Assembly (NCBI RefSeq): GCF_014268455.2
Contig: NZ_CP077085.1
Span: 2,583,001-2,647,000 of the forward strand
Direction: 5' to 3'
Source of the DNA: Pseudomonas shahriarae
GTDB lineage: Bacteria > Pseudomonadota > Gammaproteobacteria > Pseudomonadales > Pseudomonadaceae
Length of the DNA stretch: 64,000 bases
The notes under the pieces are model-generated. The model saw only the letters and a program-made list of their open reading frames with translations, did no database searches and was not told the origin of the DNA. Shown piece by piece: positions 1 through 64,000 of the stretch (position 1 is the first letter of the stretch; each line of letters opens with the position of its first letter). The position numbers were made by a program, and so were the translations under genes.

Positions 1-201
1 TAAATTATTCATGTATTGAATTAAATACTAAGTAAAAAGATAAATAAAGCGCAAAAAGGTCCCGTGTATAGGGGCTTTTGTAGTTGGTATAACCATATTC
101 CCTTCAGATATTTGATAAAAACAGAATAAATAACTAGTGTTCCGCGCTCGGGCTTTTTAGTCGGCGCGCCTTGGCCACGACGTTTTTTGTAAAGGGAGTT
201 G
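1..201. promoter_or_regulatory. AT-rich upstream region of the LIV operon
   Basis: This AT-rich stretch has no convincing gene and leads into the branched-chain-type ABC operon, so it probably carries the operon promoter. A small inverted repeat, TGGT-ATA-ACCA, lies at 85-95 and resembles operators of FCD-type GntR regulators. That reading is inference, because no regulator gene is visible on the left. A purine-rich ribosome site, AAAGGGAG, lies at 191-198. No clear -35/-10 pair could be fixed by eye. Confidence 0.4.
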
Positions 202-1154
202 ATGGTTCTCATGGATGCGTTTATCCAGCAACTGCTTAACGGCTTGCTGTCGGGCAGTCTCTACGCGTTGGTCGCCTTGGGTTACACCATGGTCTACGGC
301 ATTTTGCGCATCATCAACTTTGCCCATGGCGATGTGTTGATGATCGGCGCACTGGTGGGCCTGTCGGTGATCCGCGTGCTGCAGGCAGCCTGGCCGGATA
401 TGCCGCCGGTGCTGTTGCTGCTGACGGCGGCGATGATCGCCATGGCCTTTTGTGCGGTGCTGGCGGTGGTGATCGAGCGTGTTGCCTATCGGCGCTTGCG
501 CAACGCGCCGCGCCTGGCACCGTTGATCAGTGGTATCGGCGTGTCGCTGTTGTTGCAGACCGTGGCGATGCTGGTCTGGACCCGTAACCCGCAGATGTTC
601 CCGCAATTGCTGCCCCTGGAACCTATCGAAGTACTCGCTGGCGATGCCACCCACGCTGCCGTGACCAATGCCACCGCATTGACCACCATTGGCGTGGCGT
701 TAAGCCTGATGCTCGGGTTGTTGCTGTTGGTAGAGCGCACGCGCTTTGGCCGGGCCATGCGCGCCGTGGCCGAGAACCCGCAAGTGGCGAGCCTGATGGG
801 CATCAACCCGAACCGCATCATCGTCATGACCTTCGCCATCGGCGGCGCCCTGGCCGCGCTGGCGGGCATCATGATGGCCAGCAACTATGGCAGCGCGCAT
901 TTCTACATGGGCTTTTTGCCCGGGATCAAAGCGTTTACCGCGGCGGTGCTGGGCGGCATCGGCAACCTCAAGGGCGCGATGCTCGGCGGCCTGCTGCTGG
1001 GGCTGATCGAAGCCCTCGGCACCGGCTACCTGGGGGCTGCCACCAACGGTGTGTTCGGCAGCAACTACCAGGACGTGTTCGCGTTTATCGTGTTGATCGC
1101 GGTGCTGGTGTTGCGGCCCCAGGGGTTGTTGGGCGAACGATTGGCGACCCGCGC

Positions 1155-1158
<4 letters not shown>
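202..1158 (+). CDS. livH: Branched-chain-type ABC transporter permease (LivH family)
   Basis: Inner-membrane permease of a HAAT/LIV-type ABC importer, which forms the translocation channel with the LivM-like partner encoded next. The protein is about 318 residues, normal for the family, with repeated hydrophobic segments throughout and the N-terminal family signature GYTMVYGILRIINFAHGD. The start is ambiguous. ATG 202 lies just after AAAGGGAG, while ATG 211 gives the commonly seen N-terminus MDAFIQQ. The stop overlaps the livM start by ATGA, so translation is coupled. The substrate need not be leucine, because the operon runs on towards ATC and carbamoyl-amino-acid hydrolases. Confidence 0.9.
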
Positions 1159-2251
<1,093 letters not shown>

Positions 2252-2255
<4 letters not shown>

Positions 2256-3025
2256 ATCATCCGTTATTGCAGATCGAGAAGGTCAATAAACAGTTTGGCG
2301 GCGTGGCTGCGCTCGATGACGTGAGCCTGAGTATCGAGGCCGGGGAAATCTACGGCCTGATCGGGCCCAATGGCGCCGGCAAGACCACCTTCTTTAATGT
2401 GATGACGGGGCTGTACACCCCGGATTCCGGGCGCTTTCAACTCGACGGCCAGGAGTACCAGCCCACGGCGGTGCACCAGGTGGCCCGCGCCGGCATTGCG
2501 CGTACGTTCCAGAATATCCGCCTGTTCAACGCCATGAGCGCCTTGGAAAACGTCATGGTCGGGCGCCATGTGCGCACCCATAACGGCGTGTGGGCGGCCT
2601 TGAGCGGGCACTCGCGTGGGCGCGAGGAAGAGGCGCAGACCCGCGCCCATGCCCATCGCCTGCTGGCTTATGTCGGCCTCGCCGGGTTTGCCCACTACCG
2701 CGCCGACAGCCTGTCCTACGGCCATCAGCGGCGCCTGGAAATTGCCCGCGCCCTGGCCACCGAGCCGCGCCTGCTGGCCCTCGACGAGCCGGCTGCCGGG
2801 ATGAATGCCAGCGAGAAAGTGCAGCTGCGCAGCCTGCTGGAAAAGATCCGCGACGACGGCCACACCCTGCTGCTGATTGAGCATGACGTGAAGCTGGTAA
2901 TGGGCGTGTGCGACCGCATCAGCGTGCTGGACTACGGCCGCGTGATCGCCGTGGGCGCGCCTGCCGAAGTGCGCCGCCACCCGCAAGTGATCCAGGCTTA
3001 CCTGGGAGCCGGCGCCCATGTCTGA
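2252..3025 (+). CDS. livG: ABC transporter ATP-binding protein (LivG family)
   Basis: Cytoplasmic ATPase that powers the LIV-type importer, 257 residues. Walker A is GPNGAGKTT near residue 40, the signature region is LSYGHQRRLEIARAL, and Walker B is LLALDEPAAGMN. The motif RTFQNIRLF before the helical domain is typical of LivG. The start is TTG at 2252, supported by AGGAGGT at 2240-2246, and it overlaps the livM stop as TTGA. The gene overlaps livF by eight bases. Confidence 0.93.
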
Positions 3026-3734
3026 AGCGTTGTTGCAGATTGACGGCCTGAAGGTGCGCTACGGCGCCATCGAGGCGGTCAAGTCCCTGGACCTGCATAT
3101 CAATGAAGGCGAACGGGTGACGCTGATCGGTGCCAATGGCGCCGGCAAAAGCTCCAGCCTCAAGGCCCTGACCGGGTTGCTGCCGGCCGCTGCGGGGCAG
3201 ATCCGCTTTGCCGGGCGCTCGATCCTCAGCCTGGCGCCCCATGAGCGCCTGACCCTGGGCATCACCATGGTGCCCGAAGGGCGCGGCATTTTTGCGCGCA
3301 TGAGCGTGCTGGAAAACCTCCAGGCCGGGGCGTTCCTGCGCCGCGACCCGCACCAGGTGAACCTGGAAATCCGCCAGTTGTTCGAGCACTTCCCGCGCCT
3401 GGAAGAACGCTTGCAGCAATCGGCCGGCTTGCTCTCCGGGGGCGAGCAGCAGATGCTCGCCCTGGCCCGTGCGCTGCTGTCCAAGCCGCGGTTGCTGGTG
3501 CTCGACGAGCCATCCATGGGCCTGGCGCCGATCATGGTCGAAAAGCTGTTCCAGGTGATTGATGATGTCTGCCGCCAGGGCATGACCCTGCTGCTGGTAG
3601 AGCAGAATGCGCGCCTTGCGCTGCAAGTGACTGACCGCGCCTATGTGATGGACACCGGGCGCATCAGCCTCAGTGGCGCCAGCGCGCAATTGCTCGACCA
3701 CCCCGAGGTGCGCAGTGCCTACCTCGGTGAATAA
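3018..3734 (+). CDS. livF: ABC transporter ATP-binding protein (LivF family)
   Basis: Second ATPase of the importer, 238 residues. It carries Walker A GANGAGKSS, the LivF-type segment VPEGRGIFARMSVLENL, signature LSGGEQQMLALARAL and Walker B LLVLDEPSMGLAP. It pairs with the LivG-like subunit to make the heterodimeric motor. The ATG at 3018 lies inside the end of livG, indicating translational coupling. An 84-base gap then separates it from the binding-protein gene. That order (permeases, ATPases, then binding protein) is also seen in amide and urea importers of this family, so the ligand cannot be read from gene order alone. Confidence 0.93.
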   Translation: MSEALLQIDGLKVRYGAIEAVKSLDLHINEGERVTLIGANGAGKSSSLKALTGLLPAAAGQIRFAGRSILSLAPHERLTLGITMVPEGRGIFARMSVLENLQAGAFLRRDPHQVNLEIRQLFEHFPRLEERLQQSAGLLSGGEQQMLALARALLSKPRLLVLDEPSMGLAPIMVEKLFQVIDDVCRQGMTLLLVEQNARLALQVTDRAYVMDTGRISLSGASAQLLDHPEVRSAYLGE

Positions 3735-3818
3735 CCCCATAACAAACGCCACCGGACGCCCGGCGTGTTTCGCCCACCCCACAGGCCATGAGGGCCTGAT
3801 GAGAAACAGGAAAAACTG

Positions 3819-4958
3819 ATGAACAAGACTGCCCCCTTCAAACGCGTACTGTTGTTGAGCCTGGCCCTGAGCGGTGTGGCCCAGGCCGACCAGACGGTCC
3901 TGATCGGCCTGGCCGGGCCCTTGACCGGCCCGTCGGCGCGGATCGGCAAAGACCTGGAAAACGGTGCGCAACTGGCCATTGACCAGGCCAACGCCAAGCA
4001 TCCGAAAATCAACGGCGAAGCGGTCACGTACAAACTGGTCTCCGAAGACGACCAGTCCGACCCACGCACCGCCGTCACCGTGGCCCAGCGCCTGGTGGAC
4101 GAAGGCGTAGTCGGCGTGGTCGGTCACTGGAACACCGGCACCAGCATCCCGGCCGCGCGGGTCTACCATGACGCCGGGATTGCCCAAGTCGCGCCAGTGG
4201 CCACCGGTCACGCCTATACCCAGCAAGGTTTCGACACCAGTTTCCGGATCATGGGCCATGACGATGACGGCGGCCAGGTCGCCGGCGACTACGCGCTCAA
4301 GACCCTCAAGGCGCAGCGTATCGCCGTGATCGACGACCGCACCGCATTCGGCCAGGGCCTGGCGGACCAGTTCGTCAAATCCATCGAGGCCGGTGGCGCC
4401 AAGGTGGTTGCCCGTGAATACGTGGACGACAAGACCATCGACTTCAGTGCGGTGCTGACCAATATCCGTGGGCAAAACCCCGACCTGATCTTCTTTGGCG
4501 GCGTCGACTCCCAGGCTGCACCGCTGGCCCGACGCATCAAGCAGTTGGGGATCAAGGCTCCGTTGATGGGCGCGGGCGGCTTTGTCAGCCAGACCTTCCT
4601 GCAACTGGCGCAGAACGAAGGCGAGGGCGTAATCGCCCTGGAGCCGGGCCTGGCCGTGGCACAGATGCCGGGTGGCAAGGCCTTTGAAGACGCCTACAAG
4701 GCGCGTTTCAAGAGCAATATCGAGCTGCATGCGCCGTTTGCCTATGACGGTGTCGGCGTGCTGATCGCCGCCATCGAACAGGCCAACTCCACCGACTCGC
4801 AGAAGTACCTGCCGGTCCTACGCGCCATCAGCTATCCGGGCGTGACCGGGACCCTCGCGTTCGATGCCCAGGGCAATCTACAGAACCCGTCGTTCACCGT
4901 TTACCAGGTCAAGGCCAATCAATGGCAGCCGGTAAGCGTGGCTGGCGGCAAAAAGTAA
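3819..4958 (+). CDS. Periplasmic substrate-binding protein of LIV-type ABC transporter
   Basis: Periplasmic receptor that captures ligand and delivers it to the permeases encoded upstream. The 379-residue protein starts with a signal peptide (KR, hydrophobic stretch, cleavage after GVAQA around residue 23). A type I periplasmic-binding fold of the Peripla_BP_6 (LivK) class follows, recognisable from IGLAGPLTGPSARIGKD and the VVGHWNTGTSIPAARVY region. Its mature start is DQTVLIG. The ligand cannot be assigned from sequence. The downstream hydrolases suggest a sulfur heterocycle, carbamoyl-amino acid or amide rather than plain leucine, but that is inference from position. Confidence 0.88.
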   Translation: MNKTAPFKRVLLLSLALSGVAQADQTVLIGLAGPLTGPSARIGKDLENGAQLAIDQANAKHPKINGEAVTYKLVSEDDQSDPRTAVTVAQRLVDEGVVGVVGHWNTGTSIPAARVYHDAGIAQVAPVATGHAYTQQGFDTSFRIMGHDDDGGQVAGDYALKTLKAQRIAVIDDRTAFGQGLADQFVKSIEAGGAKVVAREYVDDKTIDFSAVLTNIRGQNPDLIFFGGVDSQAAPLARRIKQLGIKAPLMGAGGFVSQTFLQLAQNEGEGVIALEPGLAVAQMPGGKAFEDAYKARFKSNIELHAPFAYDGVGVLIAAIEQANSTDSQKYLPVLRAISYPGVTGTLAFDAQGNLQNPSFTVYQVKANQWQPVSVAGGKK

Positions 4959-4991
4959 CGCGCTGGATCTAAGCGTAGGAGCGTCCCAAGT

Positions 4992-5022
4992 GGGAGCTGT
5001 CTCACCCGGCGAGACAGCTCCC
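4992..5022. terminator. Perfect 12-bp hairpin between binding protein and ATC hydrolase genes
   Basis: GGGAGCTGTCTC at 4992-5003 and GAGACAGCTCCC at 5011-5022 form a perfect 12-bp stem with a 7-base loop. No T-tract follows, so it is more likely an mRNA-stabilising or attenuating hairpin, or a REP-like palindrome, than a strong terminator. It would let the transporter be made in excess over the hydrolases. Confidence 0.6.
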
Positions 5023-5074
5023 CCATGTGGAGCACCAACATTGGATCTTCGTAGCCATTTGAATGAGGCACGCA

Positions 5075-5566
5075 ATGAGCAAACTCGAAGGTGAACTGGG
5101 CATCCTGGCCCGCCGGCGCATCGAAGCCGAGATCATCAAGCCGATCTACGAAATCCTCGTGCGCGAGCAGGGCAAGGCCTTTGCCGCAGCGGTGATTGGC
5201 GAAGCGGTGGGCAACGCCGCGATCCAGGCCGGCAAGCATTTTGCCGCCCAGGAAGAGCAGGGCGCCGACCTCAAGAGCTTCGTTGAGCTGCAAGTGCTGT
5301 GGGAAAAGGACGACGCGCTGAAAGTCGAGATCATCGCCAGCGACGCCGAGCATTACGACTATGACGTCAAGCGCTGCCGCTATGCCGAGATGTACCATGA
5401 GATGGGCCTGGGCGAGATCGGCCACCTGTTGTCGTGCAACCGCGACGAGCTGTTTATCGTCGGCTACAACCCCAATATTGAATTGACGCGCACCCAGACC
5501 ATCATGGGCGGCGCGCCAAGCTGTGACTTCCGCTACCACGCCAAGCCCCGGGAGCCGCGCTCGTGA
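5075..5566 (+). CDS. atcB: L-2-amino-thiazoline-4-carboxylic acid (ATC) hydrolase family protein
   Basis: Predicted to open the thiazoline ring of L-ATC to N-carbamoyl-L-cysteine, the first step of the Pseudomonas ATC-to-cysteine pathway. The protein is 163 residues, single-domain, without signal peptide, so cytoplasmic. The family shows in the C-terminal half: conserved cysteine in VKRCRYAEMYHEMGLGEIGHLLSC and the tail LTRTQTIMGGAPSCDFRY. ATG 5075 is preferred over ATG 5063 because GAGG at 5065-5068 sits six bases upstream. Its stop overlaps the start of the next hydrolase gene as GTGA. Family assignment is from remembered motifs; ATC itself as substrate is inference, since the family also includes uncharacterised members. 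Confidence 0.75.
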   Translation: MSKLEGELGILARRRIEAEIIKPIYEILVREQGKAFAAAVIGEAVGNAAIQAGKHFAAQEEQGADLKSFVELQVLWEKDDALKVEIIASDAEHYDYDVKRCRYAEMYHEMGLGEIGHLLSCNRDELFIVGYNPNIELTRTQTIMGGAPSCDFRYHAKPREPRS

Positions 5567-6798
5567 GCGCCCTGGCCCGGGTCAACGGCGAGCGCCTGTG
5601 GGACTCGCTGATGGAAATGGCGCAGATCGGCGGCACGCCCAAGGGCGGCGTCTCGCGCCTGGCCCTGACCGACGAAGACCGGCGCGGCCGCGACCTGTTC
5701 GTGGCCTGGTGCACGGCGGCCGGGTGCAGCATCCGTGTGGACGCCATGGGCAATATCTTCGCCCGCCGCGCCGGCCGGCATGAGCACCTGGCCCCGGTGC
5801 TGACCGGCTCCCACGGTGACTCACAACCGGCGGGCGGCAAGTTCGATGGCATCTACGGCGTACTCGCCGGCCTGGAAGTGCTGCGCACCTTGAACGACCT
5901 GGGCATCGAGACCGACCGGCCGATCGAGGTGGTCAACTGGACCAACGAAGAAGGCTCGCGCTTTGCCCCGGCGATGATTGCTTCGGGGGTGTATGCCGGG
6001 GTGTTCGACCTGGAGTACGGCTTGTCCCGCGAAGACAAGGCTGGTGTAAGCATCGGCCAGGCACTGCAACAGATCGGCTACGCCGGCCCGCACCCTGTGG
6101 GCGGCCAGGCGGTGCATGCGGCGTATGAACTGCATATCGAGCAAGGCCCGATCCTTGAGGCCCAGGACCTGACCATCGGTGTGGTCACCGGCGCCCAGGG
6201 CCAGCGTTGGTATGAAGTCGAGCTGAGCGGGCGCAGTGCCCATGCCGGCACCACGCCCATGGATCACCGCCTGGATGCACTGCTGGGTTTTGCCCGGGTG
6301 GTGGAGGCGGTCAACCAGATCGGCCTGGCCCAAGGCGCCGAAGGGCGGGCAACGGTGGGCATGGCCAATATCTTCCCCAACTCACGCAACGTGGTGCCGG
6401 GGCGGGTGTTTTTCAGCGTCGAGTTCCGCCATCCCGATGAAGCGGTGCTGGCCGTGCAGGATCAGCAACTGCACGCAGCAGTGGCGCGCATCGCCGAGGG
6501 GATTGGCTTGCAGGCCAGCGTCAAGCAGATCTTCCAGTACGCACCGATTGCCTTCGACAAAGACTGCGTGGACGTGGTGCAGGCTGCGGCCGAGGCCTTG
6601 GGCTATAGCCATCGGCGCATGATTTCCGGAGCCGGGCATGATGCCTGCTACCTGAACCAGGTCGCGCCGACGGCGATGATTTTTGTGCCGTGTGTGGATG
6701 GCTTGAGCCATAACGAGGCGGAAGAGATCCATCCGCACTGGTCCACAGCGGGGGCGGATGTGTTGTTGCAGGCGATTCTGGCTTCGTCAGGCGAATAG
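5563..6798 (+). CDS. atcC: Zn-dependent N-carbamoyl-L-amino-acid hydrolase (M20 hydantoinase/carbamoylase family)
   Basis: Predicted amidohydrolase that removes the carbamoyl group from an N-carbamoyl-L-amino acid, here plausibly N-carbamoyl-L-cysteine giving L-cysteine, CO2 and ammonia. The 411-residue protein shows the family metal and substrate motifs: GSHGDSQPAGGKFDGIYGV near residue 86, WTNEEGSRFAPAM near 126, ELHIEQGPILE near 190, the dimerisation-domain GRSAHAGTTPM near 227, and the C-terminal SGAGHDACYLN. It starts with GTG at 5563, overlapping the ATC-hydrolase stop by four bases. Allantoate amidohydrolase or beta-ureidopropionase are alternatives in the same family; the coupled ATC-hydrolase gene favours the cysteine route. 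Confidence 0.85.
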   Translation: MSALARVNGERLWDSLMEMAQIGGTPKGGVSRLALTDEDRRGRDLFVAWCTAAGCSIRVDAMGNIFARRAGRHEHLAPVLTGSHGDSQPAGGKFDGIYGVLAGLEVLRTLNDLGIETDRPIEVVNWTNEEGSRFAPAMIASGVYAGVFDLEYGLSREDKAGVSIGQALQQIGYAGPHPVGGQAVHAAYELHIEQGPILEAQDLTIGVVTGAQGQRWYEVELSGRSAHAGTTPMDHRLDALLGFARVVEAVNQIGLAQGAEGRATVGMANIFPNSRNVVPGRVFFSVEFRHPDEAVLAVQDQQLHAAVARIAEGIGLQASVKQIFQYAPIAFDKDCVDVVQAAAEALGYSHRRMISGAGHDACYLNQVAPTAMIFVPCVDGLSHNEAEEIHPHWSTAGADVLLQAILASSGE

Positions 6799-6803
6799 GC
6801 TGA

Positions 6804-6835
6804 AGACCTGATCCCACATTCAACCTGTGGGGTCT
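6804..6835. terminator. Bidirectional hairpin between convergent genes
   Basis: AGACC at 6804-6808, CCCACA at 6813-6818, TGTGGG at 6826-6831 and a matching GGTCT at 6831-6835 can fold into a stem in the short gap between the carbamoylase and the convergent amidase gene. There is no long T-run, so confidence is moderate. Confidence 0.5.
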
Positions 6836-6840
6836 TGCCC

Positions 6841-8196
6841 TCACTCCCGCACAAACAGCCTGCTCATCAGTTGCAACAGCCGATCATCCGCGCCAGCGGC
6901 GCCAATCACCTGCAACCCCACCGGCATGCCCCTCACGTGCCCCACCGGCAGGCTGAGCGCGGGGAGGCCGGTGAGGTTCCAGGCACTGGTATAGCTGAGC
7001 ACGGCGGCGCGTACATCAATGTCCTGTTCGCCCACCCGCACCTTGCGTGCATTCACCTCGGTCGCGGTAATCGGCACGCTGGGCGAAACCAGCAAGTCAT
7101 ACTGTTCGAACAGGCGCGCCATCGCCGCTTTGTACCGCGCCTGGCTGGCCTGTGCGCGAATGTATTGCCAGCCTCTGACTTCCTCCGATACCTCAAGACG
7201 CTCGCGTACCTCCTGTTCAAACTTATGCGGCGCATCCCGCATGCGTTCGGCATGCACCTCGAAGGCCTCGGCACGTTGCAGTGTCAGCAGGGTGTCTTTC
7301 ATGCCCGCCGCCAGGTGGTGCAGTTCGTCGGTCTCCTGCAGTGCGTCGCCAAACAGCTGCTGCGCCGCCCCATAGACCTGCTGATGCACGTCGGCGTCGA
7401 CCGGGCCGAAGCTGGGGCAAGTCATCCAGCCCACCCGCAGCGGCTGCGGGTGGGTTGCAGGCGTACCGGCGCGTCCGGCCAACACCTCGAACAACAGGCG
7501 CGCATCTTCGACATGGTTGGCGATGGGGCCTACGTGGTCGAGGCTCGATGACAGCGGGAACACCCCGTCCACCGGCACGCAGGCAAACGAGGGCTTGAAA
7601 CCGACCGTGCCGCACAAGGCCGAAGGGATCCGGATCGAGCCGCCGGTGTCGGTGCCTAGGGCCAGCGGCACCATGCCGCTGGCCACCGCCGCGGCACTGC
7701 CGGCGCTGGAGCCGCCAGTGATGCAACGGGCATCCCACGGGTTGCGTGCAGCACCTTGCAACGAGCGGTCGCCGGTCGGGCCGTAGGCGAATTCGTGGGT
7801 CAGGGTCTTGCCGATAATCACCGCCCCGGCTTCGCGCACCCGGTGTACGCACAGGGCATCGCGGTCCGGCTGGAAACCCTCGAAATGCGCGGAGCCGTAG
7901 GTGGTGATGTAGTCAAACGTGTCGATGTTATCTTTGACCGCGACCGGCATGCCGTGCAGCGGGCCCAGGTCCAGGCCTTGGGCCAACAGCGCGTCGGCCT
8001 TGCGCGCCTGGGCCAGGGCGACGCAGGCATCGACTTGAACGAACGCATTTAACCGCGGATTCAAGCGCTCGATGCTGTCCAGGGCGGCTTGCGTCAGCTC
8101 GACACTGGTCACGCTGCCAGCCCGCAGGCGCGCGGCCAGCGTGATGATCGACTGACCGCAAAAATATCCAGCGTGGGTAGGCTTCACCAGGCTCAT
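6841..8196 (-). CDS. Amidase-signature family amidase
   Basis: Cytoplasmic amide hydrolase of the amidase-signature family, 451 residues. The Ser-cisSer-Lys triad is readable: Lys88 in MPVAVKDNID, the cis-Ser near 163 in ITGGSSAGSAAA, and the nucleophile Ser187 in GTDTGGSIRIP. The length fits AtzF-like or plain amidases rather than GatA. It lies 13 bases downstream of the MFS transporter gene on the same strand, so the two probably form an operon importing and hydrolysing one amide. The LacI regulator across the divergent promoter likely controls both. The substrate is unknown. Confidence 0.9.
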   Translation of the reverse strand: MSLVKPTHAGYFCGQSIITLAARLRAGSVTSVELTQAALDSIERLNPRLNAFVQVDACVALAQARKADALLAQGLDLGPLHGMPVAVKDNIDTFDYITTYGSAHFEGFQPDRDALCVHRVREAGAVIIGKTLTHEFAYGPTGDRSLQGAARNPWDARCITGGSSAGSAAAVASGMVPLALGTDTGGSIRIPSALCGTVGFKPSFACVPVDGVFPLSSSLDHVGPIANHVEDARLLFEVLAGRAGTPATHPQPLRVGWMTCPSFGPVDADVHQQVYGAAQQLFGDALQETDELHHLAAGMKDTLLTLQRAEAFEVHAERMRDAPHKFEQEVRERLEVSEEVRGWQYIRAQASQARYKAAMARLFEQYDLLVSPSVPITATEVNARKVRVGEQDIDVRAAVLSYTSAWNLTGLPALSLPVGHVRGMPVGLQVIGAAGADDRLLQLMSRLFVRE

Positions 8197-8209
8197 ATAA
8201 ACAACTCCA

Positions 8210-9541
8210 TCAAACAGCTGCGGGTACAGAGGGTGGGGCGACCTGGCGACCGCCTGGGCGCACCATCAGCATTGCGCTCATGCCCAGCGCCGTGGCCACT
8301 GCGGCGGCCACGAACATCGACGAATAGCCGTAATGCACGGTCAGGTAGCCCGTGAGCATCGGGGCGATAAACGAAGCGGTGTTGGCGATAAAGTGCGTCA
8401 TGCCGCTGTAGGCGCCAACCCGATTGGACGGCGCAGTGTCGATCACCACGGCCCAGTAGACCGAGTTGGGCAGGGCGTTCAAGGCGTTGGCCAACGTCAT
8501 CAAGGCAATCACGCCCCAGACGGTCTGGGCCTGGGACACCATGATGAAACACAGGGTTGTCAGCAGCAGGCAGGTCGCGGCCAGCCAACTGCGGGCGACT
8601 TTCAGGTTGCCGGTGCGGCGCAGCAGCCAGTCCGATATTTTGCCGCCCAGCAGCACGGTGAAGCAGGCGCCGGTCCACGGGATCATGCCCATGTACCACA
8701 GCGACGACAGGTTGTAGTGGAACTCATCCTGCAGGTATTTGGGGGTCCAGGTCAGCAGCAGGAACGTCACGTACACAAACGAGAAGTAACCGACGGCATT
8801 GAGCAGCAGGTCCTTGTTCTTGAAGAAGTGCCAGACCGGCGCGACGCTGGTGGTGGGGGTCGAGGCATTAGAGGCTTCGGCGCGCTCTTTACGCAGGAAG
8901 TCGAGTTCGGCCTTGGACACCCGCGGGTTTTCATCCGGGGTGTTGGTGAAACGGGTCATGAAATAGATCAGCAGCGCCAGACTGGCCACGCCCAGCACCA
9001 CGAACATACTGCGCCAGCTGCCGGTCAGGGTTTGCAGGCCCACGGCCACCGGTGCGGTGAGCAGTGCCCCCAAGGGGGTGCTGAGCAGGCCGACCGAAAC
9101 CACAAAACCGCGCTCCTTGGGCGTGGCCCAGTTGGCCACGCTCTTGTTGATCACCGAGTACGCCGGACCTTCGGCAAACCCGAACATCACGCGGATCGTG
9201 GCGAAACCGGCCATGGCCGAGCCGCCGAGGAACGCCAGCCCGAAGTCACCGGCAAAGGCCGTGGCAATTTCAAAGATCGACCACGTGGCGCCGGCGATCA
9301 GCCAGATGCGCTTGGCACCAAAACGGTCGGCCAGAATGCCACCGACCAATGCCCCCAGGATGTAGCCGTAGCCGAAGTAACCCAGCACGTTGCCCCAGTC
9401 GGCCTTGTCGAAACCGTACTCGGGCAGAATGCTCGCCGACGCATAGGCAATCGCGCCGCGGTCGATGTAGTTGAGCAGTGCCATCAGCATGATCAGGAAG
9501 AAAATCTGGTAGCGGAAAGACGGAATAGCGGGGCTGTTCAT
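8210..9541 (-). CDS. MFS transporter, anion:cation symporter-like
   Basis: Inner-membrane major facilitator of about 443 residues with twelve predicted helices, resembling the ACS (glucarate/hexuronate/phthalate permease) family. N-terminal NYIDRGAIAYASASI and GYGYILGALVGGILADRFGAKR are typical. ATG 9541 (MNSPAIPSFR) is chosen; a TTG twelve codons upstream is possible but would add a hydrophilic tail. It probably takes up the acid or amide that the downstream amidase attacks. Two LacI-type palindromes lie between this gene and the divergent lacI-family gene, so repression by that product is likely. Confidence 0.88.
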   Translation of the reverse strand: MNSPAIPSFRYQIFFLIMLMALLNYIDRGAIAYASASILPEYGFDKADWGNVLGYFGYGYILGALVGGILADRFGAKRIWLIAGATWSIFEIATAFAGDFGLAFLGGSAMAGFATIRVMFGFAEGPAYSVINKSVANWATPKERGFVVSVGLLSTPLGALLTAPVAVGLQTLTGSWRSMFVVLGVASLALLIYFMTRFTNTPDENPRVSKAELDFLRKERAEASNASTPTTSVAPVWHFFKNKDLLLNAVGYFSFVYVTFLLLTWTPKYLQDEFHYNLSSLWYMGMIPWTGACFTVLLGGKISDWLLRRTGNLKVARSWLAATCLLLTTLCFIMVSQAQTVWGVIALMTLANALNALPNSVYWAVVIDTAPSNRVGAYSGMTHFIANTASFIAPMLTGYLTVHYGYSSMFVAAAVATALGMSAMLMVRPGGRQVAPPSVPAAV

Positions 9542-9613
9542 AGGGATCTGACTCTTCAAAATGATGGCAGAAGTCAAAAAGTCGGCCGCGTCCGGCGTAT
9601 TTTTTATTGTTTG

Positions 9614-9627
9614 CCCAAACGTTTGGG
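9614..9627. promoter_or_regulatory. LacI-family operator, perfect 14-bp palindrome
   Basis: CCCAAACGTTTGGG is a perfect palindrome with the central CG typical of LacI/GalR-family operators. It lies in the divergent intergenic region between the MFS transporter and the lacI-type gene, and is the stronger of two sites whose centres are 45 bp apart. Confidence 0.8.
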
Positions 9628-9660
9628 TTGGCGAAATGTAAGGCTCGTAAAAATTTTAGT

Positions 9661-9670
9661 CAAACGTTTG
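9661..9670. promoter_or_regulatory. Second LacI-family operator
   Basis: CAAACGTTTG repeats the core of the 9614 palindrome and is followed by GG, so the right half matches CAAACGTTTGGG while the left outer bases differ. The 45-bp spacing, close to four helical turns, would suit a tetramer or two dimers on one face of the DNA and could cover both divergent promoters. Confidence 0.75.
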
Positions 9671-9754
9671 GGTAAAAATTTACCTGCGGCTGCGACACGC
9701 CCGTTCGGGTAGAATCTGCGCGCTAAATATCAGACAGTTGGAAGCCTCTCCACC

Positions 9755-10783
9755 ATGCCGAGCCCATCTCGCCCAGCCACCCTGAAATCCATGGCGACCG
9801 CACTGGGTGTGCATGTGTCCACGGTGTCCCGGGTACTCAATGGCGACCCGGCCGGGGTCGAGCGAGCGGCCTCGGCTGAAGTGGTGGCGCGCATTCGTGC
9901 ATTGGCCAAAGAGCTGGATTACCGGCCGAACACCCAGGCATCGAGCCTGAAGTTGCGCAAAAGCCAGGAAATCTGTGTGCTCATGCCCAGGCTCACCGAC
10001 CTGGTGATGGCGACCATTTATGACAGCATCGACAGTGCCGCCGAACAGGCCGGCTACCTCACCTTCGTTTCCAATACCGACGACCAGCAGCCACGCCAGA
10101 TGGCGCGTGCCGAGCACGCCTTGCGCCGCTCGGTGGCCGGGCTGATCGTCGGCGACTCCCATGTGGGCGAAAGCCAGCCGCTGCTCGACCTGTTGGCGCG
10201 CAAGCACATCCCCTACGTGTTGGTCAGCCGGCAGATTGCCGGGCATCTGGCGGCGTGCAGTGACGATGAGTTGGGCGGTTGGTTGGCGGCCGAGCACTTG
10301 TACCAATTGGGCTGTCGCGATGTGGCCATTCTGGCGGGTGAGCGGCACGCCTCGACCGGGGCGGATCGCACCCGTGGGTTTACCCGCTATTACCGTGAGC
10401 AAGGCATCACGCTACGCCCGGAGTGGACGCTCAATGGTCCTTTTGACAGCCTGACCGGGCATCGCCAGGGCGAGTATCTGCTGAGCCTGAACCCACGGCC
10501 CCAGGCGTTTTTTGCGGTCAATGACTTCCTGGCCATCGGCCTGATGGGCGCCGCGCGTGACAAGGGCTTGATGCCGGGCAAGGACATTGCCGTGGTGGGC
10601 TTCAATGACATACCGCTGGCCAATGAACTGATGGTTCCCCTGACCAGCGTGCGCCTGCCCTTGGCAGAGATGGGCCGCCATGCGGTTGAACTGCTGCTCA
10701 AACGCATCGAGGGCGAGGCTGTCGAGTCGATCAAGGTGGCGCCGCAGCTGCAGGTGCGGGCGAGTTCGTCTTTGTTGCGCTGA
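9755..10783 (+). CDS. LacI-family transcriptional regulator
   Basis: DNA-binding repressor of 342 residues. The N-terminal helix-turn-helix is LKSMATALGVHVSTVSRVLNG (about residues 10-30), followed by a hinge DYRPNTQASSLK and a periplasmic-binding-like effector domain containing VGDSHVGESQPL and VVGFNDIPLANELM. Divergent orientation from the MFS-amidase operon, with two CAAACGTTTG operators between, makes it the probable local repressor and possibly an autoregulator. The effector is unknown, presumably the transported compound or its product. Confidence 0.92.
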   Translation: MPSPSRPATLKSMATALGVHVSTVSRVLNGDPAGVERAASAEVVARIRALAKELDYRPNTQASSLKLRKSQEICVLMPRLTDLVMATIYDSIDSAAEQAGYLTFVSNTDDQQPRQMARAEHALRRSVAGLIVGDSHVGESQPLLDLLARKHIPYVLVSRQIAGHLAACSDDELGGWLAAEHLYQLGCRDVAILAGERHASTGADRTRGFTRYYREQGITLRPEWTLNGPFDSLTGHRQGEYLLSLNPRPQAFFAVNDFLAIGLMGAARDKGLMPGKDIAVVGFNDIPLANELMVPLTSVRLPLAEMGRHAVELLLKRIEGEAVESIKVAPQLQVRASSSLLR

Positions 10784-10793
10784 CGTCAAAAAT

Positions 10794-11302
10794 GTGGGAA
10801 CGGGCTTGCCCGCGATTCAGCGGTGGTCCAGTCACTCTCATTGATGACAGGTACACCGCCATCGCAGGCAAGCCAGCTCCCACATTTGACGGGTGGTGTG
10901 GCCAAAATGCTGTGCCCGGCCAAGATCCCCTGTGGGAGCGGGCTTGCCCGCGATTCAGCGGTGGTCCAGTCACTCTCATTGATGCCAGGTACACCGCCAT
11001 CGCAGGCAAGCCAGCTCCCACATTTGATGGGTGGTGTGGCCAAAACGCTGTGCCCGGCCAAGATCCCCTGTGGGAACGGGCTTGCTCGCGATAGCGGTGG
11101 TCCAGCCACTCTCATTGATGACAGGTACACCGCCATCGCAGGCAAGCCAGCTTTCACATTTGATGGGTGGTGTGGCCAAAACGCTGTGCCCGGCCAAGAT
11201 CCCCTGTGGGAGCGGGCTTGCCCGCGAAGGCGGTGGTTCAGTCACTGAATTTATCGACTGACACACCGTCTTCGCGAGCAAGCCCGCTCCCACAGGGGGA
11301 TT
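10794..11302. repeat. Tandem REPIN array, four units of about 138 bp
   Basis: Four tandem units begin with GTGGGA at 10794, 10932, 11070 and 11206, giving periods of 138, 138 and 136 bp. Each unit holds a forward REP (CGGGCTTGCCCGCGA-like), a spacer of about 40 bp, an inverted REP (TCGCAGGCAAGCCAGCTCCCAC), and a linker with GGTGTGGCCAAAA and CCGGCCAAGATCCCCTG. The last unit diverges after its first REP and ends in a near-perfect long hairpin. The whole gap from lacI to the araC-type gene is this array; no gene is credible inside it. Confidence 0.92.
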
Positions 11303-11330
11303 GTGGACGGTCAAAAGCCGCGGTATTCAA

Positions 11331-12119
11331 TCAGCGAAAAAACTCCCCTGGCGTCGCATCAAACTGCTGGCGAAACGCTGCGATAAACGCCGAAACCGAT
11401 TCATACCCACAGCCCAGCGCTACATCCGTCACCCGTTCCCCGCGTTCCAGGTCGGGCAGGGCGCTGAGCAGTCGCAGCCGTTGGCGCCAGGCGCGATAGG
11501 TCAGGCCGGTATCGCGCAAGAACAACCGGCTCAAGGTTTTCTCACTGACCCCTAACTTCTGGCTCCACTGCCCCAGGGTCGTCGCCTGTTCCGGGTGCAG
11601 GCTCAAGCTGCGATAGATCTGTCGCAGCCGGCTGTCCACAGGCAGGGGCAGCATCAGGTCAACCTGCGGCGCGGCGGCCAACTGGTCCAGCAGCACCTGG
11701 GCCAGGCGCCCGTCCGGGCCGTCTTCGGCATATTCCACCGGCAGTTCGCTGAAACGGCGGATCAACTCGCGCAGCAGGTCGCTTACCGCCAGGACCTGGC
11801 AACGTTCCACGGCCCAGCTCGTCACGCTGCAGTCCAGGTACAGGCTGCGCATTTCGGTGTGGGGCGAGCTGAACACGCGGTGGGGCACCCCCGCCGGGAT
11901 CCACACCGCGCGCTGTGGCGGGGCGACAAAGCGCCCGGCACTGGTGTGGATTTCCAGTACCCCGCAGATCGCGTACGACAACTGCACCCACGGGTGGCTA
12001 TGGCGGCGGGTCAGGGCGCGGTTGGGCAGGGATTCGGTGCGGCCATACACCGGGCGCGGCAGGCTGGCGAGCCCGGGGATGCTGCGGCGAACGGCCTTTT
12101 CATGTCCTTTTGGCGGCAT
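11331..12119 (-). CDS. AraC-family transcriptional regulator with cupin sensor domain
   Basis: Regulator of 262 residues. The N-terminal part is an AraC-type cupin (RRHSHPWVQLSYAICGVLEI, then VAPPQRAVWIPAGVPH). The C-terminal part holds two helix-turn-helix motifs (LGQWSQKLGVSEKTLSRLF and VTDVALGCGYESVSAFIAAFRQQF). It is divergent from the SBF-like transporter gene, starting 84 bases away, so it is the likely regulator of that gene. Such cupin-AraC regulators often pair with MFS or efflux genes, and the SotB-like exporter lies just beyond. The inducer is unknown. Confidence 0.9.
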   Translation of the reverse strand: MPPKGHEKAVRRSIPGLASLPRPVYGRTESLPNRALTRRHSHPWVQLSYAICGVLEIHTSAGRFVAPPQRAVWIPAGVPHRVFSSPHTEMRSLYLDCSVTSWAVERCQVLAVSDLLRELIRRFSELPVEYAEDGPDGRLAQVLLDQLAAAPQVDLMLPLPVDSRLRQIYRSLSLHPEQATTLGQWSQKLGVSEKTLSRLFLRDTGLTYRAWRQRLRLLSALPDLERGERVTDVALGCGYESVSAFIAAFRQQFDATPGEFFR

Positions 12120-12203
12120 TTACTGGCTCATTGGCGTTAGTCGGTAGGCAGCCGTTACGTTAGAGTCGCCACGACGCCCTGGCAACCCCTGGAAGAACAG
12201 CTA

Positions 12204-13202
12204 ATGAAACGCCCCCGGTTTTTACCCGATAACTTCACCCTGATCCTGATTGCCACGGTGGTCCTCGCCTCCTTGTTGCCGGTCAGCGGCCAGGCCGCCG
12301 TGGCGTTTGGCTGGGTGACTAACCTGGCCATCGCGCTGCTGTTTTTCCTGCATGGCGCCAAGCTGTCGCGCCAGGCCATCGTCGCCGGTGCCGGGCACTG
12401 GCGTTTGCATCTGCTGGTGTTCAGCCTGACCTTCGTGCTGTTCCCGCTGCTGGGCCTGGCGCTCAAGCCGCTGTTGTCGCCGATGATCGGCAAAGACCTG
12501 TACATGGGCATGCTCTACTTATGCGCGCTACCGGCCACGGTGCAGTCCGCGATTGCCTTCACTTCCCTGGCCCGGGGCAATATCCCGGCGGCGATTTGCA
12601 GCGCGGCGGCGTCCAGCCTGTTCGGTATCTTCCTTACGCCGTTGCTGGTGGCCTTGTTGCTCAATGTGCATGGCGACGGCGGCTCCACGGTGGATGCGAT
12701 TCTCAAGATCAGCGTGCAATTGCTGCTGCCGTTTATTGCCGGGCAGATCGCCCGACGCTGGATCGGTGCGTGGGTCGGGCGCAATAAAAACTGGCTGAAA
12801 TTCGTCGATCAGGGTTCGATCCTGCTGGTGGTCTACGGCGCCTTCAGCGAGGCGGTCAACGAAGGCATCTGGCACCAGATCCCCCTGTGGGAGCTGGGCG
12901 GCCTGGTGGTGGCCTGCTGCATCCTGCTGGCGCTGGTGCTGATGGCTTCCGCGCTCTTGGGCAAGGCGTTCGGTTTTAACCAGGAAGACCGCATCACCAT
13001 CCTGTTCTGCGGCTCGAAAAAAAGCCTGGCCACCGGGGTGCCAATGGCCCAGGTGTTGTTTGCCGGCAGCACCATGGGCGTGCTGATCCTGCCGCTGATG
13101 CTGTTCCACCAGATCCAGTTGATGGTCTGCGCGGTACTGGCCCAGCGCTATGCCAAGCGCCCGGAGTCGATTCCCGAGATCATGGCGCAAGTCGATCCCT
13201 GA
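12204..13202 (+). CDS. Bile acid:sodium symporter-like family transporter (SBF-like, YfeH type)
   Basis: Integral membrane protein of 332 residues with about ten helices, resembling the SBF-like family (PF13593), whose substrates are mostly unknown. Recognisable segments are RPRFLPDNFTLILIATVVLAS at the start, the core motif LCALPATVQSAIAFTSLARGN, and CGSKKSLATGVPMAQVLF near the C-terminus. GGAAGAAC upstream of ATG 12204 serves as ribosome site. It is divergent from the AraC regulator and may be under its control. Confidence 0.85.
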   Translation: MKRPRFLPDNFTLILIATVVLASLLPVSGQAAVAFGWVTNLAIALLFFLHGAKLSRQAIVAGAGHWRLHLLVFSLTFVLFPLLGLALKPLLSPMIGKDLYMGMLYLCALPATVQSAIAFTSLARGNIPAAICSAAASSLFGIFLTPLLVALLLNVHGDGGSTVDAILKISVQLLLPFIAGQIARRWIGAWVGRNKNWLKFVDQGSILLVVYGAFSEAVNEGIWHQIPLWELGGLVVACCILLALVLMASALLGKAFGFNQEDRITILFCGSKKSLATGVPMAQVLFAGSTMGVLILPLMLFHQIQLMVCAVLAQRYAKRPESIPEIMAQVDP

Positions 13203-13289
13203 GCCATCGTGTTACTATTTTTCGGCGCCGCTCAAGGGCAGGCATCGGGCCGTCAGGATCGGCGCGCAACTGAGTAAAACGACCTGTCG

Positions 13290-14474
13290 ATGAGTACTTC
13301 CACCACCACACCTCAAGCCAACTGGCAGCCGGTCATCGCCCTTGCGCTGGCGGCCTTTGTGTTCAACACCACTGAGTTCGTCCCGGTCGGCCTGCTCAGT
13401 GCCATCGGCGCCAGCTTCGACATGCCGATCGCCCGGGTCGGCCTGATGCTCACCATCTATGCCTGGGTGGTGTCATTGACGTCGCTGCCGGTGATGTTGC
13501 TGACCCGCAACGTCGAGCGGCGCAAGTTGCTGATTGTGCTGTTCGGCATGTTTATCGCCAGCCATATCCTCTCCAGCGTGGCCAACAGTTTTGGCTTGTT
13601 GATGGTCAGTCGCATCGGCATTGCCTTGTCCCATGCGCTGTTCTGGTCGATCACCGCCTCCCTGGCGGTACGCCTGGCGCCGCCGGGCAAGCAGGTGCAG
13701 GCGCTGGGCTTGTTGGCCACGGGCACCTCACTGGCGATGGTCCTGGGCATTCCTTTGGGCCGTCTGCTGGGCGAGGCCATGGGCTGGCGCACCACCTTTA
13801 TTGTGATCGCCGGATTCGCCGCTGTGCTGGTGTTCTGGCTGGCGCGCACCTTACCGCTGTTGCCGAGCCAGAACTCCGGCTCGCTGCGCAGCCTGCCGAT
13901 GCTGTTCAAGCGCCCGGCGCTGGTGGCGCTGTACGTGTTGACGGCCATGGTGGTCACGGCCCAGTTCACCGCCTATAGCTATATCGAACCCTTCGTCGAA
14001 CGCGTCGCGGGCCTGGGGGGCAATGCGGTGACCCTGGTGCTGCTGGTGTTTGGCGGGGCGGGGATCATGGGGTCGTTACTGTTCAGCTTGCTGCACCGTT
14101 TCAACCCTTACCGCTTTCTGCTGGTGGCTGTGTCGGTGCTGGCGCTGTGCCTGGGGCTGTTGTTGCCGTTGAGTGGTGACGTTTCGTACCTGGTGGTGCT
14201 GAGCGTGTTCTGGGGCATGGCGATCATGGCTTTTGGCTTGGCGCTGCAGTCCAAGGTCTTGGTGCTGGCACCGGACGCGACCGATGTGGCGATGGCGATG
14301 TTTTCCGGGATCTACAACATCGGCATCGGCGGCGGCGCGCTGCTGGGCAGTTGGGTCGGCGGGCATTTTGGCTTTGCCTGGATCGGCGCGGCGGGGGGCT
14401 TGCTGGCGGTGGCGGCGCTGGGGTTGTACTGCCTGTCGATCTATCGGTTTGGGCAGGGTGGACCACGCGAATAA
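13290..14474 (+). CDS. sotB: SotB-like MFS sugar efflux transporter
   Basis: Twelve-helix MFS exporter of 394 residues resembling SotB/YdeA of the drug:H+ antiporter-1 group, which in enterobacteria exports arabinose and other sugars. The start motif [18 protein letters not shown] and the conserved [17 protein letters not shown] are typical. The gene follows the SBF-like gene by 87 bases without an obvious terminator, so cotranscription is possible. The ribosome site before ATG 13290 is weak. Substrate assignment is by family only; drugs or amino acids are also possible. Confidence 0.82.
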
Positions 14475-14546
14475 GGTGAGCGGCGTCCGCAGCAGCCAGC
14501 CCGCCAGCGATGGCGTCCACAGGAACGCCATCGCTGTGTCAGCCCA

Positions 14547-16991
14547 TCAGAACTGCGGCGTGTACTTCACACTGAACATCACATTGCGCGGATCACCGTA
14601 GAAGTTGTTGCCATTCAACTGGTTGTACCCGGAGGCGTAGTAGGTCTTGTCGAGCAGGTTGTTGGCATTGACCGCCAAGCCCACCTCCGGCGTCATCTGA
14701 TACGCCAGCCGCGCGTTCCAGACCGTGTAGCCCGCCACGTCATAGTTGTACTCATACCCCAGGGTATGGCTCTGGGTGGTAAAGCCCAACCCGGCGCTGA
14801 CCTTGCTCCAGTCGCCACTGAACTGGTAGTCGCCCCACACCCGCAACATATGCTTGGGCGTCCACTGGCTGAATACCTTGCCCTTGTTATCCCGGTCCTC
14901 AAGGTACTTGGTGGTGTTGTAGGTATAGCCGGCAAACAGTTGCAGGCCGCTCAACACTTCACCGCTGATTTCAGCTTCCAGGCCCTGGCTGCGGACTTTG
15001 CCTGAGCCTGTGGCGCAGTACGTGCCGCCGCAGATTTCACCCAGGGAGTAGTCGGTGATCGCACGGTTTTCCTGGTCGTAGCGGAACAGCGCCAGGGAGG
15101 TATTGACCCGCCCGTCCAGCAGTTCGCCCTTGAGCCCGACTTCGTAGTTGCTGCCAATCACCGGCTTGACCACCGCACCGCTGAGGTTGCGCTGGGTCTG
15201 TGGCTCGAACACGTCGGTGTAGCTGGCGTACACCGCCCACTCGCGGCTCAGGTCGTAGACGATCCCGGCGTAGGGCGTGACTTCGCCGGTTTCGTTGGTG
15301 GTGCTGGGGTCGTTGACGGTGGTGGCGTGGGTCACCGCCTTGATGCCCGAGGAGGTATAGCTGTAGTCATACCAACTGACACGGGCGCCGAGTACCAGGG
15401 TCAACGGGTCGATGGGCTTGACGCGCCAACTGCCATACAGGCCTTTTTGGCGGATGTCGTATTTGCTCGGTGTTGCACTGCCGCCGGGGGTGTTCATCAG
15501 ACCCTCGTAGCTGATTTCGGGGCGGTTGTTGTCGATGTCGAAGATGTTGTCGGTGCTTTTATTGAAGGTCCGGGCAATGATGTCGTTGGACGTGTATTTG
15601 GAATAGTTGCCGCCCAGCGTAATTTCCTGGGCCATGGACAGTGCTTCGAAACGCCCGGTGAGGTGGGTGTCCAGGCCGATCTTGGTGCCGTCGAAATCGG
15701 TGTACCAATCGGCATAGGTCAACCCGGTGCCGTCGGCGTTGATGCCGTTGCCGGTACTCTGCACGCGCTGGTGGGTGGAGGTGTTTTCTTCGCTCATGCG
15801 CACCGCGCCGACCTTGAACTTCCAGTCGTCGTTGAAGCGATGCTCCAGGTCGGCATACAGGGTGGTGACGTCGATCTGCGAGTGGTTCCAGCGCGAGCCG
15901 CTGAAGGTGGAGCGTGACAGGTCAATCGACTTGCCCGTGCTGTAGCGCGGCAGGCCCCGCAGCATCGGCCGGGACTCGGCATTGGTGCGGCTGACGGCCA
16001 GGCCCAGGGTGGTGTCTTCCTGCAGGTCGAAGTCCAGGGCGCCGTACAGCGAGTGGGTCTTGCTCCATTCGTAGTCGATGAACGAATCGCTCTGGTCTTC
16101 GTCAGCCACCATCCGCCCACGGATCGTGCCGCTCTGGTTCAGCGGGCCGCCGGCGTCCAGTTGCAGGCCGTAGTGGTCCCAACTGCCGGCCTTGGCGGTA
16201 AGGGCCACGGTGGGCGCCGTCTGCCCGCGCTTGCGCACCAGGTTGATTGCGCCACCGGGGCTGCCGGTGCCCTGCAGCAGGCCGGAGGCGCCACGCAGTA
16301 CTTCCAGGCGGTCGAAGAAAATCATGTCCTGGGTCGCCCAGTTGCCCAGGGCGTAAGTATTGCGCGGAATCGGCACGCCGTCGTACTGCCAGTCGTCGAT
16401 CTGGAAGCCGCGGGAGGTGATGATCATGCCTTTGCCCACGCCTTGCACGCCCACCAGGCCGGTGGTGTGGTTGACGGCGTCCTTGAGGTCGACCAGGTCC
16501 TGGTCATCCATTTGCTTGCGGGTCATCACCGTGATCGACTGGGGGATTTCCTTGAGGGTGTGGGTGCCCTTGCCGATTGTCACCGCGCGTGCGGCGTAGG
16601 AACCGCTGCCTTCGGTGGTGGTGGGGTCGATGCTGTGCTCGACAATCGAGGTCACGCCCAATTGCAGCGCGCTGCCCGTGTCGGTGGCAGGCTCGACGCT
16701 GAAATTACCTTGCTCGGTGATGCGCAACTGCAAGCCGCTGCCCGACAACGCACGGTCCATGGCCTGTTCGGCCGGCATCTGGCCAATCACGGCATTGGCC
16801 TGCTTGCCCTGCACCAGCACCGGGTCCAGGGACACAATGCGCCCGCTCTGGCTGGCAATGGCGTTCAGCGTTTGCGCCAGCGGGCCGGCCGGCAGGTTGA
16901 AAGACAGGCTTTGCGCCTGCACCAGGGCAGGGCTCGCCAGGGTTGCCAGGGCAACGGCGACAGAAAGGGCGTGGGGCCAAGGGTTGAGCAC
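14547..16991 (-). CDS. TonB-dependent siderophore receptor with N-terminal signalling domain
   Basis: Outer-membrane receptor of about 814 residues that takes up a ferric siderophore using TonB energy and signals to the cell-surface FecR pathway. Order: signal peptide (cleavage near ALVQAQ), secretin/TonB N-terminal (STN) domain with FNLPAGPLAQTLNAIASQSG, TonB-box/plug region with TLKEIPQSITVMTRKQMDDQ, then a beta-barrel ending in VMFSVKYTPQF with the required terminal Phe. GTG 16991 is preferred because AGGAG lies six bases upstream; an upstream in-frame start would give an unlikely leader. Sigma and FecR genes follow in order upstream. The STN domain marks it as a transducer. The siderophore is unknown. 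Confidence 0.93.
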   Translation of the reverse strand: MLNPWPHALSVAVALATLASPALVQAQSLSFNLPAGPLAQTLNAIASQSGRIVSLDPVLVQGKQANAVIGQMPAEQAMDRALSGSGLQLRITEQGNFSVEPATDTGSALQLGVTSIVEHSIDPTTTEGSGSYAARAVTIGKGTHTLKEIPQSITVMTRKQMDDQDLVDLKDAVNHTTGLVGVQGVGKGMIITSRGFQIDDWQYDGVPIPRNTYALGNWATQDMIFFDRLEVLRGASGLLQGTGSPGGAINLVRKRGQTAPTVALTAKAGSWDHYGLQLDAGGPLNQSGTIRGRMVADEDQSDSFIDYEWSKTHSLYGALDFDLQEDTTLGLAVSRTNAESRPMLRGLPRYSTGKSIDLSRSTFSGSRWNHSQIDVTTLYADLEHRFNDDWKFKVGAVRMSEENTSTHQRVQSTGNGINADGTGLTYADWYTDFDGTKIGLDTHLTGRFEALSMAQEITLGGNYSKYTSNDIIARTFNKSTDNIFDIDNNRPEISYEGLMNTPGGSATPSKYDIRQKGLYGSWRVKPIDPLTLVLGARVSWYDYSYTSSGIKAVTHATTVNDPSTTNETGEVTPYAGIVYDLSREWAVYASYTDVFEPQTQRNLSGAVVKPVIGSNYEVGLKGELLDGRVNTSLALFRYDQENRAITDYSLGEICGGTYCATGSGKVRSQGLEAEISGEVLSGLQLFAGYTYNTTKYLEDRDNKGKVFSQWTPKHMLRVWGDYQFSGDWSKVSAGLGFTTQSHTLGYEYNYDVAGYTVWNARLAYQMTPEVGLAVNANNLLDKTYYASGYNQLNGNNFYGDPRNVMFSVKYTPQF

Positions 16992-17052
16992 AGCATTCTC
17001 CTGAAGGTGTGGACGTGTCAGGAGATAGGTGGGACGAAAAATGAAAACCGGA

Positions 17053-17073
17053 CACAAATAAGAGTTATTTGCA
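17053..17073. promoter_or_regulatory. Fur-box-like inverted repeat upstream of the receptor gene
   Basis: CAAATAA at 17055-17061 and TTATTTG at 17065-17071 form a perfect 7-3-7 inverted repeat, close to the GCAAATnAnnnTnATTTGC form of Fur boxes. It lies between the FecR and receptor genes, about 60 bases upstream of the receptor start, and so could give the receptor its own iron control. Confidence 0.6.
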
Positions 17074-17091
17074 TAAAAAATGTTGCCCGGG

Positions 17092-18051
17092 TTATTTGGC
17101 GCGAATCAGGGTCAGCCAGGGGCTGTAGTGATCGACCCGGATCGGCAGGGTTTCGGCCAGGGCGCCGAAGGCGCGGTGCGGGTCGTTGAGGGGGAACACC
17201 CCCTGCACGCGCAAGTCGCGCACCTGAGGATCGACGCGCACAAAACCACGGCTGTACGGGCGCAGGGCGTTGACCACCTGTACCAGGGAGTCGTCCAGCA
17301 CACTCAGGTGCCCGGCGAGCCAGTCGGCCCGGAAGCCCTGGTTGCCGGCCAGCGGCTCGATGCGATCGGCCTGCAGCATTACGGCTTGGCCCTCCAGCAC
17401 GGTGCGCTGCACGCCGTTGCGCAGGGTCGCCTGCACCGAGTGTTCCAGCACCACCAGCCGTGTAGCCTGCGGCTCCTGGCTCACCAGGAAGCGCGTGCCG
17501 AGGGCCTGGATGCTGCCCTGGGCAGTGCGCACGCGCAGCGGCCTTTGCGCATCGGCCGCCACCTGAATCACCAGTTCGCCGTGGCGCAGGATGATCAGGC
17601 GCTGGTGTTGGTCGAATTGCACATCCACCGCGCTCTGCGCATTCAGGCTCAGGCGGCTGCCATCGGCCAGGGTGAATGTCTGGCGCTGGCCGCGCGCGGT
17701 GTGCAGGTCGGCCAACAGGTTGTCGCCCAGCGGGCTGCGCGCCGCCAGCCACAGGCCGCCGCCCAGCAGTCCCAGGCCGCCGATGGCGCGCAGCACGTCA
17801 CGCCGCGAACCATGGGGCTGCAACAGCACTTGCCGCGCTTCACCGGGCAGGCGTTTTTCGAGGGTGCGCAGGGTGTTCCACGAGCCGCCCAGGCGCTCCT
17901 GCAAACGGGCCCAGGCCTGGGCGTGAGCCGGGTCCAGGGCCAGCCAGGCATTGAAGCGCTCCTGCATCCGCGCATCCGGTTTGCCGGCGCGCAGGCGCAC
18001 CATCCAGTCGATGGCCTGCTCGCTGACCGGGTCCAGGCGCGCCTTGCTCAC
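17092..18051 (-). CDS. FecR-family anti-sigma / sigma regulator
   Basis: Inner-membrane protein of about 319 residues that holds or activates the cognate ECF sigma factor depending on receptor occupancy. The N-terminal DUF4880-like region reads EQAIDWMVRLRAGKPDARMQERFNAWLALDPAHAQAWARL. One transmembrane segment follows around RAIGGLGLLGGGLWLAARSPLG, then the periplasmic FecR domain with TARGQRQTFTLADGSRLSLNAQSAVDV. GTG 18051 overlaps the sigma stop as GTGA and is preferred over the upstream ATG. Order sigma, FecR, receptor is the standard cell-surface signalling unit. Confidence 0.93.
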   Translation of the reverse strand: MSKARLDPVSEQAIDWMVRLRAGKPDARMQERFNAWLALDPAHAQAWARLQERLGGSWNTLRTLEKRLPGEARQVLLQPHGSRRDVLRAIGGLGLLGGGLWLAARSPLGDNLLADLHTARGQRQTFTLADGSRLSLNAQSAVDVQFDQHQRLIILRHGELVIQVAADAQRPLRVRTAQGSIQALGTRFLVSQEPQATRLVVLEHSVQATLRNGVQRTVLEGQAVMLQADRIEPLAGNQGFRADWLAGHLSVLDDSLVQVVNALRPYSRGFVRVDPQVRDLRVQGVFPLNDPHRAFGALAETLPIRVDHYSPWLTLIRAK

Positions 18052-18554
18052 GGGGCCAGCTCGGCCAGGTAGCACTGGCGCAGGGCCTGTTTCATGTAGC
18101 GGCTGACGGTGCGCTCGGACAACTGCAACTTGCGCGCAATCGCCACGTAACTCATGCCGTCCAGCTGGCTATAAAGGAACGTGGCCTTGACGATCAGCGG
18201 CAAGCCGTCGAGGGCACGGTCAATCGCCACCAGGGCCTGGATCAGTTGCAATTGGTCTTCGGGGGAGGGCGCCAAGGCTTCGGGGGCAGCGGCCAGGCGT
18301 TCCAGGTAGGCGGTTTCCAGACGGCTACGGCGGTAACGATCAAAAATCAGCCGGCGTGCAATGGTCGAGAGATAGGCCCGGGGTTGCTCGATGCTGTCGG
18401 GGTCGACCCGGGCGGCGAGCATCTGGCAGAAGGTATCGGCGGCGGTGTCTTCGGCATCGGCATGGTTACGCACGCGATGCTGGATATGTTGCAGCAGCCA
18501 ACGGTGATGGTCGTTGAAAAAGAAGCCCAGCTTGCGGATTGGAGGTGACTGCAC
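18048..18554 (-). CDS. ECF sigma factor, FecI family
   Basis: Iron-starvation sigma factor of 168 residues. Region 2 is visible in FFNDHHRWLLQHIQHRVRNHADAEDTAADTFCQML, and region 4 in LIVKATFLYSQLDGMSYVAIARKLQLSERTVSRYMKQAL. It should direct transcription of the receptor gene when its siderophore is bound. The gene starts with ATG 18554, just inside a Fur-like box at 18577-18595, and its stop overlaps the FecR start. Confidence 0.93.
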   Translation of the reverse strand: MQSPPIRKLGFFFNDHHRWLLQHIQHRVRNHADAEDTAADTFCQMLAARVDPDSIEQPRAYLSTIARRLIFDRYRRSRLETAYLERLAAAPEALAPSPEDQLQLIQALVAIDRALDGLPLIVKATFLYSQLDGMSYVAIARKLQLSERTVSRYMKQALRQCYLAELAP

Positions 18555-18576
18555 GGGTCGACTTTCTCAGGGTGGT

Positions 18577-18595
18577 ATTGTGAATCGTTCTCAAT
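18577..18595. promoter_or_regulatory. Fur box upstream of the sigma gene
   Basis: Read on the minus strand the site is ATTGAGAACGATTCACAAT, close to the TGAGAATnATTCTCA form of Pseudomonas Fur boxes. Its position 23 bases upstream of the sigma start matches iron repression of FecI-type genes. Confidence 0.72.
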
Positions 18596-18634
18596 ACTAC
18601 CTTTTGTGCGAGGGGGGGTGCAACAACCGGTAGT

Positions 18635-18658
18635 TGTAGGAGCGAGCTCGCTCCTACA
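18635..18658. terminator. Perfect 24-bp palindrome between sigma and DUF6124 genes
   Basis: TGTAGGAGCGAG at 18635-18646 and CTCGCTCCTACA at 18647-18658 form a perfect palindrome with no spacer. It differs from the GGGCTTGCCCG REP class elsewhere in the window. It lies just downstream of the DUF6124 stop and may terminate that transcript, although no T-run follows. Confidence 0.6.
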
Positions 18659-18676
18659 TAAAACGGCATTCCAGCT

Positions 18677-19027
18677 CTACAGGGCCGGTTGTGCGCAGCC
18701 ATCCAGCGCCTGGTCGACCATTAGCTGCACGCCTTCGAGCATCCGGCAAAGGCCCAGCGCCACGCTGCGGTGCGTACCGTCGACTTCAAAGGCCAGGTGC
18801 GTGGCGATCACGTTGATCGACGCCAGGTCTTGCGAGGCATTGATCAGCAGGGTTTCGGCGTCCAGGTCGGTGCGCACGGTAAACAATGCTGCTGACGCCG
18901 GGTCGCTGGGTTGAGCGGTTGGGGTGGGGGGCTCGGGGTGCAGATAGTGGTTGATCGCACGATCCGCCGCATCGCGCAGAAGACTGGCATCGTAGCTGGG
19001 TGGGGGGTTGGGGCTGTGTTTGATCAT
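18677..19027 (-). CDS. DUF6124/DUF3077-type Pseudomonas protein
   Basis: Small protein of 116 residues of unknown function, no signal peptide. It has a proline-rich N-terminal part (PNPPPSYDASLLRDAADRAI and PEPPTPTAQP) and a helical C-terminal part (DAETLLINASQDLASINVIATHLAFEVDG, then ALGLCRMLEGVQLMVDQAL). I recognise it as a family common in fluorescens-group Pseudomonas, named DUF6124 or DUF3077. ATG 19027 has AGGAG upstream. Its first bases overlap by ATGA with the end of an upstream open frame that crosses a strongly structured leader, suggesting translational control. Function is unknown. Confidence 0.75.
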   Translation of the reverse strand: MIKHSPNPPPSYDASLLRDAADRAINHYLHPEPPTPTAQPSDPASAALFTVRTDLDAETLLINASQDLASINVIATHLAFEVDGTHRSVALGLCRMLEGVQLMVDQALDGCAQPAL

Positions 19028-19043
19028 GGTGAAGCTCCTGGTA

Positions 19044-19140
19044 GGTGGAGCTGCCACCGTTCGCGGTCAAACGAGTAGGGTGGCAGCTGTACGCGGGTTG
19101 ACCGACCGGAAACCAGTGATTCCGGCATACCCGAAGGTAT
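19044..19140 (-). other. Structured leader upstream of DUF6124 gene
   Basis: Three inverted repeats lie in the 120 bases before the DUF6124 start. AGCTGCCACC (19049-19058) pairs with GGTGGCAGCT (19079-19088), a perfect 10-bp stem. CCGGAA (19106-19111) pairs with TTCCGG (19120-19125). ATACC (19127-19131) pairs with GGTAT (19136-19140) across a CGAA loop. A competing short hairpin, GGTGG/CCACC, lies at 19044-19058, next to the AGGAG ribosome site. An open frame on the minus strand (19365-19024, up to 113 residues, TTG start if full length) runs through it and ends ATGA into the gene. Whether it is a leader peptide, an RNA switch or both is unresolved. Confidence 0.6.
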
Positions 19141-19326
19141 CCCGCGCACAGCTGCCGCGACACGATACATCAGACATAAGAAAAACGCCTGAAATAGGTC
19201 TGGGGTGCTGTAGCGTACTGGTTTGGTCGGACGGTCAAATCCGGTCGCTGATTTGGCAGCGGCAACGGGAAGGTTAGTCAGCACCTTTCCGAGGGACAAC
19301 CTGAAACGGATGTAGGAAGCATCTGG

Positions 19327-20560
19327 TGCGCCAGCGTTAAGGTGCGCACATCCCGCAAACACCAATAAACCCTGTGGGAGTTGTCGAGCTTTAGCGAGGC
19401 TACGATAGCGGTGGGTCAGCCAACATCAATGCCAGCAATACTGCCGCCATCGCAGCCTCGCTGGGGCTCGACAGCTCCCACATTAATTTGGGCCAGTTGG
19501 CATTGCGTGTTCGCTGTAGGACGCCAGCGTTAAGGTGCGCACATCCCGCAAACACCAATAAACCCTGTGGGAGTTGTCGAGCTTTAGCGAGGCTACGATA
19601 GCGGTGGGTCAGCCAATATCAATGCCAGCAATACTGCCGCCATCGCAGCCTCGCTGGGGCTCGACAGCTCCCACATTAATTTGGGCCAGCTGGCATTGCG
19701 AGTTCGCTGTAGGACGCCCACGTTAATGTGCGCAGATCTCGCAAACACCGACAAACCCTGTGGGAGTTGTCGAGCTTTAGCGAGGCTACGATAGCGGTAG
19801 GTCAGCCAACATCAATGCCAGCAATACTGCCGCCATCGCAGCCTCGCTGGGGCTCGACAGCTCCCACATTAATTTGGGCCAGTTGGCATTGCGTGTTCGC
19901 TGTAGGACGCCAGCGTTAAGGTGCGTAGATCTCGCAAACACCGATAAACCCTGTGGGTGTTGTCGAGCTTTAGCGAGGCTACGATGGCGGTGGGTCAGCC
20001 AGCATCAATGCCAGCAATACTGCCGCCATCGCAGCCTCGCTGGGGCTCGACAGCTCCCACATTAATTTGGGCCAGCTGGCATAACGAGTTCGCTGTAGGA
20101 CGCCCACGTTAAGGTGCGCAGATCCTGCAAACACCGATAAACCCTGTGGGAGGTGTCGAGCTTTAGCGAGGCTACGATAGCGGTTGGTCAACCAATATCA
20201 ATGCCAGCAGTACCGCCGCCATCGCAGCCTCGCTGGGGCTCGACAGCTCCCACATTGTTTTGGGCCAGATGGCATTGCGAGTTCGCTGTAGGACGCCCGC
20301 GTTAAGGTGCGCAGATCCCGCAAACACCGACAAACCCTGTGGGAGTTGTCGAGCTTTAGCGAGGCTACGATAGCGGTGGGTCAGCCAGCATCAATACCAG
20401 CAATCCCGCCGCCATCGCAGCCTCGCTGGGGCTCGACAGCTCCCACATTGTTTTGGGCCAGATGGCATTGCGTGTTCGCTGTAGGACGCCCACGTTAAGG
20501 TGCGCAGATCCCGCAAACACTGATAACCCCTGTGGGAGCTGGCTTGCCTGCGATAGCTTA
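19327..20560. repeat. Tandem array with an exact 193-bp period, six units plus a partial
   Basis: The marker CTGTGGGAG-like start recurs at 19374, 19567, 19760, 19953, 20146, 20339 and 20532, exactly 193 bases apart each time. Each unit holds an inverted pair (TTGTCGAGCTTTAGCGAGGC and GCCTCGCTGGGGCTCGACA) around a spacer with ATACTGCCGCCATCG, then a linker with TTTGGGCCAG and AGGTGCGCA. The pair differs from the classic GGGCTTGCCCG REP, although the seventh partial unit switches to a GCTTGCCTGCG end. Linkers of units 1 and 3 share CAGTTGGCATTGCGTG, while units 2 and 4 carry CAGCTGGCAT, which hints at growth by two-unit duplication. No gene is credible inside. Confidence 0.93.
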
Positions 20561-20611
20561 GGCACTGGCAACATTGATATCCGCCCATGCAACGATCCGG
20601 GCAATGTTTTT

Positions 20612-20640
20612 GATCGCTCCCACAGGACGTGGGAGCGATC
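20612..20640. terminator. Perfect 12-bp hairpin downstream of the saccharopine-dehydrogenase-like gene
   Basis: GATCGCTCCCAC at 20612-20623 and GTGGGAGCGATC at 20629-20640 form a perfect stem with an AGGAC loop, 18 bases past the stop of the minus-strand gene. The adjacent T-run lies on the plus strand before the stem, so it is not a textbook intrinsic terminator for the minus strand. Confidence 0.6.
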
Positions 20641-20657
20641 CGTCAATCAAGACGCTA

Positions 20658-21902
20658 TCAGGCGATAGCATCCCAGGCGCGGTCGCCTTTTTCGTCCTTG
20701 ATACGGGTCGGCAGGCCCATCACGTCCAGTGCCTTGAGGAACGGCTCGGCTGGCAGTTCTTCAACGTTGGCCATGCGTTGCACGTCCCACTCGCCACGGG
20801 CCACCAGCAGCGCAGCGGCTACCGGTGGTACGCCGGCGGTGTAGGAGATGCCCTGGCTTTCGGTTTCGGCAAAGGCGTCTTCGTGGTCGGCCACGTTGTA
20901 GATGAACAGCTCGCGTGGCTGGCCATCCTTGGTGCCCTTGACCAGGTCGCCGATGCAGGTCTTGCCGGTGTAGCCCGGTGCCAACGAGGACGGGTCAGGC
21001 AGCACGGCCTTGACCAGTTTCAAAGGCACCACTTCCAGGCCTTCGGCGGTGGTGACCGGTTTCTCGGAGAGCAGGCCGAGGTTGTTCAGTACGGTGAACA
21101 CATTGATGTAGTGTTCGCCAAAGCTCATCCAGAACCGCACGTTGGGCACGTCGAGGTTTTTCGACAACGAGTGCACTTCATCGTGGCCGGTCAGGTACAG
21201 GTTCTGTGAACCCACTACCGGCAGGTCGTCGGTACGTTTTACTTCGAACATGGTGTTGCTGGTCCACTGGCTGTTCTGCCAGCTCCACACCTGCCCGGTG
21301 AATTCGCGGAAGTTGATTTCCGGGTCGAAATTGGTGGCGAAATATTTGCCGTGGCTGCCGGCATTGACGTCGAGAATGTCGATCGAATCAATGCGGTCAA
21401 AATGCTGTTGTTGCGCCAGCGCCGCATAGGCGTTGACCACTCCTGGGTCAAAACCCACACCGAGGATCGCAGTGATGTTCTTCTGCTTGCATTCCTCCAG
21501 GTGGTTCCACTCGTAGTTGCCGTACCACGGCGGGGTCTCGCAGACCTTGCCCGGCTCTTCGTGGATGGCGGTGTCGAGGTAAGCCACGCCGGTATCGATG
21601 CAGGCACGCAGTACCGACATGTTGAGGAAGGCGGAGCCGACGTTGATGACGATCTGCGATTCGGTTTCGCGGATCAGTGCCTTGGTCGCTTCCACGTCCA
21701 GGGCGTTCAGGGCAAAGGCCTGGATCTGCGCGGGTACCTTGAGGCTACCCTTGGCCTTGACGCTGTCGATGATGGCCTGGCATTTGGAGATGTTGCGCGA
21801 CGCGATAGCAATACGACCGAGTTCGTCGTTGTGCTGCGCGCACTTGTGGGCCACCACCTTGGCGACACCTCCTGCACCAATGATAAGAACGTTCTTTTTC
21901 AA
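20658..21902 (-). CDS. Carboxynorspermidine/carboxyspermidine dehydrogenase (saccharopine dehydrogenase family)
   Basis: NADPH-dependent enzyme that condenses aspartate semialdehyde with putrescine or diaminopropane to make carboxyspermidine or carboxynorspermidine. The 414-residue protein starts with a Rossmann motif VLIIGAGGVAKVVAHKCAQ and contains LGVGFDPGVVNAYAALAQQ, typical of this branch of the saccharopine family. The start is TTG 21902, preceded by AAGGAG at longer than usual distance. The decarboxylase gene that finishes the pathway lies 29 bases upstream on the same strand, which is the key support for this function over a lysine-pathway role. Confidence 0.88.
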   Translation of the reverse strand: MKKNVLIIGAGGVAKVVAHKCAQHNDELGRIAIASRNISKCQAIIDSVKAKGSLKVPAQIQAFALNALDVEATKALIRETESQIVINVGSAFLNMSVLRACIDTGVAYLDTAIHEEPGKVCETPPWYGNYEWNHLEECKQKNITAILGVGFDPGVVNAYAALAQQQHFDRIDSIDILDVNAGSHGKYFATNFDPEINFREFTGQVWSWQNSQWTSNTMFEVKRTDDLPVVGSQNLYLTGHDEVHSLSKNLDVPNVRFWMSFGEHYINVFTVLNNLGLLSEKPVTTAEGLEVVPLKLVKAVLPDPSSLAPGYTGKTCIGDLVKGTKDGQPRELFIYNVADHEDAFAETESQGISYTAGVPPVAAALLVARGEWDVQRMANVEELPAEPFLKALDVMGLPTRIKDEKGDRAWDAIA

Positions 21903-21931
21903 TTGCTTTATCTCTCCTTTATCTGTCCGCT

Positions 21932-23029
21932 TTACGAAAGGCTGGACAGGTAGTCGTCGTAACCAAATTCACGAACCACTTCGACTGTACCGTCGAGTTG
22001 TTTCACTACGATGGACGGCATTTTCAGGCCGTTGAACCAGTTTTTCTTGACCATGGTGTAGCCTGCCGTGTCGATGAACGACAGTCGATCGCCGATGGCC
22101 AGCGGCTGATCAAATTGATATTCGCCGAAGATATCACCGGCCAGGCACGACTTGCCGCACACCATGTAGGTGTGTTCGCCATCGCTCGGCGCCAGTTTGG
22201 CATTGAGGCGATAGATCAGCAGGTCCAGCAGGTGGGCTTCGATGGAACTGTCGACCACGGCGAGGTTTTTGCCGTTGTACAGGGTGTCGAGCACGGTCAC
22301 TTCCAGGGAGGCGCTGTTGGTGATCGCCGCTTCGCCGGGTTCCAGGTACACCTGCACGTCGTACTTCTGCGAGAACGCCTTGAGGCGCTGGCAGAACGCG
22401 TCGATGGCATAGCCTTCGCCGGTAAAGTGGATGCCGCCGCCGAGGCTGACCCAGTTGACCTTGTGCAGCAGTGCGCCGAAACGTTCTTCGATGGTGTTCA
22501 GCATCTGGTCGAACAGGTTGAAGTCACCGTTCTCGCAGTTGTTGTGGAACATGAAGCCGGAGATCTGCTCGATCACGCTTTCGATCTTCACCGGATCCCA
22601 CTCGCCCAGACGGCTGAAGGGACGCGCCGGGTCGGCCAGCAGGTAGTCGGAGCTGCTCACTTGCGGGTTGACGCGCAGGCCGCGGGTCTTGCCCTCGCTG
22701 CGCTCGGCAAAGCGCTGCAGCTGGCTGATGGAGTTGAAGATGATCTTGTCGCAGTTGTCGAGCATCTCCTCGATCTCATCGTCGGCCCAGGCCACGCTAT
22801 AGGCGTGGGCTTCACCTTCGAACTTCTGGCGACCGAGCTTGAGCTCGTACAGCGACGAGGACGTGGTGCCGTCCATGTATTCCTGCATCAGGTCGAACAC
22901 CGACCAGGTGGCAAAGCACTTGAGCGCCAGCAGCGCCTTGGCGCCGGACTGCTCGCGCACGTAGGCGATCTTCTGCATGTTGACCAGAAGCTTCTGTTTG
23001 TCGATGAGGTAATACGGGGTTTTGATCAT
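21932..23029 (-). CDS. nspC: Carboxynorspermidine/carboxyspermidine decarboxylase
   Basis: PLP-dependent decarboxylase of the alanine-racemase fold that converts carboxy(nor)spermidine to (nor)spermidine. It has 365 residues. The PLP lysine is Lys37 in ALLALKCFATWSVF; the active-site Cys loop is VCGKSCLAGDIFGEYQF; and a PLP phosphate region is WVSLGGGIHFTGEGY. It is transcribed first in a two-gene operon with the dehydrogenase. Pseudomonas often also has the SpeD/SpeE route, so this may be an alternative or replacement spermidine pathway. Confidence 0.92.
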   Translation of the reverse strand: MIKTPYYLIDKQKLLVNMQKIAYVREQSGAKALLALKCFATWSVFDLMQEYMDGTTSSSLYELKLGRQKFEGEAHAYSVAWADDEIEEMLDNCDKIIFNSISQLQRFAERSEGKTRGLRVNPQVSSSDYLLADPARPFSRLGEWDPVKIESVIEQISGFMFHNNCENGDFNLFDQMLNTIEERFGALLHKVNWVSLGGGIHFTGEGYAIDAFCQRLKAFSQKYDVQVYLEPGEAAITNSASLEVTVLDTLYNGKNLAVVDSSIEAHLLDLLIYRLNAKLAPSDGEHTYMVCGKSCLAGDIFGEYQFDQPLAIGDRLSFIDTAGYTMVKKNWFNGLKMPSIVVKQLDGTVEVVREFGYDDYLSSLS

Positions 23030-23314
23030 TTTTCAGAGCCTGCGGCGGAGCCTGCCAAAAAAGGACAGGCATTGTGCCCGCACTTGCTCAGGATCGAAAG
23101 GTTAGTCAGCGGAATTTGCAGGCTTGGGCCTACAGGCCACTCAGGTATTGGTCAGCAAATGGGTGCATAACCCTGTGGCCAGGCGGTCAGGCAGTGGTTT
23201 AGTCGCCAGGCGCACGCTTGATCGTCACGCGTAAACCCTTGTCATGGCCCCAGTGGAACCTATAGCGCCGAATTACGACGGAATGGGAAATACATCGCTG
23301 CTGGAGCTACGACT

Positions 23315-24088
23315 TTGACTGTCCAACTGAACGCTCACTTATCTGTCTATCCACCGGACTACCTGCCCAACGAGAACGCCGATCAAACTGCCAAGGGGGA
23401 GGTTGCTGCGTCTTCCAGGCAAAAGCGTGGGGTGGCGTCAGCTTCGGCGTTATGGCCACAACACTCAGTCATAAGAATTTCCCTGATGGGCATGAGTAAA
23501 GCGCAAGAAGAATTTACCAAAGCCAACATCAATAAATGGGCGCCTCACGTCAATCTGCACTTTGAGTTCACTGACGCCGCCGACGGGGATATCCGGATTG
23601 CCGCAGACAACGATACTTCCGGTGGGCATTCGTACTTGGGTACCCGCTCGCTCTATGTACCGCCCGACAAACCTACAATGGTCATCGGCCTCAAGGGTGG
23701 GCCGAATGCTTATAACGCCGGTACGATCCAGCATGAGTTCGGTCATGTTTTGGGGTTGCAACATGAACATCAGCACGAAAACAATGATTTGGATATCAAT
23801 TGGTCCGAAGTCAAGAAAACCTACATGGATAAAGGTGGGGAGAAAGAACTAAAAGCGAATTTTGGGCCGTTGGTTTCCGATGTTGTGTCATCTGACTATG
23901 ATCGTAAATCCATCATGCATTATGGTTTCAATTCATCCTGGCTCAACAGTGGAGATGCTATTGGGGACAACAATGAGCTCTCCGAGGGTGATATCCACTT
24001 TGTCCGCTCGCTCTATCCACCCGAGGTCAAGAAAAAACCAGTTTCTGCCAGTTGGTGGGACTTCCGTCACGTTCAGCCGTCTCCATAA
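23315..24088 (+). CDS. Astacin-like zinc metalloprotease
   Basis: Predicted zinc endopeptidase of 257 residues. The catalytic motif is HEFGHVLGLQHEHQH: His140, Glu141, His144 and His150 match HExxHxxGxxH, followed by the Glu typical of astacins. The Met-turn is SIMHYG with Met201. The N-terminal part has no classical signal peptide but carries SSRQKRG near residue 37, like a propeptide cleavage point (inference). TTG 23315 has GGAG eight bases upstream. The gene uses more A and T than its neighbours, and sits alone between the polyamine operon and metE, consistent with acquisition. Target and export route are unknown. Confidence 0.85.
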   Translation: MTVQLNAHLSVYPPDYLPNENADQTAKGEVAASSRQKRGVASASALWPQHSVIRISLMGMSKAQEEFTKANINKWAPHVNLHFEFTDAADGDIRIAADNDTSGGHSYLGTRSLYVPPDKPTMVIGLKGGPNAYNAGTIQHEFGHVLGLQHEHQHENNDLDINWSEVKKTYMDKGGEKELKANFGPLVSDVVSSDYDRKSIMHYGFNSSWLNSGDAIGDNNELSEGDIHFVRSLYPPEVKKKPVSASWWDFRHVQPSP

Positions 24089-24140
24089 AAAGCCTGGGGC
24101 AGGCCGATCATGAGCAAGATTCGTGATCATCTACAGTAAA

Positions 24141-24155
24141 ATGAGTTTGTCTCAT
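24141..24155. promoter_or_regulatory. MetR-like inverted repeat upstream of metE
   Basis: ATGAG at 24141-24145 and CTCAT at 24151-24155, with a 5-base spacer, form a perfect inverted repeat, close to the MetR consensus TGAA-N5-TTCA. It lies 52 bases before metE. No cobalamin riboswitch could be fitted in the 119-base gap. Confidence 0.5.
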
Positions 24156-24207
24156 TATGACCCGCTGCCGACAATAGCTCCCATACCAACACATTGGAGT
24201 TTTTGTC

Positions 24208-26496
24208 ATGGCTGTCGCTCATTCCCTTGGATTTCCGCGCATTGGACGCGATCGTGAACTGAAAAAAGCGCAGGAAGCGTTTTGGAAGGGTGAGCTGGAC
24301 GAAGCCGGTCTGCGCGCCGTCGGCCGTGAATTGCGGAAGACCCACTGGGACTTGCAGAAACAGGCCGGCATCGAGTTGCTGCCGGCTGGGGATTTTGCCT
24401 GGTACGACCAGGTGCTGACCCACTCGCTGATGTTTGGTGTGATCCCCGAGCGTTTCCGCCCGGCTGACGGGCATGCCACCCTCAAGACCCTGTTTGCCAT
24501 GGCCCGTGGCGTCAGCGACAGCTGCTGCGGCGGTGCCCACGCCCAGGAAATGACCAAGTGGTTCGACACCAACTACCACTACCTGGTGCCTGAATTCAGC
24601 GCGGACCAGCAGTTCCACCTGGGCTGGGACCAATTGTTCGAAGAAGTCCAGGAGGCCCGCGACCTGGGGCACACCGTCAAGCCGGTGGTGATCGGGCCGC
24701 TGACGTACCTGTGGCTGGGCAAGGCCAAGGGCGGTGACTTCGACAAGCTCGACCTGCTCGACCGCCTGCTGCCGCTGTACGGGCAGATCTTCCAGCGCCT
24801 GGCGGACCTGGGCGTGGAATGGGTGCAGATCGACGAGCCGATCCTGGTGCTGGATCTGCCCCAGGACTGGAAAAACGCGTTTGAACGCGCCTACAACCTG
24901 ATCCAGCGTGACCCGCTGAAAAAACTGGTCGCCACTTACTTTGGCGGGCTCGAAGAAAACCTCGGCCTGGCGGCCAACTTGCCGGTCGATGGCCTGCACA
25001 TTGACCTGGTGCGTGCACCTGACCAGTACCCGACGATTCTCGACCGTCTGCCGGCCTATAAGGTGCTGTCCTTGGGGGTGGTCAACGGGCGGAACGTCTG
25101 GCGCTGCGACCTGGAAAATGCCCTGGCTACCTTGCAGCACGCCCATGAACGCCTGGGTGATCGCCTGTGGGTGGCGCCGTCCTGTTCGCTGCTGCACAGC
25201 CCGGTGGATCTGGGGCGTGAAGACAAGCTCGACGCCGAGCTGAAAAGCTGGCTGGCCTTCGCCGTACAAAAGTGTGAAGAAGTCGCGGTGCTGACCCAGG
25301 CCATCAACCAGCCCGAAGCGCCGAAGGTGCTTGCTGCCTTGGCCCAAAGCCGCGCCGTGCAAGCGGCCCGCGGGGCCTCGCCGCGTATCCACAAGCCGGC
25401 GGTCCAGGCCCGCGTGGCGGCTATCACCGCCAAGGACAGCCAGCGCCAGTCGCGGTTTGCCCAGCGCATCGCCCAGCAGCGCGCCGGCCTCGACTTGCCG
25501 CTGTTCCCGACCACCACCATAGGTTCGTTCCCGCAGACCGCGTCGATCCGCCTGGCGCGCCAGTCGTTCAAGGCCGGCAAGTTAAGCGAAGCCGAATATG
25601 TCGAGGCGATGCACAGCGAGATCAAGCACGCCGTTGAAGTGCAGGAAAACCTTGGCCTGGACGTGCTGGTGCACGGTGAAGCCGAACGTAACGACATGGT
25701 CGAGTACTTTGCCGAACAGTTGGACGGCTATGTATTTACCCGCTTTGGCTGGGTGCAGAGCTATGGCTCTCGCTGCGTGAAACCGGCGGTGATCTTCGGC
25801 GACCTGAGCCGCCCGAAAGCCATGACCGTGGAGTGGATCCGCTACGCCCAAGGCCTGACCGACAAGGTCATGAAGGGCATGCTGACCGGCCCGGTGACCA
25901 TGCTGATGTGGTCATTCCCCCGCGAAGACGTGAGCCGCGAAGTGCAGGCCCGGCAACTGGCGCTGGCGATCCGTGACGAAGTGGTGGACCTGGAAGCGGC
26001 GGGCATCAAGATCGTACAGATTGATGAAGCGGCGTTCCGTGAAGGCCTTCCCCTGCGCCGGGCCCAGTGGCAGCACTACCTGGACTGGGCCACCGAAGTG
26101 TTCCGCCTGTGCGCCTCGGGTGTGCGTGACGCAACCCAGATCCATACCCATATGTGCTACAGCGAATTCAACGACGTGATCGAGTCCATCGCGGCGATGG
26201 ATGCCGACGTGATCACCATCGAGACTTCCCGTTCGGACATGGAACTGCTGGATGCGTTCGAAGCCTTCGCTTACCCGAACGACATCGGCCCGGGGGTCTA
26301 CGACATCCACTCACCCCGGGTGCCCGACGCCTCGGAAATGGCCAACCTGCTGCGCAAAGCCGCCCAGCGCATCCCGGCCGAGCGCCTATGGGTCAACCCC
26401 GACTGCGGCCTGAAGACCCGCGCCTGGCCGGAGACGGAAGCGGCGTTGATTCACATGGTTACAGCTGCCCGGCAATTGCGCGCTGAATGGGCGTAA
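24208..26496 (+). CDS. metE: Cobalamin-independent methionine synthase
   Basis: Transfers the methyl group from 5-methyltetrahydropteroyl-triglutamate to homocysteine, the last step of methionine synthesis. The protein is full length at 762 residues with the two MetE barrels. The N-terminal domain starts [25 protein letters not shown]. The C-terminal catalytic barrel starts near [13 protein letters not shown], and the zinc site is in [10 protein letters not shown] together with the Cys of NPDCGLKTR near residue 733. ATG 24208 follows TTGGAG. No metR gene is adjacent; a MetR-like site is upstream. The gene is followed at once by a REPIN array. Confidence 0.97.
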
Positions 26497-26519
26497 CTGC
26501 GGCTGACACAAATCCCATT

Positions 26520-27019
26520 GTGGGAGCGGGCTTGCCCGCGATAGCGGCAGTTCAGTCACTACTTCTGACAACTGACCCACCGCCATCGCAGGCAAGCCAG
26601 CTCCCACATTTGAATTGTGGCGGTACTCAAATTCTCTACCACACGCAGACCCCCCTGTGGGAGCGGGCTTGCCCGCGATAGCGGCAGTCCAGTCACTACT
26701 TCTGACAACTGACCCACCGCCATCGCAGGCAAGCCAGCTCCCACATTTGATTTGTGGCGGCACCAAAACTCTCTGCCACGCGCAGACCCCCCTGTGGGAG
26801 CGGGCTTGCCCGCGATAGTGGCAGCCCAGTCACCACTTCTGGCAACTGACCCACCGCCATCGCAGGCAAGCCAGCTCCCACATTTGATTTGTGGCGATAC
26901 CCAAATTCTCTACCACGCGCGGATCCCCTGTGGGAGCGGGCTTGCCCGCGATAGCGGCAGCCCAGTCACCACTTCTGGCAACTGACCCACCGCCATCCCA
27001 GGCAAACCAGTTCCCACAT
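26520..27019. repeat. Tandem REPIN array, four units of about 137 bp
   Basis: Units begin with GTGGGAGCGGG at 26520, 26657, 26794 and 26930 (periods 137, 137 and 136 bp). Each has a forward REP, a spacer with CAGTCACTACTTCTG-like text and CTGACCCACCGCCATCGC, and an inverted REP, then a linker with TTGTGGCGGTACTCAAA and CGCAGACCCCCC. It fills the gap between metE and the convergent DUF1624 gene. The linker is a diverged relative of the one in the 10.8-kb array. Confidence 0.92.
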
Positions 27020-27033
27020 GTGGATCTTTGTGC

Positions 27034-28197
27034 TCAGAGGTATTTGAGCCACGCTATATCCCGCCGCCGGGCCTTGAGCCGGGCAAACCAGCGGACGGGC
27101 AGGTACAACGCCAGCGGCAGTAACAACGCCACCAGCCACACCGCCCCCACGCTGTCGAACCCAAAGTGCGTCCCCTGATTCAGGCCAAACAGCGCCACAC
27201 CCATCACGTACAACACCTTCAGCACATACAGGTGCAGCAGGTAGAAGAACATCGGCGCCGCGCCGAACACCGCCAGTATGTCGATCCAGCGCCGCTGCCC
27301 GGCGCGTTCAAAGGCCAGCAGCAACACCAGCCCCACGCCCAGGGTCAGCGCCAGGAACAGCAATGACGGCGGATACTTGGTGATGTTGAAGAAGCTCATC
27401 CAGGTCTGCACCGGACTGTCATAGTTGTGCCACGGCGCCTCACCGTAACCATTGATCGCGCGCAGCACCCCAAAGCCCACCAGCGCGCAAATGCCCGCCA
27501 GCAACAGATACCGCTGACGCCGCGCCGCCGGCATCGCCCCGGAAAACCACGGGCCGAGGCTGTAACCCAGGGCAATCACCCCGATCCACGGCAACACCGG
27601 GTAGGTCGTGCGCAGGCGCAGGGTGTCGCTCACCTCGATCCAGCTGCGCTCATGCAGGATCGTCCAGGAAATATGCCACGCCGACCCCGCCGCGAAATGC
27701 ACGCCATCGAGCAGGTTATGCCCGCCAATGATCACCAGCGCCAGGCCGATCAGCAGCGGGCGGGGCAGCCACACCAGCGCGGCGAGGGCGATCATGCTCA
27801 CGCCGATGGCCCAGATCACCTGCATATAGATCACGCTGGGGGGCAGTTGGAAGGTCCAGGCGAAGTTCACCAGGGTAAATTCCAGCACCACCAGGAACAG
27901 CCCGCGCTTGAACAGAAACGCCGCAACATCGCCACGGCCTTGGTACTTTTCGCCGTACAGATACGCCGACAAGCCGGTCAGCAACACAAACACCGGCGCA
28001 CACAAGTGGGCCAGGGTGCGGCTGATAAACAGCGCCGGCTCCGTGCTGTCGATGTTCATCGGGTCACTGACCTGGCGGTGCAGCAGGAACGTCTCGCGCA
28101 CGTGGTCGAGCAACATGAACAGGATCACCAGGCCGCGCAGGGCGTCGATGGAGAGCAGACGTTGGCGTAAACGGGCAGCGGGAACAGCGTCGGTCAT
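27034..28197 (-). CDS. DUF1624 heparan-alpha-glucosaminide N-acetyltransferase-like membrane protein
   Basis: Inner-membrane protein of 387 residues with about ten helices. It resembles the DUF1624 branch of the acyltransferase-3-like group, named after human HGSNAT, which transfers acetyl groups to sugars across membranes. The signature is at the N-terminus, RLLSIDALRGLVILFMLLDHVRE, with RxLSIDxLRG and the His of LDH. Later segments include YPVLPWIGVIALGYSLGPWF. Bacterial substrate is unknown. It is a single gene, convergent with metE, with its promoter facing the DUF924 gene. Confidence 0.83.
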   Translation of the reverse strand: MTDAVPAARLRQRLLSIDALRGLVILFMLLDHVRETFLLHRQVSDPMNIDSTEPALFISRTLAHLCAPVFVLLTGLSAYLYGEKYQGRGDVAAFLFKRGLFLVVLEFTLVNFAWTFQLPPSVIYMQVIWAIGVSMIALAALVWLPRPLLIGLALVIIGGHNLLDGVHFAAGSAWHISWTILHERSWIEVSDTLRLRTTYPVLPWIGVIALGYSLGPWFSGAMPAARRQRYLLLAGICALVGFGVLRAINGYGEAPWHNYDSPVQTWMSFFNITKYPPSLLFLALTLGVGLVLLLAFERAGQRRWIDILAVFGAAPMFFYLLHLYVLKVLYVMGVALFGLNQGTHFGFDSVGAVWLVALLLPLALYLPVRWFARLKARRRDIAWLKYL

Positions 28198-28331
28198 GGT
28201 GCAGGGTCGCCGGCGGGAATGTAGGGGCGGTTATCTTATAACATTGGTCGGCCGCTGTGGATTTCTCAGTCGGAATCGGGCCCTGCAAGTGCTAGGGTAG
28301 GGCGCAGACTTTGACCACCCTGGAGTGACTT

Positions 28332-28877
28332 ATGAGCGTCCCCGTTGATATCAAGGCTGTCGTGCAATTCTGGACGGCGGCGGGCCCATCACGCTGGTTC
28401 AAGAAAGATCCACAGTTCGATGCCGAGTTTGGCGCCCGCTTCCACGAGGCGCACTTCCAGGCAGCCAGGGGCGAACTGGAACACTGGATGGACGAGCCCG
28501 AAGGCGCGCTGGCGCTGCTGATCCTGCTCGATCAATACCCGCGCAATACCTTCCGGGGTACCGCCCATATGTTCGCGACCGATCCACTGGCCAGGGCTTA
28601 TGCCGCACGTATGATCGACGCCGGGATGGATCGGCTGATTGATCCGGCATTGCGGGCGTTTTGCTATTTGCCTTTCGAACATTCCGAAAGCCCTGAGGAC
28701 CAACAACGGTCTTTGGCCTTGAACAAGCAGCTCGACGCCAGTACCTATCACTGGGCCAAGGAACACGCCGAGATCATCGAGCGATTCGGTCGCTTTCCGC
28801 ACCGCAACGCGGCGTTGGGCCGGGTGACGACTGAGCAGGAGCAGGCGTTCCTCACGGGCGGCGGATTTTCTGGCTAG
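28332..28877 (+). CDS. DUF924 family protein
   Basis: All-helical cytoplasmic protein of 181 residues, domain of unknown function DUF924, with TPR-like structure in known members. Family signatures: VVQFWTAAGPSRWFKKDPQFDAEF at the start, ALLILLDQYPRNTFRGTAHMFATDPLA in the middle, and the C-terminal FERF-like GRFPHRNAALGR. GGAG lies upstream of ATG 28332. It is monocistronic or precedes the GST gene by 92 bases. No role can be given beyond the family. Confidence 0.85.
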   Translation: MSVPVDIKAVVQFWTAAGPSRWFKKDPQFDAEFGARFHEAHFQAARGELEHWMDEPEGALALLILLDQYPRNTFRGTAHMFATDPLARAYAARMIDAGMDRLIDPALRAFCYLPFEHSESPEDQQRSLALNKQLDASTYHWAKEHAEIIERFGRFPHRNAALGRVTTEQEQAFLTGGGFSG

Positions 28878-28969
28878 TATTCCTCGCGGGAATGGGCCGA
28901 TAAAAAAGCGACATTGTATTTATCGCCGCACATCTCGTAGCGTGGCTGCTCACCCAAGGAGATGCCACC

Positions 28970-29602
28970 GTGACTGACCTGCCGATGCGCTTATACGTCG
29001 ATGCCCTGTTCACCAGCCCGTATGCAATGTCGGTGTTTGTGACCCTGCGGGAAAAAGGCCTACCGTTCGAGGTGCGCCCCCTCGACCTTGACGCGCTGGA
29101 GCAGCAGTCGCCGGTGTTTACCGGGCTGTCCGTGACCCAGCGGGTGCCGACCCTGGAGCAGGCTGGGTTTGCCTTGTCCGAGTCGTCGGCGATTACCGAG
29201 TACCTGGAGGATGTGTTCCCGCAGGTGCCGGTGTATCCCAGGGAGCCGCGCCAACGTGCGCGGGCACGGCAGATTCAGGCATGGTTGCGCAGCGACCTGC
29301 TGGCGATCCGCCAGGAACGCTCCACACTGGTGGTGTTTTGCGGGGTCCAGTATGGCCCGTTATCAACCCAGGCCCAGATGGCGGCCGACAAGCTGATTGC
29401 GGCGGCGCAGCAATGGTTGGCCGAGGGCGACGACTACCTGTTTGGCCAATGGTCGATTGCCGATGTGGACCTGGCCGTGATGCTCAACCGGCTGATCCTC
29501 AATGGCGATCCGGTGCCCGCGCGGTTGGTGGCATATGCCCAGCGTCAGTGGCAGCGGCCATCGGTACAGGCCTGGGTCAACCAGGCACGTCCGGCGTTGT
29601 AG
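28970..29602 (+). CDS. Glutathione S-transferase, YfcF-like
   Basis: Cytosolic GST of 210 residues: N-terminal thioredoxin-like domain with LYVDALFTSPYAMSVFVTLREKGLPFEV, the cis-Pro RVPTLE, and the glutathione-binding SESSAITEYLEDVFP, then an alpha-helical C-terminal domain with DDYLFGQWSIADVDLAVML. This matches YfcF, implicated in oxidative defence in E. coli. GTG 28970 has AAGGAG upstream. It ends overlapping by 26 bases the convergent 91-residue gene. Confidence 0.85.
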   Translation: MTDLPMRLYVDALFTSPYAMSVFVTLREKGLPFEVRPLDLDALEQQSPVFTGLSVTQRVPTLEQAGFALSESSAITEYLEDVFPQVPVYPREPRQRARARQIQAWLRSDLLAIRQERSTLVVFCGVQYGPLSTQAQMAADKLIAAAQQWLAEGDDYLFGQWSIADVDLAVMLNRLILNGDPVPARLVAYAQRQWQRPSVQAWVNQARPAL

Positions 29603-29852
29603 CGCCCAGCGGCCATTCCTGCGCGACTCGGCGGTCGAGGTCTTCCCAGTCTTCCATGCCGAGCACCCGGGTGGTGTTCAGGCCGCGTATGTAGCCGCGC
29701 AACTGCTGGGCGGCGGCGCTGGCCTGATCGGCATCGGCAGTCGGGTCCTGCAGGACGTTTTCGTACTCGATCAAATAGTCGGCAACGCGCTCGCGATACT
29801 CTGGCAGGACGGCGTTGCGGATGCGATCAAAGGTCTTCTGATGGGGTTTCAT
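29577..29852 (-). CDS. Hypothetical small acidic protein
   Basis: Protein of 91 residues, helical and charged, without signal peptide or known motif: it begins MKPHQKTFDRIRNAVLPEYRERVADYLIEYE and ends in a proline-threonine tail. The sequence composition looks like a real protein rather than a frame shadow, since it is not shadowed by another gene except at the last 26 bases (convergent with the GST). GGA upstream of ATG 29852 is a weak ribosome site. I do not recognise the family. Confidence 0.6.
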   Translation of the reverse strand: MKPHQKTFDRIRNAVLPEYRERVADYLIEYENVLQDPTADADQASAAAQQLRGYIRGLNTTRVLGMEDWEDLDRRVAQEWPLGATTPDVPG

Positions 29853-29899
29853 GGAGAGGTCCTTCTTATAGATTTTATTGTGTGCCGGTGTCGCAACCG

Positions 29900-30649
29900 T
29901 CAGTGTGGCATGGCTTCGCGGCTGAAAGCCTCCACTGCGGACACCAGGCCCTTGGCGGCCAGCACCACCAGTTCAGCACCTTTCTCAGGCGTTGCCAGGG
30001 CCGGGTCGGAACCCATCCGACCATCCGGGTGGCGGGCGCGGAAATCCTGGGCCTCGCGGATCGGGCCGGAAGACGCGATCTGTGGTGAATAGTCGGCGGT
30101 CTTGATCAAGTCCGGATAAGCCCATTGGGTAATCGCAATCTCGGAAGGGGTGGCATGGGTGCCATGCCCCGTCGGGAACTGCGCGCGCGCCAGTTCGCCA
30201 ACACCTTCCAGGTCCCACCAGTTGCACAGCTTCAAGGCAAAGCCGGCAGGGCGACGGGCGAAGCTGGCCTCGGCGTACAGTTCGGAAAAGGCGGCTTCGA
30301 TGGTGGCGATATTGCCGCCGTGGCCATTGAGAAACAGGATTTTCTCGAAGCCGTGGGCCGCCAGGGAGCGGGTCCAGTCACCGATGGCGGCGATAAACGT
30401 CGACGGGCGCAGGGAGATGGTGCCGGGGAACCCAAGGTGATGCTGGGCCATGCCGATATTGAAGGTCGGGCCGACCAGGATATCGGCGTCTTTTTGCGCG
30501 TGATGGGCAATGATTTCCGGGCACATCCAATCGGTGCCCAACAGGCCGGTGGGGCCATGTTGTTCATTGGAACCGATAGGAATCACCACGGTGCGGCTAC
30601 GGTCGAGAAATTGGCTTATCTCGATCCACGTTGACTGGTGCAAAAGCAT
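29900..30649 (-). CDS. Creatininase-family amidohydrolase
   Basis: Metal-dependent amidohydrolase of 249 residues from the creatininase/FAPy-deformylase family. The metal motifs are readable: VVIPIGSNEQHGPTGLLGTD near residue 25 (Glu and His ligands), and FLNGHGGNIATIEAAF near 105. The family contains creatinine amidohydrolase, mycofactocin protein MftE and ArfB-like formamide hydrolases, so the actual substrate is open. No mycofactocin or riboflavin gene is near. The gene is probably monocistronic. Confidence 0.87.
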   Translation of the reverse strand: MLLHQSTWIEISQFLDRSRTVVIPIGSNEQHGPTGLLGTDWMCPEIIAHHAQKDADILVGPTFNIGMAQHHLGFPGTISLRPSTFIAAIGDWTRSLAAHGFEKILFLNGHGGNIATIEAAFSELYAEASFARRPAGFALKLCNWWDLEGVGELARAQFPTGHGTHATPSEIAITQWAYPDLIKTADYSPQIASSGPIREAQDFRARHPDGRMGSDPALATPEKGAELVVLAAKGLVSAVEAFSREAMPH

Positions 30650-30693
30650 TGGAGGTTCTCTCTCTGGTCAGGCTCGGCCTTCCAGATACTACC

Positions 30694-31392
30694 TCAACCG
30701 GCGCTGGCGATCTGGCGCGGCTTGCAATTGAGGTAGGGCGAGGATTTCAGCCAGCGCTGGTCGGGGTACCAGGAAAACATGAACTGGCCATCCTTGAGTT
30801 TGTCCACCACCTGGCGCGCCACCTGCGGACGCACGGCGGGGCAGCCCTGGCTGCGGCCGATGCGGCCTTCACGCTTGCTCCACAAGGGGCTGACGTAGTC
30901 GGCGGCGTGGATCACGATGGCACGGTCGCGGGCCTGGTCATTGAACCCCGGCTCCAGGCCGTCCATGCGCAGCGAGTAGCCATGGGTGCCCTGGTAGCTC
31001 TCCTGGGTGCGGAACAACCCGAGGCTGGATTGATGGCTGCCTTCGCTGTTGGAGAACTGGGTGGCGAAGTTTTCCCCGGATTTTTGCCCGTGGGCTACCA
31101 GGTCGCGTAGCACCAGTTTTTTTTGCCGCAGATCGAAAATCCACAGGCGACGGGCGGTCGAAGGTTGCGAGTAGTCGATCACGGCCAGGCGTTCAGAGCG
31201 TTCCTGGCCGTTATTGACAGCACACTGCATCGCGCTGAGGGCACTTTTAAGTACAGTGGGATTGAGTTCTGGAGCCGAGCGCGCCAGGCTGTTATACAAG
31301 GTATGAGGTTTGGCATTCTCTGCGAAGGCACCCGTACAGAACGCGCCCAGGGTGGCGGCGATCAGGCCGAGTCGGCAGTAAATATTCAGCAT
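30694..31392 (-). CDS. Murein L,D-transpeptidase catalytic-domain family protein
   Basis: Secreted protein of 232 residues with a signal peptide (AATLGAFCTGAFA, cleavage near residue 24) and a YkuD_2-type catalytic domain. The active-site region is RIGRSQGCPAVRP (Cys nucleophile) with the His of AIVIHAADYVSPLW upstream. Length and the late Cys motif fit the YkuD_2 family, whose bacterial role is thought to be in peptidoglycan remodelling. It is divergent from a second, different L,D-transpeptidase gene with starts 37 bases apart, suggesting a shared control region. Confidence 0.85.
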   Translation of the reverse strand: MLNIYCRLGLIAATLGAFCTGAFAENAKPHTLYNSLARSAPELNPTVLKSALSAMQCAVNNGQERSERLAVIDYSQPSTARRLWIFDLRQKKLVLRDLVAHGQKSGENFATQFSNSEGSHQSSLGLFRTQESYQGTHGYSLRMDGLEPGFNDQARDRAIVIHAADYVSPLWSKREGRIGRSQGCPAVRPQVARQVVDKLKDGQFMFSWYPDQRWLKSSPYLNCKPRQIASAG

Positions 31393-31429
31393 TTATCAAG
31401 CATCTCCGCCGTAGATTGGAGCTAAGCCA

Positions 31430-32995
31430 TTGTTCAAAAAACACGCATGTTACTTGAGCCTTTGCTTGCTCGTAGCACCATTGGTCGCCATGGCCGATGA
31501 ACTGCCAGTCGAGCCGCCAAACCCAGTACAGCTGGCACTTGGGCAGTTGTCGAGTGTTTGCCCCGATTTGGCGACCCAACTGGATACACCGGCCGAGCTG
31601 CGGCTGCAGGCTTTTTACCAGCAACAAGGCAATGCTGCCCTGTGGTCGGTGGACGATCGCCGAACGGCCCTGCAGGGCCAGTTGCTGTTGCTGGCCGACG
31701 ACGGCCTCGATCCGGCGCACTACCGGCTGCCCGACGTGGCAACCACCAGCAATGTGCTGTGTACCGACTTCGCAACCAGCCAGCACTACCTGCAGGCCCT
31801 GCATGACTTGCACTATGGCCGTTTGCAGCAGGCCCATTACGAGCCGCTGTGGCATTCCCAGCCGCCAACTGAGGATCCGGCCGTTGCGGTGCTGGCCCTG
31901 GCCAACGCGGGGCTTGCGGATATGCCGGCGGCGTTCGACCAGGCCCGGCCCGCAGCCGATCTGTATCGTAGCCTGCGCGCGGCCTATGCCACCCAACGCC
32001 TGCAACCCTTGCCGCAGTGGGGTGTGATTGCCGACGGCCCATTGCTGCGTCCCGGCGGCGAAGACCCACGGGTACCGGCCCTGGCCCGACGCCTGGTCAG
32101 TGGCGGCCAGTTGGCGAGCGTGCCCAAGGGCAATCAATACGGCAATGAGCTGGTGGCGGCGGTGAAGCGCTTCCAGGCCAGCCATTCGCTGCAAGCCGAC
32201 GGGGTGATCGGCCCGGGCACGGTGGCCGAGCTTAACGTCAGCCCGGCGGTGCGCCGCGAGCAACTGCGGGTCAACCTCGAACGTTTTCGCTGGCTGGCCC
32301 AGGACCTGGAGCCGGATGGCATTCTGGTCAACGTCGCGGCGGCCCAGTTGAGTGTCTACCAGGGTGGTGTGCCCGTGTGGCAGACCCGCCTGCAGGTGGG
32401 CCGCGCCGAACGGCAGACGCCGCTGCTCAAGTCGCGCATCACACGCCTGACCCTCAACCCCACCTGGACCATCCCGCCGACCATCATGCGCGAGGACAAA
32501 CTGCCGGCCATCCGCCTGAACCCGGAGTACCTGCGCCAACAGAACCTCAAAGTGCTCGACAGTGAAGGCCGCGCCCTGTCGCCCGAGCAGGTGGACTGGT
32601 CGCACCCCGGCAACATCCTCCTGCGCCAGGACGCCGGCCCGCGCAACCCGCTGGGCAAGATCGTCATGCGCTTCCCCAATCCATTCTCCGTGTACCTGCA
32701 CGATACGCCCAGCCAACCGTTGTTCAGCAAGGGGCCACGGGCGTTCAGCTCGGGGTGTGTGCGGGTGGAGCAGCCGATGCTGCTGCGCGATCTGCTGGTG
32801 AACCCGGCAGAAAAAGCGCGGACCGAGGAATTGCTGGCGACCGGGCTGACCCATGAGTTCCGCCTGGCTACGCCGGTCCCGGTGTTGCTGGGGTACTGGA
32901 CGGTGCAGGTGGATAGCCAGGGGGCGTTGCTGTACGCGCCGGATATCTATGGCCGCGATGGCGTGCTGTTGAAGGCTCTGGGCGCGGTCCTGTAG
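31430..32995 (+). CDS. L,D-transpeptidase of YcbB/LdtD type
   Basis: Periplasmic peptidoglycan enzyme of 521 residues that makes 3-3 crosslinks. Order: signal peptide with cleavage after VAPLVAMA, an N-terminal helical domain with LQAFYQQQGNAALWS (YcbB-like scaffold), a peptidoglycan-binding motif around KRFQASHSLQADGVIGPGT, then the YkuD catalytic domain with LHDTPSQPLFSKGPRAFSSGCVRVEQP, in which Cys is the nucleophile and His of LHD supports it. TTG 31430 has GGAG upstream. Its start faces that of the YkuD_2 gene, so the two share a 37-base intergenic region. Confidence 0.9.
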   Translation: MFKKHACYLSLCLLVAPLVAMADELPVEPPNPVQLALGQLSSVCPDLATQLDTPAELRLQAFYQQQGNAALWSVDDRRTALQGQLLLLADDGLDPAHYRLPDVATTSNVLCTDFATSQHYLQALHDLHYGRLQQAHYEPLWHSQPPTEDPAVAVLALANAGLADMPAAFDQARPAADLYRSLRAAYATQRLQPLPQWGVIADGPLLRPGGEDPRVPALARRLVSGGQLASVPKGNQYGNELVAAVKRFQASHSLQADGVIGPGTVAELNVSPAVRREQLRVNLERFRWLAQDLEPDGILVNVAAAQLSVYQGGVPVWQTRLQVGRAERQTPLLKSRITRLTLNPTWTIPPTIMREDKLPAIRLNPEYLRQQNLKVLDSEGRALSPEQVDWSHPGNILLRQDAGPRNPLGKIVMRFPNPFSVYLHDTPSQPLFSKGPRAFSSGCVRVEQPMLLRDLLVNPAEKARTEELLATGLTHEFRLATPVPVLLGYWTVQVDSQGALLYAPDIYGRDGVLLKALGAVL

Positions 32996-33124
32996 GTGCG
33001 CAGCGAGGCGCAATATGAGACCCGGTTGGCATCCTTGAAAAATTAACCATCAGGCATTTCTCAAACACTCAAGAAACCGACCAAGCTTGCCGACGTGATG
33101 GGTACATACCCAGGAGCGTTCAAT

Positions 33125-33502
33125 ATGAGCAGTCAACGTTTGGCAGTCGGTATCAGCCTGTTTTTCGCGCTCGTCAGTGGCACTGCCCAGGCGGCGCCCG
33201 TGAGCCACGGTGTTATCCATTTCCGCGGCAGCATCGTCGAGGCAACATGCACTACGGGCGATGGGGCGGGGGCGACATTGGCCCTGAGTGGTTGCCCGCA
33301 GTTTGTACCCGCAAGCAACGTCAGCGCCCAGGGTGTCGAGCCGGTGCGTACCGTCAGTGCCTTGGACCACTCGGTGGTCAAGGTCAAGATGGTGACTGAA
33401 ACGCGCGATGGTCGTTACTTCGATCGGCAATACAACTTGAGCGATGCGGCAGGCAAACCGTTGCGTTCAGGGGCTTACCTGGTGACGCTGAGTTATCCCT
33501 GA
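33125..33502 (+). CDS. Small secreted fimbrial-like protein
   Basis: Protein of 125 residues with a signal peptide (cleavage near GTAQAAP) and a mature start HGVIHFRGSIVEATC, the usual N-terminal motif of type 1 fimbrial subunits, including the paired Cys (CTT...SGCPQF). The C-terminal part ends LRSGAYLVTLSYP, where fimbrial subunits end YxxxxxYP. No usher or chaperone gene is near, so it is either an orphan pilin-like subunit or a secreted relative. ATG 33125 has AGGAG; an upstream in-frame start is less likely. Confidence 0.7.
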   Translation: MSSQRLAVGISLFFALVSGTAQAAPVSHGVIHFRGSIVEATCTTGDGAGATLALSGCPQFVPASNVSAQGVEPVRTVSALDHSVVKVKMVTETRDGRYFDRQYNLSDAAGKPLRSGAYLVTLSYP

Positions 33503-33631
33503 TTGTCGCGATGTCGAAGGTCCGGCTCGCAGGGGCGTGTTGCCACGAACTTTTCCCGTCAGCCTGGAGATTCAACGCGGGTTGATCAGGTAAAGTCGGC
33601 GTCTTCAGGATGAAACGTCAGGTAACAAACT

Positions 33632-34843
33632 ATGGGGCAGTTTATACGGCAATCGGTCTTGGGCCTGCTGGTCATGGTGTTCACCACGCTGGCCGTGGCG
33701 CAAACGGCGCCTCCGGCATTGGAGAATGTGCCGCTGAACCAGCGGGTGATCGACCTGACCCATACCCTGGATACCTCGACCCAGCAGCGTCTGACTGAGC
33801 AACTGGCAGACCTCGAACAACGCAAAGGCGCGCAAATCGCCGTGATGCTGCTGCCGAGTACGGGCGATGCTGACCTCGAAACATTCACCACCCAACTGTT
33901 TCGCGCCTGGAAATTGGGGCGCAAGGGCATCGACGACGGTATTTTGCTGCTGGTGGTCAAGGACGACCGCACTGTGCGGATCGAAGTCGGTTACGGCCTG
34001 GAGGGGGTGGTCACGGACCTGTTGAGCGACCGGATTATCGAGGAGCAACTGAACCCGGCGTTTCGCCAGGGCGATTACGCTGGCGGTGTGCAGCGCGCCG
34101 TGGACGCCCTGACCGTGCTGGTCGAGGGGGGGGACTTGCCGGCAGTAGACCAGACCCGGGAAACAGTGGATGAAACTGCGGTGTTGCTGGCGCTGATTCT
34201 GGGGGCCGTCGGCGGGGTGCTGCTGGCCTCGGGCAAGCTGCATTGGCGCCGCGGCCTGATTGCCGGCCTGGTGCTGACTGTGTTGCTGACGGCACTGGCC
34301 GCGATCAATGGCAAGGCCTGGCCGATCTATGTGCTGGCGCTGCCGTTTTGTATGTCGATCAGCGCGGCCCTGTTCGGCGCGTTATGGCAGGCCAAGGCGG
34401 TGTTTTATTGCGTAGTGGGGCTGATGACCTACAGCATCGGCCTGGGGTTGGTGGATCACTACCTGACTGAAGTGTCCTTTATGAACTGGCTGGCATGGCC
34501 GCTGGCCGCGCTGGCGGTGCTGGGCCTGTACCTGATCCTGTTCGCGGTGATGAAAGCCGCCTGGAAACACAGTCGGCTGGGTTTTTGCGTGCAATCGGTG
34601 ATGGTGCTGGGGGTGTATGGCGCGGCGGGGTACATGCTGGAGATGGGGCTTGATGGCTGGTTGTTCGCCTGGCCCATCAGCTCGTTCGCGGCGTTGTTCA
34701 TTTATGGTCAGGGCACGGGCGGGTCGAGCTCCGGTTCCAGCGACCGTTCAAGCTCCAGCTCCAGTTCAAGTTCAAGCTCCGGTGGCGGGTTTTCCGGTGG
34801 CGGCGGTTCCAGCGGCGGTGGTGGGGCCTCAGGGAGCTGGTGA
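33632..34843 (+). CDS. TPM domain protein, YgcG-like, with Ser/Gly-rich tail
   Basis: Membrane-associated protein of 403 residues. A signal peptide (FTTLAVAQTA) precedes a TPM domain (about residues 30-160) with VIDLTHTLDTSTQQRLTEQLADLEQRKGAQIAVMLL and VEVGYG-like IRIEVGYGLEGVVTDLLSDRII. Six or more hydrophobic helices follow, then a low-complexity tail of Ser runs and Gly-rich repeats ending in GASGSW. The layout is that of YgcG-family proteins that work with LemA. No lemA gene is adjacent here, which is unusual. The tail has a codon-repetitive run of AGC/TCC/TCA. Role is unknown. Confidence 0.85.
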   Translation: MGQFIRQSVLGLLVMVFTTLAVAQTAPPALENVPLNQRVIDLTHTLDTSTQQRLTEQLADLEQRKGAQIAVMLLPSTGDADLETFTTQLFRAWKLGRKGIDDGILLLVVKDDRTVRIEVGYGLEGVVTDLLSDRIIEEQLNPAFRQGDYAGGVQRAVDALTVLVEGGDLPAVDQTRETVDETAVLLALILGAVGGVLLASGKLHWRRGLIAGLVLTVLLTALAAINGKAWPIYVLALPFCMSISAALFGALWQAKAVFYCVVGLMTYSIGLGLVDHYLTEVSFMNWLAWPLAALAVLGLYLILFAVMKAAWKHSRLGFCVQSVMVLGVYGAAGYMLEMGLDGWLFAWPISSFAALFIYGQGTGGSSSGSSDRSSSSSSSSSSSGGGFSGGGGSSGGGGASGSW

Positions 34844-34857
34844 GGCCCCGTGCCGGC

Positions 34858-35349
34858 TCAGAGCGTCATCACCATTTCATGCCAAGCCATCCCGCCGTGG
34901 TCTGACGCCGAGGGCTGCACATACTGGTAACCCATGCGCGTGTACAGCGGCACATGCTGCTCCTTACACATCAAGTGGATGGTCTGTTTGCCCATCCCGC
35001 GCATGCGCTGCACAAAGGCTGTCATCAATTGCGTGGCGTAGCCCTTGCCCTGGTGCGCCGGGTCCACCACCACCGACATGATCACTACATTCGGCGCATC
35101 CGCTGAGTGCCCCACCAACTCCTTGAAGGCCTCATCCGACATCACCACATCATGGGCGCAACCGCCGTTGATAAAGCCCACTACCTGACCGTCCGCTTCC
35201 AGAATCAGGAAGCCTTGCGGGTACAGGGCGATACGCGTGGCGATCTTCTCCAGGGTCGCGGCTTCATCGCCCTCATAGGCGCTGATTTCGATCTCGTAGC
35301 AGCGGGCGGCGTCTGCCGGCGTGGCGTTGCGCAAGGTGAGGGCGGGCAT
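34858..35349 (-). CDS. GNAT-family N-acetyltransferase
   Basis: Acetyl-CoA-dependent acyltransferase of 163 residues, single domain. Motifs: LRNATPADAARCYEIEISAYEGDEA at the start, and motif A with VVDPAHQGKGYATQLMTAFVQRM, typical Q/RxxGxG/A. The C-terminal half ends HLMCKEQHVPLYTRMGYQYV. ATG 35349 is preferred over an ORF start 13 codons upstream because AGGAA sits in front of it. It is convergent with the TPM gene, 14 bases apart. The acceptor is unknown. Confidence 0.85.
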   Translation of the reverse strand: MPALTLRNATPADAARCYEIEISAYEGDEAATLEKIATRIALYPQGFLILEADGQVVGFINGGCAHDVVMSDEAFKELVGHSADAPNVVIMSVVVDPAHQGKGYATQLMTAFVQRMRGMGKQTIHLMCKEQHVPLYTRMGYQYVQPSASDHGGMAWHEMVMTL

Positions 35350-35430
35350 GGGGATTCCTGGGCTGGGCGATTGAACGAGGGGCTGCATGATAGCGGGGTC
35401 GGTGCGCTGGCGAAAATCCCAGCGGCAGGC

Positions 35431-36231
35431 TTATTGCCGGTGCTTCTCCATCCGAATATCCCCGTCCGCCAATTGCTCAACCTCCACCCAGCCCAGGCGC
35501 TGGTAAAACCCACTGGCCCGGCTCGCTTGGGCGGTTTCCAGCCAGATCTGTCGATGGTGCTGGAACAACAAGGCTTCGGCCTGCTCCATCAGTTTGCGGC
35601 CCAGCCCGCGGCCTTCGAATTCGGGGCGGATGAAGGCGGCAAATACACAGCCGTCGTCGATATCGGCCATGGCAAACCCGACCGCTACACCTTGCACCTC
35701 GGCGACCCAGACGCAGGGCGCTTGCTGCATGGCTAGTTGGATGGCATCGGGGGTGATGCCCATTTCTGCCAACTGCTCGTGGGACAGGTGGTTTTCCCTG
35801 ACGCTGGTGCGAATGTCGAAGATGGCGTCGATATCTGCCGGGGTGGCGACTCTGATAGGGCTGTTCATGCAGTTCTCGCCGTTATCCATGAATTCAACGT
35901 CGTAGATCCCGCGTGCCGCCAGGGCGGTGAAGGGGCGGGTGAGCGGCCGTACATCACTCAGTTCCCAGGCGAGCCAGCCTTCCTCGAAATAGCTGGCGCA
36001 GGCCGCTGGCACGTCCTCGGGGGTGAACGCACGCACTGCTTTTACCCGTACGATGGCGACGGCCACGCCGGTTTCATCTTCATCGCCATCGGTATGCAGG
36101 AAGCGCCCGTTCTCGACAATCAGCAGGTCCTGGGACGGCTCCAGTTGTGGCTGCCAGCGGCGTATTTCCAGGGTTTTTTCGCCTGCGGCGATGCGGCTGC
36201 CGCTGGGGCGCACGATGGAGAGGGCTTTGAT
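35431..36231 (-). CDS. Fused ASCH domain and GNAT N-acetyltransferase, apparent ATC start
   Basis: Open frame of 266 residues. Residues 1-120 look like an ASCH domain: KALSIVRPSGSRIAAGEKTLEIRRW and VAIVRVKAVRAFTPEDVPAACASY. The rest is a GNAT acetyltransferase: MNSPIRVATPADIDAIF, then FIRPEFEGRGLGRKLMEQAEALL. ASCH proteins usually begin MKALSI. Here that Met falls on an ATC codon at 36231-36229, with AGGAG at 36243-36239 seven bases upstream. The only nearby alternative is GTG 36213, which cuts into the motif and has no ribosome site. Two genes with read-through at MNSPIRV (start 35868) is another reading. Binding target and acceptor are unknown. Confidence 0.7.
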   Translation of the reverse strand: MKALSIVRPSGSRIAAGEKTLEIRRWQPQLEPSQDLLIVENGRFLHTDGDEDETGVAVAIVRVKAVRAFTPEDVPAACASYFEEGWLAWELSDVRPLTRPFTALAARGIYDVEFMDNGENCMNSPIRVATPADIDAIFDIRTSVRENHLSHEQLAEMGITPDAIQLAMQQAPCVWVAEVQGVAVGFAMADIDDGCVFAAFIRPEFEGRGLGRKLMEQAEALLFQHHRQIWLETAQASRASGFYQRLGWVEVEQLADGDIRMEKHRQ

Positions 36232-36241
36232 GGTGCTGCTC

Positions 36242-36844
36242 CTAAAGAGGGGTGTTGTACTTCACTGCCGCCGCTGCCCGCGATGGCACGTTCAGACTTC
36301 TCAACAACCCCGACACATGGATGCGTACGGTAAACGGCGAAATATCCAGGGCCTTGGCGATTTCCTTGTTGGTCTTGCCTTGGGCGATCAGTCGCAACAC
36401 CTCCTGCTGGCGCGCGGTCAGGGTGTTGGTGTCCAGGGGCAACAGCCCCGAGGGGGCGAACTTGACCAGCACCTCGCCCTGGCGGATGGCGAGCAGGGCC
36501 TGGCCGATTTCTTCGGGGGCGATGTTCTTGCCGATAAAACCATCGGCGCCCAGCGCCATCACCTGTTCGATCAACCCCGGGTCATCGACCATCGACACCA
36601 CGATTAGCGTGGTGCGCCGCAGTTGCTGGCGCAGCTCGCCCAACTGGCTGATACAGGTCAGGCCGGGGAAGCGCAAATCGAGGATCAGGGTGTCGACTTC
36701 GCTGCCGCTCTTGAGCAGGTGCAGCACTGTATCCAGATCGCCGGCCTGTTCCACGCGGGCCTCGGGCAGCAGGCGTTGCACGGTGCGCAGCATGCCTTCG
36801 CGAAACATGGGATGGTCGTCGGCGATGATGATCCGGCATGTCAT
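36242..36844 (-). CDS. LuxR/NarL-family response regulator
   Basis: Response regulator of 200 residues: receiver domain with [15 protein letters not shown], phospho-Asp in [10 protein letters not shown] and the [22 protein letters not shown] region, then a LuxR-type helix-turn-helix with [36 protein letters not shown]. It is divergent from a hybrid sensor kinase gene, the usual layout for a cognate pair. Target genes are unknown. Confidence 0.93.
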
Positions 36845-36954
36845 GGTGTGCTCCTCCCTGGGGCCAGGTTGTGTGGCGTGCTACTTTACCACTCTGCTCA
36901 GCGCCTGCCTGCTGGGGGCACAGTTTAGACGATGACCGTACAAGGACGTTGCCC

Positions 36955-38568
36955 ATGAAGTTCGTGAAAGACGCCGAACTGGACCAAGCCAACCTGCGTA
37001 TTGTGGTGGCCGTCTGCGCCATTGTGTACATCAGCCTGCTGGGCTTTTTGCCGGGGCAGTCGATGGACCGCTATGTGCCGGTGATTATTTATATTTGCCT
37101 GTTTCTGCTGGTCTCGGTTGTGCTGCGTCAGGTGATTGCACGCTGGCCCGGGCATTACCCGGCGCGACGGGTTTTCGGGATGATCCACGACTACACCGGC
37201 ACCTCGTTCGGCCTGGTAGTCGGCGGCGAGGCGGCATTGCCGCTGTATGCGGTGATGGTCTGGGTCAACCTGGGCAATGGCATGCGCTATGGCTCGCGCT
37301 ACCTGGCGATTGCCACGGGCCTGGCGTTGCTGGCGCTGCTGATTGTGTATCGGCTGACCCCGTTGTGGCAGGCGCAGCCCTTTATGGTGCTGATGCTGAT
37401 GATTACCAGCACGGTGATCCCGGTCTACGCCCACCTGCTGCTGGAGCGCACGCGCAAGGCGTCTGAAGAGGCCACCGCCGCCAACCTGGAAAAGTCGCGC
37501 TTCCTCGCCCAGGCCAGCCATGATCTGCGCCAGCCCATCCACTCCATCGGCCTGTTTACGGCGTGCCTGCGTGAAGCGCGGTTGGGCGATGAGGAGCGGC
37601 GGCTGGTGGACAATATCGACCGTTCGCTGCTCAACGTCTCGCAGTTGTTCCGCTCCATTCTCGATCTCTACACCCTGGATAACGGCCGGCTGCTGCCCAA
37701 ATACCAGGTGGTGCATCTGGGTGAGTGGCTGGCCGACCTGCTGCGGCAAAACGCCGAAGCCGCACGCTGGGCCGGCGTAGAACTGCGCCTGCGCCCCTGC
37801 GCCCACTGGGTGCGGGTGGATCCGGCGCTGTTGGCAACGATGGTGCAGAACGTGCTCTCCAATTGCTTCAAGTACGGCGGCCAGCGCCCGGTACTGATCG
37901 GCGTGCGCCAGCGCGGCGGCGAGGTGCGGGTGGAGATTCACGACCAGGGCCGGGGGATTGCCGAGGAGCATCTGCCGCGGGTCTTCGAGGAGTTCTATCG
38001 CGTCCGCCACCTGCGCGACAAGGACGTCGAAGGGGTCGGCCTGGGCTTGTCCATCGTCAAGCGTCTGGGGCAGTTGATGGACATGGACGTGGTGCTGCGC
38101 TCCCGGGTGGGCCATGGCACGTCCGTCAGCCTGCGCGGGTTGCACCTGGCGACCGCGCCCCATCAACCCCCGGTGCGCGACGATGCACGCCAGGCGGGGC
38201 TGTTGACCGGCTTGAAAGTGTGCCTGGTGGAAGATGACCACAACGTGCTGCTGGCCACCCAGGCATTGCTGGAGCGTTGGGGCTGCCAGGTGCAGGCGGA
38301 GTCGAGCGGGCATAACCTGGTCAGCGATTGCGACATCATCGTCGCCGACTATGACCTGGGCAATCACGCCACCGGTATCGAGTGCATCGACCGGTTGCGT
38401 GCACAGCGTGGCGTGGCGGTGCCGGCGCTGATTCTGACCGGGCATGAGGTGGAGAAGATCCAGGCGGCGCTGCACGACCGGCAGATCGCCATTTTGTCCA
38501 AGCCAGTGCGCCCCGCTGAACTACGGGGCACCCTGCGCGACCTCAGCCAGGGGCCGGTTACTAGTTAA
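36955..38568 (+). CDS. Hybrid sensor histidine kinase with receiver domain
   Basis: Inner-membrane kinase of 537 residues. Six or more hydrophobic helices fill about residues 15-155 as the sensing part. The dimerisation domain carries the H-box SHDLRQPIHSIGLF, followed by the N-box MVQNVLSNCFKYG and G-boxes IHDQGRGIAEEHL and GVGLGLSIVKR. A C-terminal receiver starts LKVCLVEDDHNVLLA with phospho-Asp in IIVADYDLG and Lys in LSKPVRP. ATG 36955 has AAGGA eight bases upstream; an earlier ORF start is unlikely. The divergent LuxR-type regulator is the probable partner. The stop overlaps by eight bases the convergent lipoprotein gene. Confidence 0.9.
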   Translation: MKFVKDAELDQANLRIVVAVCAIVYISLLGFLPGQSMDRYVPVIIYICLFLLVSVVLRQVIARWPGHYPARRVFGMIHDYTGTSFGLVVGGEAALPLYAVMVWVNLGNGMRYGSRYLAIATGLALLALLIVYRLTPLWQAQPFMVLMLMITSTVIPVYAHLLLERTRKASEEATAANLEKSRFLAQASHDLRQPIHSIGLFTACLREARLGDEERRLVDNIDRSLLNVSQLFRSILDLYTLDNGRLLPKYQVVHLGEWLADLLRQNAEAARWAGVELRLRPCAHWVRVDPALLATMVQNVLSNCFKYGGQRPVLIGVRQRGGEVRVEIHDQGRGIAEEHLPRVFEEFYRVRHLRDKDVEGVGLGLSIVKRLGQLMDMDVVLRSRVGHGTSVSLRGLHLATAPHQPPVRDDARQAGLLTGLKVCLVEDDHNVLLATQALLERWGCQVQAESSGHNLVSDCDIIVADYDLGNHATGIECIDRLRAQRGVAVPALILTGHEVEKIQAALHDRQIAILSKPVRPAELRGTLRDLSQGPVTS

Positions 38569-38893
38569 ACGGCGTCAACCCGTTACCCCGGGCGCCCTTG
38601 GGTTGGCAGTAGGCGGCGGGTTTCATCATGCCAAAGCTGGCCACTGCAAACATCCCGCCGCTGGCACCGCTGGGCACGGAGCAGTTGTAGTCACCGGAGG
38701 CGGTGCTGGCGATGTAATAGGTGGTCATGGAGTCGCTGCGGACATTGGAGACACGCTTGACCGGCTCGCCGAGGTTGGTTTCCGAGAGGGTCTTGAGGTG
38801 GTCTTCGGTGGGCTTGATATTGCTGCAACCGGCAACACCGAGCATCAGGGCGCCCAACAGGGCAAGGCGGGCGACAGGGGAGTGCAGTTTCAT
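38561..38893 (-). CDS. Hypothetical small lipoprotein
   Basis: Protein of 110 residues with a lipoprotein signal: MKLHSPVARLALLGALMLGVAGC, lipobox LGVAGC with Cys at residue 23, so it is anchored to a membrane. The mature part has SNIKPTEDHLKTL, VRSDSMTTYYIAST and a Cys-containing tail PSGASGGMFAVASFGMM...YCQPKG. I do not recognise the family. ATG 38893 has AAGGAAG upstream. It overlaps the end of the kinase gene on the other strand by eight bases. Confidence 0.72.
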   Translation of the reverse strand: MKLHSPVARLALLGALMLGVAGCSNIKPTEDHLKTLSETNLGEPVKRVSNVRSDSMTTYYIASTASGDYNCSVPSGASGGMFAVASFGMMKPAAYCQPKGARGNGLTPFN

Positions 38894-39020
38894 GGCGTGT
38901 CTTCCTTGGGGTTGTTTTAGTGTTTTCAACGCACAACGATCCCTTGCACGGCGGGTTCGACGTGCTGGCGGGGAGCATTGGAGTACCGGGGAATATAGCG
39001 CCGGGGGCCTGCGGGGTCGA

Positions 39021-39038
39021 TTAGCACAAGTGTGCTAA
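39021..39038. promoter_or_regulatory. 18-bp near-perfect palindrome (operator-like)
   Basis: TTAGCACA at 39021-39028 and TGTGCTAA at 39031-39038 form a perfect 8-2-8 inverted repeat, 47 bases before the GNAT gene at 39086. It looks like a repressor operator. No regulator gene is adjacent. The half-site TTAGCAC recalls the CIRCE element but lacks the 9-base spacer, so HrcA is not implied. Confidence 0.55.
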
Positions 39039-39085
39039 TGGCACCTTGAGGTCACGGCAAACAGAGTTAATTCAGGGAGATTCGC

Positions 39086-39556
39086 ATGCTGCAAATCAGA
39101 CGCGCCACCGACGACGATGGCCCCATCGCCTTCGACATTCGCCGTCAGGCGATCCGCGGCCAATGCATCGGCGCCTACACCGCCGAACAGATGCTGACCT
39201 GGACCCGTGGCGCGGCCGAGGACGGCTATACCGCGCTAATGGCCAAGCCGTTTTACCTGGGCTGCGTCGATGGCGAGCCGGTCGCCACGGGCATGCTTGA
39301 CCCGGCGCACCGGGAAGTGGGAGCGCTGTTTGTGCTGCCCGGTTCTATCGGGCGCGGTTTTGGCCGGCAGATGCTTGAGCACCTGGAGCAAGTGGCGCTG
39401 GAGTTGGGGATTGAGGAGGTGGTGCTGGACGCGACGTTGAATGCCGCGCAGTTCTATCGCAGGCGTGGTTATGAAGGCTGCGAACAGTCCATCTATCATT
39501 CGCCTTCGGGGCTGGAGCTGGCGTGTATCCCGATGGTCAAGCGCCTGACTGTTTGA
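39086..39556 (+). CDS. GNAT-family N-acetyltransferase
   Basis: Acetyltransferase of 156 residues. The start LQIRRATDDDGPIAFDIRRQAIRGQC is a variant of the GNAT beta1-alpha1, and motif A is LFVLPGSIGRGFGRQMLEHLEQVALELG. The acetyl-CoA loop RGFGR and C-terminal EVVLDATLNAAQFYRRRGYEG complete the fold. ATG 39086 has GGGAGA upstream. A palindromic operator-like site precedes it. The end overlaps the convergent HIT-like gene by 20 bases. Substrate is unknown. Confidence 0.85.
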   Translation: MLQIRRATDDDGPIAFDIRRQAIRGQCIGAYTAEQMLTWTRGAAEDGYTALMAKPFYLGCVDGEPVATGMLDPAHREVGALFVLPGSIGRGFGRQMLEHLEQVALELGIEEVVLDATLNAAQFYRRRGYEGCEQSIYHSPSGLELACIPMVKRLTV

Positions 39557-40031
39557 ACGCCGCCCGCAGCCGCTCGATCACGTCCGGCACCGTGAGCCCG
39601 GCCGTCGCGGGTGGCGTCGGGTTCTCACCGAACTCGCGCCAGATAAACAGGGTGAGTTCGGCCCCATCCGTCGCCGCTTGCCCGTCGCTGCCAGTGCCGA
39701 AGTCTTGCAGCACCCGGTAGCGCTCATCCTCCCAGAACAGCGTTTCGACCCAGTCATAGACCGGGATCAAATGAAAATGCAGCGGGAAACCGGGCATATG
39801 CCCAAAGCGGCTGATGTATAGCCACTTGGGTTGGAGCTGTACTTCCATCACCCGCTGGGTTTTCGCCAGTAGGCCACCCATTTCCGCCAGGGCCGCGTCG
39901 GGCAGGTCAGCCAGCGAGCTGATTGGCGTCTTGGCCCCCAGCATCAAATAACCGGGCAGGGCCGAGGCCAGGTGATGGTTGAGCAGCCAGTGTTCGGTTT
40001 CGTGGAGGATATGGGACGGAGCAATGTGCAT
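39537..40031 (-). CDS. HIT-like protein
   Basis: Protein of 164 residues related to the histidine-triad nucleotide hydrolases. The N-terminal region is HILHETEHWLLNHHLASALPGYLMLGAKTPISSL, and the active-site segment is FPLHFHLIPVYDW, a degenerate HxHxxP triad rather than the full HxHxHxx, so it may have altered or lost catalysis. A proline-rich stretch precedes the C-terminal VIERLRAAFKQ. It is cytoplasmic and convergent with the GNAT gene. The family is broad and the substrate is not known. Confidence 0.72.
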   Translation of the reverse strand: MHIAPSHILHETEHWLLNHHLASALPGYLMLGAKTPISSLADLPDAALAEMGGLLAKTQRVMEVQLQPKWLYISRFGHMPGFPLHFHLIPVYDWVETLFWEDERYRVLQDFGTGSDGQAATDGAELTLFIWREFGENPTPPATAGLTVPDVIERLRAAFKQSGA

Positions 40032-40166
40032 GGCCGGGCACCTAGGTCGGGCCGGCAGGATACCAAAGGCAACCCCCTGTATCCCAGAAATGGGCGCGAT
40101 CTGTGTCTTTCGACGGGCGGGTCTTGTGGGTACTGTCCTGCTCTTTGCTTTAACGCTGAGGCAATC

Positions 40167-40496
40167 ATGGATCTACTGGCTACCCCTTTTGGCACCACCG
40201 ACTGGTCGAGCGTCGAACCAGAGTTGCACCCTGGCGAAACCGGCAGCGCCCTATGGCGCACCTGCCATTTCGGCACCACCCGCGTGCGCATGGTCGAATA
40301 CAGCCCTGGCTACCTGGCTGACCACTGGTGTTGGCGCGGTCATGTGTTGTTGTGCCTGGAGGGGGAGTTGCAGACTGAACTGGAGGATGGCCGCCAGTTC
40401 ACCCTGACGGCGGGGATGAGTTATCAGGTGGGCAACGACAGGGACGGGCACCGGTCGAGCACAGCCACCGGGGCCAGGCTGTTTATTGTGGATTGA
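40167..40496 (+). CDS. DHCW-motif cupin-fold protein
   Basis: Small cupin of 109 residues. The fold and motif are clear: HPGETGSALWRTCHFGTTRVRMVEYSPGYLADHWCWRGHVLLCLEGELQTELEDG. The ADHWCW segment is the DHCW-type motif that holds the metal-binding His and Cys. The C-terminal half has LTAGMSYQVGND. ATG 40167 follows a CTGAGGCA ribosome site. Cytoplasmic; function is unknown. It precedes a large repeat region and is likely monocistronic. Confidence 0.83.
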   Translation: MDLLATPFGTTDWSSVEPELHPGETGSALWRTCHFGTTRVRMVEYSPGYLADHWCWRGHVLLCLEGELQTELEDGRQFTLTAGMSYQVGNDRDGHRSSTATGARLFIVD

Positions 40497-40612
40497 TTAG
40501 TCGTCCATCGGCTGAGATGGATCCATCGTGGGGTTTTCAGAGTTTGGTGTCTCGGCACAACTCCCGTATTTGATGGGCGGTGTGGCACAAAGCTCTGCAC
40601 TCGGCAAAGATC

Positions 40613-41482
40613 CCCTGTGGGAGTTGGCTTGTTCGCGGTGGCCATCGGTATCCTTTTCTGGGTATGTGTACATATCCGTTGCTGCGGTTATGGCCACTTA
40701 GGGTTCCGCCCTTACGGCGGGTCACTTTGGAAGAGCGCCAAAGTAAGCAAAGCGCTCTTGCCCCACCACTCGGTGCCTCGCCTAGGCTCGGCATGCCCGC
40801 AGTCAGGCATTGCTCCGTGGGCCCGCCGCGATCGGCCATCCCTGGCCGTGTCGCGGCTACCCCGGCATCCATGCCGGGGTGCCCACTGCGCAATACCTGC
40901 CTGCGGCCAGCGTGGTTTAACGGGGCGCCTGAGATCAAGATCAAAAGCCAGATCAAAAGCAGAGCAACAGCAACAGCAAAGCCGGGGCGCGAAGCTGCAT
41001 TCCCCCCTGTGGGAGCTGGCTTGCCTGCGATGGCGGTGTATCAGTCGATAAATGTATTGGCTGATGCACCGTCATCGCAGGCAAGCCAGCTCCCACAGGG
41101 GTACGCACACGCTTCGACGATCAGGTCGGCTGTCAGGCCGCCTCGCTTTGCTTTTGATCTGAGGCGCCCCGTTAAACCACGCTGGCCGTCATCCGATATT
41201 GATTTTGGGGGTAACCCGGCAGGACGCCGGGTTAGCCGCGCTGGGCCATGGATGGCCCATCGCGGCGGCCCCCCAAATCAATGTCGGATGACGGGCACAC
41301 CGAGCCTAGGCGAGGTGCCGAGTGGTGGGGCAAGAGCCCTTTTGGTTACTTTTGGGGCTCTTTTCCAAAAGTGACCCGCCGTAAGGGCGGAACCCTAAGT
41401 GGCCGTAACCGCAGCAACGGATATGTACACATACCCAGAAGAAGATACCTAAGGCCACCCCGAGCAAGCCAGCTCCCACCCT
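40613..41482. repeat. Composite inverted-repeat element with REP ends and REPIN centre
   Basis: An imperfect inverted repeat of about 870 bp fills the gap between the cupin and PCu(A)C genes. Outer ends carry REP sequences (GTGGGAGTTGGCTTGTTCGCGG left; CGAGCAAGCCAGCTCCCAC right). Inside lie matching arms with GGTATGTGTACATATCC and AGGGTTCCGCCCTTACGG. Further in, both share GGCGCCCCGTTAAACCACGC (or its complement). The cores differ: the left core has a CCCCGGCATCCATGCCGGGG hairpin, the right core an ATTTGGGGGG/CCCCCCAAAT-like inverted pair. The centre (41004-41101) is a REPIN. Open frames in it are not credible genes. A third copy of the arm lies at 63597. Confidence 0.9.
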
Positions 41483-41487
41483 CAGGA

Positions 41488-41958
41488 TCAATGGTTCATA
41501 TGATGACCACCAGCACTACCCAGGCTGCGGGCCGGGGCCTGGATTTCGAGGGTCTGCTTGTCACCCTTGGCATCTTCCACCGTCAGGGTCAGCGGCACCT
41601 GGTCGCCTTCCTTGATCTGGCCCGTCAGGCCCATCAGCATCACGTGATAACCCTCGGGATCAAGCTTCACCGCCTGGCCGGCCGGCAGTGCCACGGCATC
41701 CACCGGGCCCATGCGCATGACGTCGTCTTTCATGCTCATCTCATGAATCTGCACTTCCTTGGCCACCGGCGACTTGACGCTCAGCAGCTTGCTGTCGCTG
41801 TCGGCGGTGAGGGTCATGAATGCCCCGCTCGAATGCTGCCCCGGTACGGTGGCGCGGGCCCAGGCATCGCTGACCTGGACCTGGGCGCTGGCGTGGGCGG
41901 CGAGGCCCAGCAGGGAAAGGCCGAGGGCGATGCGCTTGAGGGTGTGGACAGCAGTCAT
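41488..41958 (-). CDS. Periplasmic copper chaperone PCu(A)C
   Basis: Secreted copper chaperone of 156 residues thought to deliver Cu(I) to the CuA site of cytochrome oxidase. A signal peptide with LGLAAHASAQ is followed by a cupredoxin-like domain with ARATVPGQHSSGAFMTL and the copper ligands of the H(M)x10Mx21HxM type: HEMSMKDDVMRM and YHVMLMGL. The C-terminal tail is His-rich (GGHHMNH). ATG 41958 overlaps the upstream SCO stop as TAATG, so the two are translationally coupled. They probably act together in CuA assembly. Confidence 0.92.
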   Translation of the reverse strand: MTAVHTLKRIALGLSLLGLAAHASAQVQVSDAWARATVPGQHSSGAFMTLTADSDSKLLSVKSPVAKEVQIHEMSMKDDVMRMGPVDAVALPAGQAVKLDPEGYHVMLMGLTGQIKEGDQVPLTLTVEDAKGDKQTLEIQAPARSLGSAGGHHMNH

Positions 41959-42563
41959 TAGCAGACCTCCATGACGGTGAGCAGGTCTTCTGCGCACTCT
42001 TTGGCGTTAAGGGATGCCGACAGGCCCAGGCGCAGGTTGCTGCGGGTGTCGAACACAAAACTGGTGGCGGTGTGGGACAGGGTGTAGGTGTCGCCTGCGG
42101 GGATCTTTTCATAAAAGATCCCGAACTCCTTGGCGGCCACGGCGATTTCTTCCGGCGTGCCGTAGAGCGCTTCGAAGCTGGGGTCGAAGGCCTTGACGTA
42201 GGCGTCGAGCACTTCGGGCGTATCGCGTTCCGGGTCCAGGGTGATAAAGATCACCTGCATGATTTCGCCGTCGCGGCCCATCAGCTTCTTGGCCTGGGCC
42301 ATGCGCGCCAGGGTGGTGGGGCACACGGCCGGGCACTGGGTGAACCCGAAGAACACCACCGGCATCAAGCCGCGAAACGAAGTCAGGGTCACGGTTTCGC
42401 CGGCGGTATTCTTGAGCTTGAACGTGCGGCCCATGATCTTGTTGCTCAGATCCTTGCCGTACTTGAAATTCAGCTTGGGGCCGGTGTCACAGCCGCTCAG
42501 CAGGCCCAGGCCCAGCAGGCCCATACCGGTGAGGACCTTGCGGCGGGTGAGTAACGTATTCAT
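41958..42563 (-). CDS. SCO family copper metallochaperone / lipoprotein
   Basis: SCO1/SenC protein of 201 residues for copper insertion into cytochrome oxidase. The N-terminal TRRKVLTGMGLLGLGLLSGC has twin Arg followed by a lipobox (LLSGC), so it may be a lipoprotein with Tat-like signal. The thioredoxin-like core has the copper-binding CPAVC motif and the distal His of YTLSHTATSFVFD. The gene is first in a two-gene operon with PCu(A)C. The two may support the low-oxygen oxidases also implied by the Anr boxes across the divergent intergenic region. Confidence 0.92.
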   Translation of the reverse strand: MNTLLTRRKVLTGMGLLGLGLLSGCDTGPKLNFKYGKDLSNKIMGRTFKLKNTAGETVTLTSFRGLMPVVFFGFTQCPAVCPTTLARMAQAKKLMGRDGEIMQVIFITLDPERDTPEVLDAYVKAFDPSFEALYGTPEEIAVAAKEFGIFYEKIPAGDTYTLSHTATSFVFDTRSNLRLGLSASLNAKECAEDLLTVMEVC

Positions 42564-42815
42564 GAAGTGGGCGTCCCGTGAAGCGCCTGACGGCTGCGCA
42601 TAACAGGTCAGTCAGGCTTTGAAAAGCGGTGAACAAGCAGGGTGGGTAGTCTACCGGTGTTGATCACGCTTGATAATCTGCGACGTTCTGCCACAGGGGC
42701 GGTCGCCACCTTACCAGCCGAGGGGGCGATTGCGTCTGTGGCACACTGTCGCAGACGCCTTGAAACGCCCGGCGTACAAGGCTTTGGGCAAATGTTTCAA
42801 CGATTATCAGGGCTC

Positions 42816-42829
42816 TTGACCCGCATCAA
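42816..42829. promoter_or_regulatory. Anr/FNR box upstream of the CopD-like gene
   Basis: TTGAC-CCGC-ATCAA matches the Anr/FNR consensus TTGAYNNNNATCAA. Its centre is 70 bases upstream of the CopD-like start. The rest of the 329-base gap from the SCO gene has no gene or other strong motif. Confidence 0.75.
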
Positions 42830-42892
42830 GGCAGCGTCCCCCCGGCCTGGGGCACAGTCACGCCATACGGACCGGCCCACTGTGAGGCGCTG

Positions 42893-43336
42893 ATGCTCTA
42901 TCTCCTGTTTCTGCTGGCCCATCTGTTCGCGGCGCTGATGTTTATCGGCACGGTGTTCTTTGAAGTACTGATCCTCGCCAGCGTGCACAAGCAACTGCCG
43001 GCCCGCGTCATGCTGCTGGTGGAGCAGGGCATCGGCAACCGTGCCAGGGCCTTGATGCCGTGGGTGCTGCTGGTGCTTTTCGGCGCGGGTATCGGCATGG
43101 TCTGGTTGCGCTATCTGCCGGTGCTGGCGGCGCCATCGAGTTCGGCATTCGGCGCCTTGCTGACCCTCAAGTTGATCCTCGCCGCCAGTGTGCTGATGCA
43201 TTTTTTGCTGACGGTGTGGCTGATGCGTCGTGGGCGGGTCAGCGCGGCCTATTTGCGCTTCGTTCATCTGAGCCTGTTCTGCCATATGGTCGCCATTGTG
43301 TTGCTGGCCAAAAGCATGTTTTACATCACCTGGTAA
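42893..43336 (+). CDS. CopD-family integral membrane protein
   Basis: Four-helix membrane protein of 147 residues, resembling CopD-like proteins. The start is LYLLFLLAHLFAALMFIGTVFFEVLIL, with His-containing helix 1 (AHLFAALMF); other helices include RALMPWVLLVLFGAGIGMVWL and FLLTVWLMRRG, and a further His near RFVHLSLFCHMVA. The conserved His residues fit heme or copper coordination by this family, in which no biochemistry is certain. GAGG precedes ATG 42893. An Anr box upstream suggests low-oxygen induction. It precedes the HemN pair. Confidence 0.78.
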   Translation: MLYLLFLLAHLFAALMFIGTVFFEVLILASVHKQLPARVMLLVEQGIGNRARALMPWVLLVLFGAGIGMVWLRYLPVLAAPSSSAFGALLTLKLILAASVLMHFLLTVWLMRRGRVSAAYLRFVHLSLFCHMVAIVLLAKSMFYITW

Positions 43337-43357
43337 CCCCCCTCGTATTCCCTGGCC

Positions 43358-43371
43358 TTGATGCATATCAA
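43358..43371. promoter_or_regulatory. Perfect Anr/FNR box upstream of the HemN pair
   Basis: TTGAT-GCAT-ATCAA is a perfect match to TTGATNNNNATCAA. Its centre is about 65 bases upstream of the first gene of the HemN pair. hemN is a known Anr target in Pseudomonas, so this is a strong support for anaerobic or microaerobic control of the pair. Confidence 0.88.
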
Positions 43372-43429
43372 GGTGCGCTGTCCGGTCGCACCGCACAATG
43401 ATCCACCGTAGCCAGACCCGGAGGCCGTC

Positions 43430-44755
43430 ATGCTCACTGTCATTCATCCCGCCCGCGAGTGGCGCCTGCGCCGTGACCAAAGCGTGCTGGACCAGGGCCA
43501 GGTCGACATCGGCAAATTTCATACGGGGATCGGCTCCCTCGACCTGTTGCGCGCCATGCGCAGCAGTCGCCAGCGCCAACGCCCCTTGGCGCTGAACCTG
43601 CAATGGCCGGCGGGCCTGGTGGCCGATGACTACCTGGACGCGTTGGAGCAGGAAATCCACCTGGTCGGTTGCCACGTGGGCGGGCGCCAGCCGGTGGATC
43701 AATTCCATCTGGGCGGCGCTACCCCGGCGATGGCCGACCTGCAGCGGTTGATGGCGCACCTGCGCAGTCGCCTGCATTTTCTCGAGCATGACCAGGGTGA
43801 CTACAGCCTCGACCTCGACCCGCTGCACACCGACTGGGCGACCATGGGCCGCCTGCGTGAACTGGGCTTCAATCACATCAATATCGGCGTGTCGGATGCC
43901 AGTAGCGACGTCACACCTTCGGTGGCCGGCTATCAAGACCCGGCGCCCATCCAGTCGCTGATCGACGCGGCGCGCACCCTGGGCTTTCGCTCGGTGAATG
44001 TCGACCTCGGGTATGGCCACGCCTGGCAGACCTGCAACAGCTTTGCAGCCAAGCTGGCCAGCCTGATCGCCCTCGAGCCGGACCGCCTGCAAGTGTTCGA
44101 CTATGCCCAGGCCCCCCGGCGCTACCAGCAGCAACGGGCGCGGGCGCTGTCGTCGAATGCCGACAAGTGCGCGATGCGCGCGATCGCCTTCCAGCACCTG
44201 GAAGCTGCCGGTTATCACTACATTGGCCTGGGCCAGTTCGTACGCCCTGACGATGACCTGGCGCTGGCCCAGGAACACGGACGCCTGAGCCGCAATTGCC
44301 AGGGCTTTACCCGTCATGGTTACTGCGACCATATCGGCTTTGGCCTGGGCGCCATCAGCCAGCTCGACAACCTGTATGCGCAAAACACCGACGACCTGGC
44401 GCGCTATCGTCAGCAGTTGGACAGCGACCTGTTGCCCACCGCCCGCGGCTGGCGCTGCGAGGCGGGCGATCAGATCCGTCAGCATGTCATGGAGCGCCTG
44501 GCCTGTGACCTGGAGTTGGATATCCAGGCGCTGGAGCGCCGTTATGGTGTGATTTTTTCCCGCTACTTTTCGGCGATCTGGCCGTTGCTGGAGCATCTGC
44601 ACCAGGACGGCCTGATCGACTTGTCCGAGCGCTTCCTCTGTGTGCTGCCTGCGGGCCGGCAGCGGGTCGAAGCCCTCTGCGCGCTGTTTGACCGGGCAGG
44701 CAGCGCGGTTCCCCCTTGCTCCAACGATGAGACCATCGACCATGAAAGCGTTTGA
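43430..44755 (+). CDS. HemN-like paralog lacking the radical-SAM cluster motif
   Basis: Protein of 441 residues aligned throughout with the HemN encoded just downstream, but without its catalytic cluster. Matching segments are FHLGGATPAMADLQ (HemN: LHLGGGTPTYLDDAQ), LGFNHINIGVSD, SVNVDLGYGHA, YHYIGLGQFVRPDDDLALA and NCQGFTRHGYCDHIGFGLGAI. Where HemN has CxxxCxxC, this protein reads PLALNLQWPAGLVADD, shorter and with no Cys. It therefore should not bind the [4Fe-4S] cluster. The ATG follows GGAGG and lies under a perfect Anr box; the end overlaps the hemN start by 14 bases. A scaffold, heme-handling or regulatory partner of HemN is inference. Confidence 0.85.
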   Translation: MLTVIHPAREWRLRRDQSVLDQGQVDIGKFHTGIGSLDLLRAMRSSRQRQRPLALNLQWPAGLVADDYLDALEQEIHLVGCHVGGRQPVDQFHLGGATPAMADLQRLMAHLRSRLHFLEHDQGDYSLDLDPLHTDWATMGRLRELGFNHINIGVSDASSDVTPSVAGYQDPAPIQSLIDAARTLGFRSVNVDLGYGHAWQTCNSFAAKLASLIALEPDRLQVFDYAQAPRRYQQQRARALSSNADKCAMRAIAFQHLEAAGYHYIGLGQFVRPDDDLALAQEHGRLSRNCQGFTRHGYCDHIGFGLGAISQLDNLYAQNTDDLARYRQQLDSDLLPTARGWRCEAGDQIRQHVMERLACDLELDIQALERRYGVIFSRYFSAIWPLLEHLHQDGLIDLSERFLCVLPAGRQRVEALCALFDRAGSAVPPCSNDETIDHESV

Positions 44756-46127
44756 GTTCAACCGGGCCCTGGTGCAGAAATACGACCGCCCGGGGCCGCG
44801 CTACACCTCGTACCCGACGGCGCCGCAGTTTCATTCGGCGTTTGCCCTGGATGACTACCGGCAGGCAGTAGCGGCCAGCAACCAGGGGGCGGCCCCCAAG
44901 GCGTTGTCGGTGTACATCCACATACCTTTCTGCCAGAGCCTTTGTTACTACTGCGGTTGCCACAAGATCATCACGCGCAAGACCCATCGCGCCGTGGAGT
45001 ACCTGAGCTACCTCAAGCGCGAAATCCAGATGCAGGCCGCGCTGTTCGATCGCACGCGGCCCCTGACCCAGTTGCACCTGGGGGGCGGTACGCCGACCTA
45101 CCTGGACGATGCACAACTGGCCGAGTTGATGGCAAGCCTGGCGCAGGGCTTCAGCCTGGATACCAGCGACAACCATGAGTTTTCCATTGAGGTCGACCCG
45201 CGCACCATCAGCGTGGAACGCATCCATAACCTGCGCGGGCTGGGCTTCAATCGCCTGAGTTTTGGCGTGCAGGACTTTGATGCCGATGTGCAGGCGGCGG
45301 TCAATCGCGTGCAGAGCGAAGAGCAGATTGTGCAGTTGGTCGCGGCCGCCCGGCAGGCACGCTTCAAGTCCATCAGCGTGGACCTGATCTACGGCCTGCC
45401 ATTGCAGACCGTGGCCAGTTTCGACGTGACCCTGGGCAAGCTGATTGCCCTGCGCCCGGACCGTGTGGCGGCCTACAGCTACGCGCATTTGCCCACGCAA
45501 ATCCGCGCCCAGCGCATGATCCGCCCCGAAGACATGCCACCGCCGGAGCGCAAGCTGGAGCTGCTGGAGTTGACCATTCGCCGGCTGACCGAAGCGGGTT
45601 ATGTGTACATCGGCATGGACCACTTTGCCTTGCCCGACGACGAACTGGCCCTGGCCCGGGCCAATGGCACCTTGCAGCGCAATTTCCAGGGCTACTCGAC
45701 CCATGCCGATTGCGACCTGATCGGGCTGGGCGTGTCGGCCATCGGCAAGGTGGGCGACAGCTACAGCCAGAGCGTCAAGGAGTTGTCCCAGTACTACGCG
45801 CGGATCGACGCCGGGTTGTTGCCGGTGCAGCGCGGCTACCGCCTGAACGCCGATGACGTGTTGCGCCGGGACGTGATCAACGGCCTGATGTGCCATGGGC
45901 GCATTGACTTTGCCGGGGTCGAGGCGGGGCATGCGATCCGCTTTACCGAATACTTTGCCCAGGCGTTGTCACAGTTGGATGAGCAAGTGGCGGATGGTTT
46001 GCTGCATGTCGAGGACGATGGGGTGCAGTTGCTGCCCCAGGGGCAACTGATGGTGCGCAGCGTGGCGATGGCGTTTGATGCGTACCTGGGTGGGCAGCAG
46101 AAGGGGCAGTTTTCCCGCACGGTCTGA
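44742..46127 (+). CDS. hemN: Oxygen-independent coproporphyrinogen III oxidase
   Basis: Radical-SAM enzyme of 461 residues that decarboxylates coproporphyrinogen III to protoporphyrinogen IX without oxygen. The cluster motif is CQSLCYYCGC with Cys64, Cys68 and Cys71, plus Cys73 as in E. coli HemN. The SAM-site QLHLGGGTPTYL and the region VDLIYGLPLQT follow. The C-terminal HemN domain has DHFALPDDELALARANGTLQRNFQGYS. ATG 44742 lies inside the end of the cluster-less paralog, so translation is coupled. Anr control is likely through the upstream box. Confidence 0.95.
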   Translation: MKAFEFNRALVQKYDRPGPRYTSYPTAPQFHSAFALDDYRQAVAASNQGAAPKALSVYIHIPFCQSLCYYCGCHKIITRKTHRAVEYLSYLKREIQMQAALFDRTRPLTQLHLGGGTPTYLDDAQLAELMASLAQGFSLDTSDNHEFSIEVDPRTISVERIHNLRGLGFNRLSFGVQDFDADVQAAVNRVQSEEQIVQLVAAARQARFKSISVDLIYGLPLQTVASFDVTLGKLIALRPDRVAAYSYAHLPTQIRAQRMIRPEDMPPPERKLELLELTIRRLTEAGYVYIGMDHFALPDDELALARANGTLQRNFQGYSTHADCDLIGLGVSAIGKVGDSYSQSVKELSQYYARIDAGLLPVQRGYRLNADDVLRRDVINGLMCHGRIDFAGVEAGHAIRFTEYFAQALSQLDEQVADGLLHVEDDGVQLLPQGQLMVRSVAMAFDAYLGGQQKGQFSRTV

Positions 46128-46143
46128 CTACCGAATCCACCCT

Positions 46144-46173
46144 TGTGGCGAGGGGACAAGGCCCCTTGCCACA
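46144..46173. terminator. Hairpin between hemN and the PF10118-type gene
   Basis: TGTGGCGAGGGG at 46144-46155 pairs with CCCCTTGCCACA at 46162-46173 with one mismatched position, across a 6-base loop. It lies between convergent genes and so may act as a bidirectional terminator, although no T-run is present. Confidence 0.6.
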
Positions 46174-46190
46174 GCCCCCCTCACCACGGC

Positions 46191-47036
46191 TCAGGTATAG
46201 GCGCCTGCCGCGCCGTTGGTGCGCTCAATCTCTTCCACCAGCTTATCAATCCCCTCCAACCGTGCCCGGTTGTCGTGATCCCACGGATGAAACCCCGGCT
46301 TGAAATAATGCAGCCACGGCCGCGCCATGCGCGGGAACACGCCCTTGGGCCCGTAGAGAAACTTCAGCATCCGCCAGAAACCCTTCAGATGCCCGCCCGC
46401 GCGGCGATCGGCGATCAGCAGGCGCAGGTGGAAATCAAACACCACCAGCCAGAAAAACACCGTGGTGAACAGCATGGTCCCGGTGCGCAGTAGATAGCGC
46501 TTGGGCCCTGGTTTGATCACGCTGTTCCACACATCAAAGGCCACGGCCTTGTGCTCGGTTTCTTCGAGGGCGTGCCAGTACCACATCTGTTGGTAGCCTT
46601 TGAGCGAATCACCAAAACGCGTGGGGTCGCTGAGCAGGATTTCCGCGAGCATCGCCGTGTAGTGTTCCAGGGCGATGGTCACCGCCAGGTTGAAGGACGG
46701 CGGCAAGTGCTTCTTTTGCAGGTCGAGCATAAATTTCAAGCGGCGGTCCAGCAGGTGGGCCGGCAGCCCGGCGGCTTGCAGCAGCTCGTTGTAGGCCACG
46801 TGCTCGCGGCTGTGCATGGCCTCCTGGCCGATAAAACCCTGGATCTCCTTTTTCAACGCCGGGTCGTCGATGCGCTGGCGATAGTGGCGCACGCTGTCCA
46901 TGAAGAACAATTCGCCCTGGGGAAACAGCAACGACAGGGCATTGAAAAAGTGCGTGATGAACGGGCCTTGCTCGTGCCAGTCCTTGATGCGTTCGGCAGG
47001 CAGGGTAAAACGCAGGTCGCGGCGAATGGGCAGCAT
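46191..47036 (-). CDS. Predicted metal-dependent hydrolase (PF10118), ferritin-like diiron ligand pattern
   Basis: Cytoplasmic protein of 281 residues from the PF10118 group. The ligand pattern is that of a four-helix diiron site: Glu42 in GELFFMDS, Glu72 and His75 in QEAMH, Glu124 in ALEHYTA, and Glu159 and His162 in EETEH. This is the E, ExxH, E, ExxH order. It may be a diiron oxygenase, oxidase or hydrolase; family name alone does not decide. The start ATG 47036 overlaps the SDR stop as TAATG, so it is the third gene of a coupled operon with SDR and Baeyer-Villiger-type monooxygenase genes. Confidence 0.8.
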   Translation of the reverse strand: MLPIRRDLRFTLPAERIKDWHEQGPFITHFFNALSLLFPQGELFFMDSVRHYRQRIDDPALKKEIQGFIGQEAMHSREHVAYNELLQAAGLPAHLLDRRLKFMLDLQKKHLPPSFNLAVTIALEHYTAMLAEILLSDPTRFGDSLKGYQQMWYWHALEETEHKAVAFDVWNSVIKPGPKRYLLRTGTMLFTTVFFWLVVFDFHLRLLIADRRAGGHLKGFWRMLKFLYGPKGVFPRMARPWLHYFKPGFHPWDHDNRARLEGIDKLVEEIERTNGAAGAYT

Positions 47037-47932
47037 TATGGCGACTCCTGTTCAGAGAGGGGGGAGGGTGGCAGGGCCTTGCGCTGTTTCGGTGCCATGC
47101 GCCGGCTGGCGAACACCACCAGCCCTTGATAGGCCGCCGGCAGCCAGCGCGCGAGCAGATCCAGGGCGTAGGCGTCGCGGCCGATCAGCACGCGGCGCTT
47201 GTTCTTGCGCACGCCCTGCAGGATGACCTTGGCGGCCTGGTCGGCATCGGTGATAAACAGTTTTTCGAAGTCGGCGCGGGCCTGTTGTTCGCTGTGGATC
47301 AGGAACCCGGTCATGTTCGCGTCGATCCGGCTGCTGCGGCAGATGTCGGTGCGGATCCCACCGGGATGCACGCAGGTGGCCGAGACGCCGCTGCGTTGCA
47401 AATCCAGTTCCTGGCGCAGGGACTCGGTAAAGCCGCGCACCGCGAACTTGGTGGCGTTGTAGCCGCTCATGCCGGGCTGGGCGAACAGGCCGAACACGCT
47501 GGAGGTGTTGACCACATGCCCCTCGCCGCTGGCCTTGAGGTAGGGCAGAAAGGCCTTGGTGCCGTACACCACGCCCCAGAAATTAATGCCGACGATCCAC
47601 TCCAGGTCGGCGTAGTCCACACCTTCCACGGTGCTCGACAGGGCCACCCCGGCATTGTTGAAAATCAAATTCACCTGGCCGTGTTCTGCCGCGCAACTGG
47701 CGGCCCAATCCTCCATGGCCTGGCGGTCGGCAACATCCACCTCCCTTGACGTCACGCGGATCGGCGCCAGGCTGCTGCGCTGGATCAGCTCCACGGTTTG
47801 TTGCAGGCCGGCCTGGTTCTTGTCCGCCAGGGCCAGGTGACAACCCTCGCGCGCCAGGGCCAGGGCCAAGGCGCGGCCCATGCCGGACGCGGCACCGGTG
47901 ATGGCCGCCACGCGGCCATTGAATGACTTCAT
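47036..47932 (-). CDS. SDR-family oxidoreductase
   Basis: NAD(P)-dependent dehydrogenase/reductase of 298 residues. The cofactor motif is TGAASGMGRALALALAREG; NNAGVALSSTVEGV follows; the catalytic set is Ser in VNTSSVFGLFAQPG and Tyr-xxx-Lys in SGYNATKFAV. The C-terminal extension with LIGRDAYALDLLARWLPAAYQGLVV is hydrophobic, as in membrane-associated SDRs acting on lipophilic alcohols or ketones. ATG 47932 overlaps the monooxygenase stop as ATGA, preferred over an ORF start 59 codons upstream. It probably supplies or removes the ketone or alcohol of the monooxygenase substrate. Confidence 0.9.
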   Translation of the reverse strand: MKSFNGRVAAITGAASGMGRALALALAREGCHLALADKNQAGLQQTVELIQRSSLAPIRVTSREVDVADRQAMEDWAASCAAEHGQVNLIFNNAGVALSSTVEGVDYADLEWIVGINFWGVVYGTKAFLPYLKASGEGHVVNTSSVFGLFAQPGMSGYNATKFAVRGFTESLRQELDLQRSGVSATCVHPGGIRTDICRSSRIDANMTGFLIHSEQQARADFEKLFITDADQAAKVILQGVRKNKRRVLIGRDAYALDLLARWLPAAYQGLVVFASRRMAPKQRKALPPSPLSEQESP

Positions 47933-49485
47933 GACAGGCTTCCTTCTGCGGTGGCATGGGGTGGCGCGACGGGACGCGGTGTGGCGCCGGTCAATAGTGG
48001 CGTGACCTGATAATCGCGCAGGGCGAACTGGCGGGTGACCTGTTTGAAGCGCCAGGTCGAGCCGGGCCACAACGTCGTATTTTTGCCGGTGCGCGGGTCG
48101 AGGTACCAACTGCGGCAGCCGCCGGTGTTCCAGATAGTGCGCTGGAGTTTTGCCTGGATTTGCTGGTTGTAGGCGCTTTCCACGGCTGGCTTGACCTCGA
48201 CCGTGGCGATTTGCTGGCGGCGCATCTGTTGCAGGGCATCGAGGATGTAGGTGACCTGTGCCTCGATCATCAGAATCATCGAGTTGTGGCCCAGCCCGGT
48301 GTTGGGCCCGACGATCAGGAACAGGTTCGGATAGCCCGGCACGGTGGTGCCCTTGTACGCATGGGCGCCATCGCGCCAGGCCTCCATCAGGTCAATGCCG
48401 CCGCGCCCGATGATGCAGTCGCGGGGCAGGGGGTCGGTAGCCTGGAACCCGGTGCCGAAGATCAGGCAATCAGCCGGGTGCTTGATGCCATCGGCGGTGA
48501 CGACCCCGTCGGCCTCGATTCGCAGTACAGCGTCGGTGACCACTTCGACATTGCTGCGTGAGAGCGCTGGGTAGTAGTCGTTGGAGATCAGTACGCGCTT
48601 GCAGCCGATGGTGTAATCCGGCCGCAGGACTTTGCGCAGGGAAGGGCGTGCCACTTGTTTGTGCAGATGGCGCACGGCGATTTTTTGCACCACTTTCATC
48701 AGGCGCGGGTGCAGCGCAAAGCCCACCACCCGACCTTCCAGAGCCCAGTAGAAAGCCCCGCGCACCAGGCGCTGGGTGAACGGCAGATGCTTGAACACCC
48801 AGCGCTCAAAACCTGAAATGGGGCGGTCCGGCTTGGGCATGATCCACGGCGGGGTGCGCTGGAACAGGTCCAGGTGCGCCACGTGGGGGGCGATACGCGG
48901 CACGAACTGGATCGCACTGGCGCCGGTGCCAATCACCGCCACACGCTTGCCCTGGAGTGAATAGTCGTGGTCCCAGTGCTGGGAGTGAAAGCGCTTGCCC
49001 TTGAAACTGTCCAACCCCGGAATATCCGGCAGTGCCGGGCGGGACAGTCCCCCCATCCCCGACACCAGTACCCGTGCACTGACGCGGCGGCCATTGCTGA
49101 ACTGCAATTGCCAGCGTTGCAGTTGCTCGTCGAACACCGCCTGTTGCAGGCCCATGCCAAAACGCAGGTACGGCGCCAACTCAAAGCGCTGTGCGCAATG
49201 TTCCAGGTAGGCACGGATTTCCGCCTGGGGGGCGAACTGGCGGGTCCAGTCGGGGTTGGGCGCAAAGGAAAACGAATAGACGTGGGATTGCACATCACAG
49301 GCGCAGCCCGGGTAGTGGTTGTCGCGCCAGGTGCCGCCCAGGGAGTCGGCCTGTTCGGCAATAAAGAAGTCGTCGAGCCCGGCTTGCTTGAGTTTGATCG
49401 CCATGCACAGGCCGGCGAAGCCTGAGCCAATGATCGCGATATCGACGCAATCTGCCGGGCCGCTTGGCTGGGTAGAGGCATTCAT
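47929..49485 (-). CDS. Flavin-containing Baeyer-Villiger-type monooxygenase
   Basis: FAD/NADPH monooxygenase of 518 residues. FAD motif IIGSGFAGLCMAIKL near residue 20; the Baeyer-Villiger fingerprint FxGxxxHxxxW[D/P] is FKGKRFHSQHWD; the NADPH motif is VIGTGASAIQFVPRIAP; and the conserved tail motif has YPNLFLIVGPNTGLGHNS. It should insert oxygen into a ketone or hydroxylate a lipophilic compound. It is first in an operon with an SDR and a PF10118 protein. The upstream gap is AT-rich. In this lipid/alkane region, a long-chain or cyclic ketone is a reasonable substrate (inference). Confidence 0.92.
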   Translation of the reverse strand: MNASTQPSGPADCVDIAIIGSGFAGLCMAIKLKQAGLDDFFIAEQADSLGGTWRDNHYPGCACDVQSHVYSFSFAPNPDWTRQFAPQAEIRAYLEHCAQRFELAPYLRFGMGLQQAVFDEQLQRWQLQFSNGRRVSARVLVSGMGGLSRPALPDIPGLDSFKGKRFHSQHWDHDYSLQGKRVAVIGTGASAIQFVPRIAPHVAHLDLFQRTPPWIMPKPDRPISGFERWVFKHLPFTQRLVRGAFYWALEGRVVGFALHPRLMKVVQKIAVRHLHKQVARPSLRKVLRPDYTIGCKRVLISNDYYPALSRSNVEVVTDAVLRIEADGVVTADGIKHPADCLIFGTGFQATDPLPRDCIIGRGGIDLMEAWRDGAHAYKGTTVPGYPNLFLIVGPNTGLGHNSMILMIEAQVTYILDALQQMRRQQIATVEVKPAVESAYNQQIQAKLQRTIWNTGGCRSWYLDPRTGKNTTLWPGSTWRFKQVTRQFALRDYQVTPLLTGATPRPVAPPHATAEGSLS

Positions 49486-49549
49486 AGGGTGTCCCTCGTG
49501 GGCTGTGGGCGCCTTACGGGTGTTGACATCGGATGTGCTCCTTTTTTGT

Positions 49550-49625
49550 TTTGGCTTTTAGATAGAACACCATTGCAAAGAAAAATTGTATTTATTATTT
49601 TAAAAAAGATTTTTAATAATCTACC
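49550..49625. promoter_or_regulatory. AT-rich divergent promoter region with inverted repeat
   Basis: This stretch is far more AT-rich than its surroundings and lies between the monooxygenase operon and the alpha/beta hydrolase gene. It includes an inverted repeat near 49593-49619 (ATTATTTTAAAAA and TTTTTAATAAT). TTGACA at 49522-49527 may be a -35 element on the plus strand, though a matching -10 was not found. AT-rich upstream islands recur before alkB and fadE. Confidence 0.5.
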
Positions 49626-49784
49626 TGAAAATGTCGTCTACGCTAGACCCTTGTCCTTTATGTGCGATTTGTCCGACGGACGAACGCTTGACGCACGCAG
49701 TTGAAGTCCAGGGTGTGGACGATGGCTGAGGTCTTGACCAATACCGGTCGGATCGCCAGCAGCAGGGAAGCAGAGGACCGAGCT

Positions 49785-50783
49785 ATGGCTGTCGAATGGG
49801 TTGTCGCTGCGGGTGTGTTTATGGCTGCCAGTGCGGCGTTATGGGGCTTGAGTGCCTGGATGACGCGCCGTATCGAAGCGGCTGTTCCAAGTAACGGGCG
49901 CTTTCTGGAAGTGGATGGCGAGCGCTTTCATTATGTAGACGAGGGCAAGGGCCCGCCGCTGGTGATGATCCACGGCCTGATGGGCAGCAGTCGTAACCTG
50001 ACCTATGCCTTGGCCGCACAACTGCGCGAGCACTTTCGGGTGATCACCCTGGACCGACCCGGCTCAGGCTATTCCACCCGCCGCAAAGGCACCGGTGCCG
50101 ACCTGCCAAGCCAGGCCCGGCAAGTGGCGACCTTTATCCAGACCCTGGACCTGGGCCAGCCCCTGGTGCTGGGGCATTCCCTGGGCGGGGCGATCTCCCT
50201 GGCCCTGGCCCTGGACCATCCCCATGCGGTGTCCGGGTTGGTGCTGGTGGCACCCCTGACCCATCCCCAGCGCATGCTCCCCCTGGTGTTTCTGTCGTTG
50301 GCGGTGCGCCCGGCCTGGCTGCGGCGCTGGGTGTCGCGCACGCTGACGGTGCCCATCGGCATGCTCACCAGTGGTGCGGTGGTCAAGGGCGTGTTCGCTC
50401 CCGACCCGGCGCCGGCCGACTTCGCCACCCGTGGCGGCGGCCTGCTGGGGATGCGCCCCGATAACTTCTATGCCGCTTCCACCGAAATCAGTCTGGTCAA
50501 CGATTACCTGCCCGAGATGGTCAAACGCTACCCGCAACTGCGCCTGCCCATCGGCCTGATCTATGGCTCGCGGGACAAGGTGCTGGACTTTCGCAAGCAC
50601 GGCCAGGCCCTGGCAGACAAGGTGCCAGGGCTGAAGCTGCAGCTGGTCGAAGGCCGTGGCCATATGCTGCCAATCACCGCCACCGAGCGCGTGGCGGCAC
50701 TGGTCGAGCAGGTGGCCAAGCGCAGCAAGCCGGTGGCAAGCGCCACGGTGTTGCACCCGCCGTTTGCGCTGGCGAGTAAATAA
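49785..50783 (+). CDS. Alpha/beta hydrolase
   Basis: Hydrolase of 332 residues with an N-terminal hydrophobic anchor (VVAAGVFMAASAALWGLSAWM). The oxyanion region is MIHGLMGSSRNL; strand motif DRPGSGYSTRR; nucleophile elbow GHSLGGA with Ser; the Asp is in YGSRDKVLDF; and the His is in GRGHMLP. It is probably membrane-attached and likely hydrolyses esters or lactones from the Baeyer-Villiger step (inference from neighbours). ATG 49785 with GAGGA upstream is chosen; two in-frame starts upstream (49701 and 49722) are possible. Confidence 0.88.
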   Translation: MAVEWVVAAGVFMAASAALWGLSAWMTRRIEAAVPSNGRFLEVDGERFHYVDEGKGPPLVMIHGLMGSSRNLTYALAAQLREHFRVITLDRPGSGYSTRRKGTGADLPSQARQVATFIQTLDLGQPLVLGHSLGGAISLALALDHPHAVSGLVLVAPLTHPQRMLPLVFLSLAVRPAWLRRWVSRTLTVPIGMLTSGAVVKGVFAPDPAPADFATRGGGLLGMRPDNFYAASTEISLVNDYLPEMVKRYPQLRLPIGLIYGSRDKVLDFRKHGQALADKVPGLKLQLVEGRGHMLPITATERVAALVEQVAKRSKPVASATVLHPPFALASK

Positions 50784-50933
50784 TCGTGAACCCCACGGCG
50801 TGGTCGAAAGTCGCTGACGCTTGCCCTAGACACCTGACCGAACGGATGAAAAAGAGACTGGCCGGTCACGTAAAAAAGGCCCCGAAAAAGTAGTTGACGA
50901 CCTATCGATTCCGCGCTATTTATTTAAAAAAAT

Positions 50934-50967
50934 ATTTCAATATTTATTTTGAAATGATTTTTGAAAT
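50934..50967. promoter_or_regulatory. TTTCAA-N8-TTGAAA inverted repeat upstream of alkB
   Basis: ATTTCAA at 50934-50940 and TTGAAAT at 50949-50955 form a perfect 7-8-7 inverted repeat in an AT-rich stretch. A further half-site TTGAAAT is at 50961-50967. The same core with the same 8-base spacer appears before the fadE-like gene. No regulator can be named. Confidence 0.5.
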
Positions 50968-51109
50968 GCCTAAGAGCGAATAAAATAATGAAAAAAACGC
51001 CTTTTATCGCATGGTTTGTTTCAAGTGGCCGTCAGTGCCGCCTGAACCGCTTTTCTGCCTCTTTTGCTTCGCTCTCACTCTCTGCCGCGCAGTGCGCCCG
51101 GAGGTTGCC

Positions 51110-52387
51110 ATGAATCAGACCCTGGCCGCCCCCCACGTCTGGACCGACGGCAAGCGCCACCTGTGGTGGCTCGGCATCATGCCTCTGGCGACCCCGCTGC
51201 TGTCCGGCGCCCTGGCTATCACTACCGGCGTACAACAACTGTGGTGGGTCGGTGTACTGGTGATTTTCGGCCTGATCCCGCTGATCGACGGCCTGCTCGG
51301 CGAAGACGTCAGCAACCCGCCGGAATCCGCTGTCAGCGGCCTTGAATCGCAGAAGTACTACCGCTGGATCGTCTACACCGGGGTGTTGTTCGTTATTTCC
51401 TCGGTGGTGATCACCGGTTGGCTGGCCGTCAGCGGCATCGACTGGATGATCAGCGGCGGGCTGCTGCAACTTACCGCCTCCCTCGATCCTTCGAGCTGGA
51501 TGGCGCAAACCGCCAGCTTCCTGACGGCCCGGGTGCAGTTGCACGGTGAGGTCAGTGGGTTTACCTACCTGGGCATGGCCATGTCCACCGGCGCTGCCAC
51601 CGGCATCGCGATCAACACCGCCCATGAACTGGGGCACAAGCCGCGCCTGCTGGAGATTGTGCTGGCGAAGATCACCCTGGCGCCGACCTTCTACGGGCAC
51701 TTCTACACCGAACACAACCGTGGCCATCACGTACGCGTTGCCACCCCGGAAGATCCGGCCAGCTCGCGACTGGGGGAGAGCTTCTGGGCCTTCCTGCCGC
51801 GCTCGGTGTGGTTCAGTGCGCGCTCGGCCTGGAACCTGGAACGCGAACGCCTGCGCAAGCTCGGCCTGCCGGCGTGGCACTGGAAGAACGGCGTACTCAG
51901 CGCCTGGATGTACAGCGTGGTGTTGTGGGGCGCGATGATCGCCTGGCTGGGCATGGCGGTGATTCCCTTCCTGTTGATCCAGGGCATCTACGGCTTCTCG
52001 TTGCTGGAAGTGGTGAACTATGTCGAGCACTACGGGCTTAAACGCCAGAAGTTGCCTAACGGCCGTTATGAACGGTGTTCGCCGCGCCACTCGTGGAACA
52101 GTAACCGTATTGTCACCAATATCTTTCTGTTCCAGTTGCAGCGCCACTCTGATCATCACGCCAACCCGACTCGCAGTTATCAGTCGTTGCGCCACTTTGA
52201 TGAATCGCCGCAACTGCCGTATGGCTACGCCAGCATGATTGTCTGGGCCTATATCCCTTACTTATGGCGCCGGCGTATGGATCACCGGGTACTACGGCAT
52301 TATTCGGGGGATGTCACCCTGGCCAATATCCAGCCATCCAAACGCTTGAAGATACTGGAGCAGTACGGCAAGACCAGCACCTTCTAA
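51110..52387 (+). CDS. alkB: Alkane 1-monooxygenase
   Basis: Integral-membrane diiron hydroxylase of 425 residues that converts n-alkanes to primary alcohols with rubredoxin electrons. It has several transmembrane helices and all AlkB His motifs: NTAHELGHK (172-176), EHNRGHH (201-207) with VATPEDPASS, NYVEHYGLKR, and LQRHSDHHANPTRSYQSLR. ATG 51110 follows GGAGG and gives the usual N-terminus; an earlier ORF start is not supported. The preceding gap from 50784 is AT-rich and carries an inverted repeat. No rubredoxin or rubredoxin reductase gene is within the window. Confidence 0.96.
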   Translation: MNQTLAAPHVWTDGKRHLWWLGIMPLATPLLSGALAITTGVQQLWWVGVLVIFGLIPLIDGLLGEDVSNPPESAVSGLESQKYYRWIVYTGVLFVISSVVITGWLAVSGIDWMISGGLLQLTASLDPSSWMAQTASFLTARVQLHGEVSGFTYLGMAMSTGAATGIAINTAHELGHKPRLLEIVLAKITLAPTFYGHFYTEHNRGHHVRVATPEDPASSRLGESFWAFLPRSVWFSARSAWNLERERLRKLGLPAWHWKNGVLSAWMYSVVLWGAMIAWLGMAVIPFLLIQGIYGFSLLEVVNYVEHYGLKRQKLPNGRYERCSPRHSWNSNRIVTNIFLFQLQRHSDHHANPTRSYQSLRHFDESPQLPYGYASMIVWAYIPYLWRRRMDHRVLRHYSGDVTLANIQPSKRLKILEQYGKTSTF

Positions 52388-52533
52388 TGTGAATTAACTG
52401 TTGTAGGGCGCACTCGGGATCTGTGTATCGCGCAGGTTTTCATCGCCCACGGTTTGCCGGTTTCGAGTGCTGCTTAGTTGCAAGAAAGTTGTTTGACCCT
52501 AACAAAAATAAAATCAAGGGAAGGACGTACACC

Positions 52534-53028
52534 ATGCAAACACCTGCCAAGTTCACTGCGCATATCGTGCTCGCTGCACTGGGGCTTATTGCCTATCACC
52601 AGGCCCAGGCCGCCCGTATCGAACCCGCCGGCAGCGCCTTCACTGCCCAGGGCCCCATCAGCTTTTCCAAGGGCGCGCTGATCAGCGCCGACTGCACCAT
52701 CAAGGTGGCCGGCAAGGTCGCGGCCGATGGTTCGCAAGTCAATGTCGACAAGGTCGAGTTTGACGGTGGCCTCAAGTGCAGCCGCGTCGAAGCCATCAAC
52801 CTGCCGTGGATATTAGTGGCCAGGGATGCCAGGAGCGGCTCCATGTCGAAGATCAGCGTCGATGTGCACGCCTTTGGCCTGGGCGGCAAGTGTGGCCCGT
52901 CCACTGCCGAAGGCACCTGGGATAACGCCACCGGCAAGTTGGAAGCGGTCAATGTGCCGATTGGCGAAGACTGCAAGATCAAAACCGTGTCGATCAAGAT
53001 GCCGCCGACGTTCAAAGTCGTCGAGTAA
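52534..53028 (+). CDS. PraB-like alkane-oxidation-associated secreted protein
   Basis: Secreted protein of 164 residues. The signal peptide ends near YHQAQA, and the mature part carries IEPAGSAFTAQGPISFSKGALISADCTIKVAGKVAADGS, followed by a Cys-rich C-terminal half (LKCSRVEAINLPW, GGKCGPSTAEGTW, GEDCKIKTVSI). I recognise the PraA/PraB family, which in Pseudomonas is linked with growth on long-chain alkanes, possibly by helping solubilise or take up alkane. ATG 52534 has AAGGGAAGGA upstream. A second, diverged copy follows. Confidence 0.85.
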   Translation: MQTPAKFTAHIVLAALGLIAYHQAQAARIEPAGSAFTAQGPISFSKGALISADCTIKVAGKVAADGSQVNVDKVEFDGGLKCSRVEAINLPWILVARDARSGSMSKISVDVHAFGLGGKCGPSTAEGTWDNATGKLEAVNVPIGEDCKIKTVSIKMPPTFKVVE

Positions 53029-53157
53029 ACCCCCGAATTTGTAGCGGTAAATGAATTGAAATTTGGCTGGAAAGGGAAGTTCTGCTGTTTCTCCGTGACC
53101 TCTCGATCATGGCCATTACCCCGGCGAAATGACTCGCCATACATGTGAGGAAAAATA

Positions 53158-53673
53158 ATGAAAAGTTTGAAAACCCTCGTTTGTGTAAGTTCGTTTGCTC
53201 TGTGCTTTGGCGCGGCTTCGATGGCCAGTGCGGCGTCTTTTAGTCCAATTGGAGCGACGTTTACTACAGGGGCGACTGGGAGCATTGTTGTTAAATCACC
53301 TTCGTCGTTTCAGCAGCCCGTAACATGTAAGGCTGTATTCGAAGGCAAGGTGCGCCCTGATGGTAAGGCAGATATCACCAAAGTAACTATCTCTCCAGGA
53401 TCAAGCGTGCTGTGCAACCTACCCAATATCACTGGTTTGCCTTGGTTGCTGGAAGCCACCAGCACAAGTGCCGGTAAAGCTTACAACGTTGGTTACACGA
53501 TCACTTCGTTCCCTCCAACCAACTGCGGCCCTACGGCTATCGATGTAGCGCTGGCCTCAACCCCAGCTCCGTCTCCAAGTATCACTCTTGCTGCGACCAA
53601 CCAGCCGCTTAGCGGCAGTTGCACGGTGGTGACACTGAACGTAGGCGCTACCGGCGTCACCATTGTTCCTTGA
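53158..53673 (+). CDS. Second PraB-like secreted protein
   Basis: Protein of 171 residues from the same family as the preceding gene, with a signal peptide (cleavage near ASMASAAS) and the same core layout: FSPIGATFTTGATGSIVVKSPSSFQQPVTCKAVFEGKVRPDG, TGLPWLLEAT and NCGPTAIDVAL, where the first protein has NLPWILVA and KCGPSTAEG. It is more AT-rich than the first copy and its C-terminus (SGSCTVVTLNVGATGVTIVP) is longer. Separate duplication or separate acquisition are both possible. GAGG lies upstream of ATG 53158. Confidence 0.8.
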   Translation: MKSLKTLVCVSSFALCFGAASMASAASFSPIGATFTTGATGSIVVKSPSSFQQPVTCKAVFEGKVRPDGKADITKVTISPGSSVLCNLPNITGLPWLLEATSTSAGKAYNVGYTITSFPPTNCGPTAIDVALASTPAPSPSITLAATNQPLSGSCTVVTLNVGATGVTIVP

Positions 53674-53714
53674 TGCCGGCACTTCGGAAATAGGCTTGAT
53701 CACCCGGTGAAAAA

Positions 53715-53738
53715 CAGGTGCCTCGTCAGAGGCATCTG
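53715..53738. terminator. Hairpin between PraB2 and FadL genes
   Basis: CAGGTGCCTC at 53715-53724 pairs with GAGGCATCTG at 53729-53738 (one G-T pair) across the loop GTCA. Weak T content follows. It lies in the 125-base gap and may end the praB transcript partially. Confidence 0.55.
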
Positions 53739-53798
53739 TTGAGGTAAAGCCGTTCGGTCCAACCGGCTGTGACAAATAAAAACAATAAGGAGTGACGC

Positions 53799-55241
53799 AT
53801 GAATAATATGAAGCAGCAGGCCCAGGCGTTGTTAGGCCTGGCATTGTTGGGCGGGCTGATCGCCTCAGCGGGAACCGTTCAGGCGGGTGGTTTCATGACG
53901 CCAACCGCAAACACTGCTGGTTGGGGCCGGGCGTTTGGTGGGGGGTCGATGTTCAAGAACGACCCGTCATCGGCGTACAACAACCCTGCTGCCATGGCTT
54001 TCATTGACAAGACCATTTCGCAGTTCACCATCAACTACGCAAACATCGACATCAAATACAAAGGGTCGGCGTATGACTACGCTGGCAATCCGACGTCCAA
54101 CACGGTCTATGATCCCAATACTGGCGAGTTAACATCGACACCTCGCACCGGTAATGGCGGTCAAGGCGGCTTCGAAGCGTGGGTACCCACTGGCTTCATG
54201 GTGATCCCGATCAACGATCGTTTTGCCTTTGGTTTGAGCCAAGTGGTGCCGATGGGCGCGCGCACAACCTGGGATGAGGATTGGAAAGGTCGCGACTTCG
54301 CGGTGGACACCCGCATCGAAACCGTGGGCCTGACCGGCTCCCTGTCGTTCAAGGTCAATGATGAGTTTTCCATCGGTGGTGGTGCGATTCTCCAGCACAC
54401 CAAAGGCTTTGTGAGCCAGAACGTCGATCTGTATGCCGCTGCTGCGCAGTCGCCGGACTTCGGGATGATTCCGTTCCCGGCCGGCCAGGGCTTCGCCTTG
54501 ATGCGGGTCAAAGTCGACAATAACTCCCTGGGTTGGTTTGCGGGGATGACCTGGAAACCCACGGCGCAGGACACCCTGGGCTTGAACTATCACGCCAAGA
54601 TCAAGAACAAGCTGGAGGGAAAGTACAACATGTACGCCGATCCAGGCTCGGAAGGGCTGATGACCACCCCGGTGGTCGACGGTAAAACCCTGGTCGAGTT
54701 GGCTTACCCTGGGCTGAAACTGTATCCGGGCGGTGCCAATGCCTCCACGCAACTGGATATCCCTGCCAACGCGTCCCTGGACTGGGTACACGACTTCTCT
54801 GACCGCCTGGCCCTGGGCGCCAGTGTGACCTGGACCCAATGGTCCTCCTTCGAGGCGCTGACCTTGAAGTCCAATGGCAGCACCATCGTGTCGATCCCGT
54901 ACAAGTACAAGAACACCTGGATGTATTCGTTCGGCGGTGACTACAAACTCACGGATGACTTTACCGTGCGTGCCGGTGTGGCCTTCGACCAGACCCCAAC
55001 CCGCAACTCCACCCGTGACCCGCGTATCCCGGATGGGGATCGCACCTTCGCTTCCCTGGGCTTTGGCTACAACATCCGCGCCATTCCGGGCCTGAGCATC
55101 GACGGCGCGTATTCCCGCCAGTTTGTGGAGACCGTCAAGCTCAAGACCAAGAACGTTGACCGTCTTGGCGCAGCGTCGCTGGATGGCAAATCCGAGGCCA
55201 AGGGCGAAGTGGTCAGCCTGTCGGCTACCTACGCCTTCTGA
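53799..55241 (+). CDS. FadL/OMPP1/TodX-family outer-membrane transporter
   Basis: Outer-membrane beta-barrel of 480 residues that imports long-chain fatty acids or hydrocarbons. A signal peptide ends near GTVQAGG. The mature start carries GGFMTPTANTAGWGRAFGGGSMFKNDPSSAYNNPAAMAF, which is the FadL hatch with NPA signature; the barrel ends EVVSLSATYAF with terminal Phe. In E. coli FadL the hatch controls lipid entry. Placed next to alkB and the praB genes, alkane uptake is a reasonable role (inference). Confidence 0.92.
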   Translation: MNNMKQQAQALLGLALLGGLIASAGTVQAGGFMTPTANTAGWGRAFGGGSMFKNDPSSAYNNPAAMAFIDKTISQFTINYANIDIKYKGSAYDYAGNPTSNTVYDPNTGELTSTPRTGNGGQGGFEAWVPTGFMVIPINDRFAFGLSQVVPMGARTTWDEDWKGRDFAVDTRIETVGLTGSLSFKVNDEFSIGGGAILQHTKGFVSQNVDLYAAAAQSPDFGMIPFPAGQGFALMRVKVDNNSLGWFAGMTWKPTAQDTLGLNYHAKIKNKLEGKYNMYADPGSEGLMTTPVVDGKTLVELAYPGLKLYPGGANASTQLDIPANASLDWVHDFSDRLALGASVTWTQWSSFEALTLKSNGSTIVSIPYKYKNTWMYSFGGDYKLTDDFTVRAGVAFDQTPTRNSTRDPRIPDGDRTFASLGFGYNIRAIPGLSIDGAYSRQFVETVKLKTKNVDRLGAASLDGKSEAKGEVVSLSATYAF

Positions 55242-55267
55242 CCTGGGGTTGTATCTGCGTAGTGCCT

Positions 55268-55309
55268 GGGTAAACGCGTAGTCAGCGCATCTTTCTACTG
55301 CGTTTACCC
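55268..55309. terminator. Long hairpin downstream of the FadL gene
   Basis: GGGTAAACGC (55268-55277), with GTAG following, pairs with CTAC and GCGTTTACCC (55295-55309), interrupted by one unpaired T, across a 13-base loop. A stem this long just past the stop likely ends the transcript, though there is no long T-tract. Confidence 0.65.
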
Positions 55310-55419
55310 GGTGCTCCACCTGTGGGGCGCCCACGCGACCCCTGGTGATTTCCTTCTCCCTTTAACACTTCGGCTGACGCGTTCGGCCGAGAATTATTTC
55401 GCAAAGACATTAAATAAAA

Positions 55420-55441
55420 ATTTCAAAACAAAATTTGAATT
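55420..55441. promoter_or_regulatory. TTTCAA-N8-TTGAAT inverted repeat upstream of the FadE gene
   Basis: ATTTCAA at 55420-55426 and TTGAATT at 55435-55441 repeat the core motif and 8-base spacer seen before alkB, with one mismatch in the right half. It lies in an AT-rich stretch about 100 bases before the start. Shared control of alkB and the beta-oxidation operon is inference. Confidence 0.5.
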
Positions 55442-55536
55442 TGGCTTTTCAAGTTTGTAGTGTGGTGATCAGTCGCAGGCCGTACCGACCTGCTGCTGTG
55501 CGTGCCGTGCCCTGAATAATAAGTAGAGGTATCTCC

Positions 55537-58062
55537 ATGGTTATCTGGTTATTGGCGGGACTCGCTGTGGCGACTGCCCTGGCGTATCGACAAGCGGCAG
55601 CCACCCTGTGGCTGGGTGCTGGCCTGGCCTGGTTGGCGGGCGGCTATCTGTTCAATGTGGTTGCAGGGTTTGGCCTGAGCGTTGCGGCGTTGCTGGTGGT
55701 GGTACCGGCGCTGCTGATGAGCATCAAGCCCCTGCGTCGCACACTGTTGACCAGCAGGGCCCTGGGCCTGTTTCGCACGATCATGCCGGCCATGTCCGAC
55801 ACTGAACGCGCGGCTATCGAGTCCGGCACCGTGTGGTGGGACGCCGAGTTGTTCAGCGGCAAACCCAATTGGCCGCGCCTGCTGCAAGCCGCGCCGGCAC
55901 GCTTGAGCGCCGAAGAACAGGCCTTTCTCGACAACGAAGTAGAAACCCTCTGCGACATGGCCAACGACTGGGAAACCACCCAGGTCTGGCAGGACCTGTC
56001 GCCCGAAGGCTGGCAGTACACCAAGGACGCCGGCTTCCTCGGCATGATCATTCCCAAGCAATATGGCGGCAAAGGCTTCTCCCACTATGCCCATTCGCAA
56101 GTGGTGATGAAGCTGTCGACCCGTTGCTCGGCGGCAGCGATTTCGGTGATGGTCCCCAACTCCCTGGGCCCCGCCGAACTGTTGCTGCATTACGGCACCG
56201 ACGCCCAGCGCAATTACTACCTGCCGCGCCTGGCCCGTGGCGAAGACATCCCGTGCTTTGCCCTGACCAGCCCCTATGCCGGCTCCGACGCCGGGGCGAT
56301 TCCCGACCTGGGCATCGTCTGCAAGGGTCTGCATGAAGGCCAGGAAGTGTTGGGCTTCAGCGTGACCTGGGACAAGCGCTATATCACCCTCGGCCCCATC
56401 GCCACGGTGCTGGGTCTGGCCTTTCGCGCCGAAGACCCTGACGGCCTGCTGGGCCAGCCCGGCTCGCTGGGCATCACCTGCGCGTTGATCCCCACTTCCC
56501 ATCCCGGGGTGAACAGTGGTCGCCGCCATTGGCCCCTCAATGCGGTGTTCCAGAACGGCCCGACCACCGGCAAGGACGTGTTTATCCCCCTGGAGTGGGT
56601 GATCGGCGGCCGCGAGCAAGTGGGCAACGGCTGGCGCATGCTGATGGAATGCCTGGCCGCCGGGCGCGCGATTTCCCTGCCGTCGGCCAACGTCGGCCTG
56701 GGCAAGGTGGCGGTACGCGGTACCACGGCCTACGCGGCGATGCGCAAGCAGTTCGGCCTGCCGATTGGCAAGTTTGAAGGGGTGCAGGCGCCCCTGGCAC
56801 GTATGGCCGGGCACCTGTATGCCTGCGATGCGGTACGCAAAGTGTCGGTGGCGTCGTTGGATGCCGGCGAGAAACCCTCGGTTATCTCGGCAATTGCCAA
56901 ATACCACGTCACCGAGCGTGCGCGGATCATCGTCAACGATGGCATGGACATCGTCGCCGGCAAGGGTATTTGCATGGGGCCCAACAACTTCCTGGCCCGT
57001 GCCTATCAACAAAGCCCCATCGCGATCACGGTGGAAGGCGCGAATATCATGACCCGCTGCCTGATCATCTACGGTCAGGGCCTGATCCGTTGCCACCCCT
57101 ACGTGTTCCGAGAAATGGAAGCGGCGCGCAACACTGATAATCGCCAGGCGTTGCTCGAGTTCGACAGCGCCATGTTCGGTCACCTGAGTTTTGTGCTGGC
57201 CAACACCGTACGTGCGGCAGTGCATTCCCTGACAGGCGGACGGCTGATTGGCGTACCGGCCAAGACGGATCCGGCGCTGGCGTCCTACTACCGCCAGGCC
57301 AATCGGCTGTCGGTGGTGCTGGCGTTGATTTCCGATATTTCCATGGGCGTGCTGGGCGGCGCGCTCAAGCGCAAGGAAAGCATCACCGGGCGCCTGGGCG
57401 ATATTCTGTCCCAGCTCTACATCCTGTCCTGCGTGCTCAAACGCTTTGAGGACGATGGCCGGCCCCAGGCCGACCTGCCGTTGGTGCATTGGTCGGCCCA
57501 GGATGCCTTGTTGCGGGCCCATGAAGCCCTGGCCGAGGTGCTCGACAATTATCCTTCGACGCCGGCTGCGGCAGTGATGCGTGGCTTGAGCTTCCCGTTC
57601 GGCATTCCCCAGCGCAAACCCTCCGACCGCCTGCTGGCCCAAGTGGCCGAGCTGGTGCAGACCCCGGGCGAAAGCCGCGACCGTTTGCTGGCCAATTCCT
57701 ACATCCCGCGTCCGGAAGTCGACAAGCTGGCCTATGGCGAACTGGCGTTCCGCCTGCTACCCCAGGTGGAGTTGATCGAAGGGCGGCTCAAGGCGGCGGT
57801 CAAGCAAGGCACCCTCGGCCCGATGCCGATCAGCAGCACGGCCTTTACCGCCTGGCGCATCAAGGCCCGCGCCCTGGATTTGATCAGCGCCGACGAAGAC
57901 GCCTTGCTGGCGCGCTATGTGGAATACGCCGATCACGGCATCCAGGTGGACGACTTCCCACAGGACTTCGGGTTGCTGGAGGCCTTGCAAAAGCGCCAGC
58001 AAACGTTGGAACAAGCGGCCAAACCCAGCAGCAAAAAACGTGAAAACGCCCCGGTGAACTAG
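55537..58062 (+). CDS. fadE: Acyl-CoA dehydrogenase, FadE type
   Basis: First enzyme of fatty-acid beta-oxidation, 841 residues, which oxidises acyl-CoA to trans-2-enoyl-CoA with FAD. It has the FadE layout: an N-terminal hydrophobic segment (residues 1-60) for the membrane, then the dehydrogenase core with FLGMIIPKQYGGKGFSHYAHSQVVMKLSTRCSA, the flavin motif FALTSPYAGSDAGAIPD, and GNGWRMLMECLAAGRAISLPS. The C-terminal FadE-specific domain has AVMRGLSFPFGIPQRKPSDRL. The 841 residues fit FadE, about twice normal acyl-CoA dehydrogenases. It precedes three beta-oxidation genes across a REPIN. Confidence 0.93.
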   Translation: MVIWLLAGLAVATALAYRQAAATLWLGAGLAWLAGGYLFNVVAGFGLSVAALLVVVPALLMSIKPLRRTLLTSRALGLFRTIMPAMSDTERAAIESGTVWWDAELFSGKPNWPRLLQAAPARLSAEEQAFLDNEVETLCDMANDWETTQVWQDLSPEGWQYTKDAGFLGMIIPKQYGGKGFSHYAHSQVVMKLSTRCSAAAISVMVPNSLGPAELLLHYGTDAQRNYYLPRLARGEDIPCFALTSPYAGSDAGAIPDLGIVCKGLHEGQEVLGFSVTWDKRYITLGPIATVLGLAFRAEDPDGLLGQPGSLGITCALIPTSHPGVNSGRRHWPLNAVFQNGPTTGKDVFIPLEWVIGGREQVGNGWRMLMECLAAGRAISLPSANVGLGKVAVRGTTAYAAMRKQFGLPIGKFEGVQAPLARMAGHLYACDAVRKVSVASLDAGEKPSVISAIAKYHVTERARIIVNDGMDIVAGKGICMGPNNFLARAYQQSPIAITVEGANIMTRCLIIYGQGLIRCHPYVFREMEAARNTDNRQALLEFDSAMFGHLSFVLANTVRAAVHSLTGGRLIGVPAKTDPALASYYRQANRLSVVLALISDISMGVLGGALKRKESITGRLGDILSQLYILSCVLKRFEDDGRPQADLPLVHWSAQDALLRAHEALAEVLDNYPSTPAAAVMRGLSFPFGIPQRKPSDRLLAQVAELVQTPGESRDRLLANSYIPRPEVDKLAYGELAFRLLPQVELIEGRLKAAVKQGTLGPMPISSTAFTAWRIKARALDLISADEDALLARYVEYADHGIQVDDFPQDFGLLEALQKRQQTLEQAAKPSSKKRENAPVN

Positions 58063-58079
58063 AAACGAGCGCGCTCAAT

Positions 58080-58166
58080 GGGGGAGCGGGCTTGCCTGTG
58101 ATAGCGGTGTATCTGCGCCACAGATGCAATCGGATCCACCGCCATCGCAGGCAAGCCAGCTCCCAA
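58080..58166. repeat. Single REPIN between fadE and the FabG4-like gene
   Basis: GGGGGAGCGGGCTTGCCTGTGA and the inverted TCGCAGGCAAGCCAGCTCCC flank a spacer with TATCTGCGCCACAGATG. It is one isolated unit of the same class as the arrays elsewhere, inserted in the 143-base gap. It could stabilise the upstream mRNA or partly terminate it. Confidence 0.85.
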
Positions 58167-58205
58167 AAGGGGTTGGATTTGCAGGTCAGGAAAACGGATT
58201 GATTT

Positions 58206-59549
58206 ATGAGCGACAGCTACCTTTCTTTTGTTAATTCTGCCTGGGGCCGTCGTCTGGCCCAGGCTATCGGCTTGCCGCAACCCTTGGCCCTGCAACGTCA
58301 CCGCAGCGGCCAGCAGGGCCTGGCCAACCCGGTGATTATCGCTGGGGCAGGGCGCCTGGCGGACGAAGTGCGGCGCCTCTTCAAGGCCACCGACACCGTG
58401 CCGGCCCAGGCCGCCACGCTCAAGGCGCCGTCCACGGTCAAGGTCCAGGGCGCGGTGTTCGATGCCAGCGCCGTGGTCGACCTCAAGCAACTGGACGAAC
58501 TCTACGAATTTTTCCATGCCAACGCCCGGCGCCTGGGGCCGCACGCGCGGGTGGTGCTGCTGGGCACCGCGCCCGAACACTGCCAGGACTTGCCCCAGGC
58601 CATCGCCCAGCGAGCTCTGGAGGGCTTGGTGCGATCCTTGGCCAAGGAGCTGCGGCGGGCGATCACCGTGCAGTTGATCTATGTCGCGCCGGGTGCCGAG
58701 CAGGCCCTGGACAGCAGCTTGCGCTTCTTCCTGTCGCGGCGTTCGGCCTATGTCTCGGGGCAGGTGGTGCGCCTGGAAAAACCGGTCGATGCCGCCCCCG
58801 CCATCAACTGGGACAAACCCTTCAGCGGCCGCCGCGCCCTGGTCACTGGGGCCTCCCGTGGCATCGGCCTGGCCATCGCCCAGGTGCTGGCCCGTGACGG
58901 CGCGCACGTGGTGTGCGTGGATGTGCCGCAAGCGCTGCCCTCCCTGGAGCAGGCGGCCAGCAGCGTCGGCGGCCAGGCCTGGGCGCTGGACATCACCGGC
59001 GCCGATGCGCAGCAGCAGTTGCAGGCCTATGTGGCCGAGCATGGCGCGTTTGATGTGGTGGTGCACAACGCCGGGATCACCCGCGACAAGACCATCGCCA
59101 AGATGACCGAAACCGCCTGGCGCAGTGTGCTGGCAGTCAACCTCGAAGCGCCGTTGCAGTTGAGTGAAGCCTTGTTGCAAGGGCAGGGGCTCAAGGCCGG
59201 TGGGCGGATTGTGTGCGTGTCGTCGATCTCCGGGATCGCCGGCAACCTGGGGCAAAGCAACTACGCCACCTCCAAGGCCGGGGTGATTGGCCTGGTGCAG
59301 GGCCTGGCGCCAGTGGCGGCGGCGCAGCAGGTCACGGTCAACGGCGTGGCGCCGGGGTTTATCGAGACCCAGATGACCGCGAAAATCCCGCTGATGATTC
59401 GCGAAGCGGGGCGGCGCATGAACTCCCTGTCCCAGGGCGGGCAACCCATCGACGTCGCCGAAACCATCGCCTGGCTGGCGCACCCGGCTTCGGGCGGGGT
59501 CAACGGCCAGGTGGTGCGCGTATGTGGCCAAAGCCTGTTGGGAGCCTGA
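58206..59549 (+). CDS. 3-oxoacyl-ACP/CoA reductase, FabG4-like
   Basis: Two-domain SDR of 447 residues. The N-terminal half (residues 1-200) is a flavodoxin-like extension with LANPVIIAGAGRLADEV, as in high-molecular-weight FabG4 proteins. The C-terminal half is a full SDR domain with cofactor motif TGASRGIGLAIAQVLARDG, NAGITRDKT, Ser in VSSISGIAGNLGQSNYATSKAG and its Tyr-xxx-Lys, and GVAPGFIETQMT. In this operon it likely acts as the beta-hydroxyacyl-CoA dehydrogenase. The stop is two bases from the MaoC gene start. Confidence 0.9.
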   Translation: MSDSYLSFVNSAWGRRLAQAIGLPQPLALQRHRSGQQGLANPVIIAGAGRLADEVRRLFKATDTVPAQAATLKAPSTVKVQGAVFDASAVVDLKQLDELYEFFHANARRLGPHARVVLLGTAPEHCQDLPQAIAQRALEGLVRSLAKELRRAITVQLIYVAPGAEQALDSSLRFFLSRRSAYVSGQVVRLEKPVDAAPAINWDKPFSGRRALVTGASRGIGLAIAQVLARDGAHVVCVDVPQALPSLEQAASSVGGQAWALDITGADAQQQLQAYVAEHGAFDVVVHNAGITRDKTIAKMTETAWRSVLAVNLEAPLQLSEALLQGQGLKAGGRIVCVSSISGIAGNLGQSNYATSKAGVIGLVQGLAPVAAAQQVTVNGVAPGFIETQMTAKIPLMIREAGRRMNSLSQGGQPIDVAETIAWLAHPASGGVNGQVVRVCGQSLLGA

Positions 59550-59551
59550 GC

Positions 59552-60454
59552 ATGGACGACGTGACGCAGATTATCGACCCGCCACCGTCGCGCAATCGCC
59601 TGCTGCTGGACGGCCTGTTGGCGATGCGCAAACCCAGGCTGGAAGGCGCCCCCACGTTGCCCCGGGAGCGCCTGGTGCGCTCGGCGGTGGAGTTGAGCGC
59701 CCATGCTATTGCGGCTTATGGCCGGGCCTGTGGCTTTCGGCGCGAGCAAGGGGTGCCGCTGTCCTACCCCCATGTGCTGGCGTTCCCCTTGCACTTGATG
59801 TTGCTGACGCGCCCGAGCTTTCCGTACCCGGCCAGCGGCATGGTGCATCTGGCCAATCGCATTCGCCAACATCGACGCCTGCAGGAAGGTCAGGCCCTGC
59901 GCCTGGAAGTGTTTGCCGAGCGCTGGGTGGCCCATGCCAAGGGCCAGGCCTTGAGTATTGCCACCCACGCTTACAGCGCGGGCGAGTTGGTGTGGCAAAG
60001 CGAAAGCCTGTACCTGCGTCGCGATGTCGCCAACCCGGTGGGCGAGCCATGGGGCGACAGCCTGGCATTGCCCGAAGAGGGCGTGCGGCGCACTCAGCGT
60101 TGGGTGTTGCCAGCGGACCTGGGGCGGCGTTTTGCCAAGGTGTCGGGGGATTTCAACCCGATCCATACCTCGTTGATCGGCGCGCGGCTGTTCGGTTTTC
60201 GCCGGGCCATCGCCCATGGCATGTGGACCCTGGGCCGCGCCCTGGCCGCCCAGCAACCCCCAGGCGGGCTGGACGTGGCCGAGGCCCATTGCGATTTCAA
60301 GTTGCCGATCTACCTGCCCAGCCAGGTCGCCCTGTGGAATGCCCCGGCAGACGGCCCGCGCCGTGCATTCGAAGTGCGCAATCCGGCCGGGGACAAACCC
60401 CATATGCGTGGCCTGTTTATCTGGACCTCGCGTTTTGATGAGAGTCGTTCATGA
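59552..60454 (+). CDS. MaoC-like enoyl-CoA hydratase
   Basis: Hot-dog fold hydratase of 300 residues. The hydratase-2 signature is FAKVSGDFNPIHTSLIGARLFGFRRAIAHGMW, in which Asp, His and the Gly of HGMW lie in the active site. The N-terminal half is a degenerate hot-dog repeat, so the protein is a double fold. GGGAG lies upstream of ATG 59552, which is preferred over an earlier in-frame start in the FabG frame. The stop overlaps the thiolase start as ATGA. It hydrates enoyl-CoA for the reductase, completing the steps between FadE and thiolase. Confidence 0.9.
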   Translation: MDDVTQIIDPPPSRNRLLLDGLLAMRKPRLEGAPTLPRERLVRSAVELSAHAIAAYGRACGFRREQGVPLSYPHVLAFPLHLMLLTRPSFPYPASGMVHLANRIRQHRRLQEGQALRLEVFAERWVAHAKGQALSIATHAYSAGELVWQSESLYLRRDVANPVGEPWGDSLALPEEGVRRTQRWVLPADLGRRFAKVSGDFNPIHTSLIGARLFGFRRAIAHGMWTLGRALAAQQPPGGLDVAEAHCDFKLPIYLPSQVALWNAPADGPRRAFEVRNPAGDKPHMRGLFIWTSRFDESRS

Positions 60455-61749
60455 GTGACTACAGCTTCAGCCCCGCCCCGACGCGCCGCGTGGCGATTGT
60501 CGGCGGCAACCGCATTCCGTTTGCCCGCTCCAACACGGTATACGCCCACGACAGCAACCAGGATTTGCTGGTGGCCGCGCTGCAAGGCCTGGTGGACCGC
60601 TACAACCTCCACGGCCTGCGCCTGGGCGAGTTTGCCGCCGGCGCGGTGATCAAACACTCGCGGGACTTCAACCTGGCCCGTGAGTCGCTGCTGTCCACCA
60701 CCCTGTCCGCCGAGACCCCGGCCTACGACCTGCAGCAAGCGTGCGGCACCGGCTTGGAGGCGGCGTTGCTGGTGGCCAATAAAATCGCCCTCGGCCAGAT
60801 TGATGTGGGGGTTGCCGGGGGCGCCGATACCACCTCCGACGCGCCCATCGGCATCAACGAATCCCTGCGCCGCACGCTGCTGGCGGCCAACCGCGCCAAG
60901 GGCAGCGGCAACAAGTTGCGCAGCCTGTTGCAGGTGCGCCCCTCGATGTTTTTCAAGCCGCTGCTGCCGCGCAATGGCGAGCCGCGTACCGGCTTGTCCA
61001 TGGGCGAGCACTGCGAAGAAATGGCCAAGCGCTGGCAGATCAAGCGCCTGGCCCAGGACGAACTGACCCTGACCAGCCACCAGCGCCTCGACGCGGCCTA
61101 TAAAAACGGCTTCTTCGACGACCTGATCAGCCCCTATCGCGGCCTGTCCCGCGACAACAACCTGCGCGCCGATGCCAGCCTGGAGAAGCTCGCCAGCCTG
61201 TCCCCGGCCTACGATCGGCAGAACGGCACCCTCACGGCCGGTAACTCCACGCCGCTGACCGATGGCGCCTCGGTGGTGCTGCTGGCCAGCGAGGAGTGGG
61301 CCGCCGCTCGTGGCCTGCCGGTGCTGGCCTACCTGCGTACCGGCGAGACCGCCGCGGTGAACTTCGTCGACGGCAGCGAAGGCTTGCTGATGGCCCCGGC
61401 CTACGCCGTGCCCCGCATGCTCGCACGCGAAAACCTGAGTTTTGCCGATTTCGATTTCTTCGAGATCCACGAAGCCTTCGCCGCCCAGGTGCTGTGCACC
61501 CTCAAGGCCTGGGAAGATGCCGATTACTGCCGTGAGCGCCTGGGGCTGGAGGCGCCACTGGGGGCTATCGACCGCGCCAGGATGAACGTCAATGGCGGCT
61601 CGCTCGGTTGCGGTCATCCCTTTGCCGCCACCGGTGGCCGCCAGTTGGCGGCGCTGGCCAAGGCCATTCACCTGCGCGGTGGCGGACGCGGTTTGATTTC
61701 CATCTGTGCCGCCGGCGGCCTGGGCATTACCGCCATCGTTGAAAAGTAG
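60451..61749 (+). CDS. fadI: Acetyl-CoA C-acyltransferase (thiolase, FadI-like)
   Basis: Thiolase of 432 residues that cleaves 3-ketoacyl-CoA to acetyl-CoA and shortened acyl-CoA. Catalytic residues: nucleophilic Cys in LQQACGTGLEAAL, His in FEIHEAFAAQVLC, and Cys in NGGSLGCGHPFAATGGRQ. Length over 420 with the FadI-type tail fits FadI rather than FadA. ATG 60451 overlaps the MaoC stop by four bases. This makes the FabG4, MaoC and thiolase genes a compact operon. Confidence 0.92.
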   Translation: MSDYSFSPAPTRRVAIVGGNRIPFARSNTVYAHDSNQDLLVAALQGLVDRYNLHGLRLGEFAAGAVIKHSRDFNLARESLLSTTLSAETPAYDLQQACGTGLEAALLVANKIALGQIDVGVAGGADTTSDAPIGINESLRRTLLAANRAKGSGNKLRSLLQVRPSMFFKPLLPRNGEPRTGLSMGEHCEEMAKRWQIKRLAQDELTLTSHQRLDAAYKNGFFDDLISPYRGLSRDNNLRADASLEKLASLSPAYDRQNGTLTAGNSTPLTDGASVVLLASEEWAAARGLPVLAYLRTGETAAVNFVDGSEGLLMAPAYAVPRMLARENLSFADFDFFEIHEAFAAQVLCTLKAWEDADYCRERLGLEAPLGAIDRARMNVNGGSLGCGHPFAATGGRQLAALAKAIHLRGGGRGLISICAAGGLGITAIVEK

Positions 61750-61776
61750 CCGTACAACAACAATAAGGAGACTGCG

Positions 61777-63480
61777 ATGAACGCTGTAAGCCTGGACCAA
61801 ACCGAACGTATCTGGCTGAACGCCTATCTGCCTGGGGTGCCCAGCGACATCGACGCCGGCATCGAGGACTACCCGTCGTTGCGCGAGGTGTTTCTCGAAC
61901 ATTTGCACAAATACCGCGACCGCGTGGCCTACGTCAGCATCGGCACCGAAATGACCTACGCCACCTGGCAGGCCCAGGGCATCGCCTTTGCCGCCTGGCT
62001 GCAGGCCCAGGGCGTGCGCAAGGGCGATCGCGTGGCGTTGATGATGCCCAACTGCTTGCAGTATCCGATCTGCCTGTTGGGCACCATCCTTGCCGGAGCG
62101 GTGGTGGTCAACGTCAACCCGTTGTACACCTCCCACGAACTCAAGCACCTGCTCAAGGACAGCGGCGCCGAGACCGTGGTGATCTTCGAGAACTTCGCGC
62201 ATACCCTGGAAAAAGTCGTGGCCGGCAGCACGGTCAAGCGCGTGGTCATTGCGGCCATCGGCGACCTGCTCGGCACCTTCAAGGGCGCGGCGATGAACTT
62301 CATCCTGCGCCGGGTGCAGAAGCAGGTGCCGGCCTACAACCTGCCGGGTGCACTGCGTTTCAACCAGACGCTCAAGCAGGGCCGGGGCCTGACCCATACG
62401 CCGGTGCCGCTGGCGCGTGAAGAACTGGCGTTCCTGCAATACACCGGCGGCACCACCGGCGATGCCAAGGGCGTGATGCTCAGCCACCGCAATATCATCG
62501 CCAACCTGTTGCAGGCCAAGGCGTGGGTGGGTGATCAACTGGACCAGAACCAGCAGGAAACCAACGTCACCTTGTTGCCGCTGTACCACATCTTTTCCCT
62601 GACCGTGAATTGCCTGATGTTCATGTGCCTGGGCGGGCGCAATATCCTGATCGCCAACCCACGGGACGTGAAGCGGGTGCAGATGATCCTGCGCAAGGAG
62701 CGTTTCAACGGCATTGCCGGGGTCAACACGTTGTTCAACGGCTTGCTGGAGAACGCAGAGTTCCGTGCCCGGGACTTTTCCGACCTGCGCCTGGTCATCG
62801 CCGGCGGCATGGCCACGCACACCGCGGTGGCCAAGCGCTGGAAGGAAGTCACCGGGCTGCCGATCATCGAGGGTTACGGCCTGACGGAGTGCTCGCCGGT
62901 GGTGAGCATCAGCCCTATCGACATCTCGCGCATGCGCGAGATGGAATTTACCGGCAGCATCGGCGTGCCACTGCCGTCGACCTGGGTGCGCTTTATTCGC
63001 GAGGACGGTGAACTCGCCGACATCGGTGAACCGGGTGAACTGCAGGTGCGCGGCCCGCAGGTGATGCAGGGCTACTGGCAGCGCCCCAAGGAAACCGCCG
63101 AAGTGCTGGATGCCGAGGGCTGGCTGTCCACCGGGGATATCGGGGTGATGAATGAACAGGGCTTCATCCGCCTGGTGGATCGCAAGAAGGACATGATCCT
63201 GGTGTCGGGTTTCAACGTGTACCCCAATGAAATCGAAGACGTGGTGGCGTTGCACCCGGGCGTTGCGGAAGTGGCGGCGATTGGCGTGGAGGATGGGGTG
63301 ACCGGAGAGAAGGTGAAGATTGTCGTGGTGCGTCGCGACCCCAGCCTGACCCAGGAGCAGCTGTTGGCGCATTGCCGGGAATACCTGACGGGGTACAAAG
63401 TGCCGAAGTTTGTCGAGTTTCGCGTCGAGGAATTGCCCAAGACTACGGTGGGCAAGGTCCTGCGCCGCGCATTGCGCTGA
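61777..63480 (+). CDS. fadD: Long-chain fatty-acid-CoA ligase
   Basis: AMP-forming acyl-CoA ligase of 567 residues that activates fatty acids for beta-oxidation. P-loop-like motif FLQYTGGTTGDAKGVMLSH (the AMP-binding signature); GYGLTECSPVV; the adenylation motif STGDIGVMNEQGFIRLVDRKKDMILVSGFNVYPNEIE, and the terminal Lys in PKTTVGKVLRRALR. Length and motif spacing fit FadD. AAGGAG lies upstream of ATG 61777, 27 bases after the thiolase stop. It completes a self-contained beta-oxidation operon. Confidence 0.95.
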   Translation: MNAVSLDQTERIWLNAYLPGVPSDIDAGIEDYPSLREVFLEHLHKYRDRVAYVSIGTEMTYATWQAQGIAFAAWLQAQGVRKGDRVALMMPNCLQYPICLLGTILAGAVVVNVNPLYTSHELKHLLKDSGAETVVIFENFAHTLEKVVAGSTVKRVVIAAIGDLLGTFKGAAMNFILRRVQKQVPAYNLPGALRFNQTLKQGRGLTHTPVPLAREELAFLQYTGGTTGDAKGVMLSHRNIIANLLQAKAWVGDQLDQNQQETNVTLLPLYHIFSLTVNCLMFMCLGGRNILIANPRDVKRVQMILRKERFNGIAGVNTLFNGLLENAEFRARDFSDLRLVIAGGMATHTAVAKRWKEVTGLPIIEGYGLTECSPVVSISPIDISRMREMEFTGSIGVPLPSTWVRFIREDGELADIGEPGELQVRGPQVMQGYWQRPKETAEVLDAEGWLSTGDIGVMNEQGFIRLVDRKKDMILVSGFNVYPNEIEDVVALHPGVAEVAAIGVEDGVTGEKVKIVVVRRDPSLTQEQLLAHCREYLTGYKVPKFVEFRVEELPKTTVGKVLRRALR

Positions 63481-63496
63481 CTTGATGCGGTCTAAT

Positions 63497-63530
63497 GGGG
63501 GAGCGGGCTTGCCCGCGATGACGGAGTGCT
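63497..63530. repeat. Single REP sequence downstream of fadD
   Basis: GGGGGAGCGGGCTTGCCCGCGATGACGG is one half of a REPIN, 16 bases past the fadD stop. The partner is not clear, since CATTGCGGCATG at 63560 is only weakly similar. It may serve as terminator or mRNA stabiliser for the beta-oxidation operon. Confidence 0.8.
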
Positions 63531-63596
63531 AGTCAATACATTTGCTGACTGACAGCCTGCCATTGCGGCATGATTAGCTACACAACTCTCTTTTCG

Positions 63597-63697
63597 GTAT
63601 GTGTACATATCCGTTGCTGCGGTTACGGCCACTTAGGGTTCCGCCCTTACGGCGGCTCACTTTGGAAGAGCGCCAAAGTAAGCAAAGCGCTCTTGCC
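63597..63697. repeat. Third copy of the 40.7-kb repeat arm, cut by an IS
   Basis: The stretch with GGTATGTGTACATATCC, GTTGCTGCGGTTACGGCC, AGGGTTCCGCCCTTACGG and GAGCGCCAAAGTAAGCAAAG nearly equals the left arm of the element at 40,660-40,775. Identity ends at TCTTGCC (63697), where the earlier copy continues with CCACCACTCGG. It was probably interrupted there by insertion of the IS481-like element. Confidence 0.9.
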
Positions 63698-64000
63698 GGT
63701 ATGACTCACCCACATGGGTTACAAATCAGTTCACGCACATAGGTAACAGTTATTAACTGGCAGGGTCGATTTTGTGAGGATCTGACCATGCCCTGGGAAG
63801 AGCTGAAACCTATGGACCTCAAAGTGATGTTCATCGCCGCCTATTTGGCTGAAAGAGATACCTTTAGCCAGCTGTGCCGCGACTACCAGGTCAGTCGGAA
63901 GACTGGCTACAAATGGGTCGAGCGGTACGAGGCTGAAGGGCCCAGAGGGCTCGAAGAGCGTAGCCGGTGCCGGCACAATCAAACCTATGTTGTGCCTCTT
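63698..64000 (+). mobile_element. IS481-family insertion sequence, left end, truncated by window edge
   Basis: From 63698 the sequence leaves the chromosomal repeat and enters an element. Near its end are two imperfect direct repeats, CACATGGGTTACA (63711-63723) and CACATAGGTAACA (63736-63748), likely transposase-binding sites at the terminus. A transposase gene starts at 63788. The right end and target duplication lie beyond the window, so the exact boundary (63698-63703) is an estimate. Confidence 0.8.
63788..64000 (+). CDS. IS481-family transposase, N-terminal part (runs off window)
   Basis: First 71 codons of a DDE transposase. The protein begins MPWEELKPMDLKVMFIAAYL and has a helix-turn-helix with FSQLCRDYQVSRKTGYKW, followed by VERYEAEGPRGLEERSRCRH. 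This is the N-terminal DNA-binding domain of IS481-type transposases; the DDE core would lie beyond the right edge. GTGAGGATCTGACC in front of ATG 63788 contains GAGG as ribosome site. Confidence 0.82.
   Translation, partial: MPWEELKPMDLKVMFIAAYLAERDTFSQLCRDYQVSRKTGYKWVERYEAEGPRGLEERSRCRHNQTYVVPL

Follow-up and report, generated by a model that had tools for sequence, protein, structure and literature searches.

Denitrifying bacteria produce nitric oxide (NO) while they require heme under anoxia. In vitro, NO inactivates purified HemN at a rate similar to those of viperin and fumarase (PMC9576991, in excerpt), and this raises the question of how heme is produced and delivered through a cluster enzyme that is NO-sensitive in vitro in cells generating NO. 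The question is posed by a locus of Pseudomonas shahriarae, in which a HemN-like gene devoid of the cluster motif CxxxCxxC, here called A, directly precedes an intact hemN, here called B; the locus lies in the window, i.e., the whole stretch of 64,000 nucleotides that was analyzed. What A does for such a cell is considered below, and the answer we favor, with a probability of roughly 0.4, is that A is a neofunctionalized pseudoenzyme derived from HemN, which would serve as a tetrapyrrole carrier in the Anr/Dnr denitrification regulon.

Gene A (43430..44755, + strand, stop codon included) encodes 441 amino acids, and residues 58–66 (43601..43627, + strand) occupy the site of the HemN CxxxCxxC loop, which is short and Cys-free in A. 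In a profile search, A matched the HemN model TIGR00538 at residues 65–421 (5e-82) with 276.1 bits, below the equivalog cut-off of 324.95, and only positions 43–154 of the Radical_SAM profile were matched, its first 42 positions, cysteines included, being left unmatched; the first-pass annotation, which had described the first gene as HemN-like with a shorter Cys-free loop, is confirmed by these two results. CxxxCxxC is absent from A, and structure prediction yielded the fold of HemN (PDB 1olt) over the whole length, including the C-terminal HemN_C domain. In the numbering of E. coli HemN, transferred through an alignment with A, D209 is kept in A and substitutions occur at Q172 and R184 and at the Tyr and His of YxHxPFC ahead of the deleted loop; all of these we take to be SAM-binding residues of HemN. 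As judged from its sequence, A is a real and conserved HemN-like protein without the iron-sulfur and SAM machinery, and oxidase activity by the known mechanism of HemN should be impossible for it. A metal site at C81-H82, which is conserved in A, was considered and dropped, since CH is also present in most rows of housekeeping HemN.

The absence of the motif extends across the family of A. A protein search with A found 205 proteins at E ≤1e-3, and CxxxCxxC occurs in none of the 120 listed, which include the protein of the window itself; 248 proteins were matched when a profile was used instead, and among the 56 new ones in the 120 listed, 45 lack the motif and the 11 that have it are all HemN of 460 aa. 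The open A-type frames of 80 Pseudomonas loci are likewise all without CxxxCxxC, and the loop site in relatives is a linker that varies in length and composition between well-kept flanking residues. With its predicted radical-SAM-type fold and the family-wide loss of the cluster cysteines, A probably falls among the pseudo-radical-SAM proteins. In a class-wide search of 274 genomes, the loci of 30 matches were inspected, and all 29 besides A itself have CxxxCxxC; cluster-less relatives outside Pseudomonadaceae are possible among the further class-wide matches.

The changes in the family are not confined to the loop. When 67 HemN were compared with 160 family members (five rows of ≤400 aa and P0163, a metagenomic protein, being excluded), 184 columns were conserved at ≥90% among the HemN; 53 of them are kept at ≥90% in the family and 75 have a different majority residue there. 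To the latter belong the columns of the cluster cysteines, of Tyr and His in YxHxPFC, and of Q172, R184, D288, and H289. Furthermore, 12 near-invariant residues are new in the family (L37, R41, L94, R114, P155, G194, W199, K208, D224, G268, D276, and E355), the A of the window having S at residue 155; in the alignment, P155 of A pairs with Q172 of HemN and G268 with D288. These newly fixed residues are better explained by a new role than by simple decay. Residues such as P155, G268, G194, W199, K208, and D224, placed in the active site through the alignment, might also belong to a new non-radical enzyme, which would act on a tetrapyrrole or related substrate through a rebuilt active site; they could equally serve binding, no neighboring partner gene here hints at a product, and, to our knowledge, no cluster-free reaction exists for the HemN fold, and we regard such an enzyme as improbable.

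Elevated dN/dS, or close orthologs retaining CxxxCxxC, had been named in the first-pass annotation as signs of a dying duplicate; both were looked for and neither was found. Across 18 selected pairs, NG86 dN/dS of A was 0.05–0.34, and ≤0.23 in 17 of them; the values for B were 0.04–0.11, and A exceeded B in 17/18 pairs, which indicates purifying selection on A, weaker than that on B. Interrupted copies of A were found in four of the 80 Pseudomonas loci (L082, L112, L113, and L114), with L116 as a possible fifth, and the copy in L111 ends at the end of its contig. Shortened copies are also present in three genomes (G022, G052, and G323), and in G052, which has norB and nirS, the A frame matches to residue 368 only. 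That A is a decaying duplicate maintained through its linkage to hemN would agree with these interruptions and with the excess of its dN/dS over that of B; the single origin of the family, its presence in two genera, a conserved promoter box, the low dN/dS, and the existence of intact copies without an adjacent hemN largely refute the proposal, which we set aside as highly improbable. On this point the first-pass annotation is borne out: the loss of the cluster motif is a conserved trait and not sporadic decay, the motif being present in 0/120 listed homologs and dN/dS being low, despite the few interruptions.

The origin of A was addressed in a tree of 68 rows, including 16 A rows and 9 B rows. 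The A rows form a single clade (100/100) within the HemN group of Pseudomonadaceae (98/99), and the nearest sister of this clade inside the group is unsure (92/77). The B rows form a clade of their own (100/100) outside the Pseudomonadaceae group and are placed, at 91/85 and with open forks, among HemN from other families in the class. Because A and B belong to separate HemN lineages, they are not the products of a local duplication, and the earlier description of A as a paralog or copy of the neighboring hemN does not hold. In a second tree of 44 rows, all 19 motif-less rows lie on one side of a 100/100 branch, and P0163 is sister to the remaining 18. P0163 retains the loop, with G in place of the first two cysteines, retains the Q172 and R184 positions, and already carries R114, D224, G268, and E355; P0137 (named Pseudomonas cavernicola) retains the first cysteine only. 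The two suggest, on the thin ground of P0163 as one sequence from a single 2.3-kb contig, that the loss of cysteines may have preceded the loss of the loop and SAM site. P0163 (438 bits) and P0137 (355 bits) pass the hemN equivalog cut-off of 325 without at least two of the cluster cysteines, and automatic naming of HemN can therefore err.

The regulatory context of A is likewise conserved. A perfect palindromic Anr/Dnr-type box, TTGATGCATATCAA (43358..43371, + strand), lies 58 bases before the ATG of A, and a second Anr/Dnr-type box, TTGACCCGCATCAA (42816..42829, + strand), lies 63 bases before the ATG of gene 1 (42893..43336, + strand), which encodes a hydrophobic protein of 147 aa just upstream of A. 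The pattern TTGAYNNNNRTCAA occurs three times in the 64-kb window, against 0.16 expected from shuffles; the third perfect TTGAY-N4-RTCAA match (54498–54511) lies inside an unrelated open reading frame (53799–55241) and is probably due to chance. The box upstream of A, reported in the first-pass annotation as a perfect Anr box, recurs as TTGA-N6-TCAA in 80/80 Pseudomonas loci, no more than 160 bp ahead of the position of residue 1 of A and starting at −72 or −73 in 56 of them; in 25/27 Stutzerimonas-type loci it falls in the span from 250 bases upstream of the first Met to 120 downstream of it. The box is backed more by this conservation than by chance odds, and it suggests that A is controlled by Anr or Dnr. 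Anr boxes have been described upstream of hemN in 28 Pseudomonas species (PMC6588701), and hemN of Burkholderia is preceded by DNR sites (PMC1274295); the excerpts of both articles mention no cluster-less form. Gene 1, which was found in the fetched locus in 65 of 70 A loci compared, gave no usable match in Pfam, NCBIfam, or PDB; it sometimes adjoins nnrS.

The distribution of A follows denitrification. Among the 199 genomes of the genus sample, A-type matches (E <1e-130, the next best matches being at 1e-112) were found in 42. With a cNOR norB query identified from PDB 3o0r, A was present in 39/42 norB genomes vs. 3/157 without norB; G022 (the shortened copy), G032, and G071 have A without norB, and G013, G017, and G054 have norB without A. 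Of the nosZ genomes, 27/29 have A. In a second genus, called Stutzerimonas-type from the way near relatives found by protein search are named and represented by 56 genomes, A was found in 27, with the motif missing in all 27. norB was detected there in 50/56 at E 1e-60; one of these, G622, carries A, is incomplete, and gave norB only through a weaker match type. A is present in 0/6 norB-less genomes, and 23/50 norB genomes are without A (Fisher p 0.02), the genomes sharing ancestry, so that these p values overstate independence. The repetition of the link in different neighborhoods speaks for an association of A with denitrification; most carriers of A are pseudomonads with respiration of nitrogen oxides, and the presence of A tracks denitrification. 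A link to the copper nitrite reductase NirK was rejected (2/42 A-genomes vs. 17/157 others, Fisher p 0.37). Single weak matches to A (4e-7 to 4e-9) were obtained in each of seven genomes of the genus (G023, G026, G037, G043, G138, G146, and G161), which seem to be without HemN of either type. In the genome of the window, a frame of 271 aa (G000:C1:3323862-3324080) has a Radical_SAM match below cut-off that begins only at position 24 of the profile, and this is possibly a further relative without the cluster motif.

Neighborhoods were compared in 70 A loci with long flanks (69 and that of the window). Genes named by family models as nos, nir, norB, or nnrS are near A in 54 of them, with overlapping counts of 29 (nos), 17 (nir), 6 (nnrS), and 5 (norB), and denitrification neighbors rise to 57/70 when clusters putatively named Dnr, NorC, NorD, NosY, and NirN are added. 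The flanks of 16/70 loci, including that of the window, yielded no denitrification gene named by a family model; in the genome of the window, nirS, nosZ, and norB sit elsewhere, away from A. Alongside A in L195 and L115 are NnrS, YtfE (an Fe-S repair protein), NorR, a regulator of the Crp family, and genes for anaerobic ubiquinone, each name having been assigned in one of the two loci. An open reading frame near A is kept in all five of the Stutzerimonas-type loci L149–L153, with a SIR2 family match in L149. The closeness of nir genes, together with the occurrence of A in 32/33 genomes with full-length nirS (E <1e-150), as opposed to 10/166 without, might suggest a dedicated factor for maturation of heme d1 or NirS; 10/42 A-genomes have no full-length nirS match and seven of these 10 have norB, which rules out a factor for heme d1 only and leaves the broader maturation role quite unlikely.

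Gene B (44742..46127, + strand; 461 aa from the ATG at 44742) is an intact second hemN of a separate HemN lineage, with the cluster motif CQSLCYYC (44931..44954, + strand) and a TIGR00538 score of 591 bits, above the cut-off. A and B overlap by 14 bases (44742..44755, + strand), as the first-pass annotation had noted, and lie in different reading frames. That the cluster-less gene always precedes hemN, which the annotation had put forward for testing, is not supported: B is directly downstream of A in 67/80 Pseudomonas A loci, upstream in one, and not in the fetched region of 12, one of which ends at a contig end. In the genus sample, with a threshold of E 1e-190 for B, 39/42 A-genomes have B and 39/40 B-genomes have A, and the two are non-adjacent in G180 (~14 kb apart), G082 (~28 kb), and G187 (separate contigs). 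B is nearly restricted to norB genomes (38/40), which, together with its clade outside the HemN of Pseudomonadaceae, suggests a second, denitrification-linked hemN acquired by transfer.

This arrangement bears on the main rival to the carrier reading, namely that A assists HemN (B where there is one, or else the housekeeping HemN) as a regulatory or scaffold partner, in a mixed complex that would stabilize HemN, shield its cluster from NO, or channel substrate. Co-translation is likely, as the stop of A and the start of B are separated by −14 to +27 bases in the 67 loci; the two genes co-occur even when apart, and HemN is a protein that NO inactivates (PMC9576991, in excerpt). Against a partner role, A occurs without B in 3/42 genomes, and B was not found in five Stutzerimonas-type A loci of 13–15 kb each (loci only), which excludes A as an obligate subunit of B; moreover, B belongs to another HemN lineage, so that the pair does not descend from a single homo-oligomer at this locus, and HemN of E. 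coli is a monomer. We consider the partner role unlikely on balance.

We return to A as a tetrapyrrole carrier. With the predicted HemN fold and no cluster that NO could destroy, A would fit a carrier or chaperone of tetrapyrroles that works in the presence of NO, and HemN-like heme carriers provide precedents. HemW retains the cluster motif. HemW is a HemN-like heme carrier and the functional precedent for A, and in E. coli its cluster is required for heme transfer and not for heme binding (PMC10320005, in excerpt), which counts against transfer by a cluster-free A. The score of A with the HemW model TIGR00539 is 64.2 against a cut-off of 205.4 bits, and the HemW motif HNxxYW is missing from all 165 motif-less proteins among the matches listed, a second point against the carrier reading. 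CgdH2 of Campylobacter jejuni is HemN-like, has no oxidase activity, binds heme, and takes heme from ferrochelatase (PMC10320005, in excerpt). CgdH2 retains LYxHxPFCxxxCxxCxF and A does not; the His of YxHxPFC is probably one heme ligand of CgdH2, and at this position the family of A has Q in 108/160 and H in only 36/160, which is again unfavorable. PsgB (TIGR04419), a HemN-related non-iron pseudo-SAM protein by its NCBIfam name, represents the same type of pseudoenzyme, so that the kind is already known; A failed to match TIGR04419 at a threshold as loose as E 10, and we infer separate origins. With the ChuW/HutW model TIGR04107, A scored 51.6 against a cut-off of 400 bits, and membership of A in HemW, PsgB, or ChuW/HutW is ruled out by these scores and the missing HNxxYW. 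HemF has a fold unrelated to that of HemN. It is a cluster-free isozyme beside the cluster enzyme HemN for one step (PMC9576991, in excerpt) and, unlike HemN, is oxygen-dependent (PMC10548856, in excerpt). No paper on the cluster-less protein was found in the open-licence literature searched by title and start of abstract, most subscription papers lying outside it.

In the proposed course of events, a hemN copy of Pseudomonadaceae would have been stripped of its loop, of all three cluster cysteines, and of most residues of the SAM site while keeping the predicted HemN fold, and new near-invariant residues would have arisen. The resulting A may bind coproporphyrinogen, protoporphyrin, or heme without radical chemistry; being cluster-free, it would offer NO no cluster as a target, and the tetrapyrrole carried or shielded by A could sustain the heme supply to denitrification hemoproteins under NO. 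The losses of cysteines, loop, and SAM-site residues, the near-invariants gained, the distribution among denitrifiers, and the usual hemN neighbor in Pseudomonas are established at the level of sequence comparison, and a carrier function insensitive to NO seems the most likely specific role. Further points against it are the norB genomes without A (3/42 in the genus and 23/50 Stutzerimonas-type), the denitrification genes of G052 beside a shortened A, the loci without denitrification neighbors (16/70), and the interrupted copies and the excess of dN/dS over that of B described above. The roles of partner, carrier, and sensor suggested in the first-pass annotation are all conjectural, and no result argues for an oxygen sensor; the strong tie of A to denitrification and NO metabolism lay beyond what that annotation could reveal.

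The label of coproporphyrinogen III oxidase, which public records give to many A-type proteins of Pseudomonas, would be wrong by the known mechanism of that enzyme. The norB link and the conserved box make A a candidate for a missing part of denitrification, and the family of A may serve as an example of the stepwise change of a radical-SAM enzyme into a pseudoenzyme. It is conceivable, albeit tentatively, that denitrifying pseudomonads evolved a NO-proof member of the heme pathway, whether a tetrapyrrole carrier or a new non-radical catalyst, from HemN. If this is true, the NO-proof former HemN would be a previously unrecognized component of denitrification, with a sister sequence midway between enzyme and pseudoenzyme.
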